Shown in pieces: positions 1 to 64,000 of a DNA stretch of 64,000 bases. How positions within the stretch are numbered: position 1 is the stretch's first letter; each line of letters opens with the position of its first letter. Source of the DNA: Candidatus Gastranaerophilales bacterium (GTDB taxonomy: Bacteria > Cyanobacteriota > Vampirovibrionia > Gastranaerophilales > Gastranaerophilaceae). The notes under the pieces are model-generated. The model was given only the letters and a program-made list of their open reading frames with translations, did no database searches and was not told where the DNA came from. The stretch is taken from contig CALUWC010000012.1 of the NCBI GenBank assembly GCA_944324395.1, positions 1 to 64,000 of the forward strand, read 5' to 3'. The position numbers and the translations under genes are program-made.

Positions 1-1217
1 GAATGATAGAAACGATTTATTGTTTTTCTGAATGTTTCTAATAAATTTTTATCTGATGTTTCAAATTCAATATAGTTGCCGTTGAATTTATCAACTTTAT
101 CTAGAGAATAAGCAAGTACACGTTTATCTGACAAGTCACCTTTCTGTAAGTTATATGTCAATTTCCAGTTATCGGAACCTATTTTGACTTCATCAGCACC
201 GCAGTCTTTCAATAGTTTCAGAACTGACATTTTCAAACCTTCACCATAGTTACCTGCAGCTTTGGCGTTATCACGTTTTGTAGATTCTCCGATATAAACA
301 GCTTTATCAACTGTATATGTACTATCGCCTTTTATTCTTACTTTATATTTACCGTTTGCTACAGGTTCAAATGTCATTTGTATGCCATCTAGAGTTTGAC
401 CATGTCCATCGTAGAAATTTTGCATTACATCACGTGCAATTTTATCATTGTTCCACTGAACAGAATCAGCATAACTTTCAGTAATATTAGTTAATTGATT
501 TTTTACCGGCTTAAAGTCTTTACTTTGCATATGAGTAATTTGCATTTCAGCTGATGTTGGCAATTTATATTCAAAACGTCCATCAGCAGAAACTTCCGGG
601 ATATCAAGAGCTCGCATACCAATTCTGTTCGTTGTACCGGAAACTGTCGGAAGCTCAATTGCATCTTCATATACTGTTGGCATGGTTCTTCCTGAAATCG
701 GAGGTGTTTCTACATCATAAGAGAGTTTTCCTTTATTGATTTCAGTTTTATATTTGTTATAAATAGCATCTCTTACATTTTTAGGAGCAATATCACCCTC
801 AAATAAATCTTGAAGTTTATCTTTTGCTTTCTGAATTTCATCCTGCAATTCTTTATTTATTTTCTTCAAACTATTATTATCATTTACCAAGGATTTATTT
901 GCTGTCGAAAGTTTTTCAATTTGTCTAACTCCATCATCAATTGACTCTTGAAGTATACTTGTACTTCTTTGTAATTCACTATTTTCAGATGTAAGTTGGC
1001 GAATAACCTTTTGTCCTTTTCCATGCATCACTGCTCCACCAAGAACTGCGGCTGATAATGCAGCGGCAACAACAGCACCTGAAAGTTGTTTACCAGAATA
1101 TCCTTTGTTTTTTTCTTCGATGTTTTCAGGTATAACCTTTTTATCAGGTTTCCCAGACTCCGTATTTGCCGTAAATTGCGGAGCTGTAATGTAATTACTT
1201 ACAGACTGAATTTTCAT
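1..1217 (-). CDS. Membrane-anchored coiled-coil protein with possible GHKL-type ATPase domain (3' end outside window)
   Basis: The frame is open to the left edge, so the C-terminus is missing; 405 codons are visible. The start ATG at 1217 follows an AGAAGG ribosome site. The N-terminus carries the short lineage tag (APQF near residue 14). Residues 44-64 form one hydrophobic alanine-rich segment, probably a membrane anchor, and about 75-140 look like coiled coil. In the C-terminal part, RDVMQNFYDGHG (262-273, N267 and D270) resembles the ATP/Mg-binding N box of GHKL ATPases, and GNYGEGLKM (322-330) resembles the glycine-rich lid. A clear D-x-G-x-G box between them is not visible. The ATPase reading is therefore inference; the protein family is otherwise unrecognised. 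It converges on nothing and is followed outside the window. Confidence 0.75.
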   Translation of the reverse strand, partial: MKIQSVSNYITAPQFTANTESGKPDKKVIPENIEEKNKGYSGKQLSGAVVAAALSAAVLGGAVMHGKGQKVIRQLTSENSELQRSTSILQESIDDGVRQIEKLSTANKSLVNDNNSLKKINKELQDEIQKAKDKLQDLFEGDIAPKNVRDAIYNKYKTEINKGKLSYDVETPPISGRTMPTVYEDAIELPTVSGTTNRIGMRALDIPEVSADGRFEYKLPTSAEMQITHMQSKDFKPVKNQLTNITESYADSVQWNNDKIARDVMQNFYDGHGQTLDGIQMTFEPVANGKYKVRIKGDSTYTVDKAVYIGESTKRDNAKAAGNYGEGLKMSVLKLLKDCGADEVKIGSDNWKLTYNLQKGDLSDKRVLAYSLDKVDKFNGNYIEFETSDKNLLETFRKTINRFYH

Positions 1218-1323
1218 AAATTTTTAAACCTTCTATTTTTAACACATATTAATATTAATAAATTTGGACACAACTTTTTGCTCTATTTTAAATAATTGAT
1301 TAAAATATTTTAACATTACATTT

Positions 1324-2871
1324 TTATTTTGCTTTTTTAAATTTTTTAATTTTCAGAAGAAATAAAACGGGAATAATAATTATACACATCATTGCAAGTA
1401 CAGCAAAAACATCATAAAAAGAAGCTAAACGAGCCTGTTGCAAGAGTTCTTTATATAACATTCCGTTAGCTTTTTTAGCAGCAACTACTTCCGGATAATG
1501 TATAAGAAATTTACTCGTAAGCTTCATCAATTTATATTGATACATACTGCTTTGATAAGATAAATTTTCAACAAGATAATTTTGATGCACCTGAGAAACT
1601 CTTGCTATAAAAGTAGAAGAAGCTGCCGTTGCAACAGCAGTTACAACGTTCTTAAACAGGGCATGCAAAGCTGCTGCATCCGCATTTTTTGCAGCAGGAA
1701 GGGTGGTGAACGACATTGCAGTAATAGGTACAAATGCTGTCGGAACACCAATACATAAAAGCAAGTTTGGAAGAACAATACTATCCATTGATGAAGTTAA
1801 ATTCATTCTTGTCAGCATAAGTATTGATACACCCATTATCGTTAAGCCGACAATTGCCAAAGTACGAGCCCTTACATATTTTGAAATTTCACCAACAACT
1901 AACAGTCCTATAAAACAAATAATTGCTCTTGGAAACATTGTCAATCCTGACATAGAAGGACTGTAACCCAACAAACTTTGAACAAACATCGGAACGAGCA
2001 ATAATGTAGAATAAATCATAACATTTATAAATGAACTGCATATTGTACCGAAAAGGAAGTTTCTATCCTTAAATACCCTTATATCTATAACCGGATTTTT
2101 ATATTCCAATTCCCATACATAAAAAAATACAAATGAGAAAATACAAATTCCTGTTAAATAGCAAATCCATGGAGTATCAAACCAGTTATACTGCTGTCCT
2201 TTATCAAGAACAATCTGCATACAAGCCATTGCAATTACAATTGAAATGTACCCTACAATATCAAATTTTCGAATTTTTCCTTTTTTTTCGGGTTTATCAC
2301 CTGGAACAAATATTTTTACCAATAAAAACGACAGCATACACAGCGGAATATTTATGATAAACACCCACTGCCATGAAAAGTAATCGGTTAAATATCCGCC
2401 CAAAAACGGACCTGCTAATGGAGAAAACATAGCCGCAACTCCAAATAAACTCATCGCTACACCACGCTGTTCTTTTGGAAACACTTCCAGCAAAATTGCC
2501 TGACACAAAGGTAATATACAGCCGCTTCCTATACCCTGAACAATACGTGCAGCAATCAGCGAATGTAAATCCGGAGCTAAAATACACAATAAACACCCTA
2601 TGCAAAACAACCAGATACTGTAATACATAAGAAGTTTTTTCCCTATAGCTTCAACCAGATATCCCGTAACAGGGAGCATTATACCGCCTGAAATGATATA
2701 ACATGTGATTACGGTATTAGCTTCATACTGAGTTGCTCCGTAATATCCTGCAATATTCGGCTGACAAACATTTGTAGCTGATGATGCCGCCAAGGATAAA
2801 AATGAAGGCAGCAATACTGACATCGCAACTATATACGGATTCACTTTAGGGGTATTTTTTATATCTTCCAT
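1324..2871 (-). CDS. DHA2-type MFS drug efflux transporter (EmrB/QacA-like)
   Basis: The 515-residue protein has about 14 hydrophobic segments, the size and topology of the 14-TM DHA2 family of proton-coupled drug exporters. The motif-C-like stretch IVQGIGSGCILPL lies near residue 113, and the N-terminal PNIAGYYGAT resembles the region around TM1 of EmrB/MdtH relatives. It would sit in the inner membrane and export toxic compounds. No EmrA-type adaptor gene is next to it, although two TolC-like genes lie further along. A perfect 20-bp palindrome lies just upstream of the start, suggesting a dedicated repressor not encoded nearby. The substrate cannot be read from the sequence. Confidence 0.9.
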   Translation of the reverse strand: MEDIKNTPKVNPYIVAMSVLLPSFLSLAASSATNVCQPNIAGYYGATQYEANTVITCYIISGGIMLPVTGYLVEAIGKKLLMYYSIWLFCIGCLLCILAPDLHSLIAARIVQGIGSGCILPLCQAILLEVFPKEQRGVAMSLFGVAAMFSPLAGPFLGGYLTDYFSWQWVFIINIPLCMLSFLLVKIFVPGDKPEKKGKIRKFDIVGYISIVIAMACMQIVLDKGQQYNWFDTPWICYLTGICIFSFVFFYVWELEYKNPVIDIRVFKDRNFLFGTICSSFINVMIYSTLLLVPMFVQSLLGYSPSMSGLTMFPRAIICFIGLLVVGEISKYVRARTLAIVGLTIMGVSILMLTRMNLTSSMDSIVLPNLLLCIGVPTAFVPITAMSFTTLPAAKNADAAALHALFKNVVTAVATAASSTFIARVSQVHQNYLVENLSYQSSMYQYKLMKLTSKFLIHYPEVVAAKKANGMLYKELLQQARLASFYDVFAVLAMMCIIIIPVLFLLKIKKFKKAK

Positions 2872-2890
2872 ATCTCGCTAATTTTCCCGA

Positions 2891-2910
2891 TTTGTTATCA
2901 TGATAACAAA
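2891..2910. promoter_or_regulatory. 20-bp perfect palindrome upstream of the efflux gene, probable operator
   Basis: TTTGTTATCATGATAACAAA is identical to its reverse complement. It ends 20 bases before the efflux pump ATG at 2871 on the minus strand, within the 5' leader or the promoter's downstream edge. Length and symmetry fit a dimeric MarR- or TetR-type repressor. No candidate regulator gene is adjacent. Confidence 0.55.
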
Positions 2911-2965
2911 ATATTTTCTATTTCTAATATATTACTTAAATTTTAAATTTCAAGATTATATTTAG

Positions 2966-3115
2966 GGGAATTATGTAGCAAATTCCACTGATACTATAAA
3001 AGCCCGCCATTCTGAGCATTTTAGCCCGAAGAATCTTTTTATTGAGATACTTCGCTAACGCTCAGTATAACACTGTTTTGAAAATTTTTGATGGAATTTG
3101 TGCTACATAAGTTCC
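2966..3115. mobile_element. MITE-like element, copy 1 (150 bp, 8-bp target duplication)
   Basis: The element starts GGGAATTATGTAGCA and ends with the imperfect inverse TGCTACATAAGTTCC. ATATTTAG at 2958-2965 is repeated exactly at 3116-3123, as expected of an 8-bp target-site duplication. The interior is a nested imperfect palindrome (CATTCTGAG against CTCAGTATAA; CGAAGAATCT against GAGATACTTCG), so the whole unit can fold as a long hairpin. It codes for nothing. A second copy lies at 15354-15501. It ends 40 bases before the start of a probable outer membrane protein gene. Confidence 0.85.
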
Positions 3116-3143
3116 ATATTTAGAATATTTAGGTTTGTAGGTG

Positions 3144-3149
3144 TATAAT
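3144..3149 (+). promoter_or_regulatory. -10 box TATAAT placed for a leaderless mRNA
   Basis: TATAAT ends six bases before the ATG at 3156 and no Shine-Dalgarno sequence is present. Transcription would begin at or one base from the A of the start codon. The -35 region is not clear. Confidence 0.5.
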
Positions 3150-3155
3150 TGTATT

Positions 3156-3905
3156 ATGAAAAAAATAATGCTGATATTTTTAATCACGCTGTTGCTATGC
3201 GGAAAATCTTTAGCTCAAGCAAAAAACAAAATTTCAGATAAAGATATTTTGCCTGAAATTGAACAACCTAAAGATGAATATTATGAAGATATTGATGAAG
3301 AAAATGATATCTATAATAATCCTGATGCTGTCCTTTTAGATTTTAAAGACACTAAAAAAAATAAATTAAAAATTAATTCTCATTCTGAAAATATCAACAG
3401 CAAATCTCCGGATATAAATGAAAATAAAGATTTCAATATTTCACCCCAAAATCTTGATAAATACCAAAACCGGGATATTTATTCAAAAAAATCAACCTCT
3501 TATTCAAAAGAAAAGAATTTTAAAAATATGACTTTTGGTGCAAAGTATGACAACACTTTCACTCCTGACTCATATAATCAGAGCAGAACATTATTTTCAA
3601 AATATAAAAAGAACAAATTTACCCTGAATACATCCTACAAAAATAACGAACTAACAACCTTTGGCCAGCAATTCAGAGGAATATTCACATTTTCTCCGGA
3701 ATATAAAATAAACGACAAAATGTCGTTTCAAAGTGCGTATTCCCGTAACATTTCAGATAGAAGCAATAAGAATGAAATAATTTTCACTCTTAAACCTTTT
3801 AAAGATGACAGAGTGGATTTTAATCTCGGAGCAGGTCAAATACATTATGAAGACGCAACACCATCAAGATCCCAGTTTAATTTTTCTACCAAATTTAAAT
3901 TTTAG
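3156..3905 (+). CDS. Exported protein, probable outer membrane beta-barrel
   Basis: I place the start at the ATG at 3156, which gives a clean Sec signal peptide (MKKIMLIFLITLLLCG, cleavage after about LAQA); an in-frame GTG at 3141 would overlap the -10 box. The mature protein begins with an acidic, Asn/Asp/Lys-rich low-complexity segment (to about residue 115). The last 120 residues alternate polar and aromatic/hydrophobic residues in strand-like runs and end in KFKF, the terminal phenylalanine typical of barrels folded by the BAM machinery. No family is recognised. The gene stands alone downstream of a MITE copy. Confidence 0.75.
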   Translation: MKKIMLIFLITLLLCGKSLAQAKNKISDKDILPEIEQPKDEYYEDIDEENDIYNNPDAVLLDFKDTKKNKLKINSHSENINSKSPDINENKDFNISPQNLDKYQNRDIYSKKSTSYSKEKNFKNMTFGAKYDNTFTPDSYNQSRTLFSKYKKNKFTLNTSYKNNELTTFGQQFRGIFTFSPEYKINDKMSFQSAYSRNISDRSNKNEIIFTLKPFKDDRVDFNLGAGQIHYEDATPSRSQFNFSTKFKF

Positions 3906-4003
3906 CAATAAGTTTTTGTAACAAATTATAAAGAAAATATCAAAAAATATTATTCTTGTAGTTTACTAAAATTGGAAATACAAAATATTAAATATAAAGA
4001 GTC

Positions 4004-4531
4004 ATGAAAGTAACACCGGTAAAATTCAGCCAGCGTATGGCAAATTCACTTGAAAAATTCTCCTCCCAGGGCGGGGAAAAGATTGCTAATTATATTAATG
4101 CCGGCGGGAAATTTGCAATAGCACCGTTGATGATTTTGTACAACCCGTTTTCTGATGAGTCAAAAGAAAATAAAAAATGGGCTGCAATTAAACAACCGGT
4201 TGAAGCTGTCGTAACAATCGCCGCACAAATTGCTGCATTAGGCTTACTGTTTAAAGGTATCGATAAACTTGCAGCAAAAGGAAAAATTAAATTCAAATTG
4301 GTTGAAGATATAAAAAAATCAGGAGAATTTCCAAAACAGATTTTAGAAAGTGTTAATAACGATAAAACTAAAGCCCTTGAAGAATTAAGCAAGGACTGTC
4401 TTGACATATTCAAAGACAGAGTAGGCACTGTTTTAACTATTGCACTTTATGTACCTATTCTGGCACTATCCAACAGAATATTTCCAAAAGTAGCAGACAT
4501 GTTAGTTAAGGATGATGACAAAAATGGTTAA
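4004..4531 (+). CDS. Lineage-specific membrane protein, N-half family member
   Basis: This 175-residue protein is unrecognised. It opens with the lineage tag MKVTPVKFSQ, has a hydrophobic stretch around PLMILYNPF (about 41-49), a second around 64-84 (VVTIAAQIAALGLLFKG), and a third near the C-terminus (VLTIALYVPILALSN). The segment PLMILYNPFSDESKENKKW resembles PLAIFSTPDTEKENKQY in the N-terminal half of the protein at 5934-6977. A TATAAA hexamer ends five bases before the ATG and there is no Shine-Dalgarno. It overlaps the start of the next gene by 20 bases, suggesting translational coupling and a heteromeric partner. Confidence 0.75.
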   Translation: MKVTPVKFSQRMANSLEKFSSQGGEKIANYINAGGKFAIAPLMILYNPFSDESKENKKWAAIKQPVEAVVTIAAQIAALGLLFKGIDKLAAKGKIKFKLVEDIKKSGEFPKQILESVNNDKTKALEELSKDCLDIFKDRVGTVLTIALYVPILALSNRIFPKVADMLVKDDDKNG

Positions 4532-5144
4532 TATGATTTCATCTATTACACAGTCAAAAATTTTTAACAATCATTTAAAAAGAGTCATAAATGATGATGC
4601 TTTTGCTGCAAAAACAATCGTTGTCTGCTCTGTTATGAAAGACGTATTTGCATATTCCGTACGTTACAAAACAACAATGGAGAACAAAAAAATTCCGGAA
4701 AAACGCAGACCGTTTGTCGCTGCAATGGATATGGCCTCAGGAATTGTAACCTCTATTGCTCAAATTGTTGTAGGCTTTGCAATTGCCAGCCCTAAAATTC
4801 AAAACAGACTATGGAATGCAATATTTAAAGATGCACAATTTAAAAATATCGGAATTGCAAAGAAAAGTTTTGCTACAATATTAGCTCTCGTTGGCTCAGG
4901 AGTAATAACAGAAAGAATTTTGGTTCCTTTAATAGCAACTCCTCTTGCAGAAAAAATGGAAAAGAAATTCTTTAAACACTCTGATGACGGAAAAACTCAA
5001 ACTACATTCAAACAATCTCTACACATAGGCAAACACAAACCGGCAATGAAAGACTTTGTGGCAAAATCACAATCAAAAACTTCAGCAAAAACAAAAACTG
5101 TATCCACTTCTTCCAAAAAAGAACAAAAAACACAGGTTAAATAG
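4512..5144 (+). CDS. Lineage-specific membrane protein, C-half family member
   Basis: Unrecognised 210-residue protein with hydrophobic segments around 75-95 and 122-142 and a basic, low-complexity tail (lysine, serine, threonine) after 160. Several ATG codons (4512, 4515, 4524, 4533) compete for the start; AAGG at 4506-4510 fits 4515 or 4524 best. The stretch FAYSVRYKTTMENKKIPEKR (from about residue 36) is similar to FAYQTSKSKDIKENRKK in the C-terminal half of the 5934-6977 protein, so 4004-4531 and this gene look like a split version of that one. Its 3' end overlaps the convergent pnuC by eight bases. Confidence 0.75.
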   Translation: MMTKMVNMISSITQSKIFNNHLKRVINDDAFAAKTIVVCSVMKDVFAYSVRYKTTMENKKIPEKRRPFVAAMDMASGIVTSIAQIVVGFAIASPKIQNRLWNAIFKDAQFKNIGIAKKSFATILALVGSGVITERILVPLIATPLAEKMEKKFFKHSDDGKTQTTFKQSLHIGKHKPAMKDFVAKSQSKTSAKTKTVSTSSKKEQKTQVK

Positions 5145-5826
5145 ATTTTATTTCTTTATTCCATGTGTATAAAAAATATACAGATAAAATCCAATAAACA
5201 GCCCACATCAAAATTGTTGCAAAACAATTTGATCCGTTTAAATATGCTTCTATCCACATAACCGTTGACAGTCCGTTCACTACAAACCAGACATACCATT
5301 GTTCAACACATCTTTTTACGGTCAGTAAAAGTCCAAGAACTGAAAATACGGAAGTTATTGCATCAATTGCGGGGCTTAAATCTCCAAAATATCGTAGAAT
5401 AATATAACCTGCCCCCGACAAAAGTATTGCTGAAGAAAAATATATCAATCTTTCTTTAGTCGATAATTTTGTTTTAATAATCTCTCCGGATTCATTTTTA
5501 AGATGTTTTTTCCATTTGAAAATTCCTAAAATCTGCATCGGGAAATAATATAAAATATACAGTGCTAAATTTCCGTACAAGGCATTTTTAAATGAAATAT
5601 AACTGTAACAAAAAGTCCCGCAAAGCCCGAAAAAATAACATGAAAGTTTTCCCTTGCCGGCAAGTATGGAATAGCTTATCCCGCAAATTGCAGAAACAAG
5701 AGCAGCTTTATTATCCTTTAATATTAAAGAAGTCAAAACAATTATCAGAATACAAACAGGAAAAAATATTCTTTCAATTCTGCCCCAGCCGGACAATTCT
5801 TTTTTTATGAATTCCAATATTTTCAT
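5137..5826 (-). CDS. pnuC: PnuC-type nicotinamide riboside/vitamin transporter
   Basis: The 229-residue protein is mostly hydrophobic with about seven to eight membrane segments, the usual PnuC size. The PnuC signature is present as EQWYVWFVVN near residue 167-176, where the spaced tryptophans and asparagine line the substrate site in the family, and the central FKWKKH region also matches. PnuC proteins facilitate uptake of nicotinamide riboside, which is trapped by phosphorylation in the cytosol; relatives move thiamine or riboflavin, and the substrate here is not settled by sequence. No TPP or NAD riboswitch-like structure is evident upstream. Confidence 0.88.
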   Translation of the reverse strand: MKILEFIKKELSGWGRIERIFFPVCILIIVLTSLILKDNKAALVSAICGISYSILAGKGKLSCYFFGLCGTFCYSYISFKNALYGNLALYILYYFPMQILGIFKWKKHLKNESGEIIKTKLSTKERLIYFSSAILLSGAGYIILRYFGDLSPAIDAITSVFSVLGLLLTVKRCVEQWYVWFVVNGLSTVMWIEAYLNGSNCFATILMWAVYWILSVYFLYTWNKEIKSI

Positions 5827-5933
5827 TACCGAAATTATACCTTAAAAACACTTTATTGAAATATTTTAAGATTTATCAAAAATATTTTACTTTTGAGCTT
5901 GTGTGATGTCTACTTATAATAGGTATAAATAAA

Positions 5934-6977
5934 ATGTCTATACAAAAAATAAGCCAAAATTATACAACAAGGATTCTAAAGAATAAAACCCTGCTGAAAG
6001 GTTTGGAAAAAATTTCCGATCATGGAACGACATTTACGGCATCAACATCTTTATTGATGTCTTTAACAGTACGTCCGCTGGCAATATTCTCAACCCCTGA
6101 TACGGAAAAAGAAAATAAACAATACGCAGCAGCAAATTCTATCTGTTCAGGACTTATAAAATTTGGTATGGTGGAAGCTATTGCTCTGCCAATTGAAACT
6201 GCCGTAAAAAAAATAAACCAAAACCCAAAAAGATTTTTAAATAGCAAAACCATACATAATTTGTCAAATAATACCGAAGGTCTTGCAAAATCAAGAAGCT
6301 ATAACCTTATCACTCAAATTATCAAATTAAGTGCAGGATTTATTACAGCCATTCCGAAATCAATATTGACGATTGCACTAATTCCCGTTTTAATGGATAA
6401 GATGTTTTTCAGGAATAAAAAGAGTTCCGGTGAAAATATACAAAATCAGCAGCAAGCAGCTTCTAATAAACAAAATAGTATAAATTTTACAGGCACTATG
6501 TCCAACAAAATAGCAAAGGGCATCAGCAAAATTGTAAATAATGAAAAAATTCAGAATTTTGCAAAAAAATATGAAACAAAAGACAAAGATATTGCAAAAC
6601 ATATAACAGCCGGAACAGACATTTTATTAACGAGTTCTTTTGCATATCAAACATCAAAAAGCAAAGATATAAAAGAAAACCGTAAAAAAGCTTTGATATA
6701 CAACAACCTTATTGCAACAGGCATAACAATTATCGGCGGATACGGGATAGATAACATTATTAAAAATAAAACAGGTAAATTTATAGATAAATTTAAACAA
6801 ATTCATGCAACAGACCCAAAACTCAATAAATACATAGAAGGAATAAATATTTTGCGTCCTGCAATAATTTTTGCTGCCGTTTATTATGGCATTTTACCTA
6901 TATTTTCTACATATATGGCTGAAAAAATTGATAAGTTTGTTGAAAAACAAAACAATAAAAATACATTAACAAACTAG
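5934..6977 (+). CDS. Lineage-specific membrane protein, fused two-half form
   Basis: Unrecognised 347-residue protein with hydrophobic segments near residues 40-60, 70-85, 135-155, 255-275 and 310-330. The N-terminal half resembles the 4004-4531 product and the C-terminal half the 4512-5144 product; the two halves are joined by a polar Gln/Asn/Lys-rich linker that contains NSINFTGT, an internal copy of the F-x-G tag. TTGAGC (5893-5898) and TATAAT (5915-5920) form a promoter whose start point would leave only about seven untranslated bases. Function unknown; a membrane-associated role is all that can be inferred. Confidence 0.75.
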   Translation: MSIQKISQNYTTRILKNKTLLKGLEKISDHGTTFTASTSLLMSLTVRPLAIFSTPDTEKENKQYAAANSICSGLIKFGMVEAIALPIETAVKKINQNPKRFLNSKTIHNLSNNTEGLAKSRSYNLITQIIKLSAGFITAIPKSILTIALIPVLMDKMFFRNKKSSGENIQNQQQAASNKQNSINFTGTMSNKIAKGISKIVNNEKIQNFAKKYETKDKDIAKHITAGTDILLTSSFAYQTSKSKDIKENRKKALIYNNLIATGITIIGGYGIDNIIKNKTGKFIDKFKQIHATDPKLNKYIEGINILRPAIIFAAVYYGILPIFSTYMAEKIDKFVEKQNNKNTLTN

Positions 6978-7028
6978 CAAAAAATATTTTTAGGGTTTTT
7001 ATAAAAAACTAAAACTAAAGAGGTTAAT

Positions 7029-7793
7029 ATGCAAATATCTAAAATCCATTATTTTACAACATTTTCTTCAAGATATAACAATTCCGGCAGAAAAAATACA
7101 TTCAGAGATGAAGAATTATTTGATTCTGATAAAGATTATGTTACAGAAAGTTATCGACAGTACAGTTATGATGATCTTCCTTACGAGGTTTACTCACCAT
7201 ACATAATTGATTACGACTATGCAAAAGATAATAACATAACCCCTATCCTGCGTAAAATAAACAGAATCACAGCGTGCTCAGATGCAGATGATATTACGGA
7301 ATTGCCAAATGAATCTGAAATTGTTCTTCCCGATGATATGCTCAAAGCCTGTATGCTAGAAGGGGAAGAAGGTATGCGTTTCTCCGGAAGTTTGTATAAT
7401 TATATTTTAGATAAAACGGAAAATAGTAACAAAATTTCACCCGAAGCAATCGTTGAAATTTGTAATAGTGCAAAATTAAAAAAACACCGTCATGAATATG
7501 TGGATTACAATCTTTTAAATGCCGGTTTATTCTGCTATAACAAACTTGCTAATCGCAATGTTGAAGACACAAAAAGACTTATGCAAGCTTTGATTATTGA
7601 AGACTCTAAAGGAAATGAAGATTTTTCAATGAATGCATTTGAATTTATAAGAAGTTCAAAGCTTTCTATTATACATAATAATATTCCTGTCGAAAAACAG
7701 ATAGAAGCCATTGAAGCCGGATATATTTACAATAAAAGCGGAATTGTTATCGGATTTTCTCAAAACAAGGCATTTGCAGAATTAAGAAAATAA
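7029..7793 (+). CDS. Hypothetical soluble protein with lineage N-terminal tag
   Basis: Unrecognised 254-residue protein preceded by a good AAAGAGG ribosome site. It starts MQISKIHYFTTFSS, matching the recurrent N-terminal tag of this genome, then is rich in Tyr and Asp up to residue 70. No signal peptide or membrane segment is present. The rest has an alpha-helical composition without known motifs. The next small gene follows after 11 bases, so the two are probably cotranscribed. Confidence 0.7.
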   Translation: MQISKIHYFTTFSSRYNNSGRKNTFRDEELFDSDKDYVTESYRQYSYDDLPYEVYSPYIIDYDYAKDNNITPILRKINRITACSDADDITELPNESEIVLPDDMLKACMLEGEEGMRFSGSLYNYILDKTENSNKISPEAIVEICNSAKLKKHRHEYVDYNLLNAGLFCYNKLANRNVEDTKRLMQALIIEDSKGNEDFSMNAFEFIRSSKLSIIHNNIPVEKQIEAIEAGYIYNKSGIVIGFSQNKAFAELRK

Positions 7794-7804
7794 CGGAGAT
7801 TTAT

Positions 7805-8122
7805 ATGCAAACTAAAGAAATTAATTATACACAACCCTCATTTCAAGCATATTTGAAATTCAAAGACAAACCGCATAAAATTAAAAAGCTAAGAGACCTT
7901 TTTAGACAAAATGATAAATACCTTTGTGTAAATTATCAAAAACAAGAAGATAAAACTATTCTTGAAGTCTTATCAGGAAAACACATTGATAAATTTTTGG
8001 ATCTTATAAATAAAACAAACGACTATAGAGAACTTAGAACTAATATTCCAAAATATCTCGGAGAAAACCCGAAAAAACCTCATATCGACAAATATATTAA
8101 AAAACTGGATAAAAAAGCTTAA
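7805..8122 (+). CDS. Small basic hypothetical protein with lineage N-terminal tag
   Basis: A 105-residue lysine-rich protein with a GGAG ribosome site. The N-terminus MQTKEINYTQPSFQAYLKF is one of the clearest examples of the tag (alternating hydrophobics, then SFQA). No family is recognised. It lies directly downstream of the 7029-7793 gene and ends two bases before the convergent malQ stop. Confidence 0.7.
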   Translation: MQTKEINYTQPSFQAYLKFKDKPHKIKKLRDLFRQNDKYLCVNYQKQEDKTILEVLSGKHIDKFLDLINKTNDYRELRTNIPKYLGENPKKPHIDKYIKKLDKKA

Positions 8123-8124
8123 CC

Positions 8125-10080
8125 TTATTGCTGCAAAATCTTTTCGTATTTATCAAGTTTATTTAAAATATGCTGAACTTCAGGAGGATTTTGAGCCTGC
8201 ATTTTACTTGGAAGTATATTGTTTGCCTGTGCAGTTTTAACATACACCATATCAGCTTTTGCTTGAACCGCCATTTTTAAAATTTCCGGCATATTTATCG
8301 CAGTCGGATTGTCACTTGCCAGATTTTTATAATACGTATCTTCGTAATTCTTATTTAAACGAAGCTTCCAGTTTGTATCATTTTCACTGCCGCCTTTGTT
8401 ATAAGTTTTGTCTATACCAAAGAAGTCGGCAAATGAAATCTGAACTTTTTTACACGTCAAAAACAGTTCCGCAAATTTTGCTTTAACTCTTTCTCTGTCA
8501 TTATTTTCAATCGTACGGCAAAATTCATCTCTTTCGCTTGATCTGGCAGGATTAGCATTCAACAAACCTGCAAGATAAAAAATATTCCAAGCATTATCAG
8601 ATCTTATCCAATCTTGCTTTTTAATCATTTCATTTGCAGGAAGTGAATCATGAGAACCGACAAGCCCCCAATTATCAGTATTTTGATAATGTTCGCCCCT
8701 CATCCATTCAAGCTGCGTTAACCCGGGAAGTTTATATTTATCGTGGTATATACTGTTGAATAAAGGAGTTGCAGCACATAAATCTTCCCAGACAGGATCA
8801 TCTTTTGTCAAACCATGTTCTTCAAGAGCAGGAAGAATAATTTTTTCCAAAATTAGCCGATACTGTCCGTCAGGGTCGATATCAGGAATCTTCGAAATAT
8901 TATTAGCCCTGAATTTATTCATATCAACTTTTCCCTTGACAATTTCAACAGAATTTTTGTCATACACATAAGGGTCAATTAAACCTAATGCATGATCAAT
9001 TCTTACATTATCAAAATCATCTAAAGAAGAATTGATTTTCTTTTTCAAATAACGTCCGGCAGGGCCCAATGTTCCGTCAGGATTAAACAACATCTTCGGG
9101 TTTAATACAGGAACATCCCATAATTGCGGCCCGTATTCTCCGCCATGAGGACAGCCCATTCTGTAATTTTTCAGGAATATATCCTGATTGGCCCACTCAT
9201 CTGACGGGGAGAACCCAACAAGTAAATCACTTATATATTTAAATCCTAAAGATTTTCTCAGTTCAGTATTTTTATTTATCTGTTTGTCCAGTAAAAATTG
9301 TGCAAAAATATATGATTCATAATCATCTCTGGCTCTGAAAACTAATCTTTGGTATCTTGATCTTGCTGCAGGTTCTTTTTGTCCGAGACGACGGATTAAG
9401 TTCTTATCCATTTCGTCCCATTTTGTAAAGTCTTGAGTATTATACAAATCAGACAATATATTAAATAAAGCATCTTTGTATACTACGTCACCTTTTTCGT
9501 CTTTAAATTTATTATATTCCTCATTCAATCTTACAGCGGCCGGATCTCCTTCTTTTAATTTTTTTCTGAAATTTTTCGATGCAATTTTTATACAATAATC
9601 ATAGTTTGCAAAAGCTTCAGGGAAATTTGAATATGAGTAATTATTATCAGAAGGGAATTTTTTTGCAAATACGGATTCCATTACATCTTTAGGCAGAATA
9701 TTAGCATATTCATCTGTAGAAAGTTCGTTAAAATCTATAAATAAATAGTTTCTGGTAGATACCGTAGATTTATACGGTGAAATATGCTGAGGATCTCTAA
9801 TTACCCCGACAGGACCAAGTTGATTAGAATTAAATCCATGCAAAATTTCAAAAGGCATCAATTGGGCGGCAGCTTTCCCGTATGGAGAACCGACACCTAT
9901 ATCCATATTGACTTCCGGAAAAGATGTTCCATGAATTATCATAGCAACTTCCTGAGTCCCAAGATACTTTAATGCAGGAATAATTGCATTCTGTTTGTAA
10001 TCTCTTTCTTCTTCAGGAGTAAGCCTCCTGTTAAATGACGGATATTTGAAATTATATAATTTTATACTGTTGACCAACAT
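8125..10080 (-). CDS. malQ: 4-alpha-glucanotransferase (GH77 amylomaltase)
   Basis: The 651-residue protein matches GH77 over its core: SPSDEWANQDIF (291-302) and GPQLWDVPVLNP (317-328) correspond to conserved MalQ segments, and the three catalytic positions are visible as RIDH (360-363, nucleophile Asp), WEDL (431-434, acid/base Glu) and SHDS (476-479). It transfers alpha-1,4-glucan chains in maltodextrin or glycogen metabolism in the cytosol. It is longer than the usual roughly 500 residues, with a long helical insertion between about 110 and 280. The N-terminus SIKLYNFKYPSFNRR carries the lineage tag, unusual for a housekeeping enzyme. It stands alone, convergent with the preceding small genes. 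Confidence 0.88.
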   Translation of the reverse strand: MLVNSIKLYNFKYPSFNRRLTPEEERDYKQNAIIPALKYLGTQEVAMIIHGTSFPEVNMDIGVGSPYGKAAAQLMPFEILHGFNSNQLGPVGVIRDPQHISPYKSTVSTRNYLFIDFNELSTDEYANILPKDVMESVFAKKFPSDNNYSYSNFPEAFANYDYCIKIASKNFRKKLKEGDPAAVRLNEEYNKFKDEKGDVVYKDALFNILSDLYNTQDFTKWDEMDKNLIRRLGQKEPAARSRYQRLVFRARDDYESYIFAQFLLDKQINKNTELRKSLGFKYISDLLVGFSPSDEWANQDIFLKNYRMGCPHGGEYGPQLWDVPVLNPKMLFNPDGTLGPAGRYLKKKINSSLDDFDNVRIDHALGLIDPYVYDKNSVEIVKGKVDMNKFRANNISKIPDIDPDGQYRLILEKIILPALEEHGLTKDDPVWEDLCAATPLFNSIYHDKYKLPGLTQLEWMRGEHYQNTDNWGLVGSHDSLPANEMIKKQDWIRSDNAWNIFYLAGLLNANPARSSERDEFCRTIENNDRERVKAKFAELFLTCKKVQISFADFFGIDKTYNKGGSENDTNWKLRLNKNYEDTYYKNLASDNPTAINMPEILKMAVQAKADMVYVKTAQANNILPSKMQAQNPPEVQHILNKLDKYEKILQQ

Positions 10081-10258
10081 CCCTGTCTGAATCCTTTATT
10101 AAAATTTATATTTTTTAGGACTGCTAAAAAACATTTTATTTTACAATTTTAATATAAAATATAAAAATAAAAAAATTTGTTATACTTTTATTACAAAAAT
10201 TTATTTACATAAATCAAAAAATCTAGTAAAATACTATTATATTTAGGAGTTAGTTTAT

Positions 10259-11944
10259 ATGAAGTATGAAAATGTGTTTTCTTTACTGGAAAAGATTACC
10301 ATTCTTAACAATGAAAAAATTTCATTGGGAATGAAAAGTAAATGGGGCTGGAATGAATTTACATACAAAGGTTTAGGACTTTTATCCAGACGACTGGCAT
10401 GCCATTTAATTAATGATTTACAAATTCCAAGAGGAGAAAAACTGGCTATTCTGTCAGAATCAAAACCGGAATACGGAGCATGCGTTTTTGGAGCGGTTCT
10501 TGCAGGATTAACAACAGTACCGCTTGATAACAAATTAACAATTTATGAACTTGAATCAATATTATCAAACTGCGAACCGACAGTATTACTCGTATCCGGT
10601 GCAAATATAGATAAAGCAAAAGAATTGCAGACAAAAGTTCCGGCAATAAAACATATTATATTAATGGAATCCTCTTCTGCTGAAAACTCAAATATACAGA
10701 GTCTTTACTCAATACCAGAAAATTATGAAGCAAAATGGAGAAGAAGACCGCTGAATGCAACAGCTTTCCTAATTTATACATCAGGAACTACAGGAAATCC
10801 TAAAGGGGTGGAAATAACATTTAAGAATATGCTGTCTCAAATGTATGATTTACAAATAGCATTAAAGGAAATTTTACCCTCAGGAGATATGAGAATGCTG
10901 TCAATTCTGCCAATGAATCATTTATTTGAACTTACGGTCGGCTTCTTTACTTTTTTAAATCATGGATTTTCAATATATTACACCCAGAGCCTGAAACCTA
11001 AAGATATTCTTGATGTCATGACCGAGAAAAAAATAAAATTCATGATAACAGTTCCTGCATTTTTAAAACTGCTAAAAACTTCAATCGAAAGCGAAATAAA
11101 TAAAAAATCTGCAATTACCCAAATTTTATTTAAGTTTAGTTTTGAAATTGCACGATTTTTACCAATGAAATATAGAAAAATACTATTCAAACAAATTCAT
11201 AATAAATTCGGAGGAGAATTTTACGGCTGCATTTCTGGAGGAGCTCCGCTTGATAGCACTGTCGGAGAATTTTTTAATCGTATCGGAATAAGAATTTATC
11301 AAGGCTACGGATTATCGGAAACCAGTCCGGTTGTAGCAGTCAATAGAGGGAAAATTCAGGATATAAAGTCAGTAGGTCCGGCATTAAGATCATTTGAAGC
11401 TAAAACAGATACACAAACAGGAGAACTTCTCCTTCGCGGACCGTCTGTAATGAAAGGCTACTACAAACGAGATGACCTTACATTAGAAGTTATTGACAAC
11501 GACGGCTGGCTGCATACAGGCGACATTGCACATATTGATTCTAAAACAAAACTAATTTATATTACAGGCAGAATAAAAAATATGATTGTACTCTCAGGCG
11601 GGAAAAAGGTATTTCCTGAAGAAATAGAATCCGTATTAGAACAGAGTCCTAATTTTGCAGAAGTATGTGTCATGGGATTAAAAAGAAGCTTTGGAGAAAA
11701 AGATGGCTGCGAAGAAATTGCCGCAGTAATCGTACCCTCTGAAAATTATTGTCAGCAGTTTAAAAATAACAGAAAAGAACTTGAAGTCGCAATAAAAAAT
11801 GAAGTAAAATATCTATCAAACAGACTTGCACCATATAAAAGACCCATAAATATTATAGTGCGGCAGGAAAACCTTCCGAGAACAACAACAAGGAAATTAA
11901 AACGAACAGAAATAAAAAAAATATTATGTGAATGTTCAAAATAA
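10259..11944 (+). CDS. AMP-forming acyl-CoA/acyl-ACP synthetase
   Basis: The 561-residue enzyme belongs to the adenylate-forming ANL superfamily. The AMP-binding signature YTSGTTGNPKG is at 173-183, followed by GYGLSETSP, GWLHTGDIA, the hinge-region ITGRIKNMIVLSGGKK and a C-terminal lysine-containing segment LPRTTTRKLKR. It activates a fatty acid or other carboxylate as acyl-AMP and passes it to CoA or ACP. The overall layout resembles long-chain acyl-CoA synthetases, but substrate cannot be assigned. TTAGGAG lies just before the ATG. An AT-rich promoter region occupies 10081-10258, with no other gene seen there. Confidence 0.88.
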   Translation: MKYENVFSLLEKITILNNEKISLGMKSKWGWNEFTYKGLGLLSRRLACHLINDLQIPRGEKLAILSESKPEYGACVFGAVLAGLTTVPLDNKLTIYELESILSNCEPTVLLVSGANIDKAKELQTKVPAIKHIILMESSSAENSNIQSLYSIPENYEAKWRRRPLNATAFLIYTSGTTGNPKGVEITFKNMLSQMYDLQIALKEILPSGDMRMLSILPMNHLFELTVGFFTFLNHGFSIYYTQSLKPKDILDVMTEKKIKFMITVPAFLKLLKTSIESEINKKSAITQILFKFSFEIARFLPMKYRKILFKQIHNKFGGEFYGCISGGAPLDSTVGEFFNRIGIRIYQGYGLSETSPVVAVNRGKIQDIKSVGPALRSFEAKTDTQTGELLLRGPSVMKGYYKRDDLTLEVIDNDGWLHTGDIAHIDSKTKLIYITGRIKNMIVLSGGKKVFPEEIESVLEQSPNFAEVCVMGLKRSFGEKDGCEEIAAVIVPSENYCQQFKNNRKELEVAIKNEVKYLSNRLAPYKRPINIIVRQENLPRTTTRKLKRTEIKKILCECSK

Positions 11945-12015
11945 AATTTTTGCGGTACAATATAAATATAAATTAAGGTAATGATTGTTTCTGTCAGCAG
12001 CATCATTTACCACCC

Positions 12016-12089
12016 CGGGATGTAGCGCAGCTTGGTAGCGCACCTCGTTCGGGACGAGGGGGTCGCAGGTTCAAATCCTGTCATCCCGA
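12016..12089 (+). tRNA. tRNA-Pro (anticodon CGG)
   Basis: The 74-base cloverleaf has acceptor arms CGGGATG/CATCCCG, a D arm GCGCAGCTTGGTAGCGC, anticodon stem CCTCG/CGAGG around loop TTCGGGA and T arm CAGGTTCAAATCCTG. The anticodon CGG reads CCG proline codons. CCA is not encoded. The T run immediately after the gene can end transcription. A small open frame running through it is spurious. Confidence 0.97.
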
Positions 12090-12194
12090 TTTTTTCACCA
12101 ATAATATATCAAAATTTTAAACAGAATATCTCAGGTGTTGACATTGATGTTAACATCTTTATTATTTATTTGAGAAGATATATTATCAATTTAT

Positions 12195-12389
12195 TTATTC
12201 ATCTATTAACGAATTTTTGCCTGCAAGATATGCAGCTATAGTTCGGTTTGAAACATTAAGTTTTCGCAATATATGCGTAACATGAGCTTTAACGGTATGA
12301 ACACTAATTACTAACTCTTTTGCAATTTCAGGGTTGGTATAGCCCTGACACAACAATCTCAATACTTTACTTTCTTGTTCGGTTAACAT
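12195..12389 (-). CDS. Stand-alone LuxR/GerE-type helix-turn-helix protein
   Basis: Only 64 residues, all within the LuxR C-terminal DNA-binding fold: LTEQESKVLRLLCQGYTNPEIA leads into the recognition-helix motif SVHTVKAHVTHILRKL. There is no receiver or ligand-binding domain upstream: the ATG at 12389 has an AGAAGGAG ribosome site, so the small protein is complete rather than a fragment. It probably acts as a transcription regulator, perhaps responding through partner proteins or its own level (GerE-like). Its target is not indicated; the divergent neighbour at 12523 encodes a TolC-like protein. Confidence 0.85.
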   Translation of the reverse strand: MLTEQESKVLRLLCQGYTNPEIAKELVISVHTVKAHVTHILRKLNVSNRTIAAYLAGKNSLIDE

Positions 12390-12510
12390 TATTGCTTTCT
12401 CCTTCTGTAATGCTTTACTATAATATTAAACTTACAATATTTTTAAAATAATTAAAAATAATTCCGACTATAGTTTTTTTGATTTAAAACATTACTATTG
12501 ACAAATATTG

Positions 12511-12516
12511 TATAAT
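12511..12516 (+). promoter_or_regulatory. -10 box TATAAT placed for a leaderless tolC-like mRNA
   Basis: TATAAT ends six bases before the ATG at 12523 and no ribosome site lies between. A TTGACA at 12498-12503 is too close (7 bases) to serve as its -35 element. Confidence 0.5.
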
Positions 12517-12522
12517 TAATAT

Positions 12523-14010
12523 ATGAGTTTACGCAGGCTATTTTGTTATTTTTTTATAATATTTATATTATTTGCCGGAATAAATACGGCTTTTGCAATT
12601 GAAGATGACGATTTATTCAATCCGGTAGAAATAAAAGACGGAATGGAATTGTCAATTATTGACTGTGTTTCTCTTGCCTTTAAAAACAGTCCGAAAATAA
12701 AAAGGCAAAAATACAATCTTGATATTGCAAAAAGCAATGTAGGCATTGCAAAATCGCAATATTTTCCTGTAATAAGTGCCGGTGCAGGGTTTTATAATGA
12801 AAATAATTCCGATAACATTTATTACAATTCCCATTATAGAGATTTACCATCTGTAGGTATTGCAATTAACAAACTAATCTGGGATTTTGGAAAAACCACA
12901 GCTTACATAAAAATGGAAGAATTTTATAAAATCGGAGCCGAATATGAATTTATGGACAGCTTATGTTCAACTCTTTTTGATGTAAAGCACAAATACTATC
13001 AATTACTAAAGAGTAAAGCTTTATTAAAAATTGCGAAAGATAATATTAAAATAAACGAACGTTTTGTAAATCTTGCAAAAAGTAAAAAAGATACAGACTT
13101 GACTACTGCAAAATTAAATCTGAGTGAAGCAAAAGTCAAATATATTGAAGCGGAAAATAATTATAAAAATTCAAGAATTGATTTAAATAATTCAATGTAT
13201 CTTGACAACCAGCCTGATTTTACAATAAAAAACACTCATACTTTTTCGTATGAAAATGAATATTCTTATGGTCAAACTTATGAATCTACCGCAGTTTTTA
13301 AACCTGAAATTTTCTCTTTTCCAATGGATGAAGCAGTTGAAATAGCTTATGAAAACAGTCCGGATTTGAGTGTTCTTGTCGCTACAAAACAGGCTATGGA
13401 ACAATCTTTGTTATATGTCAAAAGAACATATTTCCCTGAATTAACTGCCAATGCAGGATATGATTTTGTAAATTCAACCCAGACAACAAATAACGGTTTT
13501 CATGTCGGAGTAAATTTATCTTCAAATGTTAATCTAATGGAATTGAAACACAGTATCAAAGGTGCAGATGCTCAATTGAAACTTGCAGATAATGAAATTG
13601 TTTTATTTAAAAAAGATTTATATTTTGAAGTCAAAAGAGCATTTAATAACGTTCAAAAAGCCGAAAATCAAATTCCTGCAGCTCGAATGGAAGTTGAGCA
13701 GTCAATAAAAAATTTACAGCTTGTTGAAACACAATACAAATCAGATGAACTTAATTACGTTGCATTGCAAACCGCAAGAATAGATTATATCAGAGCCTTG
13801 GAAGAATATATAGACAGTCTTTATAATTATAATATGGCATTGATTCAGGTTGAAATGGCATTGCATTATCATCTGGTGGATATTCATCATAAATCAGAAC
13901 ATGCTATGAAATATCATTCTCAAGAACTTATTGAACATTTAAATAAAGTTTTAGGCTGCGACGAAAAAGAAGTAAAAAATAATAGTTCATCAAAAAAAAA
14001 TAAAAAATAA
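12523..14010 (+). CDS. TolC-family outer membrane channel protein
   Basis: The 495-residue protein has a Sec signal peptide (hydrophobic stretch in residues 9-25, cleavage near AFA) and the duplicated helical/coiled-coil architecture of outer membrane efflux proteins: SIIDCVSLAFKNSPKIKRQKY begins the first repeat and AVEIAYENSPDLSVL the second. TolC trimers form the outer membrane and periplasmic exit duct for type I secretion or RND/MFS/ABC efflux. The spacer between repeats (about 225-270) is longer than usual. No inner membrane pump or adaptor gene adjoins it. An L,D-transpeptidase gene follows after 47 bases with its own -10 box. Confidence 0.87.
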   Translation: MSLRRLFCYFFIIFILFAGINTAFAIEDDDLFNPVEIKDGMELSIIDCVSLAFKNSPKIKRQKYNLDIAKSNVGIAKSQYFPVISAGAGFYNENNSDNIYYNSHYRDLPSVGIAINKLIWDFGKTTAYIKMEEFYKIGAEYEFMDSLCSTLFDVKHKYYQLLKSKALLKIAKDNIKINERFVNLAKSKKDTDLTTAKLNLSEAKVKYIEAENNYKNSRIDLNNSMYLDNQPDFTIKNTHTFSYENEYSYGQTYESTAVFKPEIFSFPMDEAVEIAYENSPDLSVLVATKQAMEQSLLYVKRTYFPELTANAGYDFVNSTQTTNNGFHVGVNLSSNVNLMELKHSIKGADAQLKLADNEIVLFKKDLYFEVKRAFNNVQKAENQIPAARMEVEQSIKNLQLVETQYKSDELNYVALQTARIDYIRALEEYIDSLYNYNMALIQVEMALHYHLVDIHHKSEHAMKYHSQELIEHLNKVLGCDEKEVKNNSSSKKNKK

Positions 14011-14046
14011 AAATTTATACTGGCAAAAATTTTCCGTTTAGAGTTT

Positions 14047-14052
14047 TATAAT
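14047..14052 (+). promoter_or_regulatory. -10 box TATAAT placed for a leaderless ldt mRNA
   Basis: TATAAT ends five bases before the ATG at 14058, with no ribosome site. Transcription would start at about the A of ATG. Confidence 0.5.
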
Positions 14053-14057
14053 ATAGT

Positions 14058-14696
14058 ATGAAAATTTCAAATGAATTAAATAATGCAAAAAGATATTTAG
14101 GAATTTTTGGACTTGTAAGTTTACCTCTTATATTTACTCCAGCAGTTTCAAATGCCCAAAATCTTGAACGAACACCTCAAAAAGACACTTTTGAGACTTA
14201 CATAGACTCTGTTGTACCTAAAGGCACCAGAAATAAACAGATTTTGTTTAATGCACCGAATGCAGAAGTAGAAATTGCAGGAATCAAAGATACAGCAAGA
14301 ATAGTCGTAGATTTATCAAAAAATATTTTATATACATATAATCCTAACGGGCAGGCAGATTGTGCCTATCTAATTGCCAGCGGGAAACCCAGATATCCGA
14401 CAGATACCGGAATTAGAATTGTAACACATATTGAAACATACCCTTACCGCAATGCTCCGTCATCAACAAGACGAAGAAGAAAACCCAATGATTACGGCCC
14501 TAACATTATTTGTCTTGAAAAAGTAGATCCCAAAACCGGTCAAAGAAGTCAAACGGGTGAATTTATACATGGGAATAACAATCCGTCAAGCCTCGGTAAA
14601 TATGCATCTTTAGGCTGCATGCGAATGGATAATGATGTTATCCGAAAACTGGCTAAAGAAGTTAAACGCGGAGATATTGTTGTAATTAAAAAATAA
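14058..14696 (+). CDS. L,D-transpeptidase (YkuD domain), exported
   Basis: 212 residues with an N-terminal export signal (hydrophobic stretch about 15-28, cleavage near SNAQ). The YkuD domain starts at about residue 80 (IVVDLSKNILYTYN) and its active-site motif is intact: EFIHGNNNPSSLGKYASLGC, with the catalytic histidine and the cysteine of S-x-G-C-x-R. These enzymes make 3-3 crosslinks in peptidoglycan or attach proteins to it. An Arg-rich insertion (STRRRRK) precedes the active site. It may be read with the upstream TolC-like gene but has its own promoter-like hexamer. Confidence 0.9.
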   Translation: MKISNELNNAKRYLGIFGLVSLPLIFTPAVSNAQNLERTPQKDTFETYIDSVVPKGTRNKQILFNAPNAEVEIAGIKDTARIVVDLSKNILYTYNPNGQADCAYLIASGKPRYPTDTGIRIVTHIETYPYRNAPSSTRRRRKPNDYGPNIICLEKVDPKTGQRSQTGEFIHGNNNPSSLGKYASLGCMRMDNDVIRKLAKEVKRGDIVVIKK

Positions 14697-14711
14697 GCAA
14701 TTCACTATAGT

Positions 14712-15125
14712 TTATTTATTATGAATATCAACTTCTCTATTTTGTTTAATATCATCTGCAAGATTTTTCGCATATGATTCATTTCCGGATTTAAACGAAT
14801 ACAGCGGAATTCTGGTATTATCATTCAACACAATTACCGGATAATAATAAGTTCTAGTTCTTGATGAACGGTGTCTGCTTCTGTGTCTTCTGTGTTTATA
14901 GCTTGATATTTCAATTCGGCTTATCTCACTCTGATCAAAGGTTACAGTTTTTGGGCCAACAAATCTGTTAGCTTTTGTCGTCACAACACAGCCCGCATTT
15001 GGTACACATTTTATGGATTGTTCATTACTCCCGAGTGCTGCAACAATTGCAAATCCTATAATTATAACAACAAGTATCACTTTTGACAACGGATTGTTAC
15101 TATCATTTAAATTGAGATTTATCAT
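14712..15125 (-). CDS. Small single-span membrane protein, paralogue of 45874-46278
   Basis: 137 residues: one membrane segment (about 15-32), then a pair of cysteines (KCVPNAGCVV), an Arg/His-rich segment around residue 80-92, and PVIVLNDNTRIPLYSF. The same order (membrane span, C-x7-C, SEI-x-S-x-x-YK, PV-hydrophobic-NDN-x-x-PL, final helix AK-x-x-x-D-x-IK) occurs in the 45874-46278 product. The cysteine pair, likely outside the cytoplasm, could form a disulfide. Function unknown. Confidence 0.7.
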   Translation of the reverse strand: MINLNLNDSNNPLSKVILVVIIIGFAIVAALGSNEQSIKCVPNAGCVVTTKANRFVGPKTVTFDQSEISRIEISSYKHRRHRSRHRSSRTRTYYYPVIVLNDNTRIPLYSFKSGNESYAKNLADDIKQNREVDIHNK

Positions 15126-15353
15126 ACTTCCCTCATTGTTATATTACTTGCTCAAATAATAGAGTATATTGAAAGATTTAAAATCATGCTTCTATATGAA
15201 TTTACGCTTTTTACATCTGTATTTTATAACTCAGAATTCTGTTCAGAGTTATGATTTTAAAATTTGTTATTTTATATTATAAATTTCTTTATCCTTTCCG
15301 GATGAAAAAACTGAGTGGAAGTATAATTAAGATACATTTACCTCTGAATTTTG

Positions 15354-15501
15354 GGGATTTATGTAGCAAATTCCACTGATACTATAAAAACCCGTCATTC
15401 TGAGGACTTTAGTCCGAAGAATCTTTTTATTGAGATACTTCGCTAACACTCAGTATGACACTGTTTTAAAAATTTTTAGTGGAATTTGCTACATAAGTCC
15501 C
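15354..15501. mobile_element. MITE-like element, copy 2 (148 bp, 8-bp target duplication)
   Basis: Starts GGGATTTATGTAGCA and ends TGCTACATAAGTCCC, the same terminal inverted repeats as copy 1, with the same internal palindromes. GAATTTTG at 15346-15353 is repeated exactly at 15502-15509, an 8-bp target duplication. It fills most of the gap between 15126 and 15579; I see nothing else there apart from AT-rich sequence. It ends 78 bases before another exported-protein gene. Confidence 0.87.
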
Positions 15502-15579
15502 GAATTTTGACTTTTTATTTTGTTTGTAATATTCTTTACATATTCGTAATGTTCAATCATTACTTTTTGGATTTTGCTT

Positions 15580-16773
15580 ATGAAAAAGAAAGTACTTACA
15601 AGTGTTATATTATTCGGGTTATTGGTTAGTAATGTTACTTTATTCCAGCCGGCTTACGCTGCCAGAATGACCAGAAAACAAAAAAAAGAAGCATCCTACA
15701 TAAATACCGCACAAGCAAGCTTCAATTCAAAACAATATGACCTTGCTATTGAATATTATACAAAAGCTATAGGGTTAAATCCTGAGAATGCGGATTCGTA
15801 TGCCAAAAGGGGCAACGCAAGATTTTTATCGGGTGATTATAAAAATGCAGTAATAGATTATACCAAAGCTTTAGAACTTGACCCTACAAGAGAAAATATC
15901 TATTATAATCGAGGTATTGCAAAAGCTAATTTGAATGCTTATGAAGAAGTTCTGGAAGATTATACCAGGGAAATTGAACTAAACCCCGACAATATAAATG
16001 CTTATCTCAACAGAGGCTCAACAAAAGTATTGTTGAAACAGTATGATAATGCAATTGCAGATTTTTCAAAAGTGATTGAACTCGATTCAAAAAATGAACT
16101 TGCTTATTATAACAGAGGAGTTGCTAAACGCAACAAAGGGGATTACAAAGGGGCAATTGAGGATTACTCAAAAGTTATTGAATTAAATCCGCAAAATATA
16201 GATGCATACAACAACAGAGGAGTTGCTAAATTTTATCTGAAAGACTACAGCGGAGCTGTTACTGATTATTCAAAAGTAATTGAACTTAATAAAAACTTTA
16301 AAAAAGCATATTATAATAGAGGTATCGCTAAATTAGGTTTGAAAAAATATGAAGATGCAATTTTAGATTTTACAAAAGAACTTGAAAATGACCCGCACAA
16401 TGATTCTGCATATTATGAAAGAGCTATAGCAGAATCTAAGCTTGAGCATTATCTTTCTGCTATAGATGATTATACCAAGGCAATTGAATTAGATTCTGAA
16501 AATGCAGAATATTATGCGGAAAGAGGAGCATTATTGAGCAAATCCGGCGGGGATCTCCAAAAAGCCGAACAAGATTTAAACAATGCAATAAAACTTGATA
16601 ATAAAGACAGTGAAAAATATTTAACAAGGGCAATTATATACTGTAAAAGAGGTTTATATCTGGCTGCAATTGATGATTTGAATATTATTATAAAAATGGA
16701 TCCAAACAACACTCAAGCTTATGATTTGCGTTCTTATGCCATTAAATCGATGATGTCCGAACAAAAAAAATAA
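15580..16773 (+). CDS. Exported tetratricopeptide repeat protein
   Basis: The ATG at 15580 gives a signal peptide (KKKVLTSVILFGLLVSNVTL, cleavage near AYA); an in-frame TTG two codons earlier is unlikely. The rest is a run of roughly ten 34-residue TPR units from about residue 40 to the end, with the repeated cores YYNRGIAK, YSKVIELNP and similar. TPR solenoids mediate protein-protein contact; in the periplasm they often scaffold envelope or pilus assemblies. No partner gene is adjacent: leucyl aminopeptidase follows with its own ribosome site. Confidence 0.88.
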   Translation: MKKKVLTSVILFGLLVSNVTLFQPAYAARMTRKQKKEASYINTAQASFNSKQYDLAIEYYTKAIGLNPENADSYAKRGNARFLSGDYKNAVIDYTKALELDPTRENIYYNRGIAKANLNAYEEVLEDYTREIELNPDNINAYLNRGSTKVLLKQYDNAIADFSKVIELDSKNELAYYNRGVAKRNKGDYKGAIEDYSKVIELNPQNIDAYNNRGVAKFYLKDYSGAVTDYSKVIELNKNFKKAYYNRGIAKLGLKKYEDAILDFTKELENDPHNDSAYYERAIAESKLEHYLSAIDDYTKAIELDSENAEYYAERGALLSKSGGDLQKAEQDLNNAIKLDNKDSEKYLTRAIIYCKRGLYLAAIDDLNIIIKMDPNNTQAYDLRSYAIKSMMSEQKK

Positions 16774-16854
16774 TGCCGCTTTTGTTTTTCAACTGTTGAG
16801 TCTATTTTATAAATAAAAATTAGTGATATAATAAACTCGAAAAGGAGAGTTATT

Positions 16855-18255
16855 ATGGAAATTAAAGTTGTTGAAAATACAAAAGATATACCTTGTGATG
16901 TGTTGATTATCAACAAATTCGAAGGAAAACAAACATCAAATCCTTTAATAAACCGTTTTGCTCCGGAATCTTTTACCGGTAAAAAGGGAGAAATGTTTGT
17001 TATTCATACTCAGAAAGAGTATCCGTCAACATATATTTTAGCACTGGGCTTAGGAGAAGAGCAGGACATGGATAACAATGTTATTCGAGAAACTGTTGCC
17101 AAAGCCGTTAAAAAATGTGCTGAGTTAAAAGCAAAAACAATTGCTTTTGATATTGAAACGGATTACACATTTGGAGTAAGTGCCGTTATAGGAACTTCAA
17201 TTGCCAATTATCATTTTGATAAATATAAAACTAAAAAAGAACATAGGATTTCAGAAGTTTATATTTCAAATGTTGATAAAGAATCTATTGAAGTTGCAAA
17301 AGTTATTGCGGATTCTATGAAATTGGCAAGAAACCTTGCAAATGAACCTGCCGCATTTGCAACCCCTACAAAATTAGCTGAAATTGCACAAGGCTTAGAA
17401 GGGATTGAAACAAAGGTTTATGATGAAGACAAAATTAAAGAACTTGGAATGAATGCCTATTTTGCTATTGCAAAAGGAAGTGTTGAACCGCCTAAATTTA
17501 TCCATATGAAATACTCTTCCGGCAATCCTAAAAAACGTATTGCAATTATCGGAAAAGGATTATGTTTCGACAGCGGCGGACTGGATATTAAACCTCCGTC
17601 ATCAATGCTTACTATGAGAGATGATATGTCAGGTGCAGCCTGCGTTATAGCAGTAATGAAAGCGATGGCAAAATTAAAACCTGAAATTGAAGTTCATGGG
17701 ATAATTGCTGCTTGCGAGAATATGCCGTCAGGAAGTTCTTATAAACCCGGTGATATTTTAACTGCCAAAAACGGCAAAACAATAGAAGTAGACAATACTG
17801 ATGCTGAAGGACGTATAACTCTGGCAGATGCTTTATGCTATGCCTGTGAGCTTGGAGTTGACGAAGTTATTGATATTGCTACGTTAACAGGAGCTTGTAT
17901 GGTAGCTTTGGGAACTGCAGCATCAGGTATTATGGGTAACAATGATGATTTTGTTAAAGACATTATCAAAGTCGGTGCATATTCAGGAGAAAAATACTGG
18001 CAATTACCAATGTGGAAAGAATACAGAGACAATATGAACAGCGATATTGCAGATATGAAAAATACCGGAACTCGATATGGCGGAGCATCTGCTGCCGGAA
18101 TGTTCTTAAAAGAATTTGTTACAGATAATGTCAAATGGGCTCATATTGATATTGCAGGTACAGCCTTTCTTGAAAAACCGCAGAAAGAATTTTGCAAGGG
18201 TGCTACCGGTGCAGGTGTAAGAACATTGATAAGTTACATAACCTGCAATTCATAA
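16855..18255 (+). CDS. pepA: Leucyl aminopeptidase, M17 family
   Basis: 466 residues, close to the family norm. The zinc-binding and catalytic core is complete: GKGLCFDSGGLDIKP (about 236-250), a metal-binding Asp in RDDMSGAA, and the family signature NTDAEGRI near 314-321. It removes N-terminal residues from peptides in the cytosol, and hexamers of the family can also process cysteinylglycine or bind DNA. AAAGGAG precedes the ATG at a normal distance. A strong hairpin follows the stop. Confidence 0.93.
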   Translation: MEIKVVENTKDIPCDVLIINKFEGKQTSNPLINRFAPESFTGKKGEMFVIHTQKEYPSTYILALGLGEEQDMDNNVIRETVAKAVKKCAELKAKTIAFDIETDYTFGVSAVIGTSIANYHFDKYKTKKEHRISEVYISNVDKESIEVAKVIADSMKLARNLANEPAAFATPTKLAEIAQGLEGIETKVYDEDKIKELGMNAYFAIAKGSVEPPKFIHMKYSSGNPKKRIAIIGKGLCFDSGGLDIKPPSSMLTMRDDMSGAACVIAVMKAMAKLKPEIEVHGIIAACENMPSGSSYKPGDILTAKNGKTIEVDNTDAEGRITLADALCYACELGVDEVIDIATLTGACMVALGTAASGIMGNNDDFVKDIIKVGAYSGEKYWQLPMWKEYRDNMNSDIADMKNTGTRYGGASAAGMFLKEFVTDNVKWAHIDIAGTAFLEKPQKEFCKGATGAGVRTLISYITCNS

Positions 18256-18263
18256 TTATAAAA

Positions 18264-18294
18264 AAAGAGAATGTCTTAAACATTCTCTTTTTTT
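18264..18294. terminator. Bidirectional terminator between pepA and the tolC-like gene
   Basis: AAGAGAATG and CATTCTCTT pair across a seven-base loop, with A and T runs on the two sides, so it can end transcripts from both directions. It overlaps the end of the minus-strand gene. Confidence 0.85.
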
Positions 18295-19585
18295 ATAAAT
18301 CAAAATTTTCATCATTAACTTCTCTCAGAAAATTTGTCCAGCTGTTATAATATTCTGCCAGTGCGTATGTATAACCGACTATAATTGATTTATAAGACTG
18401 TTTCATAACTATAAGCCCTGTAATATCAGATTCCCCTGATTCATAAGCATCTTTTGAGATGTCAATAAGCTTTTCTGAACTTATAAGTATTTTAGATTCA
18501 TAGTATTTAAGATTTTCTGCTGCTGTAAGAAATTTGTCATAAGCTGCAGAAATATCTTTTACCGCCTTATTTTTTACAGATTGATACTTTAATTCTGCCT
18601 GTTGAAGTTTCAAAGTTGCATTTTTAATTTCAGGAGAATAGTTGTAAAATAGAGGGATATTAACAATATTAGCTCCGGCATAACCTCCGCTGTTAAATCT
18701 TCCGTCATCAGTGTGTGCAGCAGTTTGATATCCGTATCCTCCAAGAATTTGGATATCAGGAATTCGCTGTCTTGATACTACCGTAAGATTTTTTTCTGCA
18801 ACATCTATTTCTTGTTTTGCAATTTGAATATCATATCTGTTTTCAAGAGCCTCTTCAATAATTTCATCACATGTCGGAAATTTTGTATCAGGAGCAGGTG
18901 TCAGCATTTCGTCAAAGTTATTTTCCTCGGAAAACAGCTTGTCCATACTATCATAGGTGATATTATTTGGATCGTTTATAATTTTGTTAAAATCAGACAG
19001 TGCACTTTTTACATTAACTTTTGCAGTGTTAACCTGTGTTATCATTTGATTTAATGCAATTTCAGCCTGAATTACATCAATTTCAGGAACTTCTTTTGCT
19101 TTAACTCTTTTTTCAGCAATTTCCAAAAGCTCTTCCTGAAGATGCTGCTGCTGTTCTAAAGTTGCAAGAACTGATTTTGCTGCTACAAGATTTATATATG
19201 CTTCCCTTACATCAAGTTTTAAATCAAACTTTGTATATCCGACATTTTTCTCAACAAGTTTTAAATTTGACTGTGCAAGATTTTTTCTCGCTTTACGTTT
19301 GGCAATCTCAATAGTTTCACTAACTCCGAGAGTTCTTGGCTCAGTCCATCCGGAAGCACCAAAATTATAAAAAGCATTAAATTCCGGATTTTGAAGCCTG
19401 TTAGCGGATTTTATATTATTTTTTGCGATATTTATTTCTAATTGAACAGCCTGTAAATCAATATTATTTTTCAATGCCGCATCTATTGCTTCTTGAAGAT
19501 ATACTTTCTTTACTCCTTCATTTATTGCAAAAGAGGCTGTTTGTGCAAATATACATAATATCAATACAAGGAGTATCTTTTTCAT
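18293..19585 (-). CDS. TolC-family outer membrane efflux protein (CzcC-like)
   Basis: 430 residues with a signal peptide (MKKILLVLILCIFAQTASFA) followed by two homologous halves: YLQEAIDAALKNNIDLQAVQ and EIIEEALENRYDIQIAKQEI. The layout is that of outer membrane factors of CzcC type used with RND or metal pumps. It stands alone. TATAAT on the minus strand (19600-19595) leaves about nine bases to the ATG and there is no convincing ribosome site, so the mRNA would have almost no leader. Confidence 0.87.
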   Translation of the reverse strand: MKKILLVLILCIFAQTASFAINEGVKKVYLQEAIDAALKNNIDLQAVQLEINIAKNNIKSANRLQNPEFNAFYNFGASGWTEPRTLGVSETIEIAKRKARKNLAQSNLKLVEKNVGYTKFDLKLDVREAYINLVAAKSVLATLEQQQHLQEELLEIAEKRVKAKEVPEIDVIQAEIALNQMITQVNTAKVNVKSALSDFNKIINDPNNITYDSMDKLFSEENNFDEMLTPAPDTKFPTCDEIIEEALENRYDIQIAKQEIDVAEKNLTVVSRQRIPDIQILGGYGYQTAAHTDDGRFNSGGYAGANIVNIPLFYNYSPEIKNATLKLQQAELKYQSVKNKAVKDISAAYDKFLTAAENLKYYESKILISSEKLIDISKDAYESGESDITGLIVMKQSYKSIIVGYTYALAEYYNSWTNFLREVNDENFDL

Positions 19586-19653
19586 ATAGTAAAAATTATA
19601 ACATAAAATCCTGAATCATATATTTAGATGTAAAAATCAAAACAGAAAGATTA

Positions 19654-19659
19654 TATAAT
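19654..19659 (+). promoter_or_regulatory. -10 box TATAAT placed for a leaderless mRNA
   Basis: TATAAT ends six bases before the ATG at 19666; no ribosome site is present. Confidence 0.5.
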
Positions 19660-19665
19660 TTCGAT

Positions 19666-20373
19666 ATGACAAATTTGTTTAATAAAATAAAATATTTTAT
19701 ACTTTCAAATAGAGAAAAAAAACGAAGAGAACAAATTAACAAGGTAATAAAACCGAGTTATTCAAATAAAACTTCTAAGCATATAATAGGCTCTGCTGCT
19801 GATGTAACTTTGAATGCACAAACAAATAATATTGTTGAAGAAGTAAAGAAAAATGCTTCCGCTATTGCAGATAAAACAAATTGTAATCCGCAAGAACTTT
19901 TGGAATATATAAAAGCTGCTAAAACTCCTGTATATAAAATCAACAATGCAGATAAATTATTAGCTTACATAAAAGAAGAAGAAGGTTTGATATATGAACA
20001 GGAAGGCTTGCGAGCTTTATATATATCATTAATTACAGGAAGCGGAATATCATTTAAAACTCCTGTAATGTTTATTCTGAGAGAAGGGGAAATTGACAAA
20101 TATTATATGCTGCATAATTTTTACAGATGGTGTTCCTTAAAAGCCGGACTGCCTGGATTTGAATATAAAACTCAGCAAAAATTCAAAAAATATTTGAATG
20201 GAAACCCTGATATAATTGTAAAAAGTTTTTCAATGGAAGATATATTATCCGTAAAAGAAGCAATAGCAAGAGATCAAGAAGCCACAGATTTTGCAATCGG
20301 CTATACAAAACGTTTTGAAGGTTCCAAAAAAGTTCTGGATAAAATTAAAAATGAAGGCGGAGCAAATATATAA
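19666..20373 (+). CDS. Hypothetical cytosolic protein
   Basis: Unrecognised 235-residue protein with a very basic N-terminus (REKKRREQ at 17-24). No membrane segment or signal peptide stands out. The segment FYRWCSLKAGLPGFEYKTQQ (about 152-171) is the most distinctive. It is convergent with the histidine kinase gene 20 bases away. Confidence 0.65.
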   Translation: MTNLFNKIKYFILSNREKKRREQINKVIKPSYSNKTSKHIIGSAADVTLNAQTNNIVEEVKKNASAIADKTNCNPQELLEYIKAAKTPVYKINNADKLLAYIKEEEGLIYEQEGLRALYISLITGSGISFKTPVMFILREGEIDKYYMLHNFYRWCSLKAGLPGFEYKTQQKFKKYLNGNPDIIVKSFSMEDILSVKEAIARDQEATDFAIGYTKRFEGSKKVLDKIKNEGGANI

Positions 20374-20392
20374 CCGGTACTCTCGAAAAGTA

Positions 20393-21562
20393 TTAAACAG
20401 CCTTTGTAGAATTTTCATTCATATTCTTGTTGGTTAAAGGTAATGTAAAGCCGAATATACAAGTTCCGTTTTCGTAACTTTTGGCATATATTTTCCCATT
20501 ATGCCGTTTGACCACCTGTCTTGCCAGATACAACCCCAAACCTGTGCCGGTCTTATTAAAATGTGCAAATTTTGTTTTCTTAAATTTATCAAATATAGTT
20601 TTTAATTCACTTTCCGGAATTTGCTTACTTTTATTTTCGATATGAATATCCACCCCGTCAGAAGAAGTTTCAAGAGCGATATATATAGGACAATTAGGAT
20701 AGCCGTAGGTTAAAGCATTTGATAATAAATTTACAATAACTCTTTTTATCTGTAGTTTATCAGCAGTTATATGAAACTCATGCCCGTATGTTTTAATTTC
20801 AATTGTTTGCCCGTTCTGCTGAGCAACAGTTCTTGAACTTTCACAAACTTCTTCCAGAAGAGCTTCAATATCAAAATTTTCCTGCTTTAATTCAATTTCT
20901 CCGTAGTCGCTGTTATAAGTATCCATTATTGTAGCAATCAAATCCGACATATACTGGCATGAATCTTTTGTAAGAGTAATCATCTGCGTCTGTTCGGCAT
21001 TAAGTTTCCCGAACATTCCTTTTAAAAGCATATTCAAAGTACTCAACTGAGCATTTGTAGGAGTTTTTAAATCATGAGTCAGAGTTGCAACAAAAGACTG
21101 CTTACTTGACTCTGTTTCTTTTGCTTTGTCTATATTAGATAAAAATACTACAAAACCTACAACCTCTTTATTCTGCCCGAACATAGGAGTTTTCAAAATT
21201 CTGTAACAATGTTCGGATTGAGGGAAAGATATTACACGTTCGACATTAACAGAATTTCCTGTTTTAATCGACAAACCATCTTCTCTGATTATATCTTCTA
21301 TATACATAGAGGAATATATGTCAAAAATGTTTTTACCGCAAATGCTGTCTGCAGGAATACCGGTCATTTTTGAAAATTCAACATTAGCAAGCAGAATTTT
21401 TCCTTTTATATCCCTAAAATATAATCCTATCGGTAAATTTTGTATAAGGGTCTTCATATAGATATCTTCCGATTTTGAATATTTAAGATACCTGTTTTGA
21501 AAATATAAGTATACTGCAAATCCCGCAGTAATACTAAACACTATTAACCATATAATAAACAT
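20393..21562 (-). CDS. PAS-domain sensor histidine kinase, membrane-anchored
   Basis: 389 residues: one N-terminal membrane segment (about 2-21), a PAS domain (about 35-145, with LPIGLYFRDIKGKILLAN), a HisKA dimerisation helix with the phosphorylated histidine at about residue 163 (THDLKTP), and a HATPase_c domain with N box NLLSNAL and G box GTGLGLYLARQVVKRHNG. It would phosphorylate a response regulator, but none is encoded next to it. The sensory PAS is cytosolic and could bind a cofactor or small ligand. Confidence 0.92.
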   Translation of the reverse strand: MFIIWLIVFSITAGFAVYLYFQNRYLKYSKSEDIYMKTLIQNLPIGLYFRDIKGKILLANVEFSKMTGIPADSICGKNIFDIYSSMYIEDIIREDGLSIKTGNSVNVERVISFPQSEHCYRILKTPMFGQNKEVVGFVVFLSNIDKAKETESSKQSFVATLTHDLKTPTNAQLSTLNMLLKGMFGKLNAEQTQMITLTKDSCQYMSDLIATIMDTYNSDYGEIELKQENFDIEALLEEVCESSRTVAQQNGQTIEIKTYGHEFHITADKLQIKRVIVNLLSNALTYGYPNCPIYIALETSSDGVDIHIENKSKQIPESELKTIFDKFKKTKFAHFNKTGTGLGLYLARQVVKRHNGKIYAKSYENGTCIFGFTLPLTNKNMNENSTKAV

Positions 21563-21629
21563 AATTTATTTTGTTACTATCTTAGTATATTTAATAAACT
21601 ATGCATATTGCCCGGGCGGGCTATATAAA

Positions 21630-21655
21630 ATGCCGGTCGGGATACCCGGCCGGCA
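21630..21655 (-). terminator. Terminator after rubrerythrin
   Basis: ATGCCGG/CCGGCAT and an inner CGGG/CCCG form a long GC-rich stem with one mismatch, flanked by T-rich sequence on the minus strand. It lies 31 bases after the rubrerythrin stop. Confidence 0.8.
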
Positions 21656-21685
21656 TTTTTAATTTATATAATTCAGTAAACAAAC

Positions 21686-22222
21686 TTAGCTGAAATATCT
21701 TTTTAATAAACCGTCAAAACCTCTGCCATGGCGAGCTTCATCTTTTGCCATTTCGTGAACCGTATCATGAATTGCATCATAACCGAGTTCTTTAGCTCTT
21801 TTAGCGATGGCCAGTTTACCTTCGCAAGCACCCTGTTCAGCATCAGCTCTCATTTCAAGATTTTTCTTTGTTGAATTAGTAACAACTTCGCCTAACAATT
21901 CAGCAAATTTAGATGCATGTTCAGCCTCTTCCCATGCATATCTTTTGTATGCTTCCGCAATTTCAGGATAACCTTCTCTTTCAGCAACTCTTGCCATTGC
22001 AAGATACATACCGACTTCGGTACATTCACCGTTAAAGTTAGCTCTCAAGCCTTCCATTACTTCTTTATCTTCAACAACACCGTCGCCTACATTGTGTTCA
22101 CAAGCGTATACCTTTTCTCCGCCGCCAACTTCTTTAAATGTAGTTGCTCCGCACAAAGGGCATCTTTCCGGAGCTTTATCAGCTTCTGTTGACCAACCAC
22201 AAACTGTACATACGTATTTCAT
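21686..22222 (-). CDS. Reverse-type rubrerythrin (rubredoxin domain first)
   Basis: 178 residues from the ATG at 22222, which follows an AAAGGTGG ribosome site; the GTG at 22234 lies inside that site and is not the start. An N-terminal rubredoxin-like iron site is formed by CTVC and CPLC (C at about 5, 8, 21 and 24), followed by a four-helix diiron domain with E-x-x-H motifs (EAEHASKF and DEARHG). This domain order is the reverse of classical rubrerythrin and is known from clostridial peroxide- and oxygen-reducing enzymes. It reduces peroxide and probably oxygen in the cytosol with NAD(P)H-derived electrons. Confidence 0.9.
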
Positions 22223-22272
22223 AACTATTTCCACCTTTCTTTGTTAAATGTCTCTCATTTCCTACATGACAA

Positions 22273-22304
22273 ATTATAACAGAATAAATCACTTTTGTAA
22301 AGTG
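22273..22304 (-). promoter_or_regulatory. Rubrerythrin promoter with overlapping inverted repeat
   Basis: On the minus strand TTTACA (22301-22296) and TATAAT (22278-22273) are 17 bases apart. The inverted repeat CACTTT-TGT-AAAGTG (22290-22304) covers the -35 element, as an operator would. It does not match the PerR box consensus. Confidence 0.6.
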
Positions 22305-22426
22305 GTAATTATTTTCATTTTTTCTATTTTGAAAAATTATACTGGGATTTCTAAATATTTAATGCAAGAGAAACAGAAAACAGCATTCCGTAAAAAGCAA
22401 AAAGAAGATATAGACAATAAAGAAAA

Positions 22427-22576
22427 ATGAATATGTGTAAACTTATTGATGAAGTGGCAGGCATTATGAAGTCTGCGGGAGCAGATGATGAGAAAATCAG
22501 AACCCTTGCAAAAATGGAAAAACTTGCCTACGACAAATCAAAACAACCATTAAACAAAAAATTATCCTTTCTTTGA
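22427..22576 (+). CDS. Small hypothetical protein (49 residues)
   Basis: A short frame from the ATG at 22427 (a second ATG is two codons later), product starting MNMCKLIDEVAGIMKSAGAD and helical in composition. Its stop codon lies inside the loop of an 11-bp hairpin, suggesting a gene end. The ribosome site is weak (AAAGAAAA), and an upstream frame ends on the overlapping ATGA. The coding assignment is tentative. Confidence 0.4.
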   Translation: MNMCKLIDEVAGIMKSAGADDEKIRTLAKMEKLAYDKSKQPLNKKLSFL

Positions 22577-22589
22577 ATAAAGAAAGGAT
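22564..22589 (+). terminator. Hairpin at the end of the small gene
   Basis: ATCCTTTCTTT pairs perfectly with AAAGAAAGGAT around GAAT. The following T run is poor, so termination efficiency is uncertain. Confidence 0.5.
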
Positions 22590-22683
22590 ATAATTTGAGA
22601 TTCTAACTTTTGCAATATTATAATTGCTTTAGCTATATTGGGGTAAATGAAAAGAGTTAAGTCTTGTCAATTGTAACTATTCA

Positions 22684-22983
22684 CTATGCCATATAAGGTA
22701 CGTGAATATAATTTGATTCGGTTTGGGCTGTACGTCTTTTTGGCGTACATAGTATATTATAAGCCTTTACAAAATTGTATCCGAGAGCTTTGATAGGGTT
22801 TGATTGAACCATATCTGCATTTTTTGTTTCATGTAAGTCTTTTTCAAAATTGATTTTTGTATTAGCATTTTTATCTAATGACATCAAACCAACTTTAGAA
22901 TTAACATTATTTAAATTTGAGCCTTCTCCAAAGCTTATATATTTTCTTGTATTATTAAATTTTACCGGACTAATTGTAATCAT
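22684..22983 (-). CDS. Small hypothetical protein with lineage N-terminal tag
   Basis: The start at 22983 is fixed by a near-perfect AAAGGAGGT ribosome site seven bases upstream; a longer frame to 23040 lacks one. The 99-residue product begins MITISPVKFNNTRKYISFGE, a doubled form of the tag (VKF and ISFG). No membrane segment, no known domain. The C-terminus ends in YIHVPYMA. Function unknown. Confidence 0.75.
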   Translation of the reverse strand: MITISPVKFNNTRKYISFGEGSNLNNVNSKVGLMSLDKNANTKINFEKDLHETKNADMVQSNPIKALGYNFVKAYNILCTPKRRTAQTESNYIHVPYMA

Positions 22984-23215
22984 ATTAATTACCTCCTTTG
23001 TTATTAAGTGTTTTTTGAACACTTCATTTAACACTTTCACTATAAACTATATTATTTTTTTTGTCAACCCCTATTGTAAACATTTATTAAGAAGGTTAAA
23101 ATATTTATGTTTATTGCGTTTAAGGATAAAGTGCAAAAAATACACTTATTATTAGCTTTCTGATGTTTTTGCTTTTGTGATTAATTCCTCAGCATTAGAA
23201 AATATATAATCTAAA

Positions 23216-23352
23216 ATCCCCCATTCGGACTACATTGACTGCCGGAGTGTCTAATTGCTACAAACGTAACTTCGACGTTTAATAATAGAAAATCTTTTTC
23301 ATACTTCCAGCTATTCTTAATTCAAACGAGGGCATGGCGTCCTCGTCTTTTA
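23216..23352 (+). ncRNA. Candidate structured RNA with terminator
   Basis: The 640 bases before adhE hold no plausible gene but do hold, in order, a TATAAT (23205-23210), a weak GACT/AGTC hairpin, AAACGT-aacttcg-ACGTTT, and ACGAGG-gcatggcgt-CCTCGT followed by TCTTTTATT (23326-23352). This is the arrangement of a small transcript of about 135 bases. It matches no RNA family I recognise. It could be an sRNA or remains of a leader. Confidence 0.3.
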
Positions 23353-23547
23353 TTATGTAATATAGAAAATAATTATTTGTTTATTATTTATTATAAATCT
23401 GAGTTTCCGAAAACCAACATCTTCTGAGACTGCATGCCAAAAGCACTGAAATTAACCTGTTAACAGCCTAAAATCTCAAAAATAAAGAAAAGATAAAGAT
23501 TGTAAATTATACACTTGATTTAATTAAATCTTTGCTGTAAAATGTAA

Positions 23548-23565
23548 TTGTGATAAATTTCACAA
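23548..23565. promoter_or_regulatory. Rex-like operator in the adhE promoter
   Basis: TTGTGATAAATTTCACAA has perfect TTGTGA/TCACAA arms, the Rex consensus form. A TATACAAT -10 region begins four bases later, so a bound repressor would cover the promoter. Rex releases DNA when NADH is high, and adhE is its classical target. The arms also fit a CRP-type site, but the position over the promoter favours repression. Confidence 0.7.
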
Positions 23566-23622
23566 ATTATACAATCAGGCTTATTAATAGTAACATGCAA
23601 TGTTATAAAAAGGAGAAAAGAT

Positions 23623-26307
23623 ATGACAACAAAAAGCAAAAAGACTGTTGAAAACCTGGAAAAGGCTCTTAATCAGCCTTCTATGGTTGAAACTGCAGAA
23701 CAGTTAGAATTACTGATTGAAAGAGTTAAAAAAGCTCAAAAACTTTATGCAACTTTCTCTCAGGAACAAGTTGACAAAATTTTCAAAGCAGCTGCCACAG
23801 CCGCTGACAAAGCTCGTATTCCTCTTGCTAGAATGGCCGTTGAAGAAACAGGCATGGGTGTTTTAGAAGATAAAATTATCAAAAACCACTTTGCATCAGA
23901 ATACATTTACAACAAACATAAAAACGCTAAAACTTGCGGAATTATTAAAGAAGACAAAACAAACGGTATTAAAATCGTAGCTGAACCTTTAGGTGTTATT
24001 GCAGGTATTGTACCTACAACAAACCCGACTTCTACAGCTATATTCAAATCATTAATCGCTCTAAAAACAAGAAACGGTATAATCTTTTCACCGCACCCGA
24101 GAGCTACAAAATGCACAATTGCAGCTGCAAAATTAGTTTTGGAAGCTGCAGTTAAAGCTGGTGCTCCCGAAGATATTATCGGTTGGATTGATGTTCCGTC
24201 TATTGAATTATCTAACCAATTAATGAAACACGAATCAATCGCTTGCATCTTAGCTACAGGCGGTCCTGGTATGGTTAAAGCAGCTTACTCTTCAGGAAAC
24301 CCTGCATTAGGTGTAGGTCCTGGTAACGCTTCAGCAGTTATCGATGAAACAGCTGATATTAAAATGGCAGTTTCTTCTATATTGATGTCTAAAACATTTG
24401 ATAACGGTATGATTTGTGCTTCTGAACAATCTGTTGTTGTTGTTGACAGCGTTTATGAAGAAGTTAAGAAAGAATTCATATACAGAGGAGCTTATCTTTT
24501 AAGCGAAGCTGATGAAAAGAAAATGATTGATCTTCCTTTCATCGATCCAAAAAGAGGAACAGCTCATCCTAAGATTGTAGGTCAAAGTGCTCACACAATT
24601 GCAGAACTAGCAGGATTCAAAGTTCCGGAAAACGCAAAAATCTTGCTTGCGGAAAGACCTTCTGTAGATTGGGAAGATCCGTTCTCCAGAGAAAAATTAT
24701 CTCCAATCTTAACTATGTATAAAGCTAAAGATTTTGAAGAAGCTGCTGAAATGGCTTACGAACTTGTTTCAAAAGGCGGAGCAGGACACTCAGCTGACCT
24801 TTATACAGATGCCCGTCATCAGGAAAGAATTGACAAATATGCCGAAAAAATGCCTACTTGCAGAGTTTTGATTAACTCACCTTCTTCTCAAGGCGGTATT
24901 GGTGATTTGTACAACTTCAAACTTGAACCGTCACTTTCATTAGGTTGTGGTTCTTGGGGTAAAAACGCCGTTTCCGGTAACATCGGTGTTGAAAATTTAT
25001 TGAACTACAAAACTGTTGCTGAAAGGAGAGAAAACATGTTATGGTTTAAGGTTCCTCAAAAAATCTACTTCAAACGCGGTGCTATTGATTTAGCTCTTCG
25101 TGAACTTGAAGGAAAGAAAAGAGCATTTATTGTAACAGACAGATTCTTATTCAATTCAGGTGCTGTTTATAATATCACTAATGTATTAGATGAAATCGGT
25201 ATTGATTATCAAATCTTCTTTGATGTTAAACCGGATCCTACATTATCAACAATCAACCAAGCTATGGAAATGATAAGACCTTACGAACCTGATGTTATCA
25301 TTTCATTAGGCGGAGGTTCTCCGATGGACGCAGCTAAGATTATGTGGTTAATGTATGAACAACCTGATACAGTATTCGAAGATATCTCTATGAGATTTAT
25401 GGATATCAGAAAGAGAATCTGCAGAATACCTGAATTAGGCAAAAAAGCGACAATGGTTGCTATTCCTACAACTTCAGGTACAGGTTCAGAAGTTACTCCG
25501 TTTGCAATCATTACTGATGATGAAACTCATGTTAAATACGCTATTGCAGACTATGCATTAACTCCTAACATGGCAATCATCGATCCTAATTTTGTTGACG
25601 GTATGCCTAAAGGATTGACTTCAGCTTCAGGTATTGATGCATTAGTTCACTCATTAGAAGCTTACGTTTCAAGTATGGCTACTAACTTCACTAATTCTAA
25701 TGCATTAGAAGCTACCAAGTTAGTATTTAAATATTTGGAAAGATCATACTCTGAAGGAGCTAACGATCCTATAGCAAGAGAAAAAATGCACTATGCAGCA
25801 ACTATTGCAGGTATGGCATTTGCTAATGCATTCTTAGGATTATGCCACTCTATGGCTCACAAATTAGGTGCTATGTTCCACGTACCTCATGGTGTTGCTA
25901 ACGCATTGTTAATCAGACAGGTAATTAAATACAACGCTGTTGACTGTCCGAAAAAACAAGCAATCTTCCCGCAATATAAATATCCTAATGCAAAAACCAA
26001 ATATGCTCAGGTTGCAGATGAATTAGGATTGGGCGGAAAGAATGATGATGAAAAAGTTGAATTGCTGATCCAGGCAGTTGATAAACTGATGAAGGCAATC
26101 AACCTTCCAAATTCAATCAAAGATTTCGGTATAACTGAAAAAGATTTCTATGATAAATTAGACGAAATGGTTGAATTGGCATTCGACGATCAATGTACAG
26201 GTGCTAACCCTGCATATCCTTTAATGACAGATATTAAACAAATTTATATCGATGCATTTGAAGGTGTTGTAAGAGATTACTACCCGACATCTAAAAAATC
26301 AAAATAG
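23623..26307 (+). CDS. adhE: Bifunctional aldehyde-alcohol dehydrogenase
   Basis: 894 residues, the normal AdhE length. The N-terminal CoA-acylating acetaldehyde dehydrogenase domain has its nucleophile at C265 in NGMICASEQS; the iron-dependent alcohol dehydrogenase domain starts near residue 472 and includes GGGSPMDAAK and the metal-binding GLCHSMAHKLGAMFHVPHG. It converts acetyl-CoA through acetaldehyde to ethanol, reoxidising two NADH, and assembles into spirosome filaments. AAAGGAG precedes the ATG. A second strong AAAGGAG with an in-frame ATG at 25036 lies exactly at the domain junction. A perfect terminator follows. Its codon use is more GCT/GAA biased than neighbours, as for a highly expressed gene. 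Confidence 0.96.
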   Translation: MTTKSKKTVENLEKALNQPSMVETAEQLELLIERVKKAQKLYATFSQEQVDKIFKAAATAADKARIPLARMAVEETGMGVLEDKIIKNHFASEYIYNKHKNAKTCGIIKEDKTNGIKIVAEPLGVIAGIVPTTNPTSTAIFKSLIALKTRNGIIFSPHPRATKCTIAAAKLVLEAAVKAGAPEDIIGWIDVPSIELSNQLMKHESIACILATGGPGMVKAAYSSGNPALGVGPGNASAVIDETADIKMAVSSILMSKTFDNGMICASEQSVVVVDSVYEEVKKEFIYRGAYLLSEADEKKMIDLPFIDPKRGTAHPKIVGQSAHTIAELAGFKVPENAKILLAERPSVDWEDPFSREKLSPILTMYKAKDFEEAAEMAYELVSKGGAGHSADLYTDARHQERIDKYAEKMPTCRVLINSPSSQGGIGDLYNFKLEPSLSLGCGSWGKNAVSGNIGVENLLNYKTVAERRENMLWFKVPQKIYFKRGAIDLALRELEGKKRAFIVTDRFLFNSGAVYNITNVLDEIGIDYQIFFDVKPDPTLSTINQAMEMIRPYEPDVIISLGGGSPMDAAKIMWLMYEQPDTVFEDISMRFMDIRKRICRIPELGKKATMVAIPTTSGTGSEVTPFAIITDDETHVKYAIADYALTPNMAIIDPNFVDGMPKGLTSASGIDALVHSLEAYVSSMATNFTNSNALEATKLVFKYLERSYSEGANDPIAREKMHYAATIAGMAFANAFLGLCHSMAHKLGAMFHVPHGVANALLIRQVIKYNAVDCPKKQAIFPQYKYPNAKTKYAQVADELGLGGKNDDEKVELLIQAVDKLMKAINLPNSIKDFGITEKDFYDKLDEMVELAFDDQCTGANPAYPLMTDIKQIYIDAFEGVVRDYYPTSKKSK

Positions 26308-26330
26308 TTTATTAAAACTATAATAATGCA

Positions 26331-26366
26331 GATGCGGACGGAATAAATTCCGTCCGCATCTTTTTT
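26331..26366 (+). terminator. Strong terminator after adhE
   Basis: GATGCGGACGGAAT pairs perfectly with ATTCCGTCCGCATC and is followed by six T. It also lies just beyond the stop of the convergent 1258-residue gene. Confidence 0.92.
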
Positions 26367-26368
26367 CT

Positions 26369-29300
26369 TTAACCTCTTGCAGAAGATGAAACAGCCATAA
26401 CTTTTTTCTTCTTCTTCTTAGATTCAATAATGCTATCATTATTAAATCTTGCAAGCCGTTTGTCTTCCTTATCATCAGTCATTTTAGAATTGTTTATATT
26501 AACATTGGTTGTTGCTGATGCAGCCAGAGCGGTTTCATCTTCCTCAGAAGATGCTATTACTTGATCGTCTTCACCTTGCCGATCTTTATTTTCGACCTGA
26601 GAGTTGTCAGTAGTTGAAGTTTCGGAAGATGCATCACTTTCCGTATCGTCAGCCATAGCATTTGTCACATCTTGAACTCTTTTATCTGAATCTTTATAAG
26701 TTGAATTTGCAGATTTCAAAGAAGAAGCTGCTTCTTTTGAAATATTATCCGCATCACTATTTGCAGCTAAGCCATTTGCTCCGGAAACTGTAGCTGCAGT
26801 ACCTGTTGCCGTTTCCAGAATACCCTGTCCTAATTTTAGTTGTCCTATTGCAACCTGAGCAACTCCTGCAGAAAATGTAAACGGGTTGGACATCATTGTA
26901 GTACCGGAGGTTATCAAAGTAACCCCTTTTGCTGTATTTATCACACCAAGAGCACTAGTTCCGATTCCGACAACCAGAGTATCCTTTGATACATCAAGCT
27001 GATTTGCAATCTTCTTATCTAAAGATGTAATATCTTCACCCAGTGCTTGTGCAGAACTTTTGAATAATGTTAATTGCTGAATACCATTTGCCACAGTTTT
27101 ATTGACGTCTGCAGCTGTTTGTTCTTCTGATGAAGATGCAGTTTCCATTTGTGTTGCTATATTTTGCATTTGATTTTGAGAAGCTGAAGCTTCATCCTCA
27201 GTTTGTGCATTTTGAACCTGCATTTGAGCAGTTTCATACTCTTGAGTAAGATTTTGTGCTTGCAGAAGATTTACTTCGTGCAGAGATTGAGCCTTATTTG
27301 ATTCTTTTTCTATAGATTTTACAAGGTCTGCACTTTTCTTAACCTGAGCAACTACGGAATTATTATTATCGTCAACTTCATTTTGAGAATTTTTCATATC
27401 CTGAGTTGCTTTTGATGTTGTAGAAGCAGCATTCATTGCATTAACAGCACCAAAAGCTATTGATACTGAATATGAACTGTCTTCTGCTTCCGGTTCCTGT
27501 TCTTGTTCTGCTGTTTGTGATTGCTCGGTTTCTGAAGTTTCCTGAGTTGAAGAATTTTCTGTATCTTCTGATTGTACTGCTTCTTCAGACTGGTTAACCT
27601 GAGTATCCTCAGCCGCAGTTGCTTGAGTTTCATCTTCAGAAATTTCTTCAGCAATTTCAGCTTGTTCAGAGGAATTTGTTTGTCCCTGAACATTATTTTG
27701 AGGCTGGGTATTGTCATTTTCAGAAGAATTATCAATAACTACAACATTTTGTTCCTGTTGATTGTCAGAAATTTCAGCAGCTTCGTCCGGAATTTCTCCT
27801 GTTGTTTCTTCCGGAAGAACAACCGATAATCCGCCTTCTGAAGTCTGGGTATCCGTCATTGCAGATTCTGATTGCATCAAAGATTGTGAGTCTGCAGAAT
27901 TTTGAGAAGCTTCAGAGCCTGTTTCGGTTGAATTATCAGCGGTGCCTTCCGCAGAAGTTGACTCGTTATTTCCGCCGATTGACTGCTGCACAGATTTTAT
28001 CAATTGAGCACTTTCTTTTGCTAATGCATTATAATCTTTCAAAGTAGCTTTTGAGTTTAACACATTATCATCAGCAGATGCCGAAGCAATAAGACCTGCG
28101 GTACTTGAAACTATAGCACCGGTTCCTGAAATATTCTCTTTTATACCTTTATTTTGTAAATTTCTTCCAAGAATAGTCAAAATCATACCTGTATTATAAG
28201 TAAACGGATTTGACATCATCGCAATACCGGTTGACATCATTGATGTACCTATAGCATTGTCAAAAACACCCAATGCAAATGTACCAGTTCCGACAAACAT
28301 TGTATCTTCGGAAACTTTTTGAACATTTTTAGAACGCTGCTCTAATTCGGCATTACGTTCGTCTAGTACTTTTGCATTCTTTTGATATTTAGCATTTGAA
28401 GTTATATTCTTTGATAATACAGCCTCCAATTTTGAAACATCTTGCTGATCCTGTTCTCCCAGCTCAGCCAGTTGATCCTTCAAACCTTGCACTTTATCCG
28501 AATTGTTGTCTTGACCTTCGGATTGGGTATTTTGAGCCTGAGGCTCTTCATCTTCAAATAATATTGTAGTTTGGCTGTTATCGGAAGTTTCATTTTCTGC
28601 CGGCTGAACATTTTGTTCAGATTGCACAGGAGTCTCTGCTGTCATATCCTGACTATCGGTTTCTTTTCCCTGCTGTATAGACTCAAGTTCAGCAAAGAAT
28701 ACTTCTGCCTGTGCCATATTAGCTTCACGCTTTTGCTGGGTTGCAGAAGCTTCCTGATTTAATTTTTGCATATCTTTATTTGTACTTGATAATGACTTTT
28801 TAACGGCTTTATCAGACTCGGTTGTTTTTGATTTTTGAGAATTCATTTCAACCGTTGCTTTAATAGTTGTTATAGATGCTTGAATTGCATTTGAATATGA
28901 AAGGTTTGTACTTACACTGTAGCCTGTCTGTTCTTTTGTTGATTTGACAGCTTCTTCACCTTGAGTATTTTGCTGCTCCATTTCATCTGAAGATGTATCA
29001 TAAGCTTCGCCCATTGTATTTTTTGTATTATTCTGTGTTTGCTTAGCCAATGTTGAATAAACATCTGCAAATCCTGCCAAACTAACGTTGGCACCATTTT
29101 TCAACTCCGAAGAAATATCATTGGAATATGTTTCCAAATCAGTTCCTTTTTCAATTGCCAGATTTGCAACTTCATCTCCGATTACACCGAATAAAACATC
29201 AACTAACAAACCTGTATCTTTCATCACAACACCTGTATTCACATGAGGTGATTGATTATCATTATAATTCTTTGAAAATTGACCAAGTTCCCGACCTGCT

Positions 29301-30145
29301 TGAATTACATCTTCGCTAACTTCAAAATTGTTATCTAGCTTTGAATTCAAAGACTCTAATGAAGTTAAAAAATCATCTAATTCAGCACTGTCCTGCTGGA
29401 TATTTGACATCAATTTTCCATCTTTGCCATTTAAAAGTTTTCCTAGTTCGGTATACCTTTTTTGCTCGGATTTAGATAAAGTGCCATTCTTATTTTTATC
29501 ATCAAGAGCTTTCCATTCAGATGTCAAACCATTAATTTCATTCATGGAATCTTTGAAAGAATCTTCTTGTTCTCGCTTTATTTCATTAGCTTTTTGAACC
29601 TTTTTTTGAAATTCCTGTACCTGCTGTTCGGTTTCTTTTATTGAATTGTCAGCCTGAGTAATATATTTAATAGCCTTTTGTCTGATACCACCAAGAGAAT
29701 TATCATCTTTTGCTTCTTCAGTTGAGGAATAATCATCAGTAGAAGCATCCTCTGTAATTACAACATAAGAAGTTACATCAGCTTGCTGTTGTGCATGTGC
29801 CCATTGCAAAACCTCATCGGGTATTTTATACCCGTTGTTTTCCATTTCTATAATTTCTTCATAAGAATAGCCTGCCCAATCAGGATCCTGAATTTCATAT
29901 ACAGTAGCGATATTTTTAAATATTTCACGGTGAGTACCGCAAAGATCTTGAAGTTCAAGACTTCTTGCATAATCAAGATAGTATTCATCAGAAAACGTAT
30001 ATTTATCTTTATATTTTGCTTTTAATTTTAGAGCTGTATCAATAGCACTCTGAGGATATAGTGCAAGTAAATCTTCTTGAAGAGTTACTCCAGAAGTTGA
30101 ATAAGTTCCTGATATTGATAATTTTAGTGCAGGTTTTACAGCCAT
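26369..30145 (-). CDS. 1258-residue duplicated-module protein with an EF-hand
   Basis: Unrecognised and very large. No signal peptide is evident; the N-terminus MAVKPALKLSISGTYS resembles the lineage tag. An EF-hand-like calcium loop, DKNKNGTLSKSE, lies at about 216-227 within a helical region. Two homologous modules follow: residues about 405-740 and 890-1190, each with a helical stretch (YSNAIQASITTIKAT; FGAVNAMNAASTTSKAT) then a glycine-rich hydrophobic block (GTFALGVFDNAIGT...MMSNPFTY; GTSALGVINTAKGV...MMSNPFTF). They are joined by Gln/Ser/Glu/Thr-rich low-complexity linkers. The hydrophobic blocks could insert into membrane. It ends in a lysine-rich KSKKKKKKVM-like tail. A surface or secreted role is possible but unproven. 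Confidence 0.8.
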   Translation of the reverse strand: MAVKPALKLSISGTYSTSGVTLQEDLLALYPQSAIDTALKLKAKYKDKYTFSDEYYLDYARSLELQDLCGTHREIFKNIATVYEIQDPDWAGYSYEEIIEMENNGYKIPDEVLQWAHAQQQADVTSYVVITEDASTDDYSSTEEAKDDNSLGGIRQKAIKYITQADNSIKETEQQVQEFQKKVQKANEIKREQEDSFKDSMNEINGLTSEWKALDDKNKNGTLSKSEQKRYTELGKLLNGKDGKLMSNIQQDSAELDDFLTSLESLNSKLDNNFEVSEDVIQAGRELGQFSKNYNDNQSPHVNTGVVMKDTGLLVDVLFGVIGDEVANLAIEKGTDLETYSNDISSELKNGANVSLAGFADVYSTLAKQTQNNTKNTMGEAYDTSSDEMEQQNTQGEEAVKSTKEQTGYSVSTNLSYSNAIQASITTIKATVEMNSQKSKTTESDKAVKKSLSSTNKDMQKLNQEASATQQKREANMAQAEVFFAELESIQQGKETDSQDMTAETPVQSEQNVQPAENETSDNSQTTILFEDEEPQAQNTQSEGQDNNSDKVQGLKDQLAELGEQDQQDVSKLEAVLSKNITSNAKYQKNAKVLDERNAELEQRSKNVQKVSEDTMFVGTGTFALGVFDNAIGTSMMSTGIAMMSNPFTYNTGMILTILGRNLQNKGIKENISGTGAIVSSTAGLIASASADDNVLNSKATLKDYNALAKESAQLIKSVQQSIGGNNESTSAEGTADNSTETGSEASQNSADSQSLMQSESAMTDTQTSEGGLSVVLPEETTGEIPDEAAEISDNQQEQNVVVIDNSSENDNTQPQNNVQGQTNSSEQAEIAEEISEDETQATAAEDTQVNQSEEAVQSEDTENSSTQETSETEQSQTAEQEQEPEAEDSSYSVSIAFGAVNAMNAASTTSKATQDMKNSQNEVDDNNNSVVAQVKKSADLVKSIEKESNKAQSLHEVNLLQAQNLTQEYETAQMQVQNAQTEDEASASQNQMQNIATQMETASSSEEQTAADVNKTVANGIQQLTLFKSSAQALGEDITSLDKKIANQLDVSKDTLVVGIGTSALGVINTAKGVTLITSGTTMMSNPFTFSAGVAQVAIGQLKLGQGILETATGTAATVSGANGLAANSDADNISKEAASSLKSANSTYKDSDKRVQDVTNAMADDTESDASSETSTTDNSQVENKDRQGEDDQVIASSEEDETALAASATTNVNINNSKMTDDKEDKRLARFNNDSIIESKKKKKKVMAVSSSARG

Positions 30146-30267
30146 AATACCTTTTGTCCTTATGATTTTATATACCTTATTTGTCGGTATTTTTACTAAA
30201 AACTTTAGATAATACGGCTTTATTATTTTCTATATTTACAAAATTTTACAATTCAGAAACCTTATGA

Positions 30268-30591
30268 CTATATATGTTTTTCTATATTAGAAATAATTGT
30301 AGATTTTGGCATTAAACCTGTCATACGCTCAACCGGCTCGCCATTTTTAAAAATCAATAAACTTGGAAGCCCGCTGATTGAATATTTTTTCGCAGTTTCC
30401 AAACATTCTTCAACATTAACCTTTACAAATTTAACTTTTCCAACATAAGATTCTGAAATCTCTTCAATAACAGGACCCAATTTTCTGCAAGGTCCGCACC
30501 AGGTAGCCCAAAAATCAACAACTACGGGATTTGCACAACTCAAAACTTCTTGTTCAAAATCAGAATCTTTTAATTCACTGACATTACCCAT
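30268..30591 (-). CDS. trxA: Thioredoxin
   Basis: 107 residues with the active site WCGPC at 31-35 (C32, C35) in DFWATWCGPC, the conserved cis-proline segment SGLPSLLIF and the glycine near the C-terminus (GLMPKS). It is a cytosolic dithiol reductase for ribonucleotide reductase, peroxidases and others. The gene is single, between the large duplicated protein and a divergent dnaQ-like gene. Confidence 0.94.
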   Translation of the reverse strand: MGNVSELKDSDFEQEVLSCANPVVVDFWATWCGPCRKLGPVIEEISESYVGKVKFVKVNVEECLETAKKYSISGLPSLLIFKNGEPVERMTGLMPKSTIISNIEKHI

Positions 30592-30685
30592 GATTTATCC
30601 CCATTTATTAACTTACACTTCACAATCTTATCATAGAAAAAATTTTTATGCTATTATCTAGAAAGAAGATACTTAGGACTAGAAA

Positions 30686-31603
30686 ATGGCAAGAAAAAAA
30701 GTAATTGAGATAGTTTTAGACACAGAAACAACGGGATTGGATTATACAAGAGAAAAAATGGTTGAATTTGCCGCAGTAAGACTGGAAAATGGCAAGATTA
30801 AAGACGAATTTCAAACCCTTATAAATCCAGAACAGCATATTAGAAAATCAAGTATTGCAATCCATGGAATTACTCAGGAAATGGTGGCAGATGCTCCGAC
30901 AGAAGCCGAAATTATGCCTAAAATACTGGAATTTATCGGAGATTATCCTATTGTCGCTCATAATGCAATATTTGATTACTCATTTATTAATGAAGCTTCA
31001 AAACGAGTAACCGGCAATGAAATTTCCAATGAAAGAATAGACACCCAGCAAATGTTTAAAGAAATTTATCCGGAGCTTGAGGCTCATGGACTTAATGCTT
31101 TAACTGAAAAATTCAAAGTCGAACTAAAAGACCACCACAGAGCAATGGGTGATACTATGGGACTTGCTCTGGCTTACCCTAAATTAAAAAAATTATATAA
31201 CCAAAAATATGATTGGGAAAATAAGCAATTAGATAATGTTGAATATCTTTTTGAAAGATTTTTAAGAATTCAACAAACGGTTACAACTCTGCAATCAGAA
31301 ATGCAGGATTTGAAATCTGTTTTTAAATTATATTTTGATCATGGCGGAGCTCCGATTACCTCACAGGAAGGAGATGTTTTAATTTACAACTCCAAACAGT
31401 CCTTCGGTTATGATTTCAATACCGTTAAACCGATATTGGAAGAAGTCGGAGCATTAGAAAAAGCAGTTAAACTTAATACAGGATTCATAGACAGACTTGT
31501 TAACGGAAAAAGCCTTGATGATGAAAAAAAAGAACTGATTAAAAATGCAAGAATTGAATTAACCGAAACCAGAAATATTCAGATAATAAAAAATAACAAG
31601 TAG
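30686..31603 (+). CDS. DnaQ-like 3'-5' exonuclease (DEDDh)
   Basis: The N-terminal 175 residues contain the full DEDDh set: LDTETTGLD (Exo I), HNAIFDYSF (Exo II) and HHRAMGDT (Exo III). About 130 further residues form a helical C-terminal extension of unknown role, absent from the minimal polymerase III epsilon subunit. It may proofread with DNA polymerase III or act in RNA or DNA trimming. It lies 12 bases before the transporter gene and probably shares its transcript. The ribosome site is weak. Confidence 0.88.
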   Translation: MARKKVIEIVLDTETTGLDYTREKMVEFAAVRLENGKIKDEFQTLINPEQHIRKSSIAIHGITQEMVADAPTEAEIMPKILEFIGDYPIVAHNAIFDYSFINEASKRVTGNEISNERIDTQQMFKEIYPELEAHGLNALTEKFKVELKDHHRAMGDTMGLALAYPKLKKLYNQKYDWENKQLDNVEYLFERFLRIQQTVTTLQSEMQDLKSVFKLYFDHGGAPITSQEGDVLIYNSKQSFGYDFNTVKPILEEVGALEKAVKLNTGFIDRLVNGKSLDDEKKELIKNARIELTETRNIQIIKNNK

Positions 31604-31615
31604 GAGAAAATCAAT

Positions 31616-33037
31616 ATGTTAAAAAAATTGATGGCTTTCTATAAAGAGCCGCCTGTAAAAGAAGAAATACAGGATTCCGAAAAAGTAGCATCAATGTACA
31701 AACACTGGAGATTAAGAATATTTTATGCCTGCTTTATCGGATATACGATATTTTATTTATGCAAGAAAAATATAGCCGTAGCTTTGCCGGGAATTATGAA
31801 AGAATTTGATTATTCTGCTACCGAACTCGGTTTGCTGGGAAGTTCGCTGTATTTAACTTACGGAATAGGAAAATTTGTAAATGGGGTGCTTGCTGACGGT
31901 TCAGATGTAAGAAAATTTCTGCCGACAGCACTGCTAATGACAGCACTTGCAAATATAGCTTTTGCTCTAGCTCCGAGTGCAGTCCACATTTTAGGTTTAA
32001 GCACTAAAATGTCAGCAATGATTTTATTATGGACACTGGCATTTTTATGGGGTGTCAGCGGCTGGTTTCAATCTGCAGGTTTTCCTGCTGTCGCTAAAAG
32101 TTTAACTTACTGGTACTCAAATTCTGAAAGAGGAACAAAATGGTCCCTGTGGTCATGCTCACATCAAACAGGAACATTCCTAAGTTTCATCATAGCAGGA
32201 CATATTGCAGCTCACTTTGGCTGGAGAGCAGCATTTTTAGTTCCAGGAACCTTAGCTATAATCACAGCTATCTGGTTATATGACAGATTAAGAGATAGAC
32301 CTCAATCTTTAGGATTGCCGGATGTTGAAGTTTACAGAAATGAACCTGTTAAAACCCAATCTGCAAATGACCAAAAAGCAGAAGATGACATGACTTATGT
32401 TCAAATTTTCAAAAAATATATTTTATGTAATAAAACAATCTGGATGCTTGCAATTGCATACATATTTGTATACATAATCAGATTCGGAGCAGAAGACTGG
32501 ATGATTATGTATTTAAGCAATGCAAAAGGCGACAGCCTGTCTGAAGCTACAAATAAAATAGCATCACTACCGCTGGTTGGAATAGCAGGAACTGTTTGTG
32601 CAGGATTAGTTTCTGATAAACTGTTCAAAGGGAAAAGAGCACCTGTAAACCTGATATATTTAGTCGGTGTAATAATTTGTGTTATAGCATTAAAATTTAA
32701 TACTATAAGTGCACTGGATTATGTAATCATAGGCTTACTGGGAGCCTTTACATACGGACCGCAAATGATGATAGGCGGATTGTGTGCAGTTGAATCAAGT
32801 TCCAAAAAAGTAGCCTCTGCAGCAACCGGATTTACAGGAACTTTCGGCTATGTCGGAGCATTCTTATCATCAACCGGTACAGGCTTCATTGTTGATAAGT
32901 TAGGTAAAAATGGAATAGCAAATTGGAATGGGGCTATTTATTTTTGGCTAATATCTGGTATAATATGTTTAGTTATTTGTGGTATTCTAGCTATAGAAGA
33001 ATACGCAAAAGACAAAAACAAAACTCAAAACGCTTAA
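31616..33037 (+). CDS. Organophosphate:phosphate antiporter family MFS transporter (GlpT/UhpT-like)
   Basis: 473 residues with about 12 membrane segments. The region after TM4, ERGTKWSLWSCSHQTGTF, and AAHFGWRAAFLVPG match the OPA family (GlpT, UhpT, PgtP, UhpC). Members exchange glycerol-3-phosphate or sugar phosphates for inorganic phosphate. GlpT versus UhpT cannot be decided, though the next operon uses glycerol-3-phosphate through TagD. TAGGAG precedes the ATG. Hairpins follow the stop. Confidence 0.87.
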   Translation: MLKKLMAFYKEPPVKEEIQDSEKVASMYKHWRLRIFYACFIGYTIFYLCKKNIAVALPGIMKEFDYSATELGLLGSSLYLTYGIGKFVNGVLADGSDVRKFLPTALLMTALANIAFALAPSAVHILGLSTKMSAMILLWTLAFLWGVSGWFQSAGFPAVAKSLTYWYSNSERGTKWSLWSCSHQTGTFLSFIIAGHIAAHFGWRAAFLVPGTLAIITAIWLYDRLRDRPQSLGLPDVEVYRNEPVKTQSANDQKAEDDMTYVQIFKKYILCNKTIWMLAIAYIFVYIIRFGAEDWMIMYLSNAKGDSLSEATNKIASLPLVGIAGTVCAGLVSDKLFKGKRAPVNLIYLVGVIICVIALKFNTISALDYVIIGLLGAFTYGPQMMIGGLCAVESSSKKVASAATGFTGTFGYVGAFLSSTGTGFIVDKLGKNGIANWNGAIYFWLISGIICLVICGILAIEEYAKDKNKTQNA

Positions 33038-33097
33038 TTCAGAGGCCTTTGGCCTCAAATCCATAATGATTACTCTAGATTTTGCAAAAAATCTAGC

Positions 33098-33121
33098 CCC
33101 GGATATATCCGGGATTTTTTT
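33098..33121 (+). terminator. Terminator after the OPA transporter gene
   Basis: CCCGGATATATCCGGG is followed by A and at least eight T. Two smaller hairpins precede it (GGCC-ttt-GGCC at 33042-33053 and CTAGATTTT/AAAATCTAG at 33074-33096). Confidence 0.9.
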
Positions 33122-33233
33122 TATTAATATGACAATATGTAACATTTTTTATCAAAAAATAAAATGAAAATTTCATTATGATAACATTAAGTTTGGAATT
33201 AAGAGTATAAATATATTTTGTCGGAGGTTTAAA

Positions 33234-35477
33234 GTGAGTAAGCCGAAAGTTTCAATAATTGTACCCGTTTATAATGTCGAAAAATATTTAAGACAATGTT
33301 TAGAAAGTGTTATAAATCAAACATTAAAAGAAATTGAAATAATATGCATAGATGACGGCTCCCCAGATAACTGCGGTGCAATAATTGACGAATATGCTCA
33401 AAAAGATACTAGAATTGTCGCAATACACAAAGAAAACGGCGGCTACGGTTCTGCATTGAATTACGGCTTTTCAATCGCAAAAGGAGAATATATCGGAATA
33501 GTGGAATCTGATGACTGGATTGCTCCTAACATGTATGAATTGTTATACAATAAAGCAATTGAAACAAATTCGGATATTGTAAAATCAGCATTCTACTATG
33601 TAGAAAATTCTTCAATCAACAAAATGCATCTAAGTAAACTATTAATTGAATTATATAAAAAAAATAGCAGCTTTAAACTTGAGGATTGTCCCAAAATTCT
33701 AACTCTATTTGCATCAATATGGAGTGCCATATATAAAAGAGACTGGATGCAACAAAATAATATAAAAATGGTTGAAGATATTAGACCTTATGAAGATAAT
33801 CCATTTTTGGCAGATACCTATTCTCAAGCGTCAAAAATCACAATAATTCCGGAAGGTTTATATTTTTATCGATTAGATGCAACTAACTCTTCCTGTAATA
33901 CAATAAAAAAAACTATATTGAACTATGTTACACAAAAAAGTCGTTGTAGAAATTCTCTAATTAAACATCAATGCTATTCAAAAGATATTATGGAATATTA
34001 TTGGGTTACAGCTTATCAAGGAACAAAATTCTTCTATAAAAAACCTAATAATAAATTCAAAAAAGAATTTTACAATCTAATGAAAGAACTATATAGAAAA
34101 GCCAAACAAGATAATTGTGAATTTAAATATTTTAAATCAATACAAATACAAGATTTTAACAATATATTAAAATTTTCTTTTGAGAAATATCAAATTTATA
34201 GCTTTATAAATAATATATTACCAAAAATTTTTACTGTAAAAAATACATCCAAGCATAAAATATTAACTATTTTTGGATTAAACATAAAATTCTCCCAAAA
34301 ACTACCAAGATATATTATTACAATTGGAAGGGTACTAGATAAAATATTACCCAAAAATAATAAAAAAATTATATTTTGTTCATATCCTGATTATTCTGAT
34401 AATGCAAAAGAATTTTTTGAATATCTGTATACAAATCATAAAGATGAATACAATATGGTTTGGCTTTGCCAAAATCCAAAGGATGTTGAAATTCCGGTCA
34501 AAAAATATAAAATACAATCATTAAGAGGACTTTCTGAACTGCTTACCGCAAAATATACAGTAAACACTTTCTTTGATTTAGAGAAATTTATAAACTCTAA
34601 GAAACGAATCAATTTGCAGCTCTGGCATGGCATGCCTGTTAAAACAATTGGTTACACAGAAAAAAATATTCCATACAGAACATTAAAAGCATATAAAAGA
34701 AATCAAAATTCATTCTTTTTTGTTACTTCTGATATTTTTAAAATATCTATGATTGCATCATTCCTAATGCACCCCAATAAAGTGTATATTACAGGTCAAC
34801 CTAAAACTGATTGTATTTTTAAACAACAAAATCTGGCTAAAATAAAAGATTTTATACATGCCGATAAATTCTCGAAAATCGTCATATATGCACCAACTTA
34901 TAAAGAAGCATTAAGAAATTGTGACTGCAGAGAAGTCCAACATGAATTTAATAATATCTTTTATATGGATGATTATTCTCAAGAACAATTTTATAAACTA
35001 TTAGAAGATAAAAATATTTTATTTATGGTCAAACCACATCCGTTTGAAGAAAGTATTTATAAAAGTTTTGAACAGAATAACGTATTTAATCATCCGAATA
35101 TAAAAATTATCTATAACAAAGATTTAAATACCAGAGGGTTATACTTTTATGAATTTTTCAAAATTGCAGACTTAATGATTACTGATTTTTCTTCAATAGG
35201 AATTGATTATTTGATAACTAAAAAACCTATCATTTTCTTAAATTCACTAGCCAAAGAATATAATAAAAACAGAGGATTTACCCTTGAAGATAATTACGAA
35301 ATTATGATGCCTGGAGAAAAGGTTTATAATTTTAATCAATTGCTAAAAGCAATAGAAGATGCTATACTAACAGACAGTTGGAAAGAACAAAGGTTAAAAA
35401 TGCTTCCGCTGCTTCATAAATATTGTGACAGTAATGCATCAGAACGAGTTTATAAGATTATGAAAGGATTAAAATAA
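33234..35477 (+). CDS. GT2 glycosyltransferase fused to a TagB/TagF-like glycerophosphotransferase
   Basis: 747 residues in two parts. Residues 1 to about 230 are a GT-A family 2 glycosyltransferase: VSIIVPVYNVEKYL, the nucleotide-binding IDDGSPDNCG and the metal-binding ESDDW. Residues about 370-740 match CDP-glycerol:polyglycerophosphate glycerophosphotransferases: LWHGMPVKTIGY, VKPHPFEES and TDFSSIGIDYLI. The start is GTG at 33234 with CGGAGG seven bases upstream. It is followed after one base by tagD, which makes the likely donor CDP-glycerol. Together they suggest a glycerophosphate-decorated glycan, on the surface or on an exported polymer. Confidence 0.88.
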   Translation: MSKPKVSIIVPVYNVEKYLRQCLESVINQTLKEIEIICIDDGSPDNCGAIIDEYAQKDTRIVAIHKENGGYGSALNYGFSIAKGEYIGIVESDDWIAPNMYELLYNKAIETNSDIVKSAFYYVENSSINKMHLSKLLIELYKKNSSFKLEDCPKILTLFASIWSAIYKRDWMQQNNIKMVEDIRPYEDNPFLADTYSQASKITIIPEGLYFYRLDATNSSCNTIKKTILNYVTQKSRCRNSLIKHQCYSKDIMEYYWVTAYQGTKFFYKKPNNKFKKEFYNLMKELYRKAKQDNCEFKYFKSIQIQDFNNILKFSFEKYQIYSFINNILPKIFTVKNTSKHKILTIFGLNIKFSQKLPRYIITIGRVLDKILPKNNKKIIFCSYPDYSDNAKEFFEYLYTNHKDEYNMVWLCQNPKDVEIPVKKYKIQSLRGLSELLTAKYTVNTFFDLEKFINSKKRINLQLWHGMPVKTIGYTEKNIPYRTLKAYKRNQNSFFFVTSDIFKISMIASFLMHPNKVYITGQPKTDCIFKQQNLAKIKDFIHADKFSKIVIYAPTYKEALRNCDCREVQHEFNNIFYMDDYSQEQFYKLLEDKNILFMVKPHPFEESIYKSFEQNNVFNHPNIKIIYNKDLNTRGLYFYEFFKIADLMITDFSSIGIDYLITKKPIIFLNSLAKEYNKNRGFTLEDNYEIMMPGEKVYNFNQLLKAIEDAILTDSWKEQRLKMLPLLHKYCDSNASERVYKIMKGLK

Positions 35478-35478
35478 A

Positions 35479-35874
35479 ATGAAACGAGTTATAACTTATG
35501 GTACATTTGATGTATTACACTATGGTCATATAAACTTATTAAAAAGAGCAAAATCTCTGGGAGATTACCTGATTGTAGGGTTATCAAGCGATGAATTTAA
35601 TGCACTAAAGAATAAAAAATCATATTATACCTACGCACAAAGAAAATTAATCTTAGAAGCATGCAGATATGTAGACCTGGTAATTCCTGAAAACAATTGG
35701 GAACAAAAAGTTGATGACGTAAAAAAATATCAAGCAGACATCTTTGTTATGGGAGATGATTGGAAAGGTAAATTTGATTTTCTTAAAGACCTATGTGAAG
35801 TGGTATATTTACCAAGAACTCCTGATGTTTCATCTACAAAAACAAAAGCAGAAAAATTGCATGTATCAAAATAA
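35479..35874 (+). CDS. tagD: Glycerol-3-phosphate cytidylyltransferase
   Basis: 131 residues, the usual TagD/GCT size. The nucleotidyltransferase motif HYGH is at about 14-17 (TFDVLHYGHINLL) and RTPDVSSTKTK near the C-terminus holds the ISSTxI-like CTP-binding motif. It makes CDP-glycerol from CTP and glycerol-3-phosphate. The one-base gap from the upstream glycerophosphotransferase fusion makes an operon almost certain. Confidence 0.94.
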   Translation: MKRVITYGTFDVLHYGHINLLKRAKSLGDYLIVGLSSDEFNALKNKKSYYTYAQRKLILEACRYVDLVIPENNWEQKVDDVKKYQADIFVMGDDWKGKFDFLKDLCEVVYLPRTPDVSSTKTKAEKLHVSK

Positions 35875-35977
35875 CACACTGGAAAATTATTTAAATTTAA
35901 TTGGTTATAAAAAATGTACAGGGTGTACTGCTTGTATGAATTCATGCCCGTTTGTTTTTTATTGTGTTACAATTTAA
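35861..35977 (+). pseudogene. Truncated 4Fe-4S ferredoxin-type reading frame
   Basis: From the ATG at 35861, overlapping the end of tagD, a 38-residue frame reads to KKCTGCTACMNSCPF, a complete C-x2-C-x2-C-x3-CP iron-sulfur motif, then stops after a few unrelated residues. This start (IGYKKCTGCTAC) is typical of the iron-sulfur F420-dehydrogenase-beta-like proteins encoded with pyruvyltransferases and glycosyltransferases in polysaccharide loci. The remainder of such a protein is missing, so I read it as a deletion remnant. It may still be translated. Confidence 0.6.
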
Positions 35978-36015
35978 TCAGGGAATTTTTATTTTAAAAC
36001 TCCACAGGGGGAAAG

Positions 36016-36996
36016 ATGAAAGCTGCAGAGATTGAAAACAATATTTTAGTTATAAAAGAACGGGAAAATGAACAGCTTGACGGCCGTAAAGGTGCTATTG
36101 TAAAACTTTTAGGCTGCGGACTTTGCGGGTCTGACATTGTTAAATTAAAACAGCATCTTGCAAAAAACGGAACTGTTTTAGGTCATGAAATTGTTGCTCA
36201 AATTATTGATATTGATTCCGATACGGGTTTCAAAACAGGTGATGTTATCGTTACTTCTCATCATATTCCTTGCGGGAAATGCGAATATTGCAAAAACGGA
36301 AATGTGTCTATGTGCAGACATTTTAAAGAAACGAATATCAAACCAGGCGGATTTAGCGAATTCATTTTTATATCAGAAGAACATCTTAAAAATGTCGCAT
36401 ATCTAAAACCCGAAAATCTTACAAACGAAGAAGCTTCTTTTTATGAACCGCTCGGCTGCTGCATACGTGCTGTTAAAAGAGCAAGTTTAAATCACAAATC
36501 AACGGCTCTTGTAATCGGATTAGGTTCAATCGGGATTTTAATGGCTCAAGCGTTGAAAGCTTTCGGAATGAACGTTATAGGCTGTGATTTAATATCTTCA
36601 AGAGTTGAATTGTTGAAAAATCTCGGGATAGAAGCATTCTCAGTTCCTGAAATGTGTGAAAGTATTAAAGCCGATGGAGTTTTTATGACTTCCGGCTCTG
36701 ATAAAGCTATTGCAACTGCTCTGAAATTCGTACGTGACGGAGGAAAAATTCTCGTATTTTCAAGCACTCCGAACAACTTAGGGTATGCAAATAATGAAAT
36801 TTATTATAGAGAATTAACGGTTCTGGGCAGCTATTCCCCATCTCCTGCTGATTTAAAGGATTCCTTAGAGCTTTTAAAATCAGGTAAAGTTAAAGTAAAA
36901 GGCTTGTCAACAGATTATCCAATTGAAAACATTCAAAAGGCTATCAATGATACAGTTGATAACAAAATATTAAAAGCTTATATAAAAATGGATTAA
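36016..36996 (+). CDS. Zinc-dependent medium-chain dehydrogenase
   Basis: 326 residues. GHEIVAQIID (catalytic zinc ligand region), a structural zinc loop CGKCEYCKNGNVSMC and a Rossmann nucleotide-binding motif GLGSIG identify an alcohol dehydrogenase of the sorbitol/threonine dehydrogenase group. GGGGGAAAG precedes the ATG. A second dehydrogenase gene starts six bases after its stop, so they are cotranscribed. The natural substrate, a polyol, amino alcohol or sugar acid, is unknown. Confidence 0.88.
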   Translation: MKAAEIENNILVIKERENEQLDGRKGAIVKLLGCGLCGSDIVKLKQHLAKNGTVLGHEIVAQIIDIDSDTGFKTGDVIVTSHHIPCGKCEYCKNGNVSMCRHFKETNIKPGGFSEFIFISEEHLKNVAYLKPENLTNEEASFYEPLGCCIRAVKRASLNHKSTALVIGLGSIGILMAQALKAFGMNVIGCDLISSRVELLKNLGIEAFSVPEMCESIKADGVFMTSGSDKAIATALKFVRDGGKILVFSSTPNNLGYANNEIYYRELTVLGSYSPSPADLKDSLELLKSGKVKVKGLSTDYPIENIQKAINDTVDNKILKAYIKMD

Positions 36997-37002
36997 AAAT
37001 AG

Positions 37003-38043
37003 ATGAAAGCAATACAATACTACGGACCAAAAGATATCAGACTGGAAAACATTATGGCAAAACCTCCCGAAGAAGGTGAAGTTACAGTTAAAGTAATGGC
37101 TGCTTTAACCTGCGGAACAGATGTAAAAACTTTCAGAAGAGGACACCCTGTATTGATAAAAGAAATTCCGTCAGGATTCGGGCATGAATTTTCAGGAATT
37201 GTTGAAAAGGTCGGAAAAAATGTTGAAGGCTTCAAAGTCGGTGATAGAGTGGTTGCTGCAAATTCTGCTCCATGTGGAGAATGTTTTTATTGTAAAAAAG
37301 AAGAATACAATCTTTGCGAAAATTTAAATTTATTAAATGGTGCTTATGCTCAATATATCACTATTCCGGCAAGAATTGTTAAAAAGAATATGTTAATATT
37401 GCCGCAGGGCTTAAGTTTTGAGCGTGCAGCATTCTGTGAACCTTTAGCAAATGTTGTTCATGGAGCTGAAAGAACTGGAATTAAACCGGGTGACAGCGTA
37501 GGAATTATCGGCATTGGACCTATCGGCTTGATGTTTGCAAGAGTAGCAAAACTTATGGGTGCAAGAGTAATAGTTGCGGGACGAAATCCTATAAAATTAA
37601 AGGCAGCAGAAGATTTTGCACACGCAGATGAAATTATCGATTTGAAGAAATATCCTGCACCTGTCAAAATATTTAAAGAATTTTCAGCCGAAAACAAAGG
37701 GGTTGACGTTGCCGTAGAATGCGTCGGACTTCCTGAAATCTGGGAGCAAATTTTTGACTGTGTAAGACCGGGCGGGAAAGTTCACTTTTTCGGCGGCTGC
37801 AAATCCGGTTCTACAGTGACTTTTGACACTACAAAAATGCACTACGGCGACATTACAATGATGAGTGTATTTCACCACACCCCGAAATATTTTAGAAAAG
37901 CTCTTGAATATATAGCCTCAGGCGAAATTGAAGTCGAAAAGCTCATCACCGAGACTCTTCCGTTGGAAAAAGTAGAATATGCAATGGAACAACATATTGC
38001 CGGCAAAGCTATAAAATTCTTGATTCAACCATGGCAAAACTAG
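37003..38043 (+). CDS. Zinc-dependent medium-chain dehydrogenase, tandem paralogue
   Basis: 346 residues with the same order: CGTDVKTFRRGHP, GHEFSGIVEKVG, structural zinc loop CGECFYCKKEEYNLC, and Rossmann motif GIGPIGLMFARVAKLMGA. It is only distantly similar to its upstream neighbour. Paired dehydrogenases of this kind may act in sequence or as two subunits; this is inference. It has no strong ribosome site of its own and may depend on translation of the gene before it. Confidence 0.88.
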   Translation: MKAIQYYGPKDIRLENIMAKPPEEGEVTVKVMAALTCGTDVKTFRRGHPVLIKEIPSGFGHEFSGIVEKVGKNVEGFKVGDRVVAANSAPCGECFYCKKEEYNLCENLNLLNGAYAQYITIPARIVKKNMLILPQGLSFERAAFCEPLANVVHGAERTGIKPGDSVGIIGIGPIGLMFARVAKLMGARVIVAGRNPIKLKAAEDFAHADEIIDLKKYPAPVKIFKEFSAENKGVDVAVECVGLPEIWEQIFDCVRPGGKVHFFGGCKSGSTVTFDTTKMHYGDITMMSVFHHTPKYFRKALEYIASGEIEVEKLITETLPLEKVEYAMEQHIAGKAIKFLIQPWQN

Positions 38044-38051
38044 GCTGTAAT

Positions 38052-38405
38052 CTATAAAAACATAGGGTTAGAATCATCGTTATCATTTAAATTCTCTCCT
38101 TGTGAATCTTTCACATCATCATCATACCATTGTGCAACGGTATGGTTACCAACAGAGCGGATTTCTCCATCAGCAAAATAATTAACAACTTTTCCTCCGA
38201 TTGAATGTATTTGACCGTCAGAACTGTATTGAACCTCCTGCCCTCCTATCGAAGATATATTTCCGTCAGGAGTATATGCTACCAGTTTATTATCAACAGA
38301 AAATACTTGTCCATCTTCCCAGCAATGTAATTCAGGTTCTGTGATACCCGGAGCTATCGGATTGGAACTATAAGAACATATCAATGCTAATTTCTTTTTA
38401 TCCAT
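38052..38405 (-). CDS. Small repeat protein with DG-x-I-x-S-I-G-G motifs
   Basis: I place the start at the ATG at 38405 (MDKKKLALICSYSS), though the frame is open to 38456. Residues about 40-105 consist of four imperfect 18-residue units with the core YTPDGNISSIGGQEVQY, YSSDGQIHSIGGKVVNY, YFADGEIRSVGNHTV, resembling beta-hairpin repeats of the WEDG/YD type. The tail is acidic. No signal peptide in the short form. It lies directly downstream of the prepilin gene on the same strand and may be its partner, but no function is known. Confidence 0.65.
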   Translation of the reverse strand: MDKKKLALICSYSSNPIAPGITEPELHCWEDGQVFSVDNKLVAYTPDGNISSIGGQEVQYSSDGQIHSIGGKVVNYFADGEIRSVGNHTVAQWYDDDVKDSQGENLNDNDDSNPMFL

Positions 38406-38473
38406 ACTCTTAATATCCTCGCAACAATATAACGAATATGAATTTAAAAAGTTCATTTTTTATAAATAAATTT

Positions 38474-39178
38474 TTATTTCACATGAAGATCCCACTTCCA
38501 AGGGTAATCATCAGGAATTTTCCAGCTGTTTAGCTGTATCAATTTTGTACAATAACCGCAGTTTGTACAACCTACTTTACAAGCCCAGGTATTGCCATCT
38601 TTTAATTGTTCTCGTTTTCCGTTCCAGTTATATATATACGGTTCAATATAACTTGCACTGTTTACACCTCTATTACTGTCACTTTTATATTTTGCAAATT
38701 GAAACTGAAAATAATTTCTGGGCCCGCCATGACTTTCGTCCCCATCTACATAATATCCTATATCTGCACCATTATTATCTACAGCAAAACAAAACAGACT
38801 CCCATCTAATAATGTTATACAAATTCCCTCATACCCACTGCCAAAAGACTTTCCTTGTCGTAAATCCACATATTTCATATAAGGAAGAAAATACTGATGC
38901 ATAAATTCTTCTAATTCTTTATACGAATAATATTTATTTGGCTGAACCCAGCCGTCCACATCTCCGTTATCTATCATTGATAATCTAACAGCATTATTTA
39001 TTATCGATACAAAACCCTTCAATCTGGTTTCAACACGCTGTTTTTGATACTTAGTTATCAAATTTGGTATGGTTATTGCAGAGATAACCCCAATTATGCC
39101 AATTGTTATTAAAACTTCCGCCAGAGTATATGCTTTGCCTTTATGTTTCAAACAAAAGGCTGTATAGCCGCTAAACAA
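38474..39178 (-). CDS. Type IV prepilin-like protein, frame separated from its start by a G10 tract
   Basis: The frame contains a prepilin cleavage/N-methylation region, GKAYTLAEVLITIGIIG, followed by a hydrophobic helix and a globular domain of about 190 residues with a C-terminal cysteine cluster (WACKVGCTNCGYCTK). In this frame the only upstream start is TTG at 39178 with no ribosome site, and a stop lies at 39209-39211. A good start, ATG at 39234 after AAGGAAAG, is separated by ten G (39195-39204 as C on the plus strand). With 8 or 11 G the two would join, giving a leader of about 37 residues. It is therefore phase-off, broken, or misread at the homopolymer. Confidence 0.8.
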   Translation of the reverse strand: MFSGYTAFCLKHKGKAYTLAEVLITIGIIGVISAITIPNLITKYQKQRVETRLKGFVSIINNAVRLSMIDNGDVDGWVQPNKYYSYKELEEFMHQYFLPYMKYVDLRQGKSFGSGYEGICITLLDGSLFCFAVDNNGADIGYYVDGDESHGGPRNYFQFQFAKYKSDSNRGVNSASYIEPYIYNWNGKREQLKDGNTWACKVGCTNCGYCTKLIQLNSWKIPDDYPWKWDLHVK

Positions 39179-39183
39179 GAACT

Positions 39184-39234
39184 TTAAGAGGCTACCCCCC
39201 CCCCGAATTTATTGATATTATTGAATTTTAACAT
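39184..39234 (-). other. Probable true prepilin start and leader, out of frame in this copy
   Basis: ATG at 39234 with AAGGAAAG seven bases upstream encodes MLKFNNINKFGGGVAS and stops at 39184. Removing two or adding one G in the tract joins it to the prepilin frame. Confidence 0.65.
39195..39204 (-). repeat. Ten-base homopolymeric G tract (C on the plus strand), candidate phase-variation site
   Basis: The tract stands out in AT-rich DNA, where no other G or C run of this length was noticed. Its position between start codon and body of a surface-structure gene is that of a contingency locus. Confidence 0.75.
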
Positions 39235-39412
39235 GCACACTTTCCTTATTACTTGATAGTATTTAATATATAATATTTTTAACCTCTTTGCAAGAAAAAG
39301 GGAAGGATTTATAATTGATGCAGTTCGTTTTAGGTGCATTGGCTCACATTTACCCCACTTGTAAAAAAATTTTGTGTGTACGATAATATTGATGTTACTA
39401 GAAGGATATGAC

Positions 39413-40027
39413 ATGTCAAACACTTTAGTTTATTCGCTAGAAGGAAAAACTTATATAAATTTAACTAACCGTTGTACAAATAGCTGTATATTCTGTTTAA
39501 GACAGGATAAAAATGATGTTTGCGGTCAAGATATGTGGCTGGATAACGAGGATTTTTCAGCCCAGGATGTTATTGAACAGTTAAAAAATTTTGAGATAAC
39601 TTCTGAAATTGTTTTTTGCGGTTACGGAGAGCCGCTTTTAAAGTTAGAAATATTAAAAGAAGTTGCAAAATATATTAAACAAAACTACCCTGAAACAAAA
39701 ATTAGAATAAACACAAACGGTCATGCTAACTATGTTTATAAAAGAAATATCGTTCTTGAATTAAAAGGTTTGGTTGATAAAATATCCGTAAGTTTGAATG
39801 CTTCATCTGCAGAAGAATACAATGAATTATCAAAACCAAAATTTGACAACGCTTACGATGAAGTAAAAAAATTCATAAAATGCTGTAGTGAAGAGGGCAT
39901 TCAAACAGATGCATCAATTGTTGACGGCTATAAAGGCAGAAGACTGGATGTCGAAAAATGCAGACAAATAGCCCAAGAGCTTGGTGCTAATTTAAGAGTG
40001 AGAGAGTGGATTGTTAACGGATACTAA
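39413..40027 (+). CDS. TatD-associated-type radical SAM protein
   Basis: 204 residues from the ATG at 39413 (AGAAGG seven bases upstream; a longer frame to 39374 is poorly supported). The SAM-binding iron-sulfur motif is NRCTNSCIFCLR, C-x3-C-x2-C, near residue 20, followed by GYGEPLL and INTNGHA typical of small radical SAM enzymes related to those found beside tatD. Its reaction is unknown. No tatD gene is in view. Confidence 0.87.
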   Translation: MSNTLVYSLEGKTYINLTNRCTNSCIFCLRQDKNDVCGQDMWLDNEDFSAQDVIEQLKNFEITSEIVFCGYGEPLLKLEILKEVAKYIKQNYPETKIRINTNGHANYVYKRNIVLELKGLVDKISVSLNASSAEEYNELSKPKFDNAYDEVKKFIKCCSEEGIQTDASIVDGYKGRRLDVEKCRQIAQELGANLRVREWIVNGY

Positions 40028-40047
40028 AAAATAAGGAGTTTTTAATT

Positions 40048-40488
40048 ATGCAAGTTCAGACTATCTCAAATTCACAACCAAATAAGCAAAATTTCCAAGG
40101 AAATATCAATATTGTAAACGATTTAAGTTATCTTCCCTGTAAATATGTAAGAAAAGCTTACAGTGCCATGGAAGAAATGATTAAAGACAAACCGTTTGAT
40201 TTATTTATAAAACAAAATCACCCTGAAAAATCAATTAGCATGATTGCTAAAAAACCTGAACATCTGGGTAAAATCAACAAACCATTCATGGAAAATATAA
40301 TAATCGATGCTTCAACTATGGATAACGGAAGCGATACAGTTGATTTATACACTGCAGTAGCCAGAGAAACTATTAATACATATGATAAAGCATTCCCGAC
40401 AATTTCAACGGGAGAAAAGATAAAAAAATTTTTAAATAAACTTGGTAATAAATTTGTAAACACATTCCAAGATAAAGATGAAATATAA
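40048..40488 (+). CDS. Hypothetical protein with lineage N-terminal tag
   Basis: 146 residues with an AAGGAG ribosome site 20 bases after the radical SAM gene, so likely cotranscribed with it. The N-terminus MQVQTISN...KQNFQGNINI is a clear tag example. No membrane segment. The remainder is mixed helix and strand without a recognised domain. Confidence 0.7.
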   Translation: MQVQTISNSQPNKQNFQGNINIVNDLSYLPCKYVRKAYSAMEEMIKDKPFDLFIKQNHPEKSISMIAKKPEHLGKINKPFMENIIIDASTMDNGSDTVDLYTAVARETINTYDKAFPTISTGEKIKKFLNKLGNKFVNTFQDKDEI

Positions 40489-40518
40489 ATCATGTAAATT
40501 AAAAGGAAAGGACAAAAC

Positions 40519-42681
40519 ATGAACATTTTAGACAAAATCATGAAACCGAAATCCATTGCGGTAATAGGTGCTTCTACAAAAGAACACACTATCGGTTCTG
40601 ATATTATGAAGAGATTAGAAGAGTACAAATTTAACGGAAAAATTTATCCTGTCAACCCAAAAGGAGGGATAATCCAAGGATTGCAAGCATATACTTCAGT
40701 ATTGGAAGTACCAGGAGAAGTTGACCTTGCAATTATCGTAGTTAATGCAAAATTCGTATTATCTACAATAGATCAATGTAATGAAAAAGGTATTAAAGGT
40801 ATTTGTATAATTACAGCCGGTTTCAAAGAAACAGGAGCTGAAGGCGCTGAATTAGAAAAACAACTTGTTGAAAAATTAAAAGAATATGGAATGAGATGTG
40901 TAGGTCCTAACTGTTTAGGTGTTGTAAATACTCACCCTGACATCAGAATGGACGGATGTTTTGCTGAAAGTTTGCCTGAACGTGGAAACATTGGTTTCGT
41001 ATCTCAATCAGGTGCTTTAGGCGGCGGTATTTTGAACATATTAAAAGACCTTAACCTTGGTTTTGCACAATTCATATCAATCGGCAACCAGGCTGATGTT
41101 AACGCAGAAACAGCAATTGAATACTGGGAAAATGATGATGATGTTCAACAAATCTTACTTTATATGGAATCAATCCAAAATCCTTCTAACTTCAGAAAGT
41201 TAGCTTCAAGAGTAAGTAAGAAAAAACCAATTTTAGCATTAAAATCAGGAAGATCAGCAGCAGGAGCTTCTGCAGCATCTTCTCATACCGGTTCATTAGC
41301 CGGAGCAGATAAAGCAGCTGCAGCATTACTTAAACAATCAGGTGTAATCAGAGAATTTTCTCTGCAAAATCTGTTTGAAACAGCTAAAGTGTTTGCAAAC
41401 TGCCCTATACCAAAAGGCGACAGAGTAGCAATCATCACAAACTCAGGCGGTCCTGGAATTATGGCTACAGATGCTGTTTGCGAATACGGTATGCAAATGG
41501 CTAAAATTACTGATGAAACAAAAGAAAAATTAAGAAGTTTCTTGCCGGCTGCAGCTTCAGTTAAAAACCCTATTGATATGATTGCTTCAGCTCCAATTGA
41601 ACACTACAAAGAAACTTTAAAAACAGTTATTGCTGACCCGAATGTTGATATGATTATTACAATCTATCTTCCGTTCTTAGGTTTGAAAGATATTGATGTT
41701 GCTAAAGCTTTGATGGAAATTAAAGCTCAACATCCTGAAAAACCAATTATCGGTGTATTTATGACTAAAAATGAATTCTTTACAAAACTTTCAGATATGG
41801 AAGTTAATATGCCGTTCTTTATGTATGCAGAACAAGCTGCAGATGGTTTGAACAGATTAAATCAGCAAAGATTATGGATGGAAAGACCTGAAGGTAAAAT
41901 TCCTGTATATGATGTTGACAGAGAAAAAGCTAAACAAATTATTAAACAGTCATTATCTGAAGGTCGTGCTCAATTAACAACAAGAGAAAGTATTGATGTA
42001 TTAGATGCATACGGTATCAGAGTATGTAAATCAGGTTTTGCAACAACCGAAGATGAAGCTGTAGCAATCGCAGATTCTATCGGATATCCTGTTGTTATGA
42101 AAATGACATCAAAAACAACATCTCACAAAACAGATGTAGGCGGTGTTAGAGTAAATATCCAATCTGCCGAACAACTAAGAGCAGAATATCAAGACTTAAT
42201 TGCTAAACTTACAGAAAAAGGTTTAGTTGACGGATTGGAAGGTGTAATCATTCAAGAAATGGTTAAAGGAAACCGTGAAATGGTTTGCGGTATCGCAACA
42301 GATCCACAATACGGCCCGATGATGATGTTCGGTTTGGGCGGGGTATTCATTGAAGTTATGAAAGATGTAACATTCAGAATTGCTCCATTAACAGATGTTG
42401 ATGCTGCTGAAATGATTAAATCAGTAAAAGCATACAAACTGTTAGAAGGTGCAAGAGGTACTAAACCTGCTCAAATGGATCAAATTCAGGAAACTTTATT
42501 GAGATTATCTCAATTAGTTCATGATTTCAGCTTTATCGATGAGTTAGATATTAACCCGTTGTTAATTTCTGAAAAAACAGGGGAAGGTATTGCCGTTGAC
42601 GGACGTATCAAAGTTCGTATGGAAGAAGCTCAAAAAGCTCTGGGCTGCGAATGCGGTTCATGCTGCGGCTGCTGCCAATAA
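40519..42681 (+). CDS. ADP-forming acyl-CoA (acetate-CoA) synthetase, fused alpha-beta form
   Basis: 720 residues. N-terminal CoA-binding domain (KSIAVIGASTKE, NPKGG), succinyl-CoA-synthetase-like domains with SQSGALGGGI and the phosphohistidine region SHTGSLAG, and a C-terminal ATP-grasp domain (GYPVVMKMTSKTTSHKTDVGG). The enzyme makes ATP from acetyl-CoA or other acyl-CoA, ADP and phosphate, the last energy step of fermentations in many archaea and some bacteria. AAAGGAAAGG precedes the ATG. The extreme C-terminus, GCECGSCCGCCQ, is an unusual cysteine-rich tail. A strong terminator follows. Confidence 0.93.
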   Translation: MNILDKIMKPKSIAVIGASTKEHTIGSDIMKRLEEYKFNGKIYPVNPKGGIIQGLQAYTSVLEVPGEVDLAIIVVNAKFVLSTIDQCNEKGIKGICIITAGFKETGAEGAELEKQLVEKLKEYGMRCVGPNCLGVVNTHPDIRMDGCFAESLPERGNIGFVSQSGALGGGILNILKDLNLGFAQFISIGNQADVNAETAIEYWENDDDVQQILLYMESIQNPSNFRKLASRVSKKKPILALKSGRSAAGASAASSHTGSLAGADKAAAALLKQSGVIREFSLQNLFETAKVFANCPIPKGDRVAIITNSGGPGIMATDAVCEYGMQMAKITDETKEKLRSFLPAAASVKNPIDMIASAPIEHYKETLKTVIADPNVDMIITIYLPFLGLKDIDVAKALMEIKAQHPEKPIIGVFMTKNEFFTKLSDMEVNMPFFMYAEQAADGLNRLNQQRLWMERPEGKIPVYDVDREKAKQIIKQSLSEGRAQLTTRESIDVLDAYGIRVCKSGFATTEDEAVAIADSIGYPVVMKMTSKTTSHKTDVGGVRVNIQSAEQLRAEYQDLIAKLTEKGLVDGLEGVIIQEMVKGNREMVCGIATDPQYGPMMMFGLGGVFIEVMKDVTFRIAPLTDVDAAEMIKSVKAYKLLEGARGTKPAQMDQIQETLLRLSQLVHDFSFIDELDINPLLISEKTGEGIAVDGRIKVRMEEAQKALGCECGSCCGCCQ

Positions 42682-42704
42682 GATGTTAAATAATTAACAA
42701 GAAG

Positions 42705-42740
42705 AAAACGGTCTGATTAAATTTAATCAGACCGTTTTCT
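42705..42740 (+). terminator. Strong terminator after the acyl-CoA synthetase gene
   Basis: A 34-base perfect palindrome with the half-site AAAACGGTCTGATTAAA, ending in TTTTCT. It can act on both strands and separates this gene from the convergent small gene. Confidence 0.9.
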
Positions 42741-42762
42741 AGTTATAATATTCTCTTTATTT

Positions 42763-42984
42763 TTATTTCCAATCTCTCCTATTTGCATTTATAAAAGATT
42801 TCACAAATCTGACTGCCTTTTGAATAAAATTTAAATTTCTGTGAGGCAGTTCAGTAATAGGTTCAAAATAATTAGTCTTAGTACCTGACTCCTGAAGAGT
42901 TCTGCAAGCTTCAGAAATTGACGGGTACTTTGACTTTGAGGATTTTCTTGTAGGAAATAAACGATGAGTATTCAATTTAATCAT
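42763..42984 (-). CDS. Small basic hypothetical protein
   Basis: 73 residues with a good CTAAGGAG ribosome site eight bases before the ATG. It begins MIKLNTHRLFPTRKSSK and is basic throughout, with a possible amphipathic helix near FIQKAVRFVKSFI. No family recognised. It lies downstream of the kinase gene on the same strand. Confidence 0.65.
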   Translation of the reverse strand: MIKLNTHRLFPTRKSSKSKYPSISEACRTLQESGTKTNYFEPITELPHRNLNFIQKAVRFVKSFINANRRDWK

Positions 42985-43023
42985 ATTATTACTCCTTAGG
43001 GCTTGTATATTTATTTTAATGTT

Positions 43024-43881
43024 CTATTGAAAATTGTTTGTAATTTCATAGATATATTCTAACATTTGTGCAAAATATTTTAAATCGGAATTACCATTAA
43101 TAACAAGATCAGATTCTTTTCTAAATGGTTTAACATATTTTTCTCCAGCCTCAGTTATGTAATTCCAATGTTTTTGTGCATTTTCTTCGCTTTGGTTTCT
43201 TTCTTCGACAGCACGATTTAAAAACCGTTGCTTTCTAAGTTCATTTTCTGTTTCAACATAAATTTTAATATCAAAAACATCCTTCACAGAATCATACATA
43301 GTTGCAATCCCCTCAACAACAATAATTTTCTGAGAATGGACATCAAGAGTCTTCGGCATAGAAACTCCTGTCCCATTTGGAAGGTACATAGGAGCTTTAA
43401 TGTCCAGTCCGTCAGATAAATCTTCCAAATCTGAACGCAAAACATCCAGTTGAAAACTTGACGGAGCATCAACATCATATCCGTTATCTCTTAAATTATC
43501 AAAAGAGCCGTATTTATTAATTAAAGCAGAAATGTCATTAAAATAATTATCCGTACTTAAAATTGTAACAGGCATAGATAATTGCTCAATTACATTTTTT
43601 ATTTCATGGCAGATAGTTGATTTGCCTGATGCAGATTCACCTGTTACTCCTACCAATAGACGCTTTGTAGGCTTGTTTATCAGCCTTCTTGAAAATTTGT
43701 CAATAAAATCAGGATTAATATTATTTATTATAGGTATTGGCTGTTTTTTATCAAAAAGAAAAATTTGTCTAAACTTTGTCTGTAGATAAAACGCAAGTAA
43801 TTCCCTTCCTGACTTTGAATTTAAATCCGGTTTGTATATTTTATCGTTAGAATTTAATTCTTTTCCTATTAACAACTGCAT
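43024..43881 (-). CDS. Uridine kinase-like P-loop kinase
   Basis: 285 residues from the ATG at 43881 (GGAAAG upstream); the longer frame to 43923 lacks a ribosome site. The Walker A motif GESASGKST is at about 80-88, followed by STDNYF and a VVEGIATMYD Walker-B-like segment, as in uridine kinases and phosphoribulokinases. About 75 residues precede the P-loop, longer than in Udk. It probably phosphorylates a nucleoside or related alcohol with ATP; substrate uncertain. Confidence 0.82.
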   Translation of the reverse strand: MQLLIGKELNSNDKIYKPDLNSKSGRELLAFYLQTKFRQIFLFDKKQPIPIINNINPDFIDKFSRRLINKPTKRLLVGVTGESASGKSTICHEIKNVIEQLSMPVTILSTDNYFNDISALINKYGSFDNLRDNGYDVDAPSSFQLDVLRSDLEDLSDGLDIKAPMYLPNGTGVSMPKTLDVHSQKIIVVEGIATMYDSVKDVFDIKIYVETENELRKQRFLNRAVEERNQSEENAQKHWNYITEAGEKYVKPFRKESDLVINGNSDLKYFAQMLEYIYEITNNFQ

Positions 43882-44022
43882 ATTCTTTCCATTTATTTGT
43901 TGAATATAAAACATATAATACACAAGAAAAAAGTTTTTTGCTAGTAATATGAAAAAATTTATTAATATTTAAATTTACGGATATTTTGTAAAAATTTTTC
44001 TTGATGTATAATAGTAAAGTAA

Positions 44023-45465
<1,443 letters not shown>

Positions 45466-45468
45466 TTT

Positions 45469-45861
45469 ATGAAGCTAAAAATTATTACACAGGAAAGAGT
45501 AGTTTTTGATCAGGAAGTTGATGCCGTATATTCCAAAGGAATTGATGGGGAATTTGGTATATTAAAAGGTCATATTCCGATGATGAGTGCTCTTGATATC
45601 GGAGTTACCAGAGCCATTGTAAATAATGACGTAAAGACATTCACTACAATGGGCGGAATATTACAATTCAAAAACGAAGAATGTCTTATTCTGACAACTC
45701 TGGCAGAACCCGGAGAAGAAATTGACGAAGCCAGAGCAAGGGAAGCCCTTGAACGTGCCAGAACTCAGTTGCGTAATGCAAATGCAAGACTTGATGCCAA
45801 AAGAGCAGAAGCTGCAATTGCAAGAGCAGAAGCTCGATTAAAAGCAAAATTATCCAAATAA
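45469..45861 (+). CDS. atpC: F-type ATP synthase epsilon subunit
   Basis: 130 residues, with an N-terminal beta-sandwich (MKLKIITQERVVFDQEVDAV, GEFGILKGHIPMMSAL) and a C-terminal helical hairpin rich in Ala, Arg and Glu. It joins F1 to the rotor and can inhibit ATP hydrolysis. It follows atpD directly, with a small membrane-protein gene 12 bases further on. Confidence 0.95.
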   Translation: MKLKIITQERVVFDQEVDAVYSKGIDGEFGILKGHIPMMSALDIGVTRAIVNNDVKTFTTMGGILQFKNEECLILTTLAEPGEEIDEARAREALERARTQLRNANARLDAKRAEAAIARAEARLKAKLSK

Positions 45862-45873
45862 AAGGAATAATAT

Positions 45874-46278
45874 ATGGCAGGATTTAATCCAAAACATAAA
45901 CTGGCATTCAGCTGGGGATTAGTTGTTCTCAGTATAATTTTTACGGCAACACTCCTGCCTGTCACCACAATTGAATGCAGCAGTAAAACTAAGGTTTGCA
46001 CAGTATACAAAAAACAAACATTGTATAATTCAAAAGAAGAACTGGCAGAATTTTCAAATTCAGAAATTAAATCTCACGCTTATAAAAAATTCCTGCTCGG
46101 AAAAAATTCTACTTCCTACAATCCAGTATTCATAATGAATGATAATGAAGAAGTAGAAATTCCTTTAATGTCCTCATATAAAACAGCTAAAAAAGTTATA
46201 GATAAAATTAAAAATGATAAAAATTATAAAGAATCATTCTGGCTTGGAAAATACAGTATAGGAAAAATTGCATTTTAA
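45874..46278 (+). CDS. Small single-span membrane protein, paralogue of 14712-15125
   Basis: 134 residues with a ribosome site AAAGGAA and a membrane segment at about 13-33. A cysteine pair (IECSSKTKVCTV) follows, then SNSEIKSHAYKK and PVFIMNDNEEVEIPL, the same block order as the paralogue. It lies in the atpD-atpC transcript, but a role in ATP synthase is only a possibility. Its end overlaps the convergent serB by four bases. Confidence 0.7.
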   Translation: MAGFNPKHKLAFSWGLVVLSIIFTATLLPVTTIECSSKTKVCTVYKKQTLYNSKEELAEFSNSEIKSHAYKKFLLGKNSTSYNPVFIMNDNEEVEIPLMSSYKTAKKVIDKIKNDKNYKESFWLGKYSIGKIAF

Positions 46279-46895
46279 ATATTATCAAGAATAAATGTTA
46301 AATCTTTATAATCAATAATTATATCTGCCTGCTTTTTCAGAACCGGTCTGGCACAAAATGCAATTCTTTTGCCGGCATATTGAAACATACTTAAATCATT
46401 TGCACCATCGCCTACCGCAATTGTATCTTCTTTCGATACACCGGTAATACTTTGTATTCTTTTTAAAAGCTCGCCTTTACTGTCATTGAACAAAAGCCCT
46501 CCGCCGACCATACCTGTTAAACAGCCGTCTTTTGAATGCAAAACATTAGAAAATTCGGCATCAAGTCCTGCTTTTTGAGCAAAAGGAACCGTTGCATTTT
46601 TAAACCCGCCGGAAAAACATATTACTTTGTATCCTTGCTTCTGCAATTGCTTAATTGTTTCAAATGCACCATTCATAACAGGGAGATTGGCACAAATTTT
46701 ATCAACAATTTCCACATTTAAACCTTTCAATAATGCAACACGTTTTTGCAAACTTTCAAAAAAATCCAGCTCGCCACGCATAGCACTATCTGTAATATCT
46801 TTTATATGCTGTTCAATACCCATTTCACGTGCGAGAAATTCAAGAGTTTCTCCATCTATAAGTGTTGAATCAAAATCAAAAGCCGCTAATTTCAT
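46275..46895 (-). CDS. serB: Phosphoserine phosphatase
   Basis: 206 residues of the HAD superfamily: DFDSTLIDGE (nucleophile and acid/base aspartates in the DxDST-type motif I), CFSGGF (motif II) and AVGDGANDLSM (motif IV). It converts phosphoserine to serine. It is the last gene of the aminotransferase-serA-serB operon, starting 11 bases after serA. Confidence 0.93.
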   Translation of the reverse strand: MKLAAFDFDSTLIDGETLEFLAREMGIEQHIKDITDSAMRGELDFFESLQKRVALLKGLNVEIVDKICANLPVMNGAFETIKQLQKQGYKVICFSGGFKNATVPFAQKAGLDAEFSNVLHSKDGCLTGMVGGGLLFNDSKGELLKRIQSITGVSKEDTIAVGDGANDLSMFQYAGKRIAFCARPVLKKQADIIIDYKDLTFILDNI

Positions 46896-46906
46896 ATTTC
46901 ACCTTC

Positions 46907-48505
46907 CTAAATTTGAGCATTTAATTTTATGTATTTCGGATTATGAACCCCGTTTATTTTTTCAATTTCTGAAAGTACGATATTATTAACCTCGGAATCC
47001 ACATTTATAACCATTATTGATTCCGTTTCATGTCTGTCATTTTTCTGAACAACATTCATTGAACCAATATTTATATTATTTTCACCTATTACCTGTGCAA
47101 CTTTAGCAATCATTGAAGGTTTATTGACATGCGGCACAATAAGCATATGTTTTTGAGGTCTTATACTCGTTTCATAATCATTAATTTTAACAATACGAGG
47201 TATATCTTTCGCAACAAGAGCACCGGATACAATATTTTCACCAATATCAGTTCTAAATTTAATAGTTAGCAGACCGGCAAAATTACATTTAACATTGGAG
47301 CGAGTTGAAGTTATATCAATTCCGCGTTTTTTAGCAATTATAGGAGCATTTACATAATTAACACCTTCTAAAATTGATGATAATGCACCTTTCAAAACCG
47401 CAACCTCTAACGGCTGAATATCAAGATTTGCGAGATCTCCCTGGGCAGTAATTTCAATAGATTTAATAACACCGTCAGATATTTGAATACCCAATTCTCC
47501 GGAATTTTCAGCAATCATCATATAATCCTTAACCGGTTCAAGTTTATCCGGTCTCAGAGAAGGAATATTAACGGCTGAAGAAGCAGAACCGCCTGATAAA
47601 ACTTCCTTTATTTGATTTGCAACATCAATTGCAACATTAAGCTGTGCCTCTTTTGTACTTGCTCCTAAATGCGGGGTTAAAACAATATTACCTTCACAAT
47701 TTATAAGCGGACATCCGGCTATATCGGGTTCATTTTCATAAACATCCACGGCAGCTGCCGCAACATAACCTGAATCAATAGCTTCTTTCAAATCATTTTC
47801 ATTTATTATCCCGCCTCTGGCACAGTTTATAAGACGAACACCTTTTTTCATTTTATTAATAGTTGATTTGTTAATAAGGTTAACTGTTTCATTATTTTTT
47901 GGAACATGAACCGTAATAAAATCACACAACCCCCAGAAATTATCCAGCGATTTTACATATTCTGCTCCCATCTTTTCAACAACATCTTTAGAAGCATAAG
48001 GATCAGAAACAACAACTTTCATACCCAGTGCCAGAGCAACTTCTGCAACATGTGTACCTATTTTCCCAAATCCGATAATACCAAGAGTTTTCCCGAACAG
48101 TTCACACCCTGTAAATTTTGCTCTGTCCCATCTGCCTTCCTTTGTTGAAACAGCAGCAGGAACAATATTTCGAGCCACAGCAAACATCAAAGCAATTGTA
48201 TGCTCGGCAGCTGCTATTGTATTTCCATCAGGTGAATTTACAACAATAATTCCTCTTTGGGTTGCGGAATCCACATCAATATTATCAACTCCAACACCTG
48301 CTCTGCCTATTATTTTTAAATTCTTACCTGCTTCAATAATTTTTGCAGTCACTTTAGTCTGACTTCTTACCATTAAAGCATCATACTGCGGAATAATTTT
48401 AATCAATTCATCTTCCGGCATTGTAGGAAGAAAATCAACACCGGCTGCAGGCTCAATAATTTTCCCTGCTGATTCATTTATTTTATCTGTAATTAAAACT
48501 TTCAT
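46907..48505 (-). CDS. serA: D-3-phosphoglycerate dehydrogenase
   Basis: 532 residues, the long form with substrate- and NAD-binding domains, an ASB intermediate domain and a C-terminal ACT domain. NAD-binding motif GIIGFGKIGTHVAEVALALG (about 142-161), GRAGVGVDNID, and the catalytic histidine in LTPHLGAS. It performs the first step of serine synthesis and is probably inhibited by serine at the ACT domain. The upstream aminotransferase gene ends 12 bases before it. Confidence 0.95.
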   Translation of the reverse strand: MKVLITDKINESAGKIIEPAAGVDFLPTMPEDELIKIIPQYDALMVRSQTKVTAKIIEAGKNLKIIGRAGVGVDNIDVDSATQRGIIVVNSPDGNTIAAAEHTIALMFAVARNIVPAAVSTKEGRWDRAKFTGCELFGKTLGIIGFGKIGTHVAEVALALGMKVVVSDPYASKDVVEKMGAEYVKSLDNFWGLCDFITVHVPKNNETVNLINKSTINKMKKGVRLINCARGGIINENDLKEAIDSGYVAAAAVDVYENEPDIAGCPLINCEGNIVLTPHLGASTKEAQLNVAIDVANQIKEVLSGGSASSAVNIPSLRPDKLEPVKDYMMIAENSGELGIQISDGVIKSIEITAQGDLANLDIQPLEVAVLKGALSSILEGVNYVNAPIIAKKRGIDITSTRSNVKCNFAGLLTIKFRTDIGENIVSGALVAKDIPRIVKINDYETSIRPQKHMLIVPHVNKPSMIAKVAQVIGENNINIGSMNVVQKNDRHETESIMVINVDSEVNNIVLSEIEKINGVHNPKYIKLNAQI

Positions 48506-48517
48506 TTATTATTACCT

Positions 48518-49669
48518 CTATTTGTTCAACTCTGCAATCAACGTAGTGACACCATTTCCCGGAGTAAACACATGACCCAATTTTAACAATGCTGCTTCCA
48601 ATGCTCCAACAGCCGCTATTAAATCACGTTCGCAAACAAAACCAAGTGTACCCATTCTAAAAATTTTATCTTTTAACTGATTTTGCCCGTTTGCAACAAC
48701 AATATCGTAATCCTGTTTCAATATTTTTCTGATATCAGGAACAGAAATCCCCTCTGGCGGAAGGATAGATGTTATTGCATAACTTGCATTTTTATCATCT
48801 TCAACCAGTAATTTTAAATTCAAAGCTCTGATTGCCGCACGCAAAGCAAGAGCATACCGTTTGTGACGGGCATTAACATTATCTATCCCTTCTTCCTTTA
48901 TCATTTTTAAAGCAGTGTTTAACCCGACAATCAAATTAACCGCCGGTGTAAACGGAGTAGAATTTGCCTGTGTTGATTTTTTATAAGCTCCCCAGTCGAA
49001 ATAGAAACTCGGATACTTGCACTGTTCATAAACTTTCCAGGCTCTTTCGCTTGCAGTTAAAAATGCAAGCCCGGGAGGAATCATAAAACCTTTTTGAGAA
49101 CCTGATATCAATACATCAATTCCCCATTCATCAGGTTTGCATGGCATAGCACATACACTTGTAACCCCGTCAACAACGGATACTGCACCATGTTCTCTTA
49201 TAATTGAACAAAGTGCCTTTACATCATTTGCTGCACCGGTTGAGGTTTCGCTGTGAGTCAAAGTAATTATTTTTATTTCTTTATTCTTATCATTTTCCAA
49301 TCTTTTCCTTAAAACTTCAGGTTCAATAACTTTTCCTGGTTCTACTTCAATTTTTTCAACTTCTGCACCTCTTGACTGAGCAATTTTTGCCCAACGGTTG
49401 CCAAAATTACCTATAGACAAGCATAGAACCTTATCACCGGGATTTATCAAATTTTCTAAAGCTGCACACATTGCTCCGGTACCGCTTGAGGTATATAAAA
49501 ATACATCATTTTTTGTTTGAAAAACATATTTCAAATTTTCATAAACCTCGCTCAAAACGGAGGAGAATTCAGAACTCCTGTGACCTATTGGATGTTTTGC
49601 AATCTCCAGCATAACTGATTCAGGCACAGGTGTCGGACCCGGTATCATTAAAAATGTCTTATCTTTCAT
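48518..49669 (-). CDS. Class V aminotransferase (alanine-glyoxylate/serine-pyruvate type), likely phosphoserine aminotransferase
   Basis: 383 residues. The N-terminal MIPGPTPVPESV, TSSGTGAMCA and the PLP lysine in SGSQKGFMIPPG are those of the AGT/SGAT group, not of classical SerC. Since it starts the serine operon ahead of serA and serB and no serC is nearby, it probably converts phosphohydroxypyruvate to phosphoserine. Serine-glyoxylate or alanine-glyoxylate transamination remain alternatives. GGAGGAG lies before the ATG. Confidence 0.9.
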   Translation of the reverse strand: MKDKTFLMIPGPTPVPESVMLEIAKHPIGHRSSEFSSVLSEVYENLKYVFQTKNDVFLYTSSGTGAMCAALENLINPGDKVLCLSIGNFGNRWAKIAQSRGAEVEKIEVEPGKVIEPEVLRKRLENDKNKEIKIITLTHSETSTGAANDVKALCSIIREHGAVSVVDGVTSVCAMPCKPDEWGIDVLISGSQKGFMIPPGLAFLTASERAWKVYEQCKYPSFYFDWGAYKKSTQANSTPFTPAVNLIVGLNTALKMIKEEGIDNVNARHKRYALALRAAIRALNLKLLVEDDKNASYAITSILPPEGISVPDIRKILKQDYDIVVANGQNQLKDKIFRMGTLGFVCERDLIAAVGALEAALLKLGHVFTPGNGVTTLIAELNK

Positions 49670-49773
49670 TTATTTTCTCCTCCCATTAGTTTTTTTCATT
49701 ATTACCTATTTTACAAATAAAGGATAATATTTTATAAAAGTTAATCATTAATATCTGAGTTTTACTCATAAAC

Positions 49774-49818
49774 ATCAAGGTAATATTATCTATTCTTAAT
49801 ATCAGGTAGTATTATATC
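49774..49818. repeat. Tandem direct repeat in the SulP gene promoter
   Basis: ATCAAGGTAATATTATC (49774-49790) recurs as ATCAGGTAGTATTATATC (49801-49818), 27 bases apart, about 85-130 bases before the gene. The spacing is suitable for an activator or repressor binding twice. Nothing else is evident between 49670 and 49902. Confidence 0.4.
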
Positions 49819-49902
49819 CATAATACTTTTACATTTCTTAATTGTATTTAGCACACTCAATATGCTAACATTGTAGTGGACATTTAATAAAGGAATATCA
49901 TA

Positions 49903-51450
49903 ATGCTCAATATAATAAAAAAAGATTTTTTGGCCTCAATAATAGTATTTCTAATAGCACTTCCGCTTGCTATCGGGATATCAATTGCCTGCGGACTGCC
50001 TATATACAGCGGTATAGTTGCTGGGATTATAGGCGGTATTGTTGTAGGATTATTTTCCGGTAATTCATTACAAGTTTCAGGACCTGCTGCCGGTCTTATT
50101 TTGATAATTGTTGAAATAATTCAGCAAATGGGGGTCGAAAAACTCTTCCTTATAATTTTCCTTGTCGGAATATTACAAATCGGTTTCGGACTGCTGGCTT
50201 TCGGAAAATGGTTCCGAGCAATTTCACCCGCAATAATTCAAGGTATGCTTGCGGGTATCGGCATTTCAATTTTTTTATCTCAGTTTCACATAATGCTTGA
50301 CAGTAACCCGCAAAATAATTTTATTGAAAATATAAAAGATTTGTTCAGTGTTATATATAATTCCGTTCTGCCGCTTGATGGTTCAGTTCATCATCAGGCT
50401 TGTATGATAGGTGCATTAACAATTTCTGTAATTCTTTTGTGGAATGTACTGCCTTTCAAAAGATTAAAAGCAATTCCTGCAGCTTTAGTAGGAATTATTA
50501 TATCATCACTTGTCGCAAATTCTCTTCACCTTGAAATCAATTATATTCAAGTAAATTCTAATTTTTGGAGTGGTATTAATTTTATAAAAGTATCAGAATT
50601 TAGTCATTTGTTTGACTTCAATGTGATTTTGAATGCACTTGTAATAACATTTATCGCAAGTGCCGAAACCCTTTTAACCTCTGCTGCTATTGATAAAATG
50701 AGTGACCGTTCTAAAACAGATTATGACAAAGAAATTATTGCACAAGGTATAGGAAATTCAATTTCCGGGATGCTCGGCGGGCTGCCGATTACAGGTGTTA
50801 TTGTCAGAAGTGCGGCTAATATCAATGCTGATGCTCAAACACGTTTGTCAGCAATATTACATGGAGTCTGGCTTTTACTATTTGTCACAGCCTTTCCTAC
50901 TATATTAAACTATATTCCTATATCAGCTCTTGCTGCTATTCTTGTTTACACAGGATATAAATTGATTGATGTTGAAGCTGCTAAATATATTTTTAATTTA
51001 AGCAAAGGAGAATTTGCAATATATGCAATTACTCTTGTTGCAATACTTTTCACAAATCTGTTTGAAGGTATTTTAATCGGTTTTGCATGTGCATTTATAA
51101 AAAGTGCGTATAAAGTTTTAAAAATAAATATTGATACTGAAAATATAGAAAATGAAAATAAAATTGTTACAAACCTGCATGGAAATATTACATTCTTGCA
51201 GCTGCCTACCTTAATTGACACTCTGGAAAAACTTCCCAAAAACAAAAATCTTACACTTTGTGCAAGCAGACTGCATTTTATAGACCATGCCTGCATTGAT
51301 TTTATTAAGTCCTGGGAAACAGAACGTAAATCAAATATGCAAGGTTATGATATATTTATCGACTGGGACGAAATGAGCAAAGCTTACCCGAGTTTCAAGT
51401 GGAATTTCTTCCATGATGACGATAATAAAAAAGCAAGTAACGGACATTAA
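49903..51450 (+). CDS. SulP-family anion permease
   Basis: 515 residues with about 10-14 membrane segments and the SulP hallmark LQVSGPAAGLILI near 57-69, then FLASIIVFLIALPLAIGIS at the start. The last 90 residues resemble a STAS domain (ITFLQLPTLIDTLEKL...LHFIDHACIDFI). Family members carry sulfate, bicarbonate or other anions; the substrate here cannot be told. AAAGGAA lies before the ATG. Confidence 0.87.
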   Translation: MLNIIKKDFLASIIVFLIALPLAIGISIACGLPIYSGIVAGIIGGIVVGLFSGNSLQVSGPAAGLILIIVEIIQQMGVEKLFLIIFLVGILQIGFGLLAFGKWFRAISPAIIQGMLAGIGISIFLSQFHIMLDSNPQNNFIENIKDLFSVIYNSVLPLDGSVHHQACMIGALTISVILLWNVLPFKRLKAIPAALVGIIISSLVANSLHLEINYIQVNSNFWSGINFIKVSEFSHLFDFNVILNALVITFIASAETLLTSAAIDKMSDRSKTDYDKEIIAQGIGNSISGMLGGLPITGVIVRSAANINADAQTRLSAILHGVWLLLFVTAFPTILNYIPISALAAILVYTGYKLIDVEAAKYIFNLSKGEFAIYAITLVAILFTNLFEGILIGFACAFIKSAYKVLKINIDTENIENENKIVTNLHGNITFLQLPTLIDTLEKLPKNKNLTLCASRLHFIDHACIDFIKSWETERKSNMQGYDIFIDWDEMSKAYPSFKWNFFHDDDNKKASNGH

Positions 51451-51456
51451 AAAACA

Positions 51457-51486
51457 CTTGACTGATAGCTGCTATCAAGTTGTAAA
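51457..51486 (+). promoter_or_regulatory. Regulon promoter/operator, copy A
   Basis: TTGACT (51458-51463) and TGTAAA (51481-51486) are 17 bases apart, and the palindrome TGATAGC-T-GCTATCA (51463-51477) fills the spacer. A bound protein would exclude RNA polymerase. It drives the transketolase-like gene. Confidence 0.8.
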
Positions 51487-51535
51487 GTGATAATATACAA
51501 AGAATTTTATTATGAAAAAGAAGGAGAGTTTTAAA

Positions 51536-53284
51536 ATGTCAGTTTTGGATAAAATAAATATCCCGCAAGATGTTAAAAAGTTAACATTAGAAGAAATGAA
51601 TACTCTTGCAGGAGAAATCAGAGAAGGAATATTAACAAGAGTAAATGCCATAGGCGGACACCTCGGGCCTGATTTAGGTATAGTCGAAACAACAATTGCA
51701 ATGCATTATGTTTTTAATTCACCTGTTGATAAATTTGTTTTTGATGTTTCACATCAGGTATATCCGCATAAAATGCTAACGGGAAGAAAAGAAGGCTTCA
51801 CTCACCCGCTGGAACATTCTGAAATTTCAGGTTACTTTAATCCTGAAGAAAGTGAACATGACCCGTTTATTATCGGGCATACTTCAACTTCCATATCTCT
51901 TGCCACAGGGCTAGCTAAAGCCAGGGATTTAAAAGGTGAAAAATATAATATTATAGCTTTAATAGGTGACGGGTCTTTAAGCGGAGGAGAAGCCTTTGAA
52001 GGCTTTAACAATGCTTCCGTTTTAGATTCTAACTTTATTGCTATCATAAATGATAACGAAATGTCTATAGCAGAAACTCAAGGCGGACTGTATAAAAATC
52101 TTGCAGAACTGAGAAATACAAAAGGACAAGCTGAAAATAACTTCTTTAAAATTTTCGGATTTGAATATTATTATGTTGAAGAAGGCAACGACATCAAAGC
52201 TATGATAGATATTCTCCAAAAAGTAAAAGATACACAAAAACCGACAGTTATACATATTCATACACTGAAAGGGAAAGGATATGAACCTGCCGTTGAAGAT
52301 AAAGAAGCTTATCACTGGCAGCTGCCCGGATTTATGAATAAAAATGAAAACTCTGCTCCTATTGAAACTTATGACACAATAACAACAGACTATATTTTGA
52401 AAAAACATGAAAAAGATAATACCGTTATTGCTATCAGTCCTTCAACACCGGGAGCGTACGGTTTTACAAAAGATTTCAGAAATAAACTTGATAAAAATTA
52501 TACAGATGTCGGAATTGCAGAAGAACATGCCGTAGCATACGCTTCAGGACTTGCCAAAAACGGAGCAAAACCCATTCTTGCAGTTTTAAGTTCATTTATT
52601 CAAAGAACCTATGACCAGTTATCTCAGGATTTGGCTTTGAATAACTCACCTGCAACAATTTTAGTCTGCTGGGGTGCAATTTCAGGAGCTGATGCAACGC
52701 ATCTTGGAATATTTGATATTCCTATGATTTCGAATATTCCAAACATTGTTTATCTTGCCCCAACCTGTAAAGAAGAATATTTGAAAATGCTTGATTGGTC
52801 AGTTGAACAAACGCAATATCCTGTTGCAATCAGAGTGCCTTACGGCAATGTTATTTCTACCGGAATTGAAGATACAACTGATTATTCAATACTTAACAAG
52901 TTCAAAGTAGAAGAACTAGGTGAAAAAATTGCACTTATTGGACTCGGTAACTTCTTGCCGCTTGCAAAAGAAGTAAAACAAGAACTCAAAAAGCAGTTGA
53001 ATATCAACGCAACAGTAATAAATCCCCGATTCATTACAGGTTTAGATAACGAACTGTTAGAAAATCTGAAACAAAATCACAGTCTTGTTATAACTCTTGA
53101 AGATGGAGTTATAAATGGCGGATTTGGTGAAAAAATTTCAAGATATTACGGCTCAAGCAATATGAAAGTTCTGAATTACGGAGCAGAAAAAGAATTTACA
53201 GACAGAATTCCAATTGATAAATTATATGAAAAATATCATCTGACAAAAGAACTTATTGTTAATGATATTAAAAATATTCTGTAA
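51536..53284 (+). CDS. Transketolase-like enzyme related to 1-deoxyxylulose-5-phosphate synthase
   Basis: 582 residues from ATG 51536, which follows AAGGAGAG; an ATG at 51512 gives only an eight-residue extension. The N-terminal half has GGHLGPDLG, VSHQVYPHKMLTG and the thiamine-diphosphate motif GDGSLSGGEAFEGFNNAS; the second half has GIAEEHAVAYASGLA with the catalytic glutamate. It is closest to DXS in layout but divergent (VSHQ in place of VGHQ, shorter). The operator shared with redox genes argues against a purely housekeeping isoprenoid role. DXS, or a DXS-like paralogue with another substrate, are both possible. Confidence 0.8.
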   Translation: MSVLDKINIPQDVKKLTLEEMNTLAGEIREGILTRVNAIGGHLGPDLGIVETTIAMHYVFNSPVDKFVFDVSHQVYPHKMLTGRKEGFTHPLEHSEISGYFNPEESEHDPFIIGHTSTSISLATGLAKARDLKGEKYNIIALIGDGSLSGGEAFEGFNNASVLDSNFIAIINDNEMSIAETQGGLYKNLAELRNTKGQAENNFFKIFGFEYYYVEEGNDIKAMIDILQKVKDTQKPTVIHIHTLKGKGYEPAVEDKEAYHWQLPGFMNKNENSAPIETYDTITTDYILKKHEKDNTVIAISPSTPGAYGFTKDFRNKLDKNYTDVGIAEEHAVAYASGLAKNGAKPILAVLSSFIQRTYDQLSQDLALNNSPATILVCWGAISGADATHLGIFDIPMISNIPNIVYLAPTCKEEYLKMLDWSVEQTQYPVAIRVPYGNVISTGIEDTTDYSILNKFKVEELGEKIALIGLGNFLPLAKEVKQELKKQLNINATVINPRFITGLDNELLENLKQNHSLVITLEDGVINGGFGEKISRYYGSSNMKVLNYGAEKEFTDRIPIDKLYEKYHLTKELIVNDIKNIL

Positions 53285-53319
53285 AAAATAATTAGGAGAT
53301 TATATATCTTCAATGTTAT

Positions 53320-53358
53320 AAACTGCTTAAAAATCTATAAAGATATTTTAAGCAGTTT
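53320..53358 (+). terminator. Hairpin after the transketolase-like gene
   Basis: AAACTGCTTAAA pairs with TTTAAGCAGTTT across an inner stem ATCT/AGAT. The T run after it is interrupted. Confidence 0.65.
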
Positions 53359-53469
53359 AAATTTATAAGTTATTTAAATTATCTATATCATAAGAACTCT
53401 TTAATAATTAACCTTTAAATATGTAAAAATCCGTTTACTATAAATTACAATTAATGATAAAGTTTTTAT

Positions 53470-54309
53470 ATGCAGGTAATGTTTGATTTCAACAGAATAA
53501 ATTCTTTCAATGGCACAAACTTAAACAGGAAAGATTTATCCTACAAAAAAGCGTTACAAAAAGGCTTAAAAGACACCTTCGACATAAACTGCAAAATAGA
53601 GGATTTAGCATCTGTTGCTACACCTGCAGAATTAAAAAACATTATTAACAAACTGCAATCTTTTCAATATGAAACAGGTGAAAATTTTAGAGCAAATTTT
53701 CATATACATACAATCGCATCTGACGGATGCCTTACTGCAAAAGAATTTCTTGAATTATGCAAAGATTGGTCTGAATATATCTTTAAATCCGGTAAAAGTA
53801 ATGATGGTCTGCCTGCATTTTCAGCGGCAATAACTGACCATAACAAAATAGACAGCGTAAAAAATGCTATTGCTCTAATTTCGCAAAACCCTGATAAGTA
53901 TAAAAATTTCAAATTTGTTTCAGGATGTGAATTTTTATTTCATGGCTATAAAAAACCATATTCTGCATTTGAAGCTGTGGGACTCGGATTTAATCCCTTT
54001 GATAAAAACCTTGAACCACTAACAAAAGGATTCAAATCAAATAACCATATCTCTGATGCAAAAAAAATCACAGATGCCGGCGGAATTCTGGCATGGGCAC
54101 ACCCTATATACACTCCCGCAAAACTTAATAACGATTTTTTTACATTTTTAAAAAATAACGGAATTAATGGAGCAGAGGGAAATTATCAATATAAAAGTTT
54201 TGATAAAGAATATATACAAACAGTAAAACCTCTAGTTGACAAACTAATAAAAAAATTTCAAATGTTTATAACTGGCGGTACTGACAGCCATACAAAGAGT
54301 ATATTTTAA
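53470..54309 (+). CDS. PHP-domain phosphoesterase
   Basis: 279 residues. NFHIHTIASDG (76-86), AITDHNKID, an HP pair in LAWAHPIYTP and GGTDSH near the C-terminus are the metal-binding motifs of PHP phosphoesterases. The N-terminus FDFNRINSFNGTNLN carries the lineage tag followed by about 50 extra residues. Phosphoester substrate unknown. ATG 53470 or 53479 (CAGGTAATG) may start it; a GATAAA hexamer lies close upstream and the ribosome site is weak. Confidence 0.82.
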   Translation: MQVMFDFNRINSFNGTNLNRKDLSYKKALQKGLKDTFDINCKIEDLASVATPAELKNIINKLQSFQYETGENFRANFHIHTIASDGCLTAKEFLELCKDWSEYIFKSGKSNDGLPAFSAAITDHNKIDSVKNAIALISQNPDKYKNFKFVSGCEFLFHGYKKPYSAFEAVGLGFNPFDKNLEPLTKGFKSNNHISDAKKITDAGGILAWAHPIYTPAKLNNDFFTFLKNNGINGAEGNYQYKSFDKEYIQTVKPLVDKLIKKFQMFITGGTDSHTKSIF

Positions 54310-54363
54310 ATTCATAGAAGCATCCAGAAAATACTTTTAGAAATACAATAGCAGCATTAAATA

Positions 54364-54393
54364 CTTGACTGATAGCTGCTCTAAGGTATTAAA
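54364..54393 (+). promoter_or_regulatory. Regulon promoter/operator, copy B
   Basis: TTGACT (54365-54370), 17 bases, ATTAAA (54388-54393). The left palindrome arm TGATAGCTGCT is intact but the right arm is altered (CTAAGG), so binding may be weaker. It drives the flavodoxin-like gene. Confidence 0.7.
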
Positions 54394-54413
54394 ATTATAA
54401 AAAGGATTAAAAA

Positions 54414-55055
54414 ATGAATAGGCGTAAATTTATAAAAAATACACTTATTACTGCGGCTGGTGCTATTGTCCTTGGTGCTGCCGCAGGTTGTACAAGTAAT
54501 AAAATTACAAAAGGAGATAAAAAAATGAAAATACTCGTAATAACAGGAAGTCCCCGAAAAAACGGAAATTCAAACACTCTGGCAGATAACTTTATAAAAG
54601 GAGCACAAGAAGCAGGGCATACCGTTGTAAGATTTGATTCAGCATTCAAAAATGTTCACCCCTGCGTTGCCTGTAACAAATGCGGAATGAACGGTCAATG
54701 TGTATTTAAAGATGATTTTGAATTTGTAAAGGAAAATATTATTGATGCTGATACCGTTATATTTGCTACCCCAATGTACTATTTTGGAATTTCCGCTCAA
54801 ATTAAAGCAGTAATAGATAGATTTTATGCAATTAACGAACAAATACATATTCCGAAAAAAGCTGTACTGATTATGACATACGCAGATACCTCAGCCACAA
54901 AAGCACAACCTATAATCAGCCACTACGAAACAATGTTAAATTATCTTGGCTGGTCAAATGCAGGACAAATTATAGCACCCGGAGTTTGGATGGAAGGAGC
55001 AGTAAATTCAACCCAATACCCGCAAAAAGCTTATGAACTGGGTAAAAATATATAA
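54414..55055 (+). CDS. Flavodoxin-fold NAD(P)H-dependent FMN reductase with Tat/lipoprotein signal
   Basis: 213 residues. The N-terminus has a twin-arginine motif (NRRKFIKN) and hydrophobic stretch with lipobox LGAAAGC, so the long form is predicted to be exported and lipidated at about C26. The enzyme follows: MKILVITGSPRKNGNSNTLA, a flavodoxin-fold FMN phosphate loop, with a C-x2-C-x2-C-x6-C cysteine cluster (VACNKCGMNGQC) and TPMYYFGISAQIK. An in-frame ATG at 54525 has its own AAAGGAG eight bases upstream and would produce a cytosolic 176-residue form. It probably reduces quinones or other electrophiles. Next gene after 24 bases. Confidence 0.85.
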   Translation: MNRRKFIKNTLITAAGAIVLGAAAGCTSNKITKGDKKMKILVITGSPRKNGNSNTLADNFIKGAQEAGHTVVRFDSAFKNVHPCVACNKCGMNGQCVFKDDFEFVKENIIDADTVIFATPMYYFGISAQIKAVIDRFYAINEQIHIPKKAVLIMTYADTSATKAQPIISHYETMLNYLGWSNAGQIIAPGVWMEGAVNSTQYPQKAYELGKNI

Positions 55056-55079
55056 AGTAAATTTATAGGAAAAAAGAAT

Positions 55080-55943
55080 ATGAAAAACAAATTATTGACT
55101 ATACTAACTGTAACCGCATTGATGACAGGTTTTGTTTTAAACCCTTGTGTTGCAAAATCAAGCAAAGAATTAAATAAAGGAGCTAATATGAAAAGAATCA
55201 CACAAACAGCAGGAAGAGTTCAACTCGGGAATTTCGCACCGGAGTTTGCACATTTTAATGATGATATTTTATTTGGCGAAAACTGGAATAATCAAGATAT
55301 TGATTTAAAAACAAGAAGTATAATCACAGTAGTTTCATTAATGTCACAGGGTGTCGTTGATTCTTCGCTGAAATATCATCTTGAAACAGCAAAAAAGAAT
55401 GGGGTTACAAAACCTGAAATTGTTGCAATACTTACTCATAATGCTTTTTATGCCGGCTGGTCAAAAGCCTGGGCTGTATTTAATTTAGCAAAAGAAGTTT
55501 GGATTGACGATGAACCTGCCTTAACCGAAAAAGAAGCCTATGCAAAAACTATAATGTTTCCGATTGGAGAGCCAAATAACGCTTATGCAAAATATTTTAT
55601 AGGTCAAAGTTATTTAGCTCCGGTTTCAACACAACAAGTCAAAATACATAATGTTACATTCGAACCTAAATGCAGAAATAACTGGCATATTCATAAAGCA
55701 AAATCAGGCGGCGGACAGATGTTAATTGCAGTAGGCGGCCGTGGATACTATCAGGAGTGGGGCAAAGAACCGGTTGAGATGAAACCGGGCGATGTAATAA
55801 ATATTCCTGCAAATGTTAAACACTGGCATGGTGCAGCTCCTGATTCCTGGTTTTCTCATCTTGCAGTTGAACTTGATGGAGTTGATACTTCAAATGAGTG
55901 GCTGGAACCTGTTACAGATAATGAGTATAATAAATTAAACTAA
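55080..55943 (+). CDS. Carboxymuconolactone decarboxylase-like and cupin fusion, exported long form
   Basis: 287 residues. A signal peptide (MKNKLLTILTVTALMTGF, cleavage near CVA) precedes a CMD/AhpD-fold domain (about 55-140, DIDLKTRSIITVVSLMSQG; without a CxxC redox pair) and a cupin (about 185-270, with WHIHKAKSGGG and HWHGAAPDSW metal ligands). An internal ATG at 55188 with AAAGGAG five bases upstream begins the cytosolic-type enzyme MKRITQTAGRVQLG. It is probably cotranscribed with the preceding gene. A terminator follows. Function: likely aldehyde/quinone or lactone chemistry, unproven. Confidence 0.85.
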   Translation: MKNKLLTILTVTALMTGFVLNPCVAKSSKELNKGANMKRITQTAGRVQLGNFAPEFAHFNDDILFGENWNNQDIDLKTRSIITVVSLMSQGVVDSSLKYHLETAKKNGVTKPEIVAILTHNAFYAGWSKAWAVFNLAKEVWIDDEPALTEKEAYAKTIMFPIGEPNNAYAKYFIGQSYLAPVSTQQVKIHNVTFEPKCRNNWHIHKAKSGGGQMLIAVGGRGYYQEWGKEPVEMKPGDVINIPANVKHWHGAAPDSWFSHLAVELDGVDTSNEWLEPVTDNEYNKLN

Positions 55944-56015
55944 AAAGGGTTAATATTTGTAAAACAGGTTTATAAACTTATTAAATAAACATAAATAAAT
56001 TTTTCCTTTATAAAA

Positions 56016-56047
56016 AACAGAGGGGCAGATTGTTTTGCCCCCCTGTT
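56016..56047. terminator. Bidirectional terminator between CMD-cupin and aldo/keto reductase genes
   Basis: AACAGAGGGGCA pairs with TGCCCCCCTGTT with one mismatch, loop GATTGTTT, and flanking A and T runs. Confidence 0.8.
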
Positions 56048-56053
56048 AAATTT

Positions 56054-57209
<1,156 letters not shown>

Positions 57210-57216
57210 GAATATA

Positions 57217-57246
57217 CTTGACTGATAGCTGCTATCAGGCTGTAAA
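57217..57246 (+). promoter_or_regulatory. Regulon promoter/operator, copy C
   Basis: TTGACT (57218-57223), 17 bases, TGTAAA (57241-57246), with the full palindrome TGATAGC-T-GCTATCA (57223-57237). It starts eight bases from copy D, so the two promoters diverge back to back. Confidence 0.8.
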
Positions 57247-57295
57247 ATAATCTAAAATAACAGTAATACAATTACAATCAAATATGAGGAGAAAA

Positions 57296-58144
57296 ATGTT
57301 CAGAAAAATACTAGCAATCAGTTTAGCTGTTACAATTATGCATTCAAATTTTACACTTGCAAACTCATTAAATAATAAGGAGAAAAGAATGACAAGAACA
57401 GATATTTGTAAAGAAAATTACAAAACTCTTTTTAAAGGGGAAGCCTTAAATACCGAAGTCGATGATCCTGAAATGCTTGCTATATTACAAAAATATATTT
57501 TTGGAGAAATTTTTACCGTAGGAGAGCTGGACATTAAAACAAGAGAAATGATTACAGTAACATCACTTGCTGTTCAGCAAACACTTCCGCAATTAAAAGC
57601 TCATATAAATGCAGCTCTGAACACAGGTGTTACTCCTATTGAACTTAGAGAAGCAATTTATCAATGTGCACCATTTATCGGATTTCCGAAAACTTTAAAT
57701 GCACTAGGTGTTTTAAACGAAGTATTTAAAGAAAGAGGAATTCAAACTCCGCTAAAATCAACCGCAACAACAAATGAAAATAACCGTTATGAAAAGGGGC
57801 TTGAAATTCAAAAACCGCTTTACGGAGATGAAATAAAAGAATCAATGAAAGGTCTACCGGACAATATGGGAGAAGAGGTTGCAAGATTTTTGACAGAAGT
57901 AAATTTTGGAGATTTTTATACAAGAGAAGGACTTGATATAAAAACAAGAGAACTTCTTGTAATAAGTATTCTTGTAACCACAAATAACACAGCAACACTA
58001 AAAAGCCATATAAAAGGAAATTTAAAAGCCGGAAATTCAAAAGAAACAATAACAGCAGCAATTATTCAATGCCTGCCCTATGTTGGATTTCCAAATACCT
58101 TAAATGCACTCAGAACAATGAAAGAAATTCTCAACGAACAATAA
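57296..58144 (+). CDS. Double carboxymuconolactone decarboxylase-like protein, exported long form
   Basis: 282 residues from the ATG at 57296, which follows GAGGAG. The N-terminus MFRKILAISLAVTIMHSNF is a Sec signal. Two CMD/AhpD-fold domains follow (about 50-140 and 185-275), each with DIKTRE(M/L)ITVTSL-like and GFPKTLNAL/GFPNTLNAL segments; no CxxC redox pair is visible. An internal ATG at 57389 with TAAGGAG six bases upstream starts the cytosolic-type form MTRTDICKENY. Its stop lies inside a hairpin shared with the convergent macrodomain gene. Confidence 0.85.
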   Translation: MFRKILAISLAVTIMHSNFTLANSLNNKEKRMTRTDICKENYKTLFKGEALNTEVDDPEMLAILQKYIFGEIFTVGELDIKTREMITVTSLAVQQTLPQLKAHINAALNTGVTPIELREAIYQCAPFIGFPKTLNALGVLNEVFKERGIQTPLKSTATTNENNRYEKGLEIQKPLYGDEIKESMKGLPDNMGEEVARFLTEVNFGDFYTREGLDIKTRELLVISILVTTNNTATLKSHIKGNLKAGNSKETITAAIIQCLPYVGFPNTLNALRTMKEILNEQ

Positions 58145-58168
58145 TTGAATTGAAGTTCAATTATTGTT
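58137..58168. terminator. Bidirectional terminator over both convergent stop codons
   Basis: AACAATAATTGAA and TTCAATTATTGTT form a perfect 13-bp stem around TTGAAG; T-rich sequence on the plus side. Confidence 0.75.
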
Positions 58169-58715
58169 TGAAATATTTTCTACCGGATAAATCTGATAAA
58201 GTTGAAAATGCCTTGCAGCAATTGTCAAAAAGCGTTGATATAACTTTATCATTTATATCAATAAAAATTATTTTATCAAATTTATCGTAAGATTTAATGA
58301 AATCTTTTACAGAATTTACGGCAATCTGTGAGGCAAGTTCGATCGGGAAACCATAAATTCCGCAAGATATTGCGGGGAAAGCTATTGATTTTAGTCCGTT
58401 ATCCTTTGCCAGATTTAAAGATGCAATATAACAAGATTTCAGAAGTTCTTTTTCATTATGATTTCCATCTTTCCAAACCGGACCAACAGTATGTATTACG
58501 TATTTTGCAGGCAAATTGTAACCTTTAGTAATCTTAGCCTGACCGGTTTCACAACCGTTAAGAGTTCTACATTCTTCAAGCAATTCTTTACCTGCGGCAC
58601 GATGAATAGCACCGTCAACCCCGCCGCCGCCCAGAAGAGTCTTATTTGCTGCATTAACTACGGCATCGACTCTCAGCTTGGTAATATCACCTTTTACAAC
58701 TTCAATTTCTGTCAT
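58161..58715 (-). CDS. Macro-domain ADP-ribose hydrolase (YmdB-like)
   Basis: 184 residues from the ATG at 58715 (AGAGG upstream). The macro fold is evident: [33 protein letters not shown], and [12 protein letters not shown]. It binds ADP-ribose and probably hydrolyses O-acetyl-ADP-ribose or removes ADP-ribose from proteins. It is alone, between the redox regulon and the tRNA. Confidence 0.9.
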
Positions 58716-58802
58716 TGTAACCTCTTTAAAATGATTATACTTGATAATGTCAAAATAAATTGCACTCCACAAACTCCTTAATACAATAACCGCAATAAAA
58801 AA

Positions 58803-58891
58803 CGGAGAAGGAGGGATTTGAACCCTCGGTGCAGGTTACCCCACACAACACCTTAGCAGGGTGCCGCCTTAAGCCACTCGGCCACTTCTCC
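58803..58891 (-). tRNA. tRNA-Ser (anticodon GCU)
   Basis: An 89-base class II tRNA: acceptor GGAGAAG/CTTCTCC, D arm GCCGAGTGGCTTAAGGC, anticodon stem GCACC/GGTGT with loop CTGCTAA, long variable arm and T arm GAGGGTTCAAATCCCTC, discriminator G. Anticodon GCU reads AGC and AGU. CCA is not encoded. Confidence 0.97.
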
Positions 58892-59013
58892 AAAGTAAAT
58901 ACCTTCCCGGCAATTACATTCTTCATTCTATCATAAAGATTTTCATTTGAAAAGCTTATTTAAAAAAAAATTTTATCAGATATAATATACTTATTATACA
59001 AGAGAGGTATTTT

Positions 59014-59529
59014 ATGATTGAAATGAAAGTTATGGGTATTGCCCTTGATACCAGAACCGGCTCACCTATCGTTGTTCTTCACGATAAAGAAAACAGACGG
59101 GCACTTCCAATATGGATCGGGTCTGCAGAAGCCAGTTCTATTATTCGAAAAATTGAAAATCTTAGTGTCACACGTCCAATGACACATGATTTAATTATAA
59201 GTATCATAGATAAAACAGGCTACAAAATTACAAAAGTCGAAATCAATGATGTCGAAAAGGATACTTATTTTGCAACTATTTTTCTTGAAGATAAAGACGG
59301 TAACGAAATTGAAATTGATTCAAGACCATCTGATGCCATTGCCGTTGCGATAAGAATTGATGCTCCGATTTACGTTACCGCAAATGTCCTTTCTAACGGC
59401 TCTGTTTCCACTGACAGTGCTAAAGATGCTCAGGAAGCAGAAGAGTTCAAAAACTTTATTCAAAGCATTAAACCTTCTGATTTCGCAAAGCTTATGAAAG
59501 ACAGTGACCATCATGAAAGCGATCAGTAA
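59014..59529 (+). CDS. Bifunctional nuclease (BFN/DUF151) domain protein
   Basis: 171 residues. The BFN domain covers about 1-135: VVLHDKENRRALPIWIGSAE, RPMTHDLI and SRPSDAIAVAIR. The family is widespread in cyanobacteria, plants and other bacteria and was described as a nuclease in plants; activity in bacteria is less certain. The acidic tail is of no known type. AGAGAGG precedes the ATG. A terminator follows. Confidence 0.88.
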   Translation: MIEMKVMGIALDTRTGSPIVVLHDKENRRALPIWIGSAEASSIIRKIENLSVTRPMTHDLIISIIDKTGYKITKVEINDVEKDTYFATIFLEDKDGNEIEIDSRPSDAIAVAIRIDAPIYVTANVLSNGSVSTDSAKDAQEAEEFKNFIQSIKPSDFAKLMKDSDHHESDQ

Positions 59530-59552
59530 TTCTGAATAAATCCATTAATTTA

Positions 59553-59590
59553 AAAATAAGAATTGTTAATTTTGTAACGATTCTTATTTT
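59553..59590 (+). terminator. Terminator after the BFN-domain gene
   Basis: AATAAGAATTGTTA pairs with TAACGATTCTTATT (one mismatch) and is followed by at least six T. Confidence 0.85.
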
Positions 59591-59641
59591 TTTTGAAATT
59601 CAGTCATCACAACTGCCTTTATTATTATAAGAGAGAAATTT

Positions 59642-59845
59642 ATGTTTAATACAATTGATGAAATAAAACGCCAATATATTTACAATGTTCAGCCGGTTAA
59701 ATTATTTGAAACTCAAAATAATGCCGCTGCACAGAAAAATTCGCTTGATTATTTAAACCAAACGAATAAATCTTCAACTTATAATTTATTTCACCCCGAT
59801 GTATCAAATTCCGAAAAAGGCGGACATTTAGACCTTATTGGCTAA
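59642..59845 (+). CDS. Small hypothetical protein
   Basis: 67 residues, MFNTIDEIKRQYIYNVQPVK onward, Asn/Gln-rich, no membrane segment. AGAGAG lies before the ATG. It ends five bases before the convergent small gene. Not recognised; the composition resembles the other small tagged proteins here. Confidence 0.55.
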   Translation: MFNTIDEIKRQYIYNVQPVKLFETQNNAAAQKNSLDYLNQTNKSSTYNLFHPDVSNSEKGGHLDLIG

Positions 59846-59849
59846 ATAA

Positions 59850-60068
59850 TTATGCAATCCACACTTTTTCCGGAGTAGAATAACCCGGTAACAAACCTTT
59901 TGTAGGTACAGTATCTAAAACCTGCGGAGCCCTTTCATACGGGATTGATGCATATGAAGAGGTTTTATAAGACGGAGTTGTCACAGAGTGCAACTGAGGT
60001 TTATATTGCACCTGAGTTACTGAACCGCTTGCAGTACCTAATAATTTTCCTATCAATCCTGTACTCAT
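59850..60068 (-). CDS. Small hypothetical protein
   Basis: 72 residues from the ATG at 60068 (MSTGLIGKLLGTASGS); a longer frame to 60131 is less likely. It is rich in Tyr, Ser, Pro and Thr, with YKTSSYASIPYERAP, and ends EKVWIA. The ribosome site is weak (GGGGA). Function unknown. Confidence 0.55.
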   Translation of the reverse strand: MSTGLIGKLLGTASGSVTQVQYKPQLHSVTTPSYKTSSYASIPYERAPQVLDTVPTKGLLPGYSTPEKVWIA

Positions 60069-60166
60069 ATTAATTCGTCCCCAATTTTTCCCTATACTTA
60101 TATAAGTATATTTTCTAACAAAAATTGACAAATTTGCAGCAATTTATTAAGTTTTATTAAGGAGAC

Positions 60167-60328
60167 TTATAATAAAAAGAAATTGTTACTGTAATTAGGC
60201 TTGAAAACACGTCTGTTTAAATTCAGTTTCGGCTGATTATAGTAAGTGTAAGTTTCTTTTTTTTCTTTAAAACGACTCAAACCTACTGCCGGAACCTCAT
60301 CTTTAAAAAAGAATTTTATTAATTCCAT
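60167..60328 (-). CDS. Small hypothetical protein (53 residues)
   Basis: The frame from ATG 60328 has a good GAAGGAAG ribosome site eight bases upstream. The product, MELIKFFFKDEVPAVGLSRF..., is basic, Tyr/Asn-rich and ends NNFFLL. Its size, position beside two similar small genes and good translation signal support it. No family recognised. Confidence 0.55.
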   Translation of the reverse strand: MELIKFFFKDEVPAVGLSRFKEKKETYTYYNQPKLNLNRRVFKPNYSNNFFLL

Positions 60329-60416
60329 ACTATGCACTTCCTTCTTTTTTTAATGTATAATGTCTTTAATAACAATTTAATGATAAGTATTAAAAAGTCA
60401 AAAAGGAGATAAGAAT

Positions 60417-60626
60417 ATGGCTGAAAAAGTGACAAAAGAAATGAATATTTTGGAAATTGCCCAAAAATATCCTGAAAGTATTGAAATCTTTCACAAATAC
60501 GGTCTTGGATGTTTGGGCTGTGCTGCAGCAAGATTTGAAAACCTTGAAGCAGGAGCTAAGGTTCATGGATATGATCCAGACGCAATGGTTGCAGATATTA
60601 ATGCTGTAATCGGAGCTGCTGAATAA
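60417..60626 (+). CDS. DUF1858 domain protein (redox-disulfide type)
   Basis: 69 residues matching DUF1858 along the full length: VTKEMNILEIAQKYPESIEI and the motif GLGCLGCAAARFENLEAGA. The two cysteines (C-x2-C) are at about 32 and 35; the family is often fused to or encoded near hybrid cluster and other redox proteins. AAAAGGAG precedes the ATG. A terminator follows. Confidence 0.9.
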   Translation: MAEKVTKEMNILEIAQKYPESIEIFHKYGLGCLGCAAARFENLEAGAKVHGYDPDAMVADINAVIGAAE

Positions 60627-60656
60627 TCAAAATGATTTAAATAATTAAATATTGAT

Positions 60657-60692
60657 CGGCGGATTAGAAAAAATTTCCAATCCGCCGTTTTT
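60657..60692 (+). terminator. Terminator after the DUF1858 gene
   Basis: CGGCGGATT pairs with AATCCGCCG and is followed by six T. Confidence 0.88.
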
Positions 60693-60725
60693 TGGAGTTT
60701 ATTAGATTCGATTTTACTTTTTAAA

Positions 60726-62846
60726 TTAAGAATGCAAGAAACCTGCCATAGTTGGAGCTGCTGACGGAATTGCATTTTTAGCCTGAACCACCTTTGCATT
60801 TTTTTCAACTTCAGCGGCTTTAGCTTTTCTATCTTTTGCTTTATCTTCTGCACGATTTCTTTCTGTCATTTTTTCACAGAAGTCCGTTAACCAGATAATT
60901 AAGCCCGGAACTAAGACTAATGTAGATAAGAAGCCGAATGCACTGTTACAAGTCTTAGCTTTTCTTAATAAGCCGTTATCACCTTCAAACAATTTGTAGA
61001 ATTTCTTTATTAAATCATTTTTAGCTTTATCTGCTTTTATTAATGCTTCTTTTATTTCACTTGCAGAAGCGTCATTAAATGATTTACCGTTGAAATCTTT
61101 CAAAATTTCATCTACAGCAGCCTTAATATCTTTATCTTGAGCAAATGCTTTTTTAACATTACCGCCGCTGCCTTCAATAAATTCCATGAACCCGCCGACA
61201 CCGTTCTTGTAATCTTCAATATGAGTATATTTAGAATTCAACTGTTTGCTTGACAAAACGCTGTGTCTTGTATCATTCGGATTCAGGTAATCAATAACTT
61301 TTTGGAATACATTACGTCCGTCCATATTTTTCTTATTCAATGCAAGACCCGTAATTTTTGTAAATCCGTCAGAGAACAATCTTGCAAGGGCTTTTGCTCC
61401 GAATAACAATGCTGTAAATGCTGTCATATCACGAACAACAATTTCGCCGTAATCATATTTATCCTGAGCATTCTGAAGTCTCGGAGGAATACAGAACGCA
61501 TAAAGCAATACAGCCATTGCATTTCCTGACATAATCGGTCCGTTAAGTTCAAATATATCAGATATAGATTTTGTATGTTTACCGTTAAATACCTTTTCTC
61601 CGGTTTTTTCTAAGAAACTAGCCATACCGGTAAATGGTACATCTTTTTTAGTGTCAGAACCTGCCGCCTGTTTTGCTGCTACGCCAGCTGCTGCAGTTGC
61701 TGCTTTTGCCTGTTCTTGAGCTTCTTCCTCCTCTTCATGAGCCAAAGCCGGGTTTTTACCGTTTGTACCCATATTGTATAATTTAGGAATCTGAGTATAG
61801 AATGCAGCTACAACACCAAATATACCTAAATTAGTAAGAATTCTGGAACCCATTCTTCTATTGGTAAAGTTTTTAACAACATTTTCAATTAAAGCAGATG
61901 CATCTTTAGATAATGCTTTTTTAGTATTGTTAACAGCATCACCAAAATAATCGTTCATGGCTTTAACCAATTCACCTATACTGCCGTTTTTTATACCGCC
62001 TTTCGATGAGGTAATCTGAACAGCCATTTCATCAACAGTTCCGCCGACTTTACTTTTCTTAAGCTTCATAAATGCATCTTCAACAGTTCCAATTTCAGCG
62101 ATTTTTGCATTTCTAGCTTTTTTATTTAAAGATTTGTCAGCCTGAATTGCTTCTATCTGAAGTTGTTTATCAGTATACTCTCTGGCTACTTTAGCAATTT
62201 CATCGGCACTCATTTTTTCGCCATCCGGAAGCTGAGGGTTGATACTTTTATTAATTGCATCTTTAAATACAGCTTCATAAAATTCTGCTTTATTTGCAGT
62301 ACCGGCTTTTATAGCTTCAACATTATTTTGAGCATATTCAGTGAACGGTGTTTTGAAACTGTCAATATAATTCAATTTTACATTATTACCAAATCCGAAT
62401 TTTCTATTGATAAAAGCAAGCATACCAAGAGGAATCAAGAAAGCACTCGGACCTGTAATTATTTCTCTTAAAGCTTCTTTTCTCGCATAAGCCCAATTCA
62501 ATTCACGCTTCGGCTTGCCATTTTCATCAAGAATATCGTTGCCGTTTTCATCTTTTTTCTTTTTTCCGCCTCTGTAAAGACCCTTACCAACACGAGGAGC
62601 AATGAAACCTAAACCGTCCTGAATACAGAATGATGCTGCATATCCGCCGGCTTCAATGAAATCCATCAAGCCGACAATAGGATTAGAACCTCCCTGAAAT
62701 GATACACTCTTTGCCTGCGGAATACGTGGTTCTTGAGGTAATGATAAACTATAATTTACAGTTGTATTATGTACAACATTTTGTTTAAACTTATTTGAAT
62801 TATTTTTATTTGAGTCTATACTTGGTATAATTGGTTTTACTGACAT
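60726..62846 (-). CDS. 706-residue lineage-specific membrane protein
   Basis: Unrecognised. The N-terminal 45 residues are Asn-rich; KSVSFQGGSNPIV (about 46-58) is the lineage tag. Hydrophobic segments lie around 137-150 (GPSAFLIPLGMLAFIN), 340-355, 440-455 and 660-680 (STLVLVPGLIIWLTDF). Between them are long helical, Lys/Ala/Glu-rich regions. It ends in a basic helical tail. The general style, hydrophobic blocks alternating with polar helical regions, resembles the 5934-6977 family. It is large and probably important in this lineage, but no function can be stated. Confidence 0.75.
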   Translation of the reverse strand: MSVKPIIPSIDSNKNNSNKFKQNVVHNTTVNYSLSLPQEPRIPQAKSVSFQGGSNPIVGLMDFIEAGGYAASFCIQDGLGFIAPRVGKGLYRGGKKKKDENGNDILDENGKPKRELNWAYARKEALREIITGPSAFLIPLGMLAFINRKFGFGNNVKLNYIDSFKTPFTEYAQNNVEAIKAGTANKAEFYEAVFKDAINKSINPQLPDGEKMSADEIAKVAREYTDKQLQIEAIQADKSLNKKARNAKIAEIGTVEDAFMKLKKSKVGGTVDEMAVQITSSKGGIKNGSIGELVKAMNDYFGDAVNNTKKALSKDASALIENVVKNFTNRRMGSRILTNLGIFGVVAAFYTQIPKLYNMGTNGKNPALAHEEEEEAQEQAKAATAAAGVAAKQAAGSDTKKDVPFTGMASFLEKTGEKVFNGKHTKSISDIFELNGPIMSGNAMAVLLYAFCIPPRLQNAQDKYDYGEIVVRDMTAFTALLFGAKALARLFSDGFTKITGLALNKKNMDGRNVFQKVIDYLNPNDTRHSVLSSKQLNSKYTHIEDYKNGVGGFMEFIEGSGGNVKKAFAQDKDIKAAVDEILKDFNGKSFNDASASEIKEALIKADKAKNDLIKKFYKLFEGDNGLLRKAKTCNSAFGFLSTLVLVPGLIIWLTDFCEKMTERNRAEDKAKDRKAKAAEVEKNAKVVQAKNAIPSAAPTMAGFLHS

Positions 62847-63060
62847 AATCCCTACTAATTATTAAAATCACCTACACAGCATGAAAAAAACAACAACAAG
62901 TCTGAAATTGCCATTTTCTTCGGGTAATGTTTCAAAACTTTTACATTTAGGTTAATAAATTTCAAAACAAGTGTACTTATTATACTTAATCAACACATAA
63001 ATATCAAGAAAAATTTACTACAAAGATAATATTTTGTAACATAAATACACAAATCCCGAT

Positions 63061-63089
63061 TTGACAGCAGAATATGTCTTGGCTAAACT
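63061..63089 (+). promoter_or_regulatory. Promoter of trmFO, leaderless
   Basis: TTGACA (63061-63066), 17 bases, TAAACT (63084-63089). The ATG follows at 63096, six bases later, so transcription would start at the A of the start codon. Confidence 0.7.
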
Positions 63090-63095
63090 ACAGGA

Positions 63096-64000
63096 ATGAA
63101 TAAGGAAATAAATATAATCGGTGCAGGATTGGCAGGCTCAGAAGCAGCTTTACAACTTGCAAAAAGAGATTTCAAAGTCAACTTGTATGAAATGCGTCCT
63201 CAAACAAAAACAGGAGCACATACGACGGAATATTGTGCAGAATTTGTATGTTCAAACAGCTTAGGTTCTTATGATATTACAAATGCAAGCGGACTCTTAA
63301 AACATGAAATGGAAATCTTAGGCGGAGAACTCATTAAAATAGCAAAAGCATGCCAGGTTCCTGCAGGAAACGCTCTGGCAATAGACAGACATAAATTTTC
63401 TCAATCAGTAACCGAAAAAATTAAACAAAATTCTAATATAAATCTTATCCGTCAGGAAATAACACAAATTCCAAATACCCCGACAATTATAGCTTCAGGT
63501 CCGCTGACAAGTTCAAAATTTTGTGATGCAATTAAAAACTTTACAAAAAGTGAATATCTGCATTTTTATGATGCAATTGCACCGATTGTAGAAAAAGACA
63601 GTATAAATTTTGATACAGCATTCTGGGCAAGCAGATACGACAAAGGGGAAGCCTCTTATATTAACTGTCCTATGAACAAAGAACAGTATGAAAATTTTTA
63701 CAATATTTTAATTAATGCCCCCAGAATTGAGCAGCACGAATTTGAAAAAGGTGCTAAATTCTTTGAAAGTTGTCTTCCGATTGAAGTTCTGGCTTCACGT
63801 GGAATTGACACCCTGCGTTTCGGTCCGATGAAACCTGTCGGGCTTGTCGATAAACGTACAGGAGAAAAAAATTACGCAGTCGTACAATTAAGACAGGACA
63901 ACTCTGCCAAAACTTTATATAACCTGGTTGGCTTTCAGACAAATCTTAAGTGGGGTGCACAAAAAGAATTGCTGCAATCAATTCCCGGACTTGAGCATGT
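63096..64000 (+). CDS. trmFO: Methylenetetrahydrofolate-tRNA (uracil-5-)-methyltransferase, partial (3' end outside window)
   Basis: 301 codons are visible. The FAD-binding motif GAGLAGSEAALQLA (about 8-21), YEMRPQTKTGAHTTE, FVCSNSLGS and PVGLVDKRTGEK identify TrmFO, which methylates U54 in the T loop of tRNA using methylenetetrahydrofolate and FAD. The start at 63096 is fixed by the family alignment (KEINIIGAGLAG) and the promoter position. Confidence 0.95.
   Translation, partial: MNKEINIIGAGLAGSEAALQLAKRDFKVNLYEMRPQTKTGAHTTEYCAEFVCSNSLGSYDITNASGLLKHEMEILGGELIKIAKACQVPAGNALAIDRHKFSQSVTEKIKQNSNINLIRQEITQIPNTPTIIASGPLTSSKFCDAIKNFTKSEYLHFYDAIAPIVEKDSINFDTAFWASRYDKGEASYINCPMNKEQYENFYNILINAPRIEQHEFEKGAKFFESCLPIEVLASRGIDTLRFGPMKPVGLVDKRTGEKNYAVVQLRQDNSAKTLYNLVGFQTNLKWGAQKELLQSIPGLEH

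Follow-up and report, generated by a model that had tools for sequence, protein, structure and literature searches.

Why should a prepilin gene lie in a different reading frame from its own start codon? The question is raised by a locus on the minus strand of the window, the whole 64,000-nucleotide stretch of Gastranaerophilales DNA analysed here, which an earlier note had read as an interrupted prepilin gene and a candidate phase-variable pilin.

A prepilin gene and its G tract

The locus begins with the Shine-Dalgarno-like site AAGGAAAG (39240-39247, minus strand), followed by five bases, an ATG (39234-39232), nine codons, a tract of ten G (39195-39204), TAGCCTCTTAAAG, the prepilin body and a TAA at 38474. 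The start and its ribosome site are thus where the earlier note had them, except that they are five bases apart and not seven; the sequence before the ATG is purine-rich (A/G) across the whole set of leaders described below. Counting bears out that exactly ten G separate the ATG from a body in another frame. With ten G, the ATG frame reads MLKFNNINKFGGGVAS*, a leader ORF of 16 codons and a stop (39184-39234, minus strand), and the sequence TAGCCTCTTAA (39184-39194, minus strand), which holds a TAG and the TAA of TCTTAA, stops both off frames straight 3' of the tract. With 8 or 11 G, the proposed ON lengths, the frame can be read through into GSLLKFLFSGYTAFCLKHKGKAYTLAEVLITIGIIG, as had been claimed, and the joined product is MLKFNNINKF-G(n)-SLLKFLFSGYTAFCLKHKGKAYTLAEVLITIGIIG. 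The body frame itself has no stop between a TTG at 39178 and the TAA at 38474, and the TAA reported 31 bases upstream of this TTG is indeed there. The tract is the sole G or C homopolymer of at least 7 in the window (33.4% GC), and just six runs of at least 8 G occur across the 1.89 Mb of the genome, so the rarity of long G tracts holds as well. Since GGG makes up 10% of the local Gly codons, three consecutive GGG codons have a probability of 0.001, and ten G are far beyond chance. Directly downstream of the pilin lies a 134-aa ORF (38052-38456) with weak MORN/beta-flower similarity.

The body (234 aa from the TTG; 38474-39178, minus strand) has the processing motif KGKAYTLAEVLITIGIIG followed by a hydrophobic helix, as type IV prepilins do. 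It matches DUF6613 in a profile search and the N-methylation profile TIGR02532 above its cut-off (17.5 versus 16.3 bits), and falls slightly below that of Pfam N_methyl (18.8 versus 21.2); a profile built from it reaches PilA, PpdD and GspG chains. The predicted structure, of modest confidence (mean pLDDT 63.6), combines a long N-terminal helix (19-71) with a beta-sheet, and a Foldseek search of the PDB with this model gave no significant match. Type IV pilus genes are stated to be present in the Gastranaerophilales/Melainabacteria literature (PMC5877343), and the window genome (G000) encodes PilB/PilT-type ATPases. No prepilin peptidase (PF01478) was found above threshold in G000. Other families of the order match PF01478 clearly, but most species of this genus do so below the cut-off, and these sub-threshold matches suggest that the genus has a divergent peptidase.

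Three of the six G runs in G000 occupy the same place in prepilin genes: the window G10, a G10 at C5:22280 and a G9 at C1:198920. All three pilins have an ON length of 8 or 11, and all are OFF. The C5:22280 body is 64% identical to that of the window pilin, the value also obtained for the paralogue L002 (leader MLKFNNINIF, dN/dS 0.29); L002 and L010 (leader MLKHNYSVSF) share the leader of the window gene. A fourth run, G11 at C6:12321 (ON at 10), lies upstream of a protein that has a signal peptide and 500 or more residues. Many other G000 pilins begin directly with a short ATG leader and have no tract. At G000:C1:7306 (L021:1501), a solo G10-TAACCCTTGATAGCC leader remnant without a body follows another gene beside an apparent tRNA gene, which suggests that the module is movable or was left behind by recombination. 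A contig scan for a second strain of the window species found none, the single relative being at 48%.

A shared leader module in the genus

The anatomy given in the earlier note therefore stands, but not for a single gene, since the leader module occurs genus-wide. Of the 46 genomes of the genus, 41 have runs of at least nine G followed by another base, with 1 to 56 in each (56 in G007, 43 in G014 and 34 in G001). Reading the tract loci of G000, G001, G007, G009, G014, G023, G030, G059, G068 and a few other genomes revealed a recurring unit: a purine-rich ribosome site, an ATG, a leader of 9-10 codons, a pure tract of G8-G12, a tail and FTLAEVLITLGIIG. The leaders are of the types MLKFNNIKKI, MLKFNHSLKN, MKNLTKLEK and MKKQTTVRI, and the tail between the tract and FTLAEVLITLGIIG is, for example, TAACCTTTTAAGG, CACCGTTAAAGC or TAACTGCTTAAAG. 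Outside the genus the module is rare, though it does occur in the same family, where it sits on signal-peptide proteins and one pilin. Scans of IMG/VR for the module turned up no pilin leader, and a Pfam search of the non-pilin tract genes gave no match. Codon-position diversity in the leader was uninformative, the leader set being paralogous and short.

The comparison species G008 has many pilins and almost no tracts; about half of its pilin genes have an ATG shortly upstream of the prepilin motif, and the others have a long leader. In seven prepilin genes of G008 (L258, L260, L261, L265, L270, L271 and L274), as in L170 and L171 of G014 and L222 and L228 of G001, the leader between the ATG and FTLAEV appears to have been lengthened by in-frame intergenic repeats, of the types HCEE..., PSP..GRG and VILNLFQ. 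A second G9 element, GGGGGGGGGTAAATGTTGTTAC and its variants, occurs at L149, L181 and L249-L254 (G008, G030, G034 and G066), in no case 5' of a prepilin. At first look, prepilin candidates number 92-215 per genome in G001, G007, G008, G014, G021, G023 and G027 and, for the most part, 7-35 in the other species, hence a pilin expansion in these seven species.

Frame, length and rival explanations

To assign a frame to each tract, we paired the best ATG that has a ribosome site with the longest downstream frame and scored whether the two join; depending on leader phase, the ON lengths are 8 or 11, or 9 or 10. Among 166 leader-tract genes in 11 genomes, 16 are in frame, 69 have one base too many and 81 one too few, and in the subset with a clear prepilin motif only 7 of 130 are ON and 123 are OFF. 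Relatives are thus nearly all out of frame, the opposite of the fixed in-frame length that, according to the earlier note, would have made the ten an assembly error. Because leader phase and tail vary among genes, length and frame can be separated. When tract lengths were shuffled within genomes, the 130 pilins gave a mean of 24.9 ON genes and a minimum of 12 in 20000 shuffles, against the 7 observed; without G007, 14.1 were expected and 6 observed (P = 0.00005), loci being partly dependent through duplication of already-OFF genes, an effect that shuffling within genomes lessens and does not remove. That shuffled lengths give far more ON genes argues that the off frame itself is kept, and not merely a length. 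Each genome has its preferred length (11 in G007, 9 in G068, 8 in G023). In G007, genes with ON length 10 read 11 in 28 of 33 cases, whereas genes with ON length 11 read 10, 12 or, once, 8, and never 11, the commonest length of that genome. The in-frame state is avoided. The 28 G8 tracts of G023 lie on the plus strand in all but one case, across ten contigs, which hints at a strand preference.

Tract length varies. Among 26 pairs with bodies at least 68% identical, 17 have tracts of unequal length (for example, L069 with G11 and L206 with G9), and ON copies coexist with OFF ones in G001 (three tracts of G10 against a background of G9) and in G023 (G9 against a background of G8). A scaffold gap falls inside the tract of L130 in G007, and contigs start 2-47 bases from tracts in G001, G014, G028 and G030. 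G001 has four such starts, 2-46 bases from a tract; given its 34 tracts and 110 contigs, chance would give about 0.1, although repeats of the shared leader could also cause these breaks. Contig ends at phase-variable poly-G genes have been reported previously (PMC10327513). The length variation, the scaffold gap and the contig ends fit length heterogeneity and fall short of proof of switching in a clone. Several features that one would look for in slipped-strand switching are present in the sequence, namely a repeat between the ATG and the body, conserved flanks around a varying length, and both ON and OFF states; tract length would thereby alter pilin expression. Missing mismatch repair was considered as the reason for tract instability and is ruled out, since a search found MutS.

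Could these genes be made without crossing the tract? Translation might start downstream of it (at TTG 39178 in the window gene) or reinitiate there, with the leader irrelevant or serving as a regulatory upstream ORF. The TTG is there, and leader ORFs do end right after the tract; however, the body frame of 91 of the 123 OFF pilins lacks any ATG, GTG or TTG from the preceding stop up to the prepilin site, an ATG with a ribosome site is available there in just 2 of the 123, and sequence of the LKL/LLRL type recurs in the body frame between the tract and the prepilin site. We regard a downstream start as very improbable. Off frames of the pilin relatives are closed within 15 nt past the tract in 74% and within 40 nt in 99%, compared with 43% and 71% in body interiors. 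Still harder to believe is that the genes are decaying pseudogenes with a frozen frameshift, as their being out of frame might suggest, because the indel is restricted to the tract in about 150 genes and the bodies are no relics: 12 pairs, the majority OFF in both members, give dN/dS values of 0.10-0.30, and 118 of 125 bodies whose stop lies in the fetched DNA reach at least 180 aa.

Nor do errors of assembly or base calling, with a true tract that is in frame, offer more than a slim chance of explaining the pattern, marginally better than that of a downstream start. Homopolymers are error-prone, and G068, which has long contigs, reads G9 throughout with ON at 10; yet such an error must amount to +1 in G007 but to -1 in G068, G001 and G023, must track the frame so that 11 is avoided in G007 exactly where it would be ON, and must recur in eleven separate assemblies. 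A more serious rival, which we nevertheless consider unlikely, places the slip in RNA. Here the DNA would be stably out of frame, RNA polymerase (or the ribosome) would slip on the G tract, and a full-length minority would act as a throttle that keeps every pilin low. Such slippage would suit an OFF state that is nearly universal and in which the frame class, not the length, is conserved, as well as selection on bodies that persists while they are OFF. Transcriptional slippage is established in bacteria for A/T runs (PMC1088944), and the uniform modal lengths per genome, together with MutS, keep this rival alive. Against it, ON copies exist, orthologues differ in tract length, and both +1 and -1 offsets are seen inside single genomes as well as among orthologues, a mixture that no directional ribosomal frameshift can accommodate. 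The RNA folded at the window tract is not unusual in structure (z = 0.37) and has no stimulatory element there. With both offsets present and no such structure at the window site, programmed ribosomal frameshifting does not describe this locus.

Phase variation by slipped-strand replication, acting on a large repertoire of pilins that are mostly OFF, is the best explanation and in our judgement probably the correct one, as far as genome sequence can tell. A 5' leader with a G8-G12 tract is common to a large family of type IV prepilin genes, together with a small number of signal-peptide surface proteins, and slipped-strand errors in replication would add one base to the tract or take one away. 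This single base would toggle translation between a dead peptide of about 16 residues (OFF) and the full prepilin (ON), and slippage in DNA would make the two states heritable. With most copies OFF in each cell lineage, few pilins would be made at once and the repertoire would be sampled stochastically. Replication slippage as the cause, reversibility, and a benefit through varying adhesion, phage receptor or immune exposure are what we infer from this pattern. Two points count against phase variation: preferred lengths per genome are more uniform than fast neutral slippage predicts, and slippage rates should be lower with MutS present. The comparison is between assemblies, one genome per species, and assemblers may homogenise tracts that lie between near-identical leaders. 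We rank phase variation at the DNA level above slippage in RNA, and both may coexist. The candidate raised in the earlier note thus gains support, at the level of sequence, from 130 prepilin genes with varying tract lengths, some ON copies, closed off frames and selected bodies.

More broadly, and with our confidence evenly divided, we propose that the genomes of this gut genus each carry tens of type IV pilins downstream of a common G-tract leader, whose majority genotype is actively kept out of frame by one base; rare +1/-1 events (DNA slippage, RNA slippage or both), and not promoters, would then set pilus identity. Such a whole-repertoire design, default-off by one base, would not have been described before. 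If this is true, up to about 50 G-tract-led pilin genes make pilus identity stochastic and heritable in Cyanobacteria-related gut commensals, for which genetics is almost lacking, and would also account for the pilins that gene callers overlook or give a wrong start. Avoidance of the in-frame length is unusually uniform and allows a clean distinction between slippage in DNA and in RNA.

Comparison with known switching systems

Most of the large phase-variable sets known so far come from pathogens, and the pilus-associated gene pilC of Neisseria carries a poly-G tract. The open literature searched on pilins or phase variation in Gastranaerophilales/Melainabacteria holds no account of phase variation, in line with the earlier claim that it is undescribed in this lineage. 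Contingency loci with poly-G tracts, switches based on 5' homopolymers and pilins that vary are all on record (PMC10327513, PMC2831843, PMC11868660). The poly-G loci of Neisseria and the Campylobacter phasome likewise place a G tract in the 5' coding region of surface-structure genes, switch frame by one base and produce contig ends within tracts (PMC10327513; PMC8355987). Unlike in Neisseria and Campylobacter, the pilins themselves would be switched here, tens per genome with one common leader module and nearly all OFF, in gut bacteria of a non-photosynthetic group related to Cyanobacteria that have MutS.

Each member of the opa family of Neisseria is switched independently by a pentamer repeat in its 5' coding region. 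Opa resembles the present case in being a multigene surface family, of about 11 genes (PMC3745409), but here the repeat is a G homopolymer, the genes number up to about 50 per genome and they encode prepilins rather than opacity adhesins. Listeria inlA also has a 5' homopolymer frameshift, with a leader peptide truncated to 8 aa and high-frequency restoration (PMC2831843), although it is a single gene with a poly(A) tract and no paralogous leader module, whereas the G-tract module here recurs in many paralogues. Finally, in pilE/pilS of Neisseria a type IV pilin also varies stochastically, silent copies donating sequence to a single expressed locus by gene conversion; in the present family, by contrast, each copy has its own start and would have its own switch.
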